The notes under the pieces: generated by a model | The model's database searches: none | Told to the model about the DNA's origin: nothing | Seen by the model: only the letters and a program-made list of their open reading frames with translations | Program-made: the position numbers and the translations under genes | In this document: positions 1-36,790 of the stretch, in pieces | Position numbering within the stretch: the first letter of the stretch is position 1 | How the letters are laid out: every line of letters starts with the position of its first letter | Source: Methanothermococcus sp. SCGC AD-155-M21 | GTDB taxonomy: Archaea; AGJL01; Methanococci; Methanococcales; Methanococcaceae | Length of the DNA: 36,790 bases | Assembly: GCA_019561565.1 (NCBI GenBank) | Contig: JAHEPY010000092.1 | Coordinates: forward strand, 1 to 36,790 | Reading direction: 5' to 3'

Positions 1-204
1 TGTATATTTTGTAATATTTAGGGGTTTTATATCTTTATGGTATATATATTTTCCATATATATACATTATATTTAAAAATAGTTTAATTTGCCATTCAATA
101 AATTAATTTTTTAAAATAGACCATTAATTCCATGGAGTATATAAAAATTATGATTATATTATATTTATAGAATAAAATAAAATATAAATACATAAAGAAT
201 ATTA

Positions 205-214
205 TTTATATAAT
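205..214 (+). promoter_or_regulatory. candidate TATA box for glycogen synthase
   Basis: TTTATATAAT matches the archaeal TATA-box form and lies about 42 bases upstream of the likely TTG start at 257, a distance that fits a short leader. The flank is so AT-rich that chance matches are common. The rest of 1-204 shows nothing recognisable. Confidence 0.35.
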
Positions 215-256
215 TATTGTTGTACATTATATGCATAATCTATGGGGGTGATTTTT

Positions 257-1834
257 TTGAAAATTGCAATATTGGCCCCTACCATAGCACCTTTAACTTC
301 CATAGGGGGATTGGGGGATGTTATAAGGGACCTGTCCAAATTTTTAAAAAATAAGGGAAATGATGTAATTTTAATAACCCTTGACCATGATAATAAAATA
401 TCCAATCTAAAGCATAACATTGATGCAACCATGGATATAAAATTCCAAGGAACTTCCCTTAAATTCAATATTATAAAAACTAAGCATCCCACTACAGGAG
501 TAGATATTGTAGGTTTTAGTAATGAAAAAATTAATACGATGGATACATGGGATTCATTAAAATACGAATTATTTGCTGATCTATTGGTAAATTATTTAGA
601 TGGATTCCAGGATGTAGATTGTGTTTCAGGACATGATTGGCCATGTGGCCTTGCAATAGCAAAGTGCCATGAAAAATTGGATCTGCCCACTACAATGACA
701 ATACATAATGAGGCCTTTAAGGGACCAATGAAGGAGTACAAAGGAATAACTATGACTTTTTTAGAGTTGGGAATATGCTATAGTGATGCATTTAATACTG
801 TGAGCCCAACCCACAGTGAGGAAATAAAATCCATTGGTTTTATCTTGGATCAAAGCAAAATAAAGCCCTTTCACGGCATATTAAATGGTATAGACACTGA
901 AGAGATTAATCCAGGTAATTTAGTAAATTATGTTATTTCATGCTCTGACAATAAAATAGATCCAAGAAAATTGGGAATTTTTTTAGAGGATTATGGTATA
1001 GGGGATGGATATATTGTTAAACCAAAGATAAAATATTCCTGGTTCTTTAATGTTAATAATTTAAATAAATATATTGAAGAATGGAACAACATTGATAAAA
1101 GTACAATAACTGGGACAGATGTTCAATTATATGGAAATATAAAATGCAATGATATAAATACGCCATTAATCGGATTTGTTGGCAGAGCAACATATCAAAA
1201 GGGGTTTGATATAATATTTGAGGCATTTTCCCAATTATTTGAGGAAAGGAATATAAAACTTGTTATGCTTTCCAAGGGAGAAAGATCCATAGAGGAAAAG
1301 ATGAGAGACTTTGCTGAAAGTTATAGTAATAATGTTATCTCCCTAATAGGACACTGCCCTCCACTGGTTCCTATTCTCTATGGAGGATCTGATTGGAGTA
1401 TAGTACCCTCGGTATGGGAACCCTGCGGTTTAACTCAGATGGAATCCATGGCCTATGGTACGCCAGTAATAGCAAGGGAGGTTGGGGGTTTAAAGGACAC
1501 TATAATACCTCTAAATCCAGATCCTATAGTAAATCCTAACTTTGATAGGGCCACAGGAGTACTATTTAAAAATTATGATAAACATGGCTTAAAATGGGGA
1601 GTGGAGCATGCCCTTAATTGGACATTCTATAGGTTAAGGGATTTATGTTTATATGTCACATATCAACATAGTAATTGTCCAGATAGTCCCTATGATAAAA
1701 ATGGGCCTTTAAATAAATTTATGGAAAATTGCCAAAATCATGCAATTAGAAATTTAAGTTGGCAAAATAATAACAGTATTAATAAATATAAGGGGTTATT
1801 TGGAGGTTCTATATATGAGCACTATATGAGATAA
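257..1834 (+). CDS. glgA: glycogen synthase, GT5 family
   Basis: The product is a 525-residue starch/glycogen-synthase-type glycosyltransferase expected to extend alpha-1,4-glucan from a nucleotide sugar in the cytoplasm. The N-terminus has the GT5 nucleotide-sugar loop (SIGGLGDVIRDLSKF). The C-terminal Rossmann half carries GFVGRATYQKGFDI and the donor-site segment PSVWEPCGLTQMESMAYGTP. I chose the TTG at 257 because GGGGGTGAT ends at 252, four bases before it, and the protein then begins KIAILAPT as in the family. The ATG at 242 lies at the edge of that ribosome site and would add five residues. Pgi and ADP-dependent phosphofructokinase follow on the same strand, as I recall for MJ1606-MJ1605-MJ1604 of Methanocaldococcus jannaschii. 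Family assignment is secure; glycogen as the product is inferred. Confidence 0.93.
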   Translation: MKIAILAPTIAPLTSIGGLGDVIRDLSKFLKNKGNDVILITLDHDNKISNLKHNIDATMDIKFQGTSLKFNIIKTKHPTTGVDIVGFSNEKINTMDTWDSLKYELFADLLVNYLDGFQDVDCVSGHDWPCGLAIAKCHEKLDLPTTMTIHNEAFKGPMKEYKGITMTFLELGICYSDAFNTVSPTHSEEIKSIGFILDQSKIKPFHGILNGIDTEEINPGNLVNYVISCSDNKIDPRKLGIFLEDYGIGDGYIVKPKIKYSWFFNVNNLNKYIEEWNNIDKSTITGTDVQLYGNIKCNDINTPLIGFVGRATYQKGFDIIFEAFSQLFEERNIKLVMLSKGERSIEEKMRDFAESYSNNVISLIGHCPPLVPILYGGSDWSIVPSVWEPCGLTQMESMAYGTPVIAREVGGLKDTIIPLNPDPIVNPNFDRATGVLFKNYDKHGLKWGVEHALNWTFYRLRDLCLYVTYQHSNCPDSPYDKNGPLNKFMENCQNHAIRNLSWQNNNSINKYKGLFGGSIYEHYMR

Positions 1835-1998
1835 TATAATATTTATTTATGGGTTTTTAAGGGAATAAAAAATAATAAATAAATTAATAATTAAAATTAA
1901 CAATAATTAATGAATATATTTAAAAAATGAATTAAATAATAAATAATAATTTTAATTTTATACTTATGTATTAACTTTATAAAATTATAGGGGGTAAT

Positions 1999-3309
1999 AT
2001 GATTAGTTATTTTGATTATAAAAATACTACAGAGGAAAAAATAGGTAATGAAGGAATATCCCTAAGGGATGTTGAGGCCATGAGTGATACTATAAATAAA
2101 GCCTATAATGGAGTAATTAACAAATATAAAAATAAAGAATTGGGATTTATGGATGTAATATATGATGAGGATTTAAACAAATACTATGAACTAAGTAAAT
2201 ACTATAAGGATTATGAATATATTGTAATTATAGGCATGGGAGGCTCTATCTTAGGAACTCAGATGGTATATGAGGGCATCCATGGAATATATTACAATGA
2301 ATTAAATTCTAATAGTAAAAAAGTTTATTTTTTGGATAATTCTGACCCTGAGAAATTATATGATATTCTTAAAATAGTGGATTTAAAAAAAACACTTTTA
2401 TTTGTAATAAGTAAATCTGGAAATACCGTAGAAACCTTGGCAAACTTTTTTATTATTAAGGAGAAAATGGATAGGATAGGATGTAGTAATAATATCATAA
2501 TAATCTCAAGTGGGGGCATTTTAAAGAATATTGCTGAGAAGGAAGGGTATATGTTATTTGATGTTCCTGAAAATGTTGGAGGTAGATTTTCAGTACTATC
2601 CTCTGTGGGCCTGGCTCCAATGTCCTGTATGGGGATAGATATTAAAGGATTAATTGAGGGGGCAAGGGATATGGATAAGTTATGTAAAAATGAAGATGTA
2701 TTTAAAAATCCTGCCCTTATGAATGCCTTAATTCACTATATATTCTTAAATAGGGGAAAAAGTATTTCTGTGCTTATGCCATACATTGAAAGACTTCATA
2801 AGTTTGGTATATGGTATAGGCAGTTATGGGCCGAGAGCCTTGGAAAAGATGGAAAGGGCCAAACTCCAGTAATATCCATTGGAGCAAAGGATCAACACTC
2901 CCAACTTCAACTTTATTTAGATGGTCCAAAGGATAAAATAATTACATTTTTAAAAGTAAAAAAGTTTAAGGAGGATTTTATTATTAAGTATCAAAATCAT
3001 TATTTAAATAATCATAAACTATCTAAACTTATAAATTTTGAACAATTAGGAACTGAAGGGGCCTTAACCTCCAAGGGCATCCCAAATATCTCCATAGTAC
3101 TTGAGGAATTAAACGAGTACTCCCTTGGAAAGTTAATATACATGTATGAGATAGGAACTGCATTTATGGGCGAGATGATGGGAATAAATACATTTAACCA
3201 GCCTGCAGTGGAGGAAGGTAAAATAATAACGAGGAAATTATTGGAGGGTAAATCCATCGAAAATATGATGAAAAATAAATTAAATGAAAAATATTTAATT
3301 GAAATGTAA
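1999..3309 (+). CDS. pgi: glucose-6-phosphate isomerase
   Basis: This 436-residue protein belongs to the classical PGI superfamily and interconverts glucose-6-phosphate and fructose-6-phosphate. Visible signatures are the SIS-type sugar-phosphate segment VIGMGGSILGTQ near residue 77, FVISKSGNTVETLANF in the middle, and the PGI signature around DQHSQLQLY near residue 297. The C-terminus has the conserved GTAFMGEMMGINTFNQPAVEEGK region. GGGGGTAAT stands directly before the ATG and supports this start. The gene is 164 bases after glgA and about 120 before pfkC, so they could be co-transcribed or separately promoted. It supplies the step between the phosphofructokinase product and the glucose phosphates used for glycogen. 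Confidence 0.94.
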   Translation: MISYFDYKNTTEEKIGNEGISLRDVEAMSDTINKAYNGVINKYKNKELGFMDVIYDEDLNKYYELSKYYKDYEYIVIIGMGGSILGTQMVYEGIHGIYYNELNSNSKKVYFLDNSDPEKLYDILKIVDLKKTLLFVISKSGNTVETLANFFIIKEKMDRIGCSNNIIIISSGGILKNIAEKEGYMLFDVPENVGGRFSVLSSVGLAPMSCMGIDIKGLIEGARDMDKLCKNEDVFKNPALMNALIHYIFLNRGKSISVLMPYIERLHKFGIWYRQLWAESLGKDGKGQTPVISIGAKDQHSQLQLYLDGPKDKIITFLKVKKFKEDFIIKYQNHYLNNHKLSKLINFEQLGTEGALTSKGIPNISIVLEELNEYSLGKLIYMYEIGTAFMGEMMGINTFNQPAVEEGKIITRKLLEGKSIENMMKNKLNEKYLIEM

Positions 3310-3431
3310 TAAAAAATATTAAAAAAAGAGATAATTAATAAAAAAATTATAAAAAAATTAATAATAATAATCAAGATTGTATTTTAGATTATAATAATTA
3401 AAGGGTTTAATATCCTCACTTGGGAGAAAAT

Positions 3432-4943
3432 ATGAAAAATATGGAAGATATTAAAAAATCCATTAATAATAATGAAATAAATTATAATAAAAATGATATG
3501 GACAACAGCCGAGATAATTCCTACAGTGAGATTATAGAAATTATAAATAATTTTTCCAATATTAGCGTATTTTTGGCATATAATGCCAATGTTGATGGAA
3601 TAAAATTTTTTAAAGATGGGAGGGAAGTGGAAGAACTAATAAATCACTTTGATATAGGGGAAATAATAGAAACTATGGAAAAATACCCTAGGAAGATAAA
3701 AAGTCCAGTGGATTTTGTTGCAAGATTAATACACTGTATGGAAAATGGAAAACCTGCAGAGATACCGATTGTTGAGGATGAATCATTAAATAATTGGTTC
3801 AATAGAATAAAATACGATGAGGAAAGAATAGGGGGGCAAGTTGGAATAATCTCCAATCTACTATCTCTATTAAATTTAAAAAGGATTATAGCCTATACTC
3901 CACTACTATCAAAAAAGCAGTCTGAAATGTTTAATGATAGTGATAATTTACTATATCCAGTTGTTATTGATGGGAAATTATTCTTAAAAAAGCCTAAGGA
4001 GGCCTATAAGGAGGAGGATCCCTTAAAGATAAATCGTATTTTTGAATATGGGGAGAACCTTGAATTTTTCTTAGGGGAGAAAAAAATAACAACACCTCAT
4101 GCCAATAGACTTATTGTTGCCTCAAGACCTGATAAATTAAGGATAGAAATAGGGGAAGACTTAAAAAAGAAACTAGTGGAAATTGGGGAGATTGTAGATT
4201 GTGCAATTCTCTCAGGATACCAGGGAATAAAGGAAAGATACTCCGATGGTAAGGATGACCATTACTACATTAAAAGAGTCAAAGAGGATATAGATCTATT
4301 AAAGAGAAATAAGGGTATAAAAATACATTTAGAGTTTGCATCCATCCAGAGTAAAAGATTGAGAAAAATGATTGTGGATAATATAATCCCAAAAGTGGAT
4401 TCCTTAGGTATGGATGAGACTGAAATAGCAAATGTTATCAATGTTATGGGACATGAGGACTTTAGTAATATAATATTAAAAAATAGTAGAATTGAGGATG
4501 TTTTATATGCCTCAAAGATATTACTTGAGGAGCATGATAATTTAGAGATTGTACAGGTTCATACTCTATACTATATAATGTGCCTTTGTAGAAAAGATAA
4601 TTTACTTAGCGAAGGGGAACTTGAAAAAACTTTGGACTTAGCCACTATTTTGGCAGGCACAAAGGCCAAATTAGGTAAAATATTAAATATTGGGGATCTA
4701 AAGGAAGGGGCTAAAATTCCCTACAATAAACATGAGGGATTCTTTAAAAAAGTTATAAGGGATTTAAGGAAAAGTCCAGAATATAGGGATTATAAAATTG
4801 CACTTGTACCTTCAAGATTGGTAAAAAATCCCAAATCCACTGTTGGACTTGGGGATACCATATCCTCTGGAGCATTTATTGGATATGTGTCTATGTTATG
4901 GAATAAAATCATAAATAAAAATATTAAAAATAAAAATAATTAA
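3432..4943 (+). CDS. pfkC: ADP-dependent phosphofructokinase (possibly with glucokinase activity)
   Basis: The product is a 503-residue member of the ADP-dependent sugar kinase family (ribokinase fold), which phosphorylates fructose-6-phosphate with ADP in the modified archaeal Embden-Meyerhof pathway. Substrate-side sequence FLAYNANVDGIKFF lies near residue 45 and the catalytic anion-hole motif VGLGDTISSG near residues 471-480. The methanococcal enzyme is known to phosphorylate glucose as well; that is family knowledge, not seen here. I prefer ATG 3432 because GGGAG at 3422-3426 is well placed; a TTG at 3420 would overlap that site. The first 25 residues are N/K/D-rich and look like a poorly conserved extension. 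The last ten or so residues (KIINKNIKNKNN) resemble translated spacer. The gene converges on the connectase gene with 19 bases between stops. Confidence 0.9.
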   Translation: MKNMEDIKKSINNNEINYNKNDMDNSRDNSYSEIIEIINNFSNISVFLAYNANVDGIKFFKDGREVEELINHFDIGEIIETMEKYPRKIKSPVDFVARLIHCMENGKPAEIPIVEDESLNNWFNRIKYDEERIGGQVGIISNLLSLLNLKRIIAYTPLLSKKQSEMFNDSDNLLYPVVIDGKLFLKKPKEAYKEEDPLKINRIFEYGENLEFFLGEKKITTPHANRLIVASRPDKLRIEIGEDLKKKLVEIGEIVDCAILSGYQGIKERYSDGKDDHYYIKRVKEDIDLLKRNKGIKIHLEFASIQSKRLRKMIVDNIIPKVDSLGMDETEIANVINVMGHEDFSNIILKNSRIEDVLYASKILLEEHDNLEIVQVHTLYYIMCLCRKDNLLSEGELEKTLDLATILAGTKAKLGKILNIGDLKEGAKIPYNKHEGFFKKVIRDLRKSPEYRDYKIALVPSRLVKNPKSTVGLGDTISSGAFIGYVSMLWNKIINKNIKNKNN

Positions 4944-4962
4944 TATTATTTTTTGCCGTATA

Positions 4963-5841
4963 TTATTTTTTACATATTATGTAGTTTGTTTTAATTGGGA
5001 TATTATCCCTATTCTTTATTTTTAAGGTACCATCTTCTATTACTATTATATCTCCCTCATTTACATCTCCCTCAATATCTATTTCCTTAAATTGTTTTGG
5101 ATTTGGACATATTTTATCTATGGCTAAATGTTCATCATCTAAAAGAAGTTTTCCATCTTTAATAATGCCTACTTCTCCATTATTTTCTATTTTATCTGCA
5201 ACTGTCATTACCCTTTTAAAATCTATCATTTTTTGTCTTAATTCTTCCCTGTATTCCATTAACTCTTTTATATCCTGTTCAATAACTTTTTCCAGATCAT
5301 CTTCCCTTTTATCAATATATATTATATCAAATTCCTCAGATAATGTTGGGCCATCGCATTTTCTTAGGACTTCCTCTAATATATTCTTTACCTCTTCAAT
5401 GTTCATTCTTCCAAAATCATACATATATTTTTTTAACTCTTTTTGGACTATTTCCTTTAAATATTTATTTCCAAAAATAATAAGGCCCATACCTTCTTTA
5501 AGGGATTTTTTTGTAATTTCATCGTTCAATATATCCACAATAGCACATTTTCCCTTTGTTAAATACATCCTTCTCCTCTGGGAGTTGAGCCCTATGGATT
5601 TAACCTCTCCAATTAAAACATTATTTATTTTTTTTATTTTGGTTCTTTCATCTTCAATATATATTTTTATTCCTAATTCTTTGGCCTTTTCTTTTAGATC
5701 TTCGTCATTCTTTATTTTTCCAGAATACAAACTTTTTTCAAGATCCTCTCTCTTTTTGGGATCTCCTCTAAATATGATATTTCGCTTATCTCCTGCAATT
5801 ACTGCTCCATTGTTTCCATAATATCCAATTATTACGCTCAT
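4963..5841 (-). CDS. DUF2121 Ntn-hydrolase, connectase-like protein ligase
   Basis: This 292-residue protein begins MSVIIGYYGNNGAVIAGDKRNI, the hallmark of the methanogen DUF2121 family, distant relatives of proteasome beta subunits. A characterised member, connectase (M. jannaschii MJ0548 as I recall), ligates proteins at a KDPGA-type motif in the MtrA subunit of the methyl-H4MPT:coenzyme M methyltransferase. After Met removal, Ser would be the N-terminal nucleophile. The N-terminal half is the proteasome-like domain. A helical, charged middle (DLEKVIEQDIKELMEYREELRQK) leads to a small C-terminal beta domain (GDVNEGDIIVIEDGTLKIK). GGTGAT lies four bases before the ATG. It is transcribed divergently from psmA. 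Family assignment is firm; ligase activity is inferred. Confidence 0.85.
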   Translation of the reverse strand: MSVIIGYYGNNGAVIAGDKRNIIFRGDPKKREDLEKSLYSGKIKNDEDLKEKAKELGIKIYIEDERTKIKKINNVLIGEVKSIGLNSQRRRMYLTKGKCAIVDILNDEITKKSLKEGMGLIIFGNKYLKEIVQKELKKYMYDFGRMNIEEVKNILEEVLRKCDGPTLSEEFDIIYIDKREDDLEKVIEQDIKELMEYREELRQKMIDFKRVMTVADKIENNGEVGIIKDGKLLLDDEHLAIDKICPNPKQFKEIDIEGDVNEGDIIVIEDGTLKIKNRDNIPIKTNYIICKK

Positions 5842-5875
5842 TTTATCACCTTTAATAAATTAAAGTATTGGCATT

Positions 5876-5884
5876 GATATAAAT
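5876..5884 (-). promoter_or_regulatory. candidate TATA box for connectase-like gene
   Basis: On the minus strand the bases read ATTTATATC, about 35 bases upstream of the ATG at 5841, as expected for a short-leader archaeal promoter. The remainder of the 404-base divergent spacer up to psmA is AT-rich without other structure I can support. Confidence 0.35.
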
Positions 5885-6148
5885 ATGATATGGCATTAAT
5901 AGATGTAATATTCAAAAAAATATTAAATTAAAATATAATTAAAAAATATAATTAAAAATTATTTTAATAGTTATAAAAATATTTTTATTTTATGTATGGT
6001 ATTATTTATATATTTTTGTATATTTTTATATTTTTTAAGATATAATGTCTTAAAAAATAACTTATATATAATAAAATTAATAAAAGGATAATAAAATAAA
6101 AATAGAATAAAAAAATAAATAAATTAAAAAGTAATGAAAATCTTTAAC

Positions 6149-6158
6149 TTTATATATG
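6149..6158 (+). promoter_or_regulatory. candidate TATA box for the psmA operon
   Basis: TTTATATATG, preceded by an A/G-rich stretch that could serve as a BRE, lies about 88 bases before the psmA start. This would give a leader of roughly 60 bases. It is a motif match only. Confidence 0.35.
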
Positions 6159-6245
6159 TGTAATTATATTTTTTATTATTCCATAACAAAACATAATTCT
6201 AAATAAAACATAATAATTAATTTTTTTATAAAACGGAGGGAAACA

Positions 6246-7052
6246 ATGCAGCAATTTCCAGCATCAGGATATGATAGAGCAATTACAGTATTTAGCCCAG
6301 AGGGAAGATTATATCAGGTAGAATATGCAAGAGAGGCTGTTAGACGAGGTACTACGGCCATAGGTATTAAATGTAATGAAGGAGTACTTTTGGCAGTGGA
6401 TAGGAGAGTTACAAGTAATTTGATAGAGGTATGTTCTGTAGAAAAAATATTTCAAATAGATGACCATATAATGGCAGCAACATCAGGACTTGTGGCAGAT
6501 GCTCGGGTAATAATTGATAAATCCAGAATTGAGGCCCAAGTAAACAGAATAACCTATGATGAACCAATAACAGTTGAGGCCCTTGCAAAAAAAATCTGCG
6601 ATGTTAAACAGGCCTATACCCAACATGGAGGAGTTAGACCATTTGGAATATCCCTTTTAATTGCAGGTATAGATAGGCATAGTTCAAGATTATTTGAAAC
6701 AGATCCTAGTGGAGCCCTAATAGAATATAAGGCATCAGCAATAGGTTCTGGAAGATCCACAGCAATGGAAATCTTGGAGAGTAAATATAGAGAAGATATG
6801 TCCTTAGAGGAATCTTTAGAATTGGCAGTGTATATTTTATACAAAATCTCTGAAGAGTCATTGGATCCCAAAAATGTGGATATGTCAGTGATTAAAATAG
6901 AGGATAAGGTTATGGAAAAATTACCTTATGATAAAATTGAAAAACTTATGGATAATGCTTTAAAAAAGATTAAATCTGAGGAAGAAGAAAAGGAAGAAAA
7001 GGAAGATGAGGATGATAAGGAAGATGAAGGGAAGGCAAACTCAGAGGAATAA
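6246..7052 (+). CDS. psmA: proteasome subunit alpha
   Basis: This 268-residue protein forms the outer rings of the archaeal 20S proteasome. The N-terminus (YDRAITVFSPEGRLYQVEYA) is the alpha-type signature, which includes the YDR gate residues, followed by RRGTTAIGIK and the GVRPFGISLLIAGID strand. There is no N-terminal Thr nucleophile, as expected for an alpha subunit. The last 26 or so residues are an almost purely charged E/K/D tail, which could project from the ring surface. GGAGGG precedes the ATG by five bases. It heads the operon that continues with SBDS, L37Ae, RpoP, Brix, Pcc1 and prefoldin beta; the gap to SBDS is 132 bases. Confidence 0.97.
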   Translation: MQQFPASGYDRAITVFSPEGRLYQVEYAREAVRRGTTAIGIKCNEGVLLAVDRRVTSNLIEVCSVEKIFQIDDHIMAATSGLVADARVIIDKSRIEAQVNRITYDEPITVEALAKKICDVKQAYTQHGGVRPFGISLLIAGIDRHSSRLFETDPSGALIEYKASAIGSGRSTAMEILESKYREDMSLEESLELAVYILYKISEESLDPKNVDMSVIKIEDKVMEKLPYDKIEKLMDNALKKIKSEEEEKEEKEDEDDKEDEGKANSEE

Positions 7053-7184
7053 ATTGGATGGCATGGATAATAGGGAATAATATTAAAGGGAAATAATCTT
7101 ATAAAGGAAGTAATATTATATCACATAGTGATAATACTTTGGTTTTATATATCGAAAGGTATATAAATAAAATTAGGGATAATT

Positions 7185-7886
7185 ATGGTGTCGTTAGAAA
7201 GGGCCGTAATTGCACGGCTTCAATCCCATGGGGAAAAATTTGAAATATTGGTGGATCCATACTTGGCTGCCAAATTAAAGGAAGGCCAGGATATAGAAAT
7301 ATCTGATATATTGGCTTCTGAGGCCATATATAAGGATTCTGGAAAGGGAGAAAAGGCTCCAGAAGATCTTTTAAAAAAAGTTTTCGGAACTATGGATATT
7401 TTTGAAATTGCAAAAAAAATAATAATAAAGGGGAATGTCCAACTTACTGCCCAGCAGAGAAAAGAGATGAAGGAACAGAAAAAAAAACAGATTGTTTCAT
7501 TGATTGCAAGGAATACCATAAATCCACAAACAGATACTCCTCATCCTCCAAAGAGGATTGAAAATGCCTTGGAGGAAATAAGGGCCAATATAGATATTTA
7601 TAAATCTGCTGAAGAGCAGATCCCTAACATTATTAAAGACCTTAAAAGGGTATTGCCAATTAAATTTGAAAAAAGGGAGATTGCAGTTAAAATACCTCCT
7701 GAATACTCTACCTCAGTTTATCATATTGTCCATGAATATGGTTCCATAAAACAGGAGGAGTGGCAGCCAGATGGATCACTTGTATTTGTAATAGAAATAC
7801 CCAGTGGAATAGAAAACGAGTTTTATAGCCATTTGAATAAAATTGCCAAAGGTAATGTTCAAACCAAGGTTTTAAAAAAATTCTAA
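7185..7886 (+). CDS. SBDS/SDO1-family ribosome maturation protein
   Basis: The 233-residue product is the archaeal SBDS homolog, in eukaryotes the factor that works with the EFL1 GTPase to release eIF6 from the large subunit. The N-terminal FYSH domain is visible (VIARLQSHGEKFEILVDPYLAAKLKEG and ASEAIYKDSGKGEKA). The helical middle contains RKEMKEQKKKQIVSLIARNTINPQTDTPHPP, which is very characteristic. A C-terminal ferredoxin-like domain follows. The start is the ATG at 7185 with AGGGAT upstream. In many archaea Rrp4, Rrp41 and Rrp42 follow this gene; here the next gene is rpl37Ae, 112 bases on. Confidence 0.95.
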   Translation: MVSLERAVIARLQSHGEKFEILVDPYLAAKLKEGQDIEISDILASEAIYKDSGKGEKAPEDLLKKVFGTMDIFEIAKKIIIKGNVQLTAQQRKEMKEQKKKQIVSLIARNTINPQTDTPHPPKRIENALEEIRANIDIYKSAEEQIPNIIKDLKRVLPIKFEKREIAVKIPPEYSTSVYHIVHEYGSIKQEEWQPDGSLVFVIEIPSGIENEFYSHLNKIAKGNVQTKVLKKF

Positions 7887-7998
7887 GTAATACTTATATT
7901 TTATATTTAAAATATTATTAATTTAAAATTTTAAAACAAAGTAATAAATTAAAATATAATTTAAAAATATTAAAATGATATCTAAAAGGGTGATATAT

Positions 7999-8289
7999 AT
8001 GCCAGAATTTAGCCATACTAAGAAAGTAGGTTCCTCAGGAAGATTTGGACCAAGATATGGTAGAAAAATTAGAGTTAGAGTAAGAGATGTAGAGATAAAG
8101 CAGAAAAAAAAGTATAAGTGCCCAGTTTGTGGATTCCCAAAATTAAGGAGGGTTAGTACCTCAATATGGCTATGTAAAAAATGCGATGCCAAAATAGCAG
8201 GGGGAGCCTATACTCCAGAAACTGGTGCTGGTAAAGTTGTAACAAAGGCTATTAGAAGGGTTATAGAGAGTAAAAGTAAGGAAATTTAA
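7999..8289 (+). CDS. rpl37ae: 50S ribosomal protein L37Ae (eL43)
   Basis: This 96-residue basic protein is the archaeal/eukaryotic L37Ae, a zinc-ribbon protein of the large ribosomal subunit. Cys41, Cys44, Cys59 and Cys62 form the C2C2 zinc site ([11 protein letters not shown] then WLCKKC), followed by the conserved [15 protein letters not shown] place the start at ATG 7999, four bases after GGGTGAT (7988-7994). The in-frame ATG at 7975 lies upstream of that ribosome site and would add eight unconserved residues. The gene precedes rpoP by 75 bases, the usual archaeal arrangement. Confidence 0.96.
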
Positions 8290-8364
8290 TTACCATCTTG
8301 CTACATTAAATATATTTATTATTTCTTTTTATTTTATATTTCTTTTTTATACATTGGTGAGATT

Positions 8365-8505
8365 ATGGCAGAATATAAATGCTCCAAATGTGGTAGGATT
8401 ATCTACTCAGATGAATTAAGTTTAAAGGCAAAGTGCCCACATTGTAGTAATAAAATTCTAATAAAATTAAGACCAAAGGTTGTTAAAAAAATAATAGCAA
8501 GATAA
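8365..8505 (+). CDS. rpoP: RNA polymerase subunit Rpo12 (RpoP)
   Basis: A 46-codon reading frame encodes the small zinc-ribbon subunit P of archaeal RNA polymerase. Cys6, Cys9, Cys24 and Cys27 (YKCSKCGR and KCPHCSNK) form the zinc site, followed by a short basic C-terminus ending LRPKVVKKIIAR. GGTGAG precedes the ATG by four bases. It sits between rpl37ae (75 bases before) and the Brix gene (14 bases after), its standard position in the archaeal proteasome/ribosome operon. Its small size makes it easy to miss in automated annotation. Confidence 0.95.
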   Translation: MAEYKCSKCGRIIYSDELSLKAKCPHCSNKILIKLRPKVVKKIIAR

Positions 8506-8519
8506 ACACTGGTAAAAAA

Positions 8520-9056
8520 ATGATTGTGATAACCACATCACGAAAGCCCTCCCAAAGAACTAGAAGTTTTGTAAATGATTTGGCAAGGGTACTTTCTGGA
8601 AAGGTTTTAACAAGGGGTAAAACTTCCTTACGTGAAATATTAAATAATTATCCTAAGATAATACTCATAGGAGAATACAAAGGAAATCCTGGCAAAATAA
8701 AATTTTATAACAGTATTAAGGGTAAATTATTAATATTATCCATATCTGTAAAACTTCAAAGGGAAGTTTGCAATAGGGAGATAGAAAACATAGAATGCAA
8801 AATAAATATGGAATTTTTTGGAGATGCCATAAAATATAAAAGTTTATTTTACGATTTTTTTGAAGATTTTGGAATACTTGATAAGAATTCCTATTTTAGA
8901 ATGTCCTTTGAAGGCAATCCTTTGAAAAATGACAGAGAACAGGATGTTCTATTTTATATTCAATTTTATATGGACAATGAAAAAATAGGCCCATTAATCT
9001 CTGTTAAATCACTAAAGGTAATAAATACCAACGAGAATATTTATAAAGATGGATAA
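8520..9056 (+). CDS. Brix domain (Imp4-like) ribosome biogenesis protein
   Basis: The 178-residue protein begins MIVITTSRKPSQRTRSFVNDLARVL, the sigma70-like RNA-binding motif typical of archaeal Brix/Imp4 proteins, and continues with the CTRGKTSLREI-type element seen here as VLTRGKTSLREILNNY. The C-terminal half is the second alpha/beta half of the Brix fold and is poorly conserved. The eukaryotic relatives act in pre-rRNA processing and subunit assembly. The ribosome site before the ATG is weak, and only 14 bases separate it from rpoP, so translational coupling is likely. Confidence 0.9.
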   Translation: MIVITTSRKPSQRTRSFVNDLARVLSGKVLTRGKTSLREILNNYPKIILIGEYKGNPGKIKFYNSIKGKLLILSISVKLQREVCNREIENIECKINMEFFGDAIKYKSLFYDFFEDFGILDKNSYFRMSFEGNPLKNDREQDVLFYIQFYMDNEKIGPLISVKSLKVINTNENIYKDG

Positions 9057-9117
9057 TATATGATAATTGTATATAATAATTGTATATAATAATCATTAGG
9101 TAATATAAAGGGATAGT

Positions 9118-9390
9118 ATGGGGATTATATCCTTCAGCAGTAATACTTATAAATATAAATTTTCCTTGGAGATAGATTGTAATTCAAATAGGGAAGCAAA
9201 TATATTATATAATAGCATACTATTGGAGCATTTAGATACTCAAATAAAATCCAAGGGTATTATGGATATTAAGGAAAATAAAATACATATAAAAGTATTT
9301 GCAAATGATCTAAGTATTTTAAAGGCATCTTTATACTCTTACCTTAGATGGATAAAGGTTGCGGAAAGTATTTATAAATTAACATTATAA
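9118..9390 (+). CDS. pcc1: KEOPS complex subunit Pcc1
   Basis: This 90-residue protein fits the Pcc1/CTAG family, the dimerising subunit of the KEOPS complex that makes N6-threonylcarbamoyl-adenosine at tRNA position 37. It shows the two-helix, beta-sheet pattern, with the N-terminal strand YKYKFSLEIDC and the C-terminal segment ILKASLYSYLRWIKVAESIYKL, which matches the family's NS.LRW.....E pattern. It lies 61 bases after the Brix gene and 88 before prefoldin beta, its usual place in this operon. The sequence alone is short and divergent, so context carries part of the call. Confidence 0.87.
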   Translation: MGIISFSSNTYKYKFSLEIDCNSNREANILYNSILLEHLDTQIKSKGIMDIKENKIHIKVFANDLSILKASLYSYLRWIKVAESIYKLTL

Positions 9391-9478
9391 CAATATATAG
9401 AATTCCTATAAATCAATTAAAATAAATTTAATAATTATATAAATAACCACTAAAAAAATTAAAATAGGAGGAATTACT

Positions 9479-9826
9479 ATGGAATTACCAGAAAATGTAC
9501 AAAGTCAGTTAATGCAATTTCAACAACTTCAACAGCAGTTGCAGGCCATAACCCTACAAAAACAACAGATAGAATCCCAAATAGCAGAGATGGAAAAGGC
9601 TCTAAAGGAAATGGAAATCTCCCAGTCTGATGACGTATATAAAATGGCTGGAGGTATCTTAATAAAAAGAAATAAGGGAGAAGTTGAAGAGGAATTAAAA
9701 GAAAAATTGGAAACTTTAAAATTAAGAACAAAAACCTTGGAAAAACAGGAAAAGAAACTCCAGGAGAGATTAATGGAATTACAAGAGTCTCTACAAAAGA
9801 TACTACAGGAATCCAATATGGCGTAA
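9479..9826 (+). CDS. pfdB: prefoldin subunit beta
   Basis: The 115-residue product is the beta subunit of the archaeal prefoldin hexamer (two alpha, four beta), a chaperone that hands unfolded proteins to the thermosome. Two long coiled-coil helices (Q-rich residues 1-45 and K/E-rich 60-115) flank a beta-hairpin around [22 protein letters not shown], which is the family signature. A near-perfect AGGAGG site precedes the ATG. It is the last gene of the proteasome/ribosome operon. Confidence 0.95.
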
Positions 9827-10300
9827 AATATAAAATTACTCCTGTTGGCAGAAAAAATTAAATAATTTATATTTTTAAATTTTTTTAAATAAAGAGTAAT
9901 GGCGTATTGTAATAAAAAATAAAATAATTAAAAAAATTAATAAAATTATAAAAAATAAAATATATAGAATTATTAATATAAAATTTATTTTTTAAACAAT
10001 TTATAGGGAGAAGACCCAACAAAGGGGCATTGCCACTATGATATAGCAAAATAAGGGTTTTATTCTCCTTAAATAAAAAGATTTAAGAAAAAATCTTAAC
10101 TTTAAAAGATTAATAAAATCTAATATTTTTTTAAAGTTCTTAGGAAATAAGTTAATGTTATATTAATTATAAATTTTTTAATAAAATATAAAACCTTTTA
10201 AATTATAAAATCTATTATTTTTAATTATTATTTATTTTTTTATTTTTAATTTTATTAATTTTTTAAAATTTTATAGATTAGTATAAATTTGTATTAAATT
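9827..10300. other. AT-rich spacer between pfdB and the insertion sequence
   Basis: There is no credible reading frame in this 474-base stretch. It holds the GC-rich foldable element at 10006-10069, then small AT-rich inverted repeats (AAGATTT/AAATCTT near 10079-10098 and a nested AACTTTAAAA/TTTTAAAGTT pair near 10099-10139). It also holds a 23-base sequence at 10185-10207 repeated exactly at 14335-14357. Before the insertion sequence arrived, this stretch was the upstream region of pyrG. Confidence 0.6.
10006..10069 (+). ncRNA. candidate structured RNA element
   Basis: A patch of unusually G+C-rich sequence lies in an AT-rich spacer and can fold. The outer stem is GGAGAA (10007-10012) with TTCTCC (10063-10068). 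The next is ACCC (10014-10017) with GGGT (10055-10058). An apical hairpin is TTGC (10030-10033) with GCAA (10046-10049), plus TAT/ATA inside. Local GC enrichment has been used to find structured RNAs in hyperthermophilic methanogens. I see no H/ACA tail or C/D boxes, so no class can be assigned. The strand is a guess, and a terminator for the pfdB operon is an alternative. Confidence 0.35.
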
Positions 10301-10303
10301 ACC

Positions 10304-11155
10304 CTAGTTCCCATCACTCCTTAACCGATAAAAATTAAAAGCTAACAGACTAAGAATAATCTTAACTGCCAGGCCTCTTCTACTTACAGCCCTTATAAAT
10401 CTCAGTCCAAGGTTATCTACAACTGAGAAAAGTGTTTCAATTTTCTTTCTTAATTTAGAAAGAAATCCATGGTACCCCCGTTCCTCATCACTCTTTATCA
10501 TATTTTTTCTTTTCATTGCAACGAATATAACGTCCTTTTTCTTCATTTTTTCAGAGAACTCTTTACTTACGTATCCTTTATCGCCTATGACAGTTTCTCC
10601 TTTTAATCTTTCAGTAAAATCCTCTTCTTTTTCCTTGAGAATGGTTAAATCATGTTTTTTTGCAGTACTTATGTAAAGTAGGTTAATATACTTTCCATCT
10701 GTTACACAGGTTATCTTGTAACCATGGTAATATCTTTTTTTGATGGAGCATATCCCACTGACTCCTCTTCTCTTATTATTCTAGATTCTCCTCTCTTTTT
10801 GTATCTATTAGATCTTACAAGTTCTTTCGTTTCAACTGGTTTAGCATCAACGATCTTTACTTTTCCCTCTGAAATTTTCTTAAATACATAATCAAGAACC
10901 TTGTACAGTAGATCTTCATATCTATTAAGCCTCTCAATCAATTTATTATATCTAATCTTAGGAAACAGTTCGAGATCTTCAATAAAGTGAGTATAAGCAT
11001 GCTTTATAACTCCATTGAAATATAGGTGAGCAAGAATTCCAAAAGTTATCAGGTCGTACAGGGACATTACTTCCTTATTGGCCTTAGATGGATAGTGGTT
11101 TTATTAATTCTCTTATTCTGTCTGTCTCCTTAATGTATTTTTTTACTAGGTTCAT
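10304..11155 (-). pseudogene. IS982-like DDE transposase, two frameshifts
   Basis: Reading from ATG 11155, the N-terminus (MNLVKKYIKETDRIRELI) runs into a stop. The main frame resumes near 11085 (KANKEVMSLYDLITFGILAHLYF) and continues to an A7 run at 10735-10741. A one-base shift there joins it to an open frame (RYYHGYKITCVTDGKY) that runs to 10304. DDE-type residues are visible: Asp in IVDAKPVET, Asp in VIGDKGY, and Glu in KKIETLFSVVDNLG. About 284 codons in total fits the family. The first frameshift has no slippery run, so I read the gene as inactive. Without repair the frames appear as separate short proteins, for example 10711-11067 and 10304-10546. Confidence 0.85.
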
Positions 11156-11195
11156 AATCTCTCTTAATGTATTTTTTCTACGGGGTTCATAATCT
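11130..11195. repeat. tandem duplication at the transposase 5' end
   Basis: 11130-11160 and 11164-11195 are near-identical copies of a 31/32-base unit running from TTAATGTATTTTTT to GGTTCATAATCT, with a few mismatches. The copy nearer the gene carries the usable minus-strand ATG at 11155. The outer copy has an ATG that meets a stop after eight codons. Confidence 0.7.
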
Positions 11196-11320
11196 TTATA
11201 TAGGTTATTTTAGTATATATTATTTTTGATGGGAAGTAAGGTTTAAATTATATAATTATGTTTAAAAATACATTAAATTATATACTAAAACCCATATATT
11301 GGCCTTATAAAACATTATAG

Positions 11321-13000
<1,680 letters not shown>

Positions 13001-13079
13001 AATAAAAATAATTAAAAAAATAAATAAAATAATTATTAAAAATAAAATAAATAAATTCATATAAAAATGGTGATAGGGA

Positions 13080-14012
13080 GTGTTTAATGCCAGTGAATTT
13101 ATAGAAGAAAGTATTTTAAAATTAAAAGAGGAAATAGGAGACAGAAAAGCCATAATAGCCCTTAGTGGGGGAGTTGATAGTTCTGTGGCTGCAGTACTTG
13201 CAAGTAAGGCTATTGGGGATAGATTGTTGGCCGTGTTTGTTGATACAGGACTTATGAGAAAGAATGAGGCCGAGGAGATATATAATATATTCAAAGGAGA
13301 TTTGGGAATAAATTTAAAGATAATAGATAAGAAAGATCTATTTTTAAAGGAGTTAAGTGGAATAAAGGATCCAGAGGAGAAAAGAAAAATAATTGGCAGA
13401 TTGTTTATTGAGGTATTTGAGGAGGTTGCAAAGGAGAACGGAGAGGAGGTACTTGTTCAAGGTACCATAGCTCCAGATTGGATAGAGAGTGAGGGAGATA
13501 TTAAAACCCATCACAACATAGCCCTACCAAGTGGAATGGTTTTAGAGGTTGTAGAGCCATTAAGGGATCTCTACAAGGATGAGGTTAGGATAGTTGCAAA
13601 GGAATTGGGACTTCCAGATAAAATAGCCAATAGGCAGCCCTTCCCTGGTCCAGGTCTTGCTGTAAGGGTATTGGGAGAGATTACCTTAGAAAAGTTAGAG
13701 GTATGTAGGGAGGCCAATGCCATAGTTGAGGAGGAGATAGAGAAAGAGGGACTTAATAAAAAACTATGGCAATACTTTGCTGCCGTACTTGATACAAAGG
13801 CCACAGGGGTAAAGGGAGACGTAAGGGAATATAATTGGGTAGTGGCTATTAGAATGGTAGAGTCTTTAGATGCCATGACTGCAAATGTCCCTGAAATATC
13901 CTTTGCCATTTTAAAGAGAATAAGTAAGAGGATTACTTCAGAGGTCCCAAATGTTGCAAGGGTAGTTTTTGATATTACTGATAAACCTCCTGCCACTATT
14001 GAATTTGAGTAG
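13080..14012 (+). CDS. guaAB: GMP synthase subunit B (PP-loop ATPase subunit)
   Basis: The 310-residue protein is the ATP pyrophosphatase half of archaeal GMP synthase, converting XMP to GMP with ammonia from a separate glutaminase subunit. The PP-loop [15 protein letters not shown] lies near residue 28. The XMP-binding and dimerisation domain has [16 protein letters not shown] and the C-terminal [13 protein letters not shown] that ends the family. There is no amidotransferase domain in the chain, as expected for the two-subunit archaeal enzyme; the glutaminase gene is not in this window. The start is GTG at 13080, five bases after GGTGAT. Confidence 0.95.
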
Positions 14013-14221
14013 ATATAAAATTATTATGGGGATTATATAAAAATAAAATATATTATTAAGCAAAATTATTTATACTAAATAAAAAACCTTACTTCCAAAA
14101 AATTCAATAAAAAAATAATTTAAAAAAATTAAAAAAACATAAAATAATAATATTTAAAGGGATAAAAAAAATAGAAAATGATTAAAATAAAATAAAAAAT
14201 CTCAAAATTATTAAAATACTT

Positions 14222-14330
14222 GATTACCCCCAGATAATCCTAAGCACTGGGAAAAAGGTAATCCATTAAAAAGGCAGGTATTATAAAAGTTATATTAATC
14301 TAAGGCAGGACCTTAAATCATTCTCTCTAT
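14222..14330 (+). ncRNA. structured leader element, copy A of a three-copy family
   Basis: The 5' part forms a striking hairpin. GATTACC (14222-14228) pairs with GGTAATC (14257-14263), and CCCAG (14229-14233) with CTGGG (14247-14251). This makes a 12-pair stem interrupted by one A5 bulge, with ATAATCCTAAGCA in the loop. The sequence CCTAAGCACTGG recurs at 32609-32620, and a close form occurs on the minus strand near 31355-31346. Similarity to the minus-strand copy continues for about 100 bases (AATCC, GGTATTAT, AAGTT, CTTAAAT blocks in order). It lies about 200 bases before the flippase start, in the same orientation. Function is unknown. Confidence 0.5.
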
Positions 14331-14334
14331 TATC

Positions 14335-14357
14335 AATATAAAACCTTTTAAATTATA
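14335..14357. repeat. 23-base repeat shared with 10185-10207
   Basis: The 23 bases here, from AATATAAAACC to TTTTAAATTATA, are identical to 10185-10207. GTTATATTAAT also precedes both copies at differing distance. One copy is 169 bases before the flippase start. The other would be about 190 bases before pyrG if the insertion sequence and one target duplication are removed. It may be a shared promoter module. Confidence 0.55.
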
Positions 14358-14525
14358 TTATTTATTATTTTATCAATAATTTTATTTATTTTTTACATTA
14401 TTTTTTATTTTAAAAAAATTTATATTATGGAAAATAAGTTTAAGATGTTATGCATTTGACTATATTATTAATTACCAGTATTGTTATTAATTTTAATTAT
14501 AATTATTTTTATTTTATGGGAAACT

Positions 14526-15821
14526 ATGATAAAAAACCCTCTTCCCTTTGGAAAATTGAAAAATTTAAAAAAGGACCACTTAATTAAAGATAGTGCCTAT
14601 ATGGTATTTTCCAATATCTATTCCAAGGGGATGGCCTACCTTTTCTACTTTATAACTGCCCTTATTCTTGGTACAGAAGGTTTTGGAATCCTCAGGGGAC
14701 TTTTGCCTCTAATGGATACTGTAACAATATTTTTTTGTTCGGGGATTGCTCCCTCAATGGCAAAGTATATCTCTGAATACTCCAATGAAAAGGAAAATAA
14801 TTGGATTTTTTCTGTGTTAGTTATAATGGTATTTTTTTCAACCTTAGGGGCTATTTTTATGGTTCTATTGAAGTACATACTTGGAGGAGGTTATAGTAAT
14901 ATAGATACAACACTCTACATCGTTGTGGGAGTGGCAGTGCTATCCTCTTCATTCCTATCCTGGAGTAGAGGGGCCTTACAGGGAATATTAAAAATAAAGG
15001 ACCTCTCAAAAACTTGGATAGTTGAGCACTCTTTTAAGATACCTCTTGTAGTAGTACTTTCAATATATTTGGGAGTTTTAGGGACTATACTATCCATATC
15101 CCTTGCCTATCTCCTTGGAGGAGTATTTGGGTTCCATCTCTTAAAAAAGCATTTAAATGTTAATACCCCTATAAGGGACACTTTAAATAATATTAAAGAG
15201 AAAAAAGAGTTAATTAAAGAAATACTACTCTATGCTATACCAATAGCCCTGGGAAGTGCATCCTATCGTCTTTTAAATGATCTGGATAGTATAATCATAA
15301 TGTCCCTATTGGGAGCCCAGGATAATGGTATATATGGATATCCATCCCTACTATCCCGTGGAGTTTTTTTATTTGCCTCTGCAATAGCCATACCCCTATT
15401 GCCAAGAATGGCTAAGACAAAGGATTTTAAGAATATTAAAAGGGCTCTTCTAATAAATTTAATTTTAATAGTACCAGTCCTCGCAATAATGTTTATATTC
15501 TCAAAGGAGGTTTTAATGATATTCTTTGGGATAGAGGATTACAGGGCCTCTCTATCACTAAAAATACTTTCAATTTCAGCAGGTTTTATGAGTTCCTATA
15601 CTATATGTAGTTCTTCACTCCAGGGTTTGGGATATGCCAAGATACCTTTGTATATCCTTTTAATTGGAGCCCTTTTAAATGGTATTTTAAATTATGTGTT
15701 TGTTAAAAACATGGGTATTGTAGGAGGAGCCTATGGAACATTAATATCCTCCCTATTTATTTTTACAGTTGTATTTTTGTACATAGAAAGAATAATTAAA
15801 AAAAATAATAAAAATAATTAA
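14526..15821 (+). CDS. MOP-superfamily oligosaccharide flippase (Wzx-like)
   Basis: The 431-residue integral membrane protein has about 12 to 14 hydrophobic segments and the polysaccharide-transporter pattern: an N-terminal cytoplasmic lead, then KDSAYMVFSNIYSKGMAYLFYF and LGTEGFGILRGLLPL, and a second repeat with LLNDLDSIIIMSLLGAQDNGIYGYPSLLS. Such proteins flip lipid-linked sugars across the membrane, in archaea probably for N-glycan or surface polysaccharide assembly. I favour ATG 14526, eight bases after GGGA. An in-frame TTG at 14481 would add a hydrophobic stretch (LLILIIIIFIL) that looks like spacer. The C-terminal KKNNKNN is spacer-like too. Substrate is unknown. Confidence 0.82.
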   Translation: MIKNPLPFGKLKNLKKDHLIKDSAYMVFSNIYSKGMAYLFYFITALILGTEGFGILRGLLPLMDTVTIFFCSGIAPSMAKYISEYSNEKENNWIFSVLVIMVFFSTLGAIFMVLLKYILGGGYSNIDTTLYIVVGVAVLSSSFLSWSRGALQGILKIKDLSKTWIVEHSFKIPLVVVLSIYLGVLGTILSISLAYLLGGVFGFHLLKKHLNVNTPIRDTLNNIKEKKELIKEILLYAIPIALGSASYRLLNDLDSIIIMSLLGAQDNGIYGYPSLLSRGVFLFASAIAIPLLPRMAKTKDFKNIKRALLINLILIVPVLAIMFIFSKEVLMIFFGIEDYRASLSLKILSISAGFMSSYTICSSSLQGLGYAKIPLYILLIGALLNGILNYVFVKNMGIVGGAYGTLISSLFIFTVVFLYIERIIKKNNKNN

Positions 15822-15880
15822 AAAATTATTAATAAAAAATATAAAAAAGAAAATTAAAAAAAATTATTATATATTATTTT

Positions 15881-17179
15881 TTAAAGTAAATAAAACTTCA
15901 ATGCAAAGATTATTGCCAATATATATACAATCCAATGGACTTCTTTAGCCTTTCCACTGGCAATTTTTAGAATGGGATAGGATATGAATCCCAATGCCAA
16001 TCCTGTTGATATACTGTAGGTTAATGGAATGGATATTAAAGTCATAAAGGCAGGAATGGCCTCAGGGACATCCTCCCAATCTATTTCTTTAACATGGCTC
16101 ATCATCAGAGTACCAACAATAACTAAGGCTGGAGCCGTGGCATAAGCAGGAATGGCCTTTACTAAGGGATAGAAAAATAATGCCAACAAAAAGAGTAGGG
16201 CCACAATAATTGATACAAATCCTGTTCTTCCCCCCAATGCAATACCTGCTGCAGATTCAATATATGTGGTTACTGTTGAGGTACCCAATAGTGAGCCAAT
16301 AGTTGTACCTATGGAATCTGACATTAGGGCATTATCTGCCCTTGGTAATTTTCCATCCTTTAAATATCCTGCCTGAGAACTTAATGCCCCTAATGTTCCC
16401 AAGGTCTCAAATAGATCTACCATAAATAATGATAGTATAATTGTTAATAATCCCAAGTTTAAGGCTCCCATTATATCCAATTGCATAAATGTGGGAGTTA
16501 TGGAAGGAGGCATTGAAATTATGCCCTCTGGAATGGGAGATAGACCCATTGCCATTCCAATTAGGGATACTAAGATTATTCCCCATAGTAAGGCCCCAAC
16601 TATTTTTCTACTCATTAGAATTCCAATTAAAAATATCCCAAATAATGCCAGTAGGGTTTGAGGCGCCATTAGATTTCCCAAGGTTACCAGGGTAGCCTCA
16701 CTACTTACAACTATTCCTGCACTTTCTAACCCTATAAATGCAATAAACAACCCAATACCAACTGCAGTTCCATATTTAATAGTGTTAGGTATTCCATTGA
16801 ATATCATGGATCTTATCTTTGTAAGGGTTAAAATTATAAAGAGTATTCCTGAGATAAACACTGCGCCCAATGCAACTCTCCAATCCACTCCCATTCCTAA
16901 GCATATTCCATAGGTAAAATAGGCATTTAAACCCATACCCGGAGCCAGGGCAAAGGGATACTTGGCATAGGCCCCCATAACCAATGTGGCAATTGCCGAT
17001 GCTATACAGGTAGCCACCATAACGGCTCCAAAATCCATTCCTGTAACACTTAATATTTGAGGATTTACGAATATGATATAGGCCATGGTCATAAATGTAG
17101 TTATTCCTGCCAAGGTTTCTATTTTAAAATCTGTTTTATGTTTGTCAAATTCAAAATACTGGGCTATTTTGTTCAACAT
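15881..17179 (-). CDS. AzgA-type purine (adenine/guanine/hypoxanthine) permease
   Basis: The 432-residue transporter belongs to the AzgA branch of the nucleobase-cation symporters. Typical segments are FKIETLAGITTFMTMAYIIFVNPQIL, the substrate-site helix ALAPGMGLNAYFTYGICLGMGVDWR, and TTIGSLLGTSTVTTYIESAAGIALGGRTG. About 12 to 14 membrane helices are apparent. The start is ATG 17179, preceded by GAGGAGAT; an upstream in-frame ATG at 17215 precedes that site. It probably imports purine bases for salvage; adenine is the likely substrate by homology to MJ0326, as I recall. It lies downstream of smc on the same strand with about 207 bases between. Confidence 0.92.
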   Translation of the reverse strand: MLNKIAQYFEFDKHKTDFKIETLAGITTFMTMAYIIFVNPQILSVTGMDFGAVMVATCIASAIATLVMGAYAKYPFALAPGMGLNAYFTYGICLGMGVDWRVALGAVFISGILFIILTLTKIRSMIFNGIPNTIKYGTAVGIGLFIAFIGLESAGIVVSSEATLVTLGNLMAPQTLLALFGIFLIGILMSRKIVGALLWGIILVSLIGMAMGLSPIPEGIISMPPSITPTFMQLDIMGALNLGLLTIILSLFMVDLFETLGTLGALSSQAGYLKDGKLPRADNALMSDSIGTTIGSLLGTSTVTTYIESAAGIALGGRTGFVSIIVALLFLLALFFYPLVKAIPAYATAPALVIVGTLMMSHVKEIDWEDVPEAIPAFMTLISIPLTYSISTGLALGFISYPILKIASGKAKEVHWIVYILAIIFALKFYLL

Positions 17180-17386
17180 TTTATCTCCTCTATTTTTTAA
17201 TAGCGTATATATCATTAAATAAGAGTATAGAGGAAAGAAATGGGCAATATAAAATTTAAAAAATTAAATAATTATAAAATTATAATTTTAATATATTAAT
17301 AATTTTCCAATAATACTATAAGGATAAAAAATAAAAAAACATTAAAATATAAAAAAATTATGGAAAATAATAATATATACAACCAA

Positions 17387-20300
17387 TTACAACTTTATTC
17401 CAACTATCTTACTTAATCCATTCTCCATATATACTCCATAAAGGGTATCTGCCTTATTGATCATCTGCTCCCTGTGGGATATTACTATGAACTGGGACTC
17501 CTTTGAGGCATTCTTTATCATATCCCCTATTAAACTTGCATTTTTAGCATCAAGGGCAGCATCTACCTCATCTAAAACATAGAATGGAGCAGGCATTAAA
17601 TTTTGAATGGCAAATAAAAATGCTAATGCAGTTAAGGATTTCTCTCCGCCACTCATAACATCTAAACTTTGAAGGCTTTTATTCTGTGGAGAGGCATCTA
17701 TTAATAGGCCCCCTTCAAATGGGTTTTCAGGATTCTCCAAACTTAACTTACCCGTGCCCCCTATACTTTTATAGATCTCTTGATAGTTTTTAGATACCTT
17801 CTCAAATACCTCCATAAATACCTCTTTTTTTCTCTTCTCAACCTCTTCAATTAATTGAATATACTTCATTTCATCCTTTTCATATTCCTTTCTTTTATTG
17901 AATAACTCTCCATAACGTTCTTCGATATAGGCATAGTCCTCAATGGCTCTCATATTTACTGGCTCAAGTTCCTTAATGGTATTTTCAAGTTTTATGGAAT
18001 GCTTTTCCAATTCGTTAATTTCCATATTGCTTATTTTATTCAATATATCCTCAGATATATCCTCAATCCCTTCACAGAGATATAGTTTTTTCTCCTCATC
18101 CTCTAACTTTGTTTCATACTTTGCCTTATCTATGGATAGTTTATTTATCTCATTGGTCATATCTTCAATTTTTTCCGTAATTGTTTTTTTATCATCATAC
18201 AATTTTTTTATTTCCTCTTCATATTCCATCTTTTTATTTGTAAGTTCCTCTAAATTTTCACTTAATTTAAGGTATCTCTCCCTTTTCTCCCCTAATACTT
18301 TAATATTCTTTTCAATACTATTTTTGTAAAATTCAATATTTTTTTGGAGCATATTTATTTTTTCATTTAATTCCCTTATTTTTTCATTAATCTCACTCAT
18401 CTTTGGAATAAGAACCTCCTTTATCAGTGTAACATTCCTTTTTGTATCATTTTCCAAAGTATTCCTTCTTTTTTTTAGATTTTCTATTTTCTCCTCTAAT
18501 TCCTTAATTCTTTTTATAATTGAAGAGTCCTCGTAGGATTTTAATTCCTGTAATACCCTCTCTTTTTTATGGAGAGTATCTTCAATTTTTTCTTCAATAT
18601 CTTTTATTTTATGGTCCAATTCATCCTTTAAAATTTCCAAATCTCCTAATTCTTCATTAATCTTTTTATTTATTAATTGAAGTTCCTTTATTTTTATTTT
18701 ATTATTTTTTAGAACCTCCACTTTTCTCTTTTCATTTTCCTTTATAAACTTTAATTTATTTTCCAATTCTATCTTTTTACTATGGTACATATTTATTTTT
18801 TCATTTATTTCCTCTATTTTATTAATTATCCCCTCATCCTTACCATTTAATCTTTCCTCTATATTCTTTAACTCTTCGGCAAGTTTTTCAAGTTTTGAGG
18901 TATCTATTTCAACCCTTATATTGGCAGAGGATCTGACACTACCTCCTACCATGGCCCCTGAGGGCTCTATCACATCCCCTTCAAGGGATACAAACCTACC
19001 TCTATATCTCTTTGAAAGTTCCTTGGCAGTTTTTAGATCCTTTACAATAAAGGTATTTCCAAATACATAGTTTAATATATTTCTATATTCCTCCTTAAAC
19101 TCCACTAAATCAATTGCTCTCCCTATTATTCCCTCATCTATAATATTCTCTGGTTCCCTGCCCCTTATTCTGTCCATGGGTAAAAATGTAGCCCTTCCAA
19201 GTTTATTTCTCTTTAAATACTCTATGGCTCTAACCCCATCCTCCATTCTTCTAACCACAATATGATTTAATCTATTACCCCCTGCAACCTCAATTGCCAA
19301 TTTATATTTTTCCTTAGTTTTTCCCAAATTTCCAACGATATCAATTACCCCTGGTAGATTGGCATCCAAGATACTCTTTATAGTATTATTTAAATTGTAA
19401 TTCTCCATTCCCTTCAATGCCTTGATCTTACCATTTTCCTTAGCATATTCTCCATATAGTTCCTCCCTTCTCCTTTGAAGGACCTTTCTTTCCTCTTCAA
19501 GTTTTTTTAATTTCTTCTTTAAAAATTCCAATTCCACAGAGACATCCTCTAACTCCCTGTATATGGATTTACTATCTACATCTCCCCTATCCAATAGTTT
19601 TAATTCCTCTTCAAGTTTTTTTATAATTTCCTTATTTTGAGCCACTTGAAAGGATTTTTTATCAATATCTCCAACAACCCTATTTAATTCTGTTCTTAAT
19701 TTATGTAATTCCATTTGATATTCACTGAATCTCTCAGTAAGTTTTCCCTCCTGGTTTTTAAGTATATTTATATGGGTTTCCCATTTTTCCATGGTTGATC
19801 TCAGGGATTTTTTTTCTTCCTCTAAAAGTTTAATATTTTCATTTATTGATTTTATTTCCTCCTCCCTTTCCATGGTCTCCTTTCTTAGTGTTTCAATCTT
19901 TTCACGGGTTTCATTTAATTCTTTTTTCTTATTTTCTAACTGTTCATTGGAATACTTCAATTCCCTTAGGGAGTTTTCAAGGTTTTTTCTATGGTTTTCA
20001 ATGGTCAATTCAAGTTCTTTAATGGTTTTATGGAGTTCCATAACCTCTTCATTTCCCTTTTCCTTTAATTCCTCCACTATATTTTCCAACTTTTCCTTTA
20101 AATTGGATATATTCTCCTCTATATAATTTATTTTATTTTTATATTCCCCTTTGGATTTATTTAATTCCATTATATTATTGTTTAGGTTATCCAATACTGC
20201 CTTTAATACCTCTATTTTTTTAGTGGTAAGAACATACTTCACAGTTTTTAATTCCTCTGTTAATATGCGGTATTTTTCAGCATCTTCCTTTTCCTTTTTA

Positions 20301-21037
20301 AGTTTTTTAAGACTGGCTTTTACTTCGTTTACTCTTATATCTATTTTTTCAATATATTCCCTTGCCCTCTCCAATTCCTTCTGGGCCTTTTCCTTTTTTT
20401 CATCATACTCTGAAATTCCACTTATTTCATCTATTACCTTCCTTCTTTCCCTTGGAGACATCTCTATTAACCTTATAAGGTCTCCCTGTAGTATTATGTT
20501 TAATCCATCCCCACTTAATGATAATTTGTTAAATATATCTATTACCTGGGATTTTTTAATCTTTTTTCTTTTTTCAATGAGTTTTGGTTTTATGTCTTTG
20601 CTTTTATTATTATCATTATCTTTATTATCATCGTCTTTTAGGTTGTTATTCCTATCACTTCCTTTCCCATCTGTTTTTTTCCCTTCTTCTTCATACCATA
20701 TTAAATAATAGTTGTTATCCCCTTTTAATTTTACTTTTCTAGAAACTCCCACCTTATCGGAATCTATGGGTATTTTTCTGTCCCTATTGTCAAATAGTAA
20801 TATTACCTCAGCATATTCAGCCCTTTTATTTTTGTGGTAGGTAATTAATTCATTAAATCTTCCAGCCCTTAGGGATTTTGCAGAGGTTTTTCCAAGTACA
20901 AAACAGATGCCATCAATAGTATTAGATTTCCCAGAGCCATTTGGACCCATTATGGCAGTAAATCCAGGCGGTATTTTTAATTTGGCATTTTTAAATGATT
21001 TAAAATTTTTTAAATGAATCTCAGATAATTGAACCAT
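17387..21037 (-). CDS. smc: chromosome segregation ATPase SMC
   Basis: This 1216-residue protein condenses and segregates chromosomes as a ring-shaped dimer with ScpA-type partners. The N-terminal head has Walker A GPNGSGKS at residues 31-38. Long coiled coils (about 200-520 and 720-1040) flank a hinge near 545-700 that includes LPGVIDIVGNLGKTKEKYKLA and GDVIEPSGAMVGG. The C-terminal head has the signature MSGGEKSLTALAFLFAIQ near 1125 and Walker B YVLDEVDAALD. GGTGAG precedes ATG 21037; a TTG four codons upstream overlaps that site. A low-complexity D/N/K-rich insert occupies residues 117-151 in the N-terminal head. Confidence 0.97.
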   Translation of the reverse strand: MVQLSEIHLKNFKSFKNAKLKIPPGFTAIMGPNGSGKSNTIDGICFVLGKTSAKSLRAGRFNELITYHKNKRAEYAEVILLFDNRDRKIPIDSDKVGVSRKVKLKGDNNYYLIWYEEEGKKTDGKGSDRNNNLKDDDNKDNDNNKSKDIKPKLIEKRKKIKKSQVIDIFNKLSLSGDGLNIILQGDLIRLIEMSPRERRKVIDEISGISEYDEKKEKAQKELERAREYIEKIDIRVNEVKASLKKLKKEKEDAEKYRILTEELKTVKYVLTTKKIEVLKAVLDNLNNNIMELNKSKGEYKNKINYIEENISNLKEKLENIVEELKEKGNEEVMELHKTIKELELTIENHRKNLENSLRELKYSNEQLENKKKELNETREKIETLRKETMEREEEIKSINENIKLLEEEKKSLRSTMEKWETHINILKNQEGKLTERFSEYQMELHKLRTELNRVVGDIDKKSFQVAQNKEIIKKLEEELKLLDRGDVDSKSIYRELEDVSVELEFLKKKLKKLEEERKVLQRRREELYGEYAKENGKIKALKGMENYNLNNTIKSILDANLPGVIDIVGNLGKTKEKYKLAIEVAGGNRLNHIVVRRMEDGVRAIEYLKRNKLGRATFLPMDRIRGREPENIIDEGIIGRAIDLVEFKEEYRNILNYVFGNTFIVKDLKTAKELSKRYRGRFVSLEGDVIEPSGAMVGGSVRSSANIRVEIDTSKLEKLAEELKNIEERLNGKDEGIINKIEEINEKINMYHSKKIELENKLKFIKENEKRKVEVLKNNKIKIKELQLINKKINEELGDLEILKDELDHKIKDIEEKIEDTLHKKERVLQELKSYEDSSIIKRIKELEEKIENLKKRRNTLENDTKRNVTLIKEVLIPKMSEINEKIRELNEKINMLQKNIEFYKNSIEKNIKVLGEKRERYLKLSENLEELTNKKMEYEEEIKKLYDDKKTITEKIEDMTNEINKLSIDKAKYETKLEDEEKKLYLCEGIEDISEDILNKISNMEINELEKHSIKLENTIKELEPVNMRAIEDYAYIEERYGELFNKRKEYEKDEMKYIQLIEEVEKRKKEVFMEVFEKVSKNYQEIYKSIGGTGKLSLENPENPFEGGLLIDASPQNKSLQSLDVMSGGEKSLTALAFLFAIQNLMPAPFYVLDEVDAALDAKNASLIGDMIKNASKESQFIVISHREQMINKADTLYGVYMENGLSKIVGIKL

Positions 21038-21433
21038 TATACTCACCAATTAGTGTAAATTATAAAGTCCAGACATTAAAATTTATTTTTAGAATTATTT
21101 TTGAATGGATTAATAATAAATTCCTTATCATTAATAAATTATTAAATTTATATATAAATACATTATCAACATAATACATTATAAAAGTATAATTTTATTT
21201 TTATTTAATTATTAATTATTACTTATAATACCGCGGTATTATATCAATACAGGGAAATCACCATAATAGAAATTATTATATATTATAACATCATTTTCCA
21301 TATTGCTATAGATTAGGGTTATACTAATGAATTAATAATTAAAATAGAGTTCTATTAAAACACTATTATTAAAGTATATTATTTAATTAAAATAAATATT
21401 AAAAACCAGAAAATAAATAAATCTGTGGTAAAA
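21038..21433. other. divergent promoter region between smc and the aminotransferase
   Basis: This 396-base spacer has no gene. It holds the 20-base perfect palindrome at 21224-21243. A small inverted repeat ATTAG/CTAAT with a 7-base loop lies at 21312-21328. The rest is AT-rich and must contain the promoters of both genes. Confidence 0.6.
21224..21243. promoter_or_regulatory. 20-base perfect palindrome, candidate operator
   Basis: TATAATACCGCGGTATTATA is a perfect inverted repeat with no spacer, centred on CCGCGG in otherwise AT-rich DNA. Its position between two divergent genes and the dyad shape suit a dimeric repressor site. TATA-like arms mean it could also overlap core promoters on either strand. 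Confidence 0.5.
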
Positions 21434-22732
21434 ATGAGAACAAATATAATGCATGAGGGAGCCACTGAACTTACCTATGAAATAAGGGAAATAGTGGAAG
21501 TTGCAAGAAAGGTAGAGAGTTATGGCATGGATATAACATGGGAAAATATTGGAGATCCCATAATAAAGGGAGAAAGGATACCCCAGTGGATAAAGGAGAT
21601 TATCTCAGAAACCATTATGGATGATGAATCCTACATATACTGCCCAACAAAGGGACTTTTAGAGACCAGAGAATTCCTTGCAGAGGAAAATAATAAAAAA
21701 AATGGTGCCCAAATAACCTCTGAAGATATTATATTCTTTAACGGCCTTGGAGATGCTATTACAAAAATATATGGATTGTTGAGAAAGGAATCAAGGATTA
21801 TAGGCCCCTCTCCTGCATATCCTACTCATTCCTCTGCAGAAGGATTACATGCCAAATGCCATCCTTTAATGTATCTAACAGATGAGAATAATAATTGGTA
21901 TCCTGATTTAGATGATCTTAGGAATAAGGTTAAGTACAATCCAGCAGTATCTGGAATACTTATAATAAATCCGGGAAACCCCACAAGTGCAGTTTATCCA
22001 AAAAAAATATTGGATGAGATTGTGGATATTGCCAATGAATATGATCTCTTTATTCTATGTGATGAGATATATCACCATTTAGTATATAATGGTAAAAAAC
22101 ACACTTATTTATCTGAGGTTATTGATGATGTATGTGGTATATCCTTAAAGGGAATATCCAAAGAATTCCCCTGGCCTGGTGCGAGATGTGGTTGGATAGA
22201 GATATACAATGTTGATAAGGATGAAGTATTTAAAAAGTATATAGAAGGCATATGTAAGTTTAAAATGATAGAGGTATGTTCTACAACATTGCCACAAAAG
22301 GTTATTCCTAAGGTTATGGGAGATCAAAGATTTTACAAGTATTTGGATGAGAGAAAAAAGCATTATGAATGGGCCTCTAACATTGCCTACAAAAAATTAA
22401 AACCTATTGAAGGGCTAATTGTAAATAAAACATACGGGGCATTCTATATGGGAGTGGCATTTGATAGTAATAAATTAAATGGCAATCAAAGGTTAAAGAT
22501 AGAAAATAAGGATCTCAAAAAATACATTGATGTAGTATCTAATGGAAAACCTGAGGATATGAAATTTATTTATTATCTATTGGCATCTTCAGGTATATGT
22601 ATGGTGCCAATGTCCTCCTTCAACAGTCCATTGTATGGATTTAGATCTACCCTTTTGGAGAAGGATAGGGATAAATTAAAATGGACCTATGAAACCCTTG
22701 CAGAGAAGATTCAGGAATATTTGGGAAGTTAA
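21434..22732 (+). CDS. PLP-dependent aminotransferase, class I/II
   Basis: The 432-residue protein is a fold-type I aminotransferase. The NPGNPTSAVYPK segment near residue 179 is the substrate-carboxylate/PLP region. CDEIYHHL near 209 supplies the Asp that contacts the pyridine nitrogen. Lys243 in GISKEF is the predicted Schiff-base lysine, and ARCGW around Arg251 contacts phosphate. A relative in M. jannaschii is MJ1391 as I recall; its substrate is not known to me. ATG 21434 is preferred, four bases after GTGGT; a GTG at 21425 lies within that site. It converges on the Hmd paralog with about 110 bases between stops. Confidence 0.88.
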   Translation: MRTNIMHEGATELTYEIREIVEVARKVESYGMDITWENIGDPIIKGERIPQWIKEIISETIMDDESYIYCPTKGLLETREFLAEENNKKNGAQITSEDIIFFNGLGDAITKIYGLLRKESRIIGPSPAYPTHSSAEGLHAKCHPLMYLTDENNNWYPDLDDLRNKVKYNPAVSGILIINPGNPTSAVYPKKILDEIVDIANEYDLFILCDEIYHHLVYNGKKHTYLSEVIDDVCGISLKGISKEFPWPGARCGWIEIYNVDKDEVFKKYIEGICKFKMIEVCSTTLPQKVIPKVMGDQRFYKYLDERKKHYEWASNIAYKKLKPIEGLIVNKTYGAFYMGVAFDSNKLNGNQRLKIENKDLKKYIDVVSNGKPEDMKFIYYLLASSGICMVPMSSFNSPLYGFRSTLLEKDRDKLKWTYETLAEKIQEYLGS

Positions 22733-22843
22733 AATAATTAAAATAAATATTAAAAATAAATAAAAAGAATCATAAAAAAAATAAAAAAATATTAAAAATT
22801 AATATAAATTACTAATATTTATATATCTTAATTTATTGCTTAA

Positions 22844-23872
22844 TCAAGCAAGAAATTTTTTTTTACATCTACTTATCATACCATCTGCAGCACTGCCCCC
22901 TATGGTCTTTCTAACCTCCTCCACTAATGCCTGGGAGGCTACAATACTAACTGGTTTTATTTCACTTTCCCCTATTTCTTCTGTAAATTCTCCAGTTAAA
23001 TTGGATAGCACATATATTGCAGATTCAAGGTCTTTCTGTTCATCCAATAATTTACTTGCTTCTGCATTTTCAATGAAGGATTCAATATCCAAGGCCTTTA
23101 AAAGCCCTCTAATTCCAGAAGTTTCCAGTATTGAGGATAATCCCTGTAATATGTATAAAATTTCCCTTTCAGAGGTTTTTTCAGAGTTTCCTGTTGCTAC
23201 ATGCTTCATTTTATAATAATTTAAAACTCCACTTAATGTTACAGTAGTTAAATGTACAGGTAATCCTGCCATTAATGGTATAATATCTATAGGTTTAATA
23301 GAGACCTCTCTCCCTGTACTTTTTATTAGATCAATAAATTTATTGAATTGATCCTCTGTGGCGTATTCATCTCCATCAAGGGATTTATATCCCATAATAT
23401 ATCTTGAATACAATTTAGAGCCTGGAATTGCATTTGGGCACATGGATATTAATCCAACATCCTTTCTCTTTAATCTCAATTCCCTTTCTACGTTGGAATA
23501 TATCATTATTATAGGAGTTGAATCAGTAATTGCTATGGTTGAATCCTTTGGTATATTCTCCAGAAGTATCTCTTTAATTGATTTTATGGTATTTTCACTA
23601 AATGGCCTTGTTAGGATGTGCATCCCTCCGTGCTCTGCAGCAACTATATCCTCATTGACCACATTAACGCCAGACTCTTCAATTTTTTTCCAGAGATCTT
23701 CACTCATTATACTCCTATCAGACTCAGATAGTACAACATCATGCCCTGCCTTGGCGAATTCTATTGCCATTGCTCCTCCATTAAAGGGAGGTTCCCCTCC
23801 CTGCTTCTCATGAAGTTTTAAGGTGTCCATATAAAATTTCTGATTTCCTGCCCCATATATTGAAATTTTCAT
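22844..23872 (-). CDS. Hmd-family paralog (HmdII/HmdIII-like) without iron-binding Cys
   Basis: The 342-residue protein starts MKISIYGAGNQKFYMDTLKLHE, close to the HmdII/III paralogs of [Fe]-hydrogenase (H2-forming methylene-H4MPT dehydrogenase), with the Rossmann N-domain and a helical C-domain (GVLNYYKMKHVATG onwards). The catalytic His of true Hmd (CYRTH region) is absent, as in paralogs. By my alignment the iron-liganding Cys (Cys176 of Hmd) is Asp117 here, and the His of the following MHP motif is Cys145 (ISMCPNAIPGS). Catalysis as a hydrogenase is therefore unlikely; a regulatory or scaffold role is inferred. A perfect AGGAGG precedes ATG 23872. SepRS lies upstream on the same strand. 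Confidence 0.87.
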   Translation of the reverse strand: MKISIYGAGNQKFYMDTLKLHEKQGGEPPFNGGAMAIEFAKAGHDVVLSESDRSIMSEDLWKKIEESGVNVVNEDIVAAEHGGMHILTRPFSENTIKSIKEILLENIPKDSTIAITDSTPIIMIYSNVERELRLKRKDVGLISMCPNAIPGSKLYSRYIMGYKSLDGDEYATEDQFNKFIDLIKSTGREVSIKPIDIIPLMAGLPVHLTTVTLSGVLNYYKMKHVATGNSEKTSEREILYILQGLSSILETSGIRGLLKALDIESFIENAEASKLLDEQKDLESAIYVLSNLTGEFTEEIGESEIKPVSIVASQALVEEVRKTIGGSAADGMISRCKKKFLA

Positions 23873-23970
23873 AATATGCCTCCTTTTTATTTTTAATGAT
23901 ATTCGATACATTTATTTACGATATATGCTTTATTTTCAATAGTATTCGTTATATATATGGATATGATTAA

Positions 23971-23980
23971 GTATATAAAT
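23971..23980 (-). promoter_or_regulatory. candidate TATA box for the Hmd paralog
   Basis: The minus strand reads ATTTATATAC about 99 bases before the start at 23872, immediately downstream of the (AT)26 tract in the direction of transcription. Between it and the start are CG-containing repeats (TATTCGATA near 23902 and TATTCGTTA near 23943) that stand out in the AT-rich background and could bind a regulator. Confidence 0.35.
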
Positions 23981-23986
23981 TTAATC

Positions 23987-24043
<57 letters not shown>

Positions 24044-24171
24044 ATTCATTAATCTATTGATTTTATTTCCTAAATATTCACTAATATTAACATAAGAATT
24101 ATTCTTTTATGGATCCATTAATTAACATAGATAACACAATAAAATTTTTAATTAATTTTCATTAAATGCAA

Positions 24172-25803
24172 TTAATTTTTCCCATCAGTAATCTCCACTT
24201 CAATATTTAGGAATACAGGCCCCCTAATATCTATGATTTTATTATTGCCCATAATATATTTTAATGCCATATCCTCTACCTTTAGATTTACATCCCCAAG
24301 GTTTCTAACTATGGGTATTCTTATTTTTAAGTGATCTATATTTGATACAAGGGCCTCCTCTATTTTATGTGCAATTTTAAGGGATATTGAATCAATATAT
24401 CTTATCTCTGTTGAAACTCCATGGTTCCTTGCCTCTTTAAGAAGTTCCATATAATGCTCCTCCTTAATACCTTCATTTGATTCTGGAATACCCAAGATAT
24501 TTCCATCATAGACATAGATTTTATTTAATATGGAAGGTCCCAATAACCTCTTACCCTCTTCCCTCTCATATATGGTGATTCTTATTATTTTTACCACATT
24601 GTAAAATTTTATATTTTTTTCAAGTACTACCTCACAAGGGGAGGATTTATCCCTGTTTAATACACAAACCTCTGCCAGATCCAACCCTAAATTATAAAGT
24701 TCATCTGTAATAGGCATTTTATCAATATTTATACTATAGGCGATATCCCTATCACTTAATGCACTATTGTAGAATTGTGGATAGGCCATCCTTCTTACAT
24801 CCTCATAGTTGTATATTATCATGGCAAGTCTCTCAACGCCAAGGCCCAAATTCATAACAGGAACTTCTATATCATATTTACTCAATGCAATAGGGGAATA
24901 TACTCCAAAGGTGGCAACCTCTAACCATTCCCTTAATTTTGGATGGTAGGCATAAACCTCAGTTTGGGTTTCTGGGGTATAGTATTTGCTCTTTTTCTCA
25001 TCAGGTCTAAATTGAAATTTAGTAAATCCAAATTGGGAAAGCAATCCCTCTGCAACAGCCATTCCATCATCTATGGAAACATCCTCTCCAACCATTACAC
25101 AGGATGCAGAATGGTAGGTCATAAGATGGCTTTTATCCTCTTTTTGTTCCCTTCTAAAGCATCTATCTATGGAGAATAACTTAAAGGGCAGAGATTTTTT
25201 ACCCATAAGATTGGATAAGGTAATAAACCAGCCAGAGGTCATGTGGCTCCTCAATGTTAGAGTTAGGGGCTCAGGAGTCAATTCCTTAAATTCAGGAAAT
25301 ATGTTTTCCAATACTTTCAACCCCATTTCATTTGATACCTCAAGGGCATTGGCAATTTCCAATACTAAGTCATCTCCATCCAGTACTCCCTTTTTATAGT
25401 CATGGAGGGTTCTCCTTAAATTCTCTTTTTTTTCAGAGGTTATTTCTATACCTAATTTTTCAATTTCCTGGATTTTATCATATCCTAAGCCCACATCAGG
25501 TCTTGGAAGCCCTGCCAAATAAAAACATCTATCCAACACTGCCAAAGATTCAGGTCCAAACTGTTTATGAATATCCCTTTCATCAACAATTACAGGGTTT
25601 ATATACTCCTCAAACCCCATTCTTAAATAACTTTGTCTAAGTCTCTCTATTGTATCCATTATAGGATGGGATTTCCCATATTCCATTTTTATTCTTGGAT
25701 ATCTTTTATCTATATGTTTTGGAGGTATTAATTTCTTTGTAATTTTCCATGCCCCTTCAAAATCCTTTTTTGCCATTTCTATAATTTCTTTTTTATTAAA
25801 CAT
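24172..25803 (-). CDS. sepS: O-phosphoseryl-tRNA(Cys) synthetase (SepRS)
   Basis: The 543-residue class II synthetase charges tRNA(Cys) with O-phosphoserine; SepCysS then makes Cys-tRNA. This is the indirect cysteine route of methanogens that lack or supplement CysRS. The N-terminal part (YPRIKMEYGKSHPIMDTIERLRQSYLRMGFEE) is typical. Motif 2 lies near residue 213 (CFRREQKEDKSHLMTYHSASC) and motif 3 near 320 (GLGVERLAMIIY). The C-terminal 150 residues form the anticodon-binding part. GGAGAG stands before the ATG at 25803. SepCysS is not in the window. The Hmd paralog follows downstream. Confidence 0.96.
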   Translation of the reverse strand: MFNKKEIIEMAKKDFEGAWKITKKLIPPKHIDKRYPRIKMEYGKSHPIMDTIERLRQSYLRMGFEEYINPVIVDERDIHKQFGPESLAVLDRCFYLAGLPRPDVGLGYDKIQEIEKLGIEITSEKKENLRRTLHDYKKGVLDGDDLVLEIANALEVSNEMGLKVLENIFPEFKELTPEPLTLTLRSHMTSGWFITLSNLMGKKSLPFKLFSIDRCFRREQKEDKSHLMTYHSASCVMVGEDVSIDDGMAVAEGLLSQFGFTKFQFRPDEKKSKYYTPETQTEVYAYHPKLREWLEVATFGVYSPIALSKYDIEVPVMNLGLGVERLAMIIYNYEDVRRMAYPQFYNSALSDRDIAYSINIDKMPITDELYNLGLDLAEVCVLNRDKSSPCEVVLEKNIKFYNVVKIIRITIYEREEGKRLLGPSILNKIYVYDGNILGIPESNEGIKEEHYMELLKEARNHGVSTEIRYIDSISLKIAHKIEEALVSNIDHLKIRIPIVRNLGDVNLKVEDMALKYIMGNNKIIDIRGPVFLNIEVEITDGKN

Positions 25804-26111
25804 TTTTTTCTCTCCAAATAATTTTTATTTTATTAATTTATTAATTTTATTCATTTATTATCCTTTAATTTATTAATTTTATTAATTCTTTAATTATAAT
25901 TTATTATTTTTTATTATATTTTTTATTATAATTTATTGTACTATTATTTTATTATAGAAAAATATAAAAAAATTAAAAATAAATATAATAATAAGGTTAT
26001 AACTATATTAATTACTATTTTAATCTAAAAAAATAGGAAAAATAATTATAAAAAATTTAATATATTTTATATATAATACAATAAATAATTAAGAGATTTA
26101 AGGGGTTTTTT
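25804..26111. other. AT-only spacer with fetB-side TATA box
   Basis: This 308-base divergent spacer is nearly pure A and T. I see no gene or structured element. TTTATATATAA at about 26067-26076 is a plausible TATA box for the permease gene starting at 26112, and GGGG just before that ATG is its ribosome site. Confidence 0.5.
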
Positions 26112-26840
26112 ATGATAGAATTAATTTATGGATTTATATTTATATTAATTGCCATAATACTGTCAATTAAAGAGGAATTAAAATTAGAAAGGGAATTATT
26201 AGTTTCTGCCATCTTAGCACTTATTCAATTGATATTTTTAGGTTATGTTCTTATTTATGTTTTTAAATATGGAGGTATGGCTTTTACATACTTAATTATA
26301 TGTATAATGATTCTTACAGCAACATATATTGTTAATAATAAAATTAAGGTAATCCATAAAAGAAAGATGTTTATATATCTTTTCTTAACCTTTTTAAGTA
26401 TTACTGTTGTAACCCTATCCATATTGGTATTTTCAAAGATAATACCCTATGAACCAAAGTATGTTATACCCCTTATGGGCATGGCTATTGGAAATTCCAC
26501 GAATACAGTCCACCTTGCATTGGATAAAATTATTGATCATATAAAATCCAACAGGGATGAATTATGGGGTTATTTATCATTGGGAGCAGGGGAGTTTCAG
26601 GCACTAAAGCCCTTTATGACAATTGCAATTAAATCCTCAATTGTACCCAGTATGAATATGGCAAAATCTGTGGGTATTATATTTATTCCAGGAGCCATGA
26701 CAGGGATGATATTAAGTGGCGTAGATCCCCTTTATGCCGCAAAGATTCAAATTATAATCATGTGGATGTTATTGGGAAATGCCCTATTATCTGGTTTAAT
26801 ATTGTTCTATATCAGTTATAAGGAGTTAATAAAAATATAG
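26112..26840 (+). CDS. UPF0014/FetB-family ABC permease
   Basis: The 242-residue membrane protein matches the FetB (YbbM) family: MAIGNSTNTVHLALDKI, then LSLGAGEFQALKPFMTIAIKSSIVPSMN and GIIFIPGAMTGMILSGVDPLYAAKIQIIIMWML. About seven membrane helices are apparent. In bacteria FetAB exports iron; here no ATPase gene is adjacent, so the partner must be encoded elsewhere or the role differs. It converges on hisG with only eight bases between stops. M. jannaschii MJ0938 is a homolog as I recall. The substrate is not visible from sequence. Confidence 0.88.
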   Translation: MIELIYGFIFILIAIILSIKEELKLERELLVSAILALIQLIFLGYVLIYVFKYGGMAFTYLIICIMILTATYIVNNKIKVIHKRKMFIYLFLTFLSITVVTLSILVFSKIIPYEPKYVIPLMGMAIGNSTNTVHLALDKIIDHIKSNRDELWGYLSLGAGEFQALKPFMTIAIKSSIVPSMNMAKSVGIIFIPGAMTGMILSGVDPLYAAKIQIIIMWMLLGNALLSGLILFYISYKELIKI

Positions 26841-26848
26841 ATATTATC

Positions 26849-27715
26849 CTATAGTATTCTTTCAATGGGTATTATAAGTATATCCTTGGCCCCAAGTTCC
26901 TCCAATTTAGCAACTGTAGAAAATACTTCCCTTTCATCAATTACAGCATGAATGGCCACAATACTGTCATCCGAGAGAACCTTTGAAATTGTAGGGCCAC
27001 TCATTCCAGGTAATACTTTTTTAATATCTTCCAATATCTCTTTGGGAGCATTCATCATAACCAATCTTTTTGTTTGGGCATATAAAACACTTTTTATTCC
27101 TGAAACTATCTGATTTATCTTACTTTGTTTTTTAGGATCTTTTATGCTATCCCTATTGGCTATTAGCCTTGTAGTGGATGAAACTATTGTATCAATGGAT
27201 TTTAACCTATTTAACTTCAAAGTGGTGCCTGTGGAGGTTAGATCACTAATTAAATCTGCAACTCCTATAAATGGGGCTATTTCAGTGGCTCCACTAAGTT
27301 CTATAATCTCCATATTTAGGTTTTTACTCTCTAAGTATTTTTTTGTAATATTTGGAAATTCTGTTGCTATCTTCATACCATTTTTTAAATCCTGTATGGA
27401 GGAGAGGTTGGAATCTTCAGGAGTGGCAATTACTAAATTGGCCTTTCCAAAATTGAAATCAAGAAGAAACTCTATCCTATCCTCTACCCCTCTTTCAAGT
27501 ACTAAGTCATATCCTGTAATACCTAAATCTGCCACGCCATCTGCCACAAACTCTGGAATATCCCTTGCTCTGGCAAACATTACATTTATATTTTCATCTA
27601 TGGTTTTTGCAAATAAACTTCTTCCCTTAATGGTCATTTTTAAGCCAGCCTTTTCAAGTATTTTATTAACTGGTTCAGAGATTCTTCCCTTATTGGGTAT
27701 TGCCAAAAGTATCAA
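26849..27715 (-). CDS. hisG: ATP phosphoribosyltransferase, long form
   Basis: This 288-residue enzyme makes the first committed step of histidine synthesis, joining ATP and PRPP. The N-terminal periplasmic-binding-like catalytic domain starts [19 protein letters not shown]. The PRPP-site region has [19 protein letters not shown]. The last 75 residues ([10 protein letters not shown] onward, ending [25 protein letters not shown]) are the ACT-like regulatory domain that binds histidine in the long form. The start is probably the TTG at 27715, three bases after GGTGAT. The ATG immediately before it abuts that site. No other histidine gene is adjacent. Confidence 0.95.
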
Positions 27716-27951
27716 CATATCACCATTTAGATAATAAATTATTTTAAATATTTAATTTTAATTTTATTTTAAATTTATTTTAATTGTTTAATTTTATTAT
27801 TTTATTATAATTATTTTATTTTTTATAATGAATAAATTTATTATTGAGTTATATCAAGAGACTATATGGATATACTATAAAATTTATCAAGTAATATATC
27901 ATAACTATAAAATAACTATATATTGCAAATTATTTTAAATTATTATTAAAC

Positions 27952-27959
27952 TTTATATA
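27952..27959 (+). promoter_or_regulatory. candidate TATA box for pyrB
   Basis: TTTATATA lies 28 bases before the pyrB ATG, which would give a transcript with a very short leader, although GGTGAT at 27978-27983 provides a ribosome site. Confidence 0.4.
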
Positions 27960-27986
27960 ATCGTTATATAATCTTTTGGTGATTTA

Positions 27987-28910
27987 ATGGAATTAATGAA
28001 ATTGAATCATTTAATATCAATTAAAGATATTGGAAAAAAAGAGGTTCTAAAAATCCTTGAAGAATCTGAAAAAATGGAAAATTTACTCCGCTCTAAAAAA
28101 ACAGTGAAAATAATGAATGGAAAAATACTTGCTACCCTGTTTTATGAGCCCTCTACAAGAACTAGGCTATCCTTTGAAACGGCAATGAAGAGACTTGGTG
28201 GTGCAGTAATAGGTTTTACAGATATAAAAAATACCTCAGTTATGAAGGGGGAAACTTTGGGAGATACAATAAGAGTAATAAGTGATTATGCTGATATACT
28301 AGCAATAAGACATCCCTATGAAGGTTCTGCTAGGTTAGCCAGTGAATATGCCACAGTACCTATAATTAATGCAGGAGATGGCTCAAATCAACATCCCACT
28401 CAGACATTACTTGATTTATATACTATAAAAAGAGAGAGGGGCAAAATAGATGGAATAAAAATAGCCTTTATTGGAGATCTAAAGTATGGAAGAACTGTTC
28501 ATTCCCTATGCCATGCCCTATCCCTATTTAATAACATAAAAATAACTTTTATATCTCCTGAGGAACTTAGAATACCTAAGGAAATAATAAGCGACTTAGA
28601 GAAAAATAATACAGAATTTTGTGAAAAGGGGCATATAGATTTGGAAGGGATTGATGTGGTTTATATGACAAGAATACAGAAGGAACGATTTCCCGATTTA
28701 AATGAATACCAAAGGGTAAAGGGAACCTATAAACTTGCATTGAAACATGTGCAAAATAAAAATTTAATTATTATGCACCCCCTTCCAAGGGTTGATGAAA
28801 TAGATCCAAGAGTAGATAGCCTTCCCCAGGCAAAATATTTCCAGCAATCCTTTTATGGAGTACCTGTTAGAATGGCAATATTGAAAATGCTTCTAAAAAA
28901 TTATAGTTAA
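27987..28910 (+). CDS. pyrB: aspartate carbamoyltransferase catalytic subunit
   Basis: The 307-residue enzyme carbamoylates aspartate in pyrimidine synthesis. The carbamoyl-phosphate loop STRTR lies at residues 56-60 in FYEPSTRTRLSFETAMKRLGG. Further motifs are SVMKGETLGDTIRVI, HPTQTLLDLYTI, and the aspartate-binding MHPLPRVDEI. Length is standard. GGTGAT precedes the ATG by three bases. The regulatory subunit PyrI is not adjacent. Downstream hairpins near 28932-29002 may terminate its transcript. Confidence 0.97.
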   Translation: MELMKLNHLISIKDIGKKEVLKILEESEKMENLLRSKKTVKIMNGKILATLFYEPSTRTRLSFETAMKRLGGAVIGFTDIKNTSVMKGETLGDTIRVISDYADILAIRHPYEGSARLASEYATVPIINAGDGSNQHPTQTLLDLYTIKRERGKIDGIKIAFIGDLKYGRTVHSLCHALSLFNNIKITFISPEELRIPKEIISDLEKNNTEFCEKGHIDLEGIDVVYMTRIQKERFPDLNEYQRVKGTYKLALKHVQNKNLIIMHPLPRVDEIDPRVDSLPQAKYFQQSFYGVPVRMAILKMLLKNYS

Positions 28911-28931
28911 CTCTGTAGAGATGCCTTATGA

Positions 28932-29002
28932 AGTAAAGTCTTTTAAGGACTCTTGCGTCTTTTTACTATCTGATCTTTCTATCTAATTCTTCTTCTGATA
29001 GA
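28932..29002 (+). terminator. two hairpins after pyrB, candidate terminator
   Basis: AGTAAA (28932-28937) can pair with TTTACT (28962-28967) around an inner GTC/GAC helix. TCTATC (28978-28983) can pair with GATAGA (28997-29002) across a 13-base loop. The second arm is followed by T-rich sequence. The spacing to the next gene is about 107 bases. These could end the pyrB transcript or belong to an unclassified RNA. Confidence 0.3.
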
Positions 29003-29109
29003 TGTTTTATAACCTTATAATATATTTTCCTTCTATACATTTAATTGTTGCATTTCTAGATAATAATTTTTTAAGACCATAATTAAAAAATAAGATTATG
29101 TGGTATTCT

Positions 29110-29790
29110 ATGGAAATTATACCTGTAGTTGATATATTAAATGGTATGGCAGTTCATGGTAAAGGAGGAGATAGAAGAAACTATGGGCCACTAAAAACAG
29201 TACTATGTAATTCCTCAGATCCTATAAAAGTGGCAAAGAAATACCTGGAGGAAGGAGCAGAGAAGATATATATTGCAGATTTAGATGCCATAATGAAGAC
29301 GGGCAACAACTTCCATATAATAAAGAAAATAAATGGATACAAAATCTTGGATAGTGGCATTACCTCTAATTTAGAAGTAGAAAACCTTAAATCCCTAAAT
29401 ATATGCAATAGAATCATCTTAGGAACAGAAACTCTAAGGGATTTAGATCTATTAAATAGAAGGGATATAGTACTTAGTTTAGACTTCAAGGATGGTAAAT
29501 TATTAAGTCCAATGAATTATAACTTAGAGGAGATCTTAAATAGATTAGATAAAACTATCCCTTTGATAGTATTGGATATATCCTCTGTAGGTACCCAAAG
29601 GGGCATAGATTGGAGATTGATAAGGGAAATAATTAATAAAACAGATAATCCAATATATGTTGGCGGGGGAGTAAGGGATAAGGGAGATCTAAGGGAATGC
29701 CATAACTTAGGAATCCAAGGAGTACTACTGGGTACTGTAATACATAAGGGCATTTTAAACCTTAGAGAGATAATTGAAAGATATAGGTAG
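29110..29790 (+). CDS. HisA-related TIM-barrel protein
   Basis: The 226-residue protein resembles HisA/HisF barrels: EIIPVVDILNGMAVHGKGGDRRNY at the N-terminus, with a C-terminal phosphate-binding pattern (IYVGGGVRDKGDLRE, then GIQGVLLGTVIHKG). The N-terminus (VVDILNG...HGKGGDRRNYGPLKT) matches the separate archaeal group annotated as related to proFAR isomerase (COG1411-like) more than true HisA, so I do not call it histidine biosynthetic. ATG 29110 follows GTGGT by five bases; ATG 29098 is less well placed. ComE starts 18 bases downstream, suggesting one transcript. The reaction is unknown to me. Confidence 0.75.
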   Translation: MEIIPVVDILNGMAVHGKGGDRRNYGPLKTVLCNSSDPIKVAKKYLEEGAEKIYIADLDAIMKTGNNFHIIKKINGYKILDSGITSNLEVENLKSLNICNRIILGTETLRDLDLLNRRDIVLSLDFKDGKLLSPMNYNLEEILNRLDKTIPLIVLDISSVGTQRGIDWRLIREIINKTDNPIYVGGGVRDKGDLRECHNLGIQGVLLGTVIHKGILNLREIIERYR

Positions 29791-29808
29791 TAAGGAAGTG
29801 GTGATATA

Positions 29809-30453
29809 TTGCTAAGAAGAATAGATGCAATAAGAATACTTATGGAGTATATAACTGATGAATTAATAGTTTGCAATATAGGGTTTCCAAGTAGGGAACT
29901 TTATCATATCAAGGATAGGGCCGAAAATTTCTATATGTTAGGTTCCATGGGATTGTGCTCCTCCATTGGTTTAGGTTTAGCCCTATCCTTAGATAATAAG
30001 GTAATAGCCATAGATGGAGATGGATCAGTACTCATGAACTTAGGCAGTTTATCCACTATGGGCCATACTCAGCCAGATAATTTTATACTCTACATAATAG
30101 ATAATTCAGCCTATGGATCCACAGGCAATCAAAAAACTCAGACTGAAACTACGAGTTTAAAGGATATAGCAAAGGCCTGTGGAATTGATGCCATAGAAGT
30201 ATCCCAGGAGGAAGAATTAAGAAGAGTAATAAAGGAATCCCTCGATGGGAACAGAACTAAGGTAATAGTAGTTAAGGTAGAGCCCTACAATGAGAAGGTT
30301 GAGAATATTCCCCTACATACTATGTATATAAAATTCAGGTTTATGGAGAGTATTAAACCCTGTGAAAATAATATTAAAAATAAAAATGAAAATAATAAAG
30401 ATTATTATAATAAAAATAATAAAAATATAAAAAATAAAATAATAATTATCTAA
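29809..30453 (+). CDS. comE: sulfopyruvate decarboxylase subunit beta
   Basis: The 214-residue protein is the TPP-binding subunit of sulfopyruvate decarboxylase, which makes sulfoacetaldehyde in coenzyme M synthesis. The TPP/Mg motif runs from GDG (70-72) to DN (98-99) with NLGSLSTMGHTQPDNF between, and AYGSTGNQKTQT follows. The start is TTG 29809, three bases after GGTGAT. M. jannaschii ComE is about 188 residues. Here residues 186-214 form an N/K-rich tail ending in four Ile that looks like translated spacer and runs eight bases into the convergent gene's end. The alpha subunit ComD is not adjacent. Confidence 0.9.
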   Translation: MLRRIDAIRILMEYITDELIVCNIGFPSRELYHIKDRAENFYMLGSMGLCSSIGLGLALSLDNKVIAIDGDGSVLMNLGSLSTMGHTQPDNFILYIIDNSAYGSTGNQKTQTETTSLKDIAKACGIDAIEVSQEEELRRVIKESLDGNRTKVIVVKVEPYNEKVENIPLHTMYIKFRFMESIKPCENNIKNKNENNKDYYNKNNKNIKNKIIII

Positions 30454-31168
30454 ATATCTCCTTAAAATTATCTATCTCCAAAAAGAGATTTCCATTACAT
30501 ACTGGATAACCTATTAAAATCTCATTTCTATCCTTTAACTCCTCTACCTTTTTACTGTTATCCAACTCCAATATAAAGTCCCAATAGTTTCCTCTATAAT
30601 TTTTTCTTCTCCTTAGGTAGTCCTCCATTATTTTCAATACCTCATTATTGATATTTTTGACATAAGGCACATAAATAACTTTTTTTTGAATAATTGAGGG
30701 GCATGTGCCTCCGTAGATATAGTAGGCAGTTAGATCCATCTCCTGAATAATGTTAAGTACAGTATTCTCAACACCCTCAGTGCCTACCCAAATATCATCC
30801 CTTACCTCCAATGCCTTATCAATCAACCTTAAAATCACATTCTTTGGTAATTTAGATTCCTCCTTAGATAGATAGTGATTGTTTCCAAGGACTATGGAAA
30901 TTGTAAAGTCGTAGGAGGAATATAGGTCAAGAAGTTCTAAGGCATCCTTTCTTTTACTTTGTATTGTTAGGACACATTTTTTTAGATTATCCAGTACCTC
31001 TTCATTGGTTAATGGGGTATTTTCCATATCTATAACATGATAATGGAAATTTGAAGTAATGATTTTATTAAGTTCTATCAACTCATTGGCAGTGTTATCT
31101 GGAATATCCTTGAGATTGTTAAAGTATCCATTCAATTTACTTAGTTTTGTTGCTATACCTAATTCCAT
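30446..31168 (-). CDS. conserved methanogen protein of unknown function
   Basis: I do not recognise a function. The 240-residue protein is soluble, with alternating alpha/beta character: VLTIQSKRKDALELLDLYSSYDFTISIVLGNN, ALEVRDDIWVGTEGVENTVLNIIQEMDLTAYYIYGG, then KKVIYVPYV. This could be a TIM-barrel, loosely like luciferase-type folds, but no cofactor motif is certain. A homolog near the comDE genes of M. jannaschii (MJ0254 region) seems likely from memory. ATG 31168 follows GTGATC by four bases. Copy B of the leader element lies about 120 bases upstream in the same orientation. The 3' end overlaps comE by eight bases on the opposite strand. Confidence 0.7.
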   Translation of the reverse strand: MELGIATKLSKLNGYFNNLKDIPDNTANELIELNKIITSNFHYHVIDMENTPLTNEEVLDNLKKCVLTIQSKRKDALELLDLYSSYDFTISIVLGNNHYLSKEESKLPKNVILRLIDKALEVRDDIWVGTEGVENTVLNIIQEMDLTAYYIYGGTCPSIIQKKVIYVPYVKNINNEVLKIMEDYLRRRKNYRGNYWDFILELDNSKKVEELKDRNEILIGYPVCNGNLFLEIDNFKEIFR

Positions 31169-31570
31169 AGTGATCACATTTTTATATAATCAAACACATA
31201 ATATCTTAAAATTATGATCTATAGCATAATAAAATAATTAATAATAAAGGGATAAAATATTAATAAAAGGAATAATTTAAGTCATTATCTTGGCCTAATT
31301 ATAAACTTACATAATACCCTCCTGTAAAGGATTCTCCTGTTCTCCCAGTGCTAGAATATCTTAGGGAAAACAATGATAAGATTTTTACTTTTTATGTTTT
31401 ACTCTCTTTTTAGGAATTTTAAAATCTTAAATTATTCTATTTTATTTTTATTATTTTTAATTATTTATTTTTTTATTTAAAATATTTTTTTAATTATTTT
31501 AAATTATTTTTCAATTTTTTTATATTATTTTTTTAAGATTATACTTAAAACTAATACTATCTGTGATAAA
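31169..31570. other. divergent spacer with leader-element copy B
   Basis: This 402-base gap separates the minus-strand unknown gene from the plus-strand radical SAM gene. Its only GC-richer part is the element at 31255-31372, oriented to the left. The remaining 31380-31560 is T-rich on the plus strand without recognisable genes. Confidence 0.6.
31255..31372 (-). ncRNA. structured leader element, copy B (minus strand)
   Basis: Read on the minus strand, CCCTAAGATATTCT is followed by AGCACTGGGA, aligning with copy A (CCCCCAGATAATCCTAAGCACTGGGA split as in that entry). Blocks AATCC, GGTATTAT, AAGTT and CTTAAAT follow in the same order and spacing. Possible helices are CCC/GGG closing the conserved loop and AGGA/TCCT just after it. 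The conserved part ends about 90 bases before the unknown gene at 31168. Confidence 0.5.
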
Positions 31571-32425
31571 ATGAAGTTTCTAATATTAAAAATAACCAAT
31601 AACTGTAACTTAAGATGCATCTACTGCTATAGGGAAGATAATAATGGTAAAATAGACATGGATTTTAAAACTGCTAAAAATGCTATAGATTACATTTTAA
31701 AGGATGATAATAATTTAAAGATCCAATTTACTGGAGGGGAGCCTCTATTAAATTTTAAATTAATTGAGAAGGTGATAAATTACTGCATGGACCACTATCC
31801 TGATAGGAGCATTTCCTACGCTATCCAGACCAATGGAACTCTGTTGGAGGAGAATATTATTAAAAGGATTAAAGAGTTAAAATTAAATGTTGGGGTAAGT
31901 GTGGATACCCTAAATCCCAAAGACAGTACCTTAAGACCCTATATGGATGGAAGATCCTCTACCTTGGATACTATAAGGGGAATATATCTTTTGAGAAATA
32001 ATGACTTACCCTTTGGTATTACAACTGTAGTTACCAATAAAAACCTACCTTATCTCTTAGATCTTTTAAATTATCTTATCTCCCTTGGTATAAGGAGTAT
32101 AAGTTTTGATATCTTGAAACCTAAAAGGAGGGAACACTTAGCCTTAATGCCAGATGAGGATGAATTCAAGAGTTTATTGGAAAAGATGAAGGATTTTCCC
32201 ATCTATATAAAAAATTTAGTGGGAAGACCTAAGGATAAATACTGTTATCTAAACAGTGGAGACCTCCTCTTTGTCAATGAAGTTGGAAACATCTATCCCT
32301 GTCCAACCTTAGAGGGATACTTCTATGGTGGAAACATCAACAATATGGACGACAGTATAAAACTATTTAAGGTTAAATGTAGTTATTGTTTTGCTAGGGA
32401 TTATCTAATTAAAAAGTTTAAGTAA
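31571..32425 (+). CDS. radical SAM protein
   Basis: The 284-residue protein has the radical SAM 4Fe-4S motif Cys12-x3-Cys16-x2-Cys19 (CNLRCIYC), followed by the SAM-binding FTGGEPLLNF. Later elements are SYAIQTNGTLL and NVGVSVDT, typical of peptide/cofactor-type radical SAM barrels. A C-terminal pair of cysteine groups (YPCPTL and VKCSYCFARDYL) may hold an auxiliary cluster or metal, reminiscent of SPASM-type tails. GTGAT precedes the ATG by four bases. A homolog near comDE in M. jannaschii (MJ0257) comes to mind. The substrate is unknown. Confidence 0.88.
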   Translation: MKFLILKITNNCNLRCIYCYREDNNGKIDMDFKTAKNAIDYILKDDNNLKIQFTGGEPLLNFKLIEKVINYCMDHYPDRSISYAIQTNGTLLEENIIKRIKELKLNVGVSVDTLNPKDSTLRPYMDGRSSTLDTIRGIYLLRNNDLPFGITTVVTNKNLPYLLDLLNYLISLGIRSISFDILKPKRREHLALMPDEDEFKSLLEKMKDFPIYIKNLVGRPKDKYCYLNSGDLLFVNEVGNIYPCPTLEGYFYGGNINNMDDSIKLFKVKCSYCFARDYLIKKFK

Positions 32426-32591
32426 GGACTTTTATTAAGATAATATTTTTAAGAGTATTAAAAACAAATGAAAAATAAAATAAATAAAATAAATAATTTA
32501 AAAAAAATTAAAAATAAAAATAAAAAAGGAGAAAATTAAATACTTAAAGATATAAGGAAAAATAAAAAAGTAGGAATTCCTTACAATCGCC

Positions 32592-32670
32592 CTCCTTCCC
32601 CCTACTTTCCTAAGCACTGGAAGTGTAGCGGAAATCATTTAAGCATTAGGATTACTGTATTTATAATAAT
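32592..32670 (+). ncRNA. structured leader element, copy C
   Basis: CCCCCT (32598-32603) is followed by TTCCTAAGCACTGG (32607-32620), matching copy A at CCTAAGCACTGG exactly. AAAGTAGG (32567-32574) can pair with CCTACTTT (32601-32608), or TTCC with GGAA (32619-32622) around TAAGCACT, so two alternative folds share bases. Similarity to copy A weakens after AATCATT. It ends about 36 bases before the glycosyltransferase start, in the same orientation. Confidence 0.45.
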
Positions 32671-32705
32671 ATGGGTTGATGATTTTGTTTTAATACAGGG
32701 ATAAT

Positions 32706-33767
32706 ATGAATATACTCATGCCCACTATTTTCCATCCCTATACAGGGGGAATAAGTAACCATGTTGAAAGTATAATAAAACATCTAAATAATATAAATAA
32801 TTATAATTTTCACATTTTAAACTATAACTTCCAGGGTAAATTAAAGGAGATGCCTTTGAATACTAAGATCCATAAGGTACCCTACATAAGAAGAATAAGG
32901 GGTTTAAGTTATGCCCATAATGGGTATTTCCTTGGGAAGGAGATAATAAAAAAATATGGGATAGAGGTAATCCACAGCCATTATGCATTTCCTCAGGGTT
33001 TTTTAGGAGCCCTTTTAAGTAAAAGATACAACCTGCCCCATTTATTAACCCTCCATGGTAGTGATGTGTTATTGCTCTCCAAGAATCCCATAGGTAGGAT
33101 ATTCTTTAATTATGCCATTAAACACTGTGATAGAATAATCTGTGTAAGTAATTATTTAAAGGAACAACTTCCTAAGGATTATAGAAGTAAAACTGAAGTA
33201 ATATACAACGGAGTGGATTTTAATATATTTCAGGATATTGATATTGATGAGGATTATGGTCTTTTTGTAGGATCCCTTGTACTCCAAAAGGGATTGCCTA
33301 CTCTAATAAATGCAATTAAGGACATAGATTTCAATTTTAAGATTATAGGGAGTGGTCCCCTCTTTAGCGATATTAGGAATTATATAAAGAGAAAGAATAT
33401 TAAAAACATTGAACTCCTTGGTAGGAGGGACCACTTAGAGGTTTCAGAGTATATTAAAAGATGTAGTTTCTTAGTACTCCCATCTATCTCTGAAGGGCTT
33501 GGTATGACACTACTGGAGGCCATGGCCTCGGGAAAATGTGTTATAGGTTCCAATGTAGGAGGTATTCCTGAATTAATCATGGACAACTATAACGGTTTTT
33601 TATTTGAGGTAAATAATTCAAGGATGCTAAGGGAGAAGATAGAGATTTTAATAAATGATAGGGATTTAAGAATAAAATTAGGTAAAAATGGAGTGGAATT
33701 TTCAAAGAACTTTTCATGGGAGGCTATTGTTAAAAAAATAGAGGCCCTATATAGGGAATTAAAATAA
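32706..33767 (+). CDS. GT4-family glycosyltransferase
   Basis: The 353-residue protein has two Rossmann-like halves. The N-terminal half starts MNILMPTIFHPYTGGISNHVES with the acceptor-side glycine loop and has HSHYAFPQGFLGAL and LTLHGSDVLL. The C-terminal donor half has VIYNGVDFNIF, FVGSLVLQKGLPTL, and the EX7E motif in SEGLGMTLLEAMASG. Retaining transfer from a nucleotide sugar is expected. The substrate cannot be read from sequence; surface glycan or glycolipid assembly is plausible. Copy C of the leader element lies just upstream. Precorrin-2 dehydrogenase follows after 30 bases. Confidence 0.92.
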   Translation: MNILMPTIFHPYTGGISNHVESIIKHLNNINNYNFHILNYNFQGKLKEMPLNTKIHKVPYIRRIRGLSYAHNGYFLGKEIIKKYGIEVIHSHYAFPQGFLGALLSKRYNLPHLLTLHGSDVLLLSKNPIGRIFFNYAIKHCDRIICVSNYLKEQLPKDYRSKTEVIYNGVDFNIFQDIDIDEDYGLFVGSLVLQKGLPTLINAIKDIDFNFKIIGSGPLFSDIRNYIKRKNIKNIELLGRRDHLEVSEYIKRCSFLVLPSISEGLGMTLLEAMASGKCVIGSNVGGIPELIMDNYNGFLFEVNNSRMLREKIEILINDRDLRIKLGKNGVEFSKNFSWEAIVKKIEALYRELK

Positions 33768-33797
33768 TAGAAATAAAAAAATAAATTAATTGATACC

Positions 33798-34424
33798 ATG
33801 ATACCCATATTTGTTAATTTAAAGGAATTTAAGGTATGTATCTTTGGATTTGGAGAGGTTGGAAAGAGGAGATTAAATAAAATAATATCTGCAAATCCAG
33901 ATAAGATAACCATATATACCAAGGAAGAGATAGATGAAAAAACCCTAAATTATTACAAAAATCTCTGCAACATTGAATTTATAACCTGCAATATAGAGGA
34001 TATGACCAATGAAGAGATTAAAGAGATTGTAAAGCAACATGACTTTATAATCACTACCATAGATAAAGAAAACAATAAAAGAATTGTAAGTATATCCAAA
34101 GGACTTAAAAAATTTGTAAATTCCTCTACCTTTGAAAGGGATATTAACTTAATAATTCCTGCATACTGTTGTAGGGATGGGATATATTTCGTAGTATATA
34201 CCCAGGGAAAGAGTCCCTTAATAGCAAAAAATATCAGAAAACTTGTGGAAAATTATATAAAAAATTATGATTATGAAATAGATATTCAAAATAACCTAAG
34301 ATCTTTTTTAAAGGAAGATATTCCCTCCCAGAGGGGCAGGAAGAAAATCTTAGAGGAGGTATTTAACAACAAAAACTTTAAAATGGAGTTATTGGAGTTA
34401 ATTGAGAAATATAAAAGACAATAA
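33798..34424 (+). CDS. precorrin-2 dehydrogenase / sirohydrochlorin-forming protein
   Basis: The 208-residue protein resembles the N-terminal half of CysG and Met8p. It oxidises precorrin-2 to sirohydrochlorin, the branch point for siroheme, cobamides and factor F430 in methanogens. The start MIPIFVNLKEFKVCIFGFGEVGKRR contains the NAD motif GFGEVG (17-22). The family's second domain is seen in TQGKSPLIAKNIRKLVENYI. There is no methyltransferase domain, as usual in archaea (compare MJ0140). The ribosome site is weak (TGAT). The gene is followed 29 bases later by archease. Confidence 0.92.
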   Translation: MIPIFVNLKEFKVCIFGFGEVGKRRLNKIISANPDKITIYTKEEIDEKTLNYYKNLCNIEFITCNIEDMTNEEIKEIVKQHDFIITTIDKENNKRIVSISKGLKKFVNSSTFERDINLIIPAYCCRDGIYFVVYTQGKSPLIAKNIRKLVENYIKNYDYEIDIQNNLRSFLKEDIPSQRGRKKILEEVFNNKNFKMELLELIEKYKRQ

Positions 34425-34453
34425 AAGTATAAAAAATAACTATTGGTGAATAA

Positions 34454-34873
34454 ATGTATAAATACTTTGAAACTATGGCAGATATTGGAATTATTGTTAA
34501 AGAAGATAGTCTTGAAAAGGCATTTGAAGAATCTGCAAGGGCATTATCCAATTTAATGGTTCATATTCACTCCATTGATAAAAAAATTAAGAGAAAGATA
34601 GTTGTACGTTCCGAGGATCTTTATGGATTACTCTACGATTTTTTAACTAATCTTTTAATAATACGTGATAGCGAAGGAATAATATTTTCAGATTATAATG
34701 TTAAAATATACAACAACAATGGAGAATATATATTGGAATGTATAGCCTATGGTGAGGAATTAAATAGGGAAAAACACAATCCTAAGATGGAGATAAAGGC
34801 AATAACCTATCATAAAATGGAGATAAAGGAAGAAAATGGAAAACATATTATAAAGTATATTGTTGATATATAG
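34454..34873 (+). CDS. archease
   Basis: This 139-residue protein is an archease, the small cofactor that activates the RtcB tRNA ligase and some RNA methyltransferases. The N-terminus YKYFETMADIGI aligns with the family's FEHTADIGI, with the His-Thr replaced by Thr-Met but the key Asp kept. The C-terminus HNPKMEIKAITYHKMEI is the metal-binding signature. GGTGAAT lies before the ATG. It is 12 bases from the QueE-like gene, which also serves tRNA; RtcB itself is not in the window. Confidence 0.93.
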   Translation: MYKYFETMADIGIIVKEDSLEKAFEESARALSNLMVHIHSIDKKIKRKIVVRSEDLYGLLYDFLTNLLIIRDSEGIIFSDYNVKIYNNNGEYILECIAYGEELNREKHNPKMEIKAITYHKMEIKEENGKHIIKYIVDI

Positions 34874-34885
34874 GCAGGTGGTTTT

Positions 34886-35617
34886 TTGATTGTTGAGGTA
34901 TTTTCCTCCATTATGGGAGAGGGAAAATATATAGGACGAAGATATATTTTTATTAGATTTAAAGGATGTCCCCTTAATTGCATATACTGTGATGAATATG
35001 TAAAGGAGAGTATTTCTCCAAGGGTTGAGAAGATTCCAGGAAGTGGGATATTCCAAGAGTATCAAAACATAGAAGATAGGTTAATGGAGATAATATATAA
35101 TTTAAAAACCCCTGATTTATTTGCAATATCCTTTACTGGAGGAGAACCACTATTCCATCATAAAAAAATAAAGGCATACTCTATGGAACTTAAAGAATTG
35201 GGATATAAAACCCACTTGGAGAGCAATGGTATTTATCCTGAGAGATTATTTTATTTTGACTATGCCTCAATAGATATAAAATTGCCAGAGCATTTTTTTA
35301 ATTTGGATAATGAGGAATATGAAAAAATATACAATTTGGAATTAAACTCCATAGAGAAATTATACAGCATGGGCTCCCAGGTATATGCCAAGGTAGTGAT
35401 AATGGAAAATACAAGTATAAAGGATATTGAGAATATTGCAAGGGATTTATCAGATATTGGAGATATTACATTATGTATTCAACCAGTAACTTCCCTATTT
35501 AATATTAAACCCCCTTCTCAAAGGAAATTATTGGATATTATGAAATTATGTGGTTCCTATCTTGGAAATAACCTAATATGTACCCCTCAAATACATAAAT
35601 ATTTAAAAATGCTTTAA
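34886..35617 (+). CDS. queE: 7-carboxy-7-deazaguanine synthase-like radical SAM enzyme (QueE)
   Basis: The 243-residue protein starts IVEVFSSIMGEGKYIGRRYIFIR, the QueE substrate-binding lead. The radical SAM motif is Cys28-x3-Cys32-x2-Cys35 (CPLNCIYC), followed by SFTGGEPLFHHKK. QueE makes CDG for 7-deazaguanosine, in archaea used for archaeosine in tRNA. A middle segment (DIKLPEHFFN) is unlike bacterial QueE, consistent with archaeal forms. The start is TTG 34886, a few bases after GGTGG (34877-34881). It lies directly after archease and is convergent with the phosphatase. Confidence 0.88.
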   Translation: MIVEVFSSIMGEGKYIGRRYIFIRFKGCPLNCIYCDEYVKESISPRVEKIPGSGIFQEYQNIEDRLMEIIYNLKTPDLFAISFTGGEPLFHHKKIKAYSMELKELGYKTHLESNGIYPERLFYFDYASIDIKLPEHFFNLDNEEYEKIYNLELNSIEKLYSMGSQVYAKVVIMENTSIKDIENIARDLSDIGDITLCIQPVTSLFNIKPPSQRKLLDIMKLCGSYLGNNLICTPQIHKYLKML

Positions 35618-35729
35618 AAAAATAAAAAAATTATATTTTATAAATTTTATAAAAAATTTAAAAAAAGAATTTAATAATTATTTAGTTTATTTATGGGTTT
35701 TATGGTTATTTATAGTTATTTAGTTTATT

Positions 35730-36790
35730 TTAAGACTCTGCCATCTCCATTATTATGGCTACATCCTTATAATCTATTATTCCGTTGTTATCCATATCAA
35801 GCCTTTTTTCATTGTCATTTGTTGCTATTTTACCAACATGCTGGTTTAATGTTATGTAAGCATCATCTGAGTCGATCCTATAGTTTCCATTGGCATCTCC
35901 CTTTATAACGCCAACTCCATTTGTAATTACAATTCTATCTCCGCCAAATAACATTACATTGGCAGTTTCTTTACTTGTATCTACATGGTGCCTAAATCCT
36001 TTAAACTGCTCTGCTCCAGGACCGTATGCCATTATAGGAACTGGAACTCCAGTATGTTTGTGGGACATAAATTTTACTCCTACCTTTTCACTGAGGACCT
36101 CTCCTATGGCATTTCCAAGGGCATATTTATTATCAGAGTTCATAGCCTCTTTAATTTTCTTGACTTCCTCATCTGTTAGGTCCAATCCAGTGTATTTTTT
36201 AATAACTCCCTTTGGATCTCCCCCATTCTTTATTTCTTTTGCCATTGTTCCAGTGGTGGCCTTAATACTCAATATTTTGTCCTCATCTACTGGATCTCCA
36301 TAATCTATTCCAACTCCTAATCCTCCAGTTTCATGATCTGAAAGGACTACTACTAAGGTATTTTTATTTTTTCTTGCGTAATCGAGACAGTAGCCTACAA
36401 CTTCATCAAATTCCTTAGTTTCTGCTACAACAGAGGCAATATCATTGCCATGGGCTGCATGATCTATTCTTCCACTCTCTATCATTAAGAAGAAACCCTT
36501 ATCTGAATCCTTTTCCAATAAATCTATGGCCTTCTTTGTCATCTCCAATAATCCTACAGTTTTACTATCTCTATCCAATACATAGGGTACGTGGCTATCG
36601 GAAAATAATCCTAAAACATACTTTCCATTGGCACTTTCCAACTCTTCTCTGGTATATACTACTTCATATCCATTTTTCTTGGCTAATTTTAATTTATCAT
36701 CACTAAATATCTTCTTACCTCCCCCAAATAATACATTGACCTTTTCCTCCATTAATTGATCTGCTATTTCCTCTTCCATACTTCTTTTTT
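35730..36790 (-). CDS. alkaline phosphatase with C-terminal dockerin, partial at window edge
   Basis: The reading frame stays open to the end of the window, so the N-terminus (signal peptide and Ser nucleophile region) is missing; the ATG at 36779 is internal. The visible 350 or so residues match the PhoA-type family: LFGGGKKIF, MIESGRIDHAAHGND, VVLSDHETGG (metal-site Asp-His) and SHKHTGVPVPIMAYGPGAEQFKG. The last 60 residues (35733-35905) are two dockerin-type calcium loops, DANGNYRIDSDD and DMDNNGIIDYKD, each followed by a helix. The protein is probably exported, hydrolysing phosphomonoesters outside the cell while docked to a cohesin-like partner. The last two points are inferred. Confidence 0.9.
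   Translation of the reverse strand, partial: KRSMEEEIADQLMEEKVNVLFGGGKKIFSDDKLKLAKKNGYEVVYTREELESANGKYVLGLFSDSHVPYVLDRDSKTVGLLEMTKKAIDLLEKDSDKGFFLMIESGRIDHAAHGNDIASVVAETKEFDEVVGYCLDYARKNKNTLVVVLSDHETGGLGVGIDYGDPVDEDKILSIKATTGTMAKEIKNGGDPKGVIKKYTGLDLTDEEVKKIKEAMNSDNKYALGNAIGEVLSEKVGVKFMSHKHTGVPVPIMAYGPGAEQFKGFRHHVDTSKETANVMLFGGDRIVITNGVGVIKGDANGNYRIDSDDAYITLNQHVGKIATNDNEKRLDMDNNGIIDYKDVAIIMEMAES
35733..35905 (-). other. dockerin type I-like domain
   Basis: Two EF-hand-like loops with acidic or Asn residues at positions 1, 3, 5, 9 and 12 (DANGNYRIDSDD and DMDNNGIIDYKD) are separated by about 24 residues. Each is followed by a short helix (AYITLNQHVGK and VAIIMEMAES). This duplicated pattern is diagnostic for dockerins rather than single EF hands. 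Confidence 0.85.

Follow-up and report, generated by a model that had tools for sequence, protein, structure and literature searches.

REP/BIME and Correia elements are dispersed small repeats of bacteria, which occur in hundreds of intergenic copies and have internal hairpin potential. The repeat described here is similar to them in both respects and differs from them in its clear IS630-like ends. More similar are the miniature inverted-repeat transposable elements (MITEs) derived from insertion sequences of the IS630 family (IS630/Tc1-mariner superfamily): like them, the repeat is short, non-coding, bounded by terminal inverted repeats (TIRs), high in copy number and intergenic, and it shares its ends with IS630 copies in one genome. 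Different from these MITEs, however, it displays a strong A/T strand asymmetry, tandem arrays of units and a marked bias in orientation relative to genes, and any TA duplication would be masked by its A+T flanks. Similar to the repeat, the archaeal MITEs described from Sulfolobus and from a survey of 30 archaeal genomes are non-autonomous derivatives of resident insertion sequences (PMC3718332, PMC3852290), but the present repeat reaches hundreds of copies. The main text of the 30-genome survey does not mention Methanococcus, Methanocaldococcus or Methanothermococcus. A paper on Methanothermococcus (PMC8417812) contains neither "transpos" nor "mobile", and literature searches did not find the element. 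Thus, as far as searched, the repeat constitutes an IS630-type MITE family that has not been described before and is carried by some members of a single methanogen genus.

Copies in the window and anatomy of the element

The window analyzed comprises positions 1 to 36,790 of contig JAHEPY010000092.1 of Methanothermococcus sp. SCGC AD-155-M21. The core motif AGCACTGG occurred in it exactly three times (Table 1), while 0.21 occurrences were expected. The three copies, A, B and C, all matched one sequence profile with E values of 2e-15 to 2e-21, although this profile was built from 23 copies that included these three; no other profile match was found in the window. Thus, the three islands pointed out by the sequence-only reading are real and homologous. 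In the whole genome of AD-155-M21, AGCACTGG was found 32 times and a reversed control pattern was not found. When sorted by eye, 24 of the 32 were intergenic copies of one long repeat and the other 8 looked unrelated.

This repeat is MITE-like, non-coding and A+T-rich inside, roughly 290–415 bp long and bounded by TIRs of the form TATAGTYAAGRACATAAT. Its ends could be read from recent copies of the related Methanothermococcus sp. SCGC AD-155-C09 (G007), which were 89–94% identical to the consensus. The left end, TATAGTTAAGAACATAATTTCTTAAAC..., and the right end, ...AAGTTTAAATTATTATGTCCTTGACTATA, are inverted repeats of each other, of which 16 of the first 20 bases are identical. The lengths of 22 recent elements with TATAGTYAAGRACATAAT-like ends on both sides ranged from 261 to 328 bp, with a consensus of about 291 bp (type I). 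An older form (type II) possesses a different left end, TATAGTCTTAAACAAAATTATTTATAC, and is about 300–480 bp long. Tandem arrays were also present, and a promoter-like A/T-rich stretch, TAAAAAGTAGAAAT, was well conserved inside the element. The elements end in TATA...TATA within flanks of nearly pure A+T, and therefore no clean target-site duplication was readable: in 14 pairs of filled and empty sites, a TA duplication was indistinguishable from the flank. Two TIR-bounded elements of 597 bp without a long open reading frame (ORF) were also noted (L082:2770-3367 and L079:18576-19173), of which at least the latter holds a diverged copy of the repeat.

Copy A had been placed at 14222-14357, which is a fragment of about one third of the TIR-bounded element at about 14051-14464. 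The full element occupies most of the spacer between guaA, whose stop codon is at 14012, and a flippase gene. Its left end, TATTATTAAGCAAAATTATTTATACTAAATAAAAAACCTTA, appears to be degenerate and to resemble the type II left ends.

Table 1. Elements, core motifs and terminal repeat located in the window.
Feature	Position	Strand	Details
Copy A, full element, older (type II) form	14051..14464	+	Left end TATTATTAAGCAAAATTATTTATACTAAATAAAAAACCTTA, right TIR ...TTAAGATGTTATGCATTTGACTATA, profile match 14195-14309
AGCACTGG core of copy A	14243..14250	+	Exact motif match
Right TIR of copy A	14438..14464	+	...TTAAGATGTTATGCATTTGACTATA, ends at 14464
Copy B, type II element, upstream of gene of unknown function (sub-threshold DUF7388)	31185..31543	-	Left end TATAATCTTAAAA, right end GTGTTTGATTATA, profile E 2e-21
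AGCACTGG core of copy B	31345..31352	-	Exact motif match
Copy C, decayed type I form, upstream of GT4 gene	~32437..32697, left boundary uncertain	+	Profile match 32558-32683; ends by eye against type I consensus
AGCACTGG core of copy C	32613..32620	+	Exact motif match

Distribution among Methanococcales genomes

In the genome of AD-155-M21, of which about 55% is represented, the profile identified at least 84 copies. There were at least 86 in the congener G002 and at least 99 in AD-155-C09, as well as 18 in G001 and 3 in G005. One marginal match was found in G004 and another in one genome outside the genus. No profile match was found in the remaining genomes of the order, including most other genomes of the genus. 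Thus, the expectation of further copies in Methanococcales was borne out by hundreds of them, all but confined to a few members of one genus. In AD-155-C09, which was about 92% identical to AD-155-M21 where aligned, the core was matched 336 times with at most two mismatches and the control twice. The carriers recovered in a scan of public genomes were Methanothermococcus sp. SCGC AD-155-C09 and "M. okinawensis" SZUA-1385. Two contig pairs of the AD-155-M21 assembly, C1/C47 and C42/C81, had identical match scores and offsets, which suggests that they are duplicated contigs; the copy counts of this genome may therefore include a few repeats.

Filled and empty sites

The guaA and flippase genes are adjacent in several sister species, in which the length of the spacer between them varied substantially. 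It measured 26–46 bp in G006, G008 and G010, where the element is absent from it, and about 400 bp in G004 and G005, where no copy was recognized. In the window, where it holds one copy, it is 516 bp long, and in AD-155-C09, where it holds three in tandem, 1148 bp. Orthologous spacers at this site thus contain zero, one or three elements, and other sites are polymorphic as well. Further sites were filled in AD-155-C09 and empty in AD-155-M21, several of them with TIRs at the junctions. Relative to the window, AD-155-C09 possesses additional MITE-type insertions of 292–450 bp at about 4923-4961, 6055 and 7054-7134, of which the one at 4923-4961 is bounded by TIRs. Copies B and C are common to both genomes, and the window copies are old and probably immobile relics that also occur in AD-155-C09.

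A probable IS630 partner

Among 12 genomes of the genus, genes for IS630-type transposases with a DDE_3 domain were found only in AD-155-C09, with 10 matches. Three distinct IS630 copies of 1109–1115 bp in this genome are bounded by MITE-like ends, and over the first 20 bases 17 and 16 positions were identical between the two ends of the insertion sequence and those of the MITE. In the best copy (L123:902-2015, about 1114 bp), the transposase frame is split at A-rich stretches into two overlapping parts of 163 and 187 amino acid residues, which could reflect decay or a programmed frameshift. The two parts matched NF033545 (IS630; 127.7 bits, cut-off 100), PF13358 (DDE_3; 97 bits) and PF13565 (HTH), and the relatives with solved structures were Sleeping Beauty and Mos1. 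AD-155-C09 thus holds a candidate autonomous element that has the same ends as the MITE and a split frame. Given the similarity of the ends, its transposase would recognize them and move the MITE in trans. Neither the genome of AD-155-M21 (about 55% complete) nor that of G002 yielded an IS630 transposase; hence, we infer mobilization in these two from AD-155-C09.

The window itself contains a decayed DDE_Tnp_1 (IS4/IS5-like) transposase in several broken frames at 10301-11253 (PF01609 match at about 10331-10741, minus strand). It was considered as a partner and rejected, as no matching ends were found nearby. This stretch of about 950 bp is missing at the equivalent site of AD-155-C09, and a fragment of the same protein lies near another MITE copy of AD-155-M21 (L009, G000:C15, about 3096-3317).

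The repeat thus has TIRs at both ends, is short and without transposase coding, and occurs in many dispersed copies, of which the recent ones are near-identical. Together with the high but patchy copy number, the restriction to spacers, the polymorphism of orthologous spacers, the tandem arrays and the IS630 with matching ends in the genome richest in copies, the TIRs make it very probable that a non-autonomous DNA transposon, a MITE of the IS630/Tc1-mariner type, has left one of its copies at this locus. A small mobile repeat was one of three roles that had been proposed for it, and it is the one that holds.

Placement and orientation

Only 2 of 225 copies lay within ORFs of 90 or more amino acid residues, although 69–80% of the sequence was predicted to be coding (69% in the 521 kb of AD-155-C09 regions, 80% in AD-155-M21). 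The low coding fraction of AD-155-C09 fits an expansion of its spacers by the element, and the intergenic restriction of the element would follow from loss of insertions that broke genes.

Each window copy lies upstream of a gene and in its orientation, as had been noted, and the three downstream genes were named correctly: a Polysacc_synt flippase, a protein of unknown function with only a sub-threshold match to DUF7388, and a GT4 glycosyltransferase. Similar to the window copies, the elements in co-directional spacers mostly point along the genes: 23 to 3 in 352 kb of AD-155-M21 (p 9e-5) and 59 to 9 in 521 kb of AD-155-C09 (p 4e-10), in regions selected for hits rather than sampled at random. 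The two ratios are not fully independent, because some copies are common to both genomes. Recent elements showed the same bias (12 to 3). The alignment with genes is thus strong in co-directional spacers, but it does not extend to the many copies in convergent spacers, which have no downstream gene in their orientation. The neighboring genes, assigned by eye, encode a tRNA amidotransferase subunit, a MoaA-like protein, RNase HII, NAD synthetase, alanyl-tRNA synthetase and others. Since copies flank such unrelated genes of all sorts, the suggested regulon of surface-glycan genes was rejected.

The two strands of the element differ in their T runs. Runs of at least six T were present on the minus strand of all 40 full-length type I elements, and elements of both types contained on average about 4.2–4.4 of them on the minus strand and 0.35–0.59 on the plus strand. 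In the related Methanococcus maripaludis, U-tracts drive transcription termination (PMC8716108). A minus-oriented insertion between co-transcribed genes may therefore terminate transcription before the next gene and would be lost. Loss of such transcription-stopping insertions is perhaps the simplest account of the bias.

An alternative that retains the MITE places the bias at insertion: the plus strand would end up on whichever target strand is rich in A, with no selection against termination. The flanks of recent insertions were A-rich on the plus strand of the element (0.51 A vs. 0.38 T), element-free co-directional spacers were likewise rich in A runs on the coding strand, and such a target-strand preference could yield the same bias, including that of the recent elements. 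The A-rich flanks may, however, include those of older copies, and no Tc1/mariner-type element with near-symmetric ends is known to orient itself by the target strand. A preference at insertion is possible, but we are inclined to doubt it as the source of the bias. Beyond the loss of terminating insertions, the element might have been co-opted in part as a one-way operon unit: RNA polymerase would read through it in the plus orientation and stop in the minus one, and downstream genes may obtain start sites from it; we regard this idea as speculative and rather unlikely.

Lack of a conserved RNA structure

The repeat had no match in Rfam. For the proposed stem and the core hairpin, pairing and covariation were no better than in shuffled alignments, so the anticipated compensatory changes did not materialize; RNAalifold gave 3 pairs and no compensatory change. 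The stem of 12 pairs described for copy A can be drawn, with z values of -1.7 over 61 nt and -0.9 over 150 nt, but it is not a conserved structure: its GATTACC arm arose when 30 nt were deleted, as a comparison with the AD-155-C09 orthologue shows, and this orthologue lacks the stem.

The idea that the core is conserved to an unusual degree was also rejected. When the core was masked in the profile used for searching, the exact 8-mer was kept in 13 of 51 copies of AD-155-M21, and the core columns averaged 77% consensus vs. 74% elsewhere; the apparent invariance is mostly one of ascertainment, because the core was picked by eye. A residual excess was found at the G/C columns of the core (0.755 vs. 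0.626 at other G/C columns, p 0.013), and this would allow for some minor function inside the element.

This excess, together with the well-conserved promoter-like stretch, would suit a family of trans-acting small RNA genes, each with an internal promoter and with the core hairpin near the 5' end of the transcript. Without an Rfam match, covariation or a conserved fold, with the copy A stem missing in the orthologue, and with most of the genus devoid of the element, such a family is highly improbable, and hundreds of decaying, TIR-bearing copies suit a transposon better. Least credible is a family of riboswitch-like cis-regulatory leaders upstream of a regulon, to which the position and orientation of the three window copies and of elements in co-directional spacers had pointed, but which is contradicted by the same Rfam and covariation results, a copy A stem private to one deletion, the many copies in convergent spacers, the unrelated neighboring genes and the orthologous genes of sister species that entirely lack the element. 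The Rfam, covariation, orthologue and context results thus led us to reject both RNA classes in favor of the MITE.

Implications

A candidate new class of RNA is hereby replaced by a well-supported transposon family. Hundreds of its insertions set closely related vent methanogens apart and have lengthened the spacers of formerly adjacent genes. Moreover, the strand-biased placement of the element provides a natural data set on how termination at U-tracts limits the survival of mobile DNA in archaea. If the element does act as a one-way unit, hundreds of insertions would have reshaped the operon structure of these methanogens.
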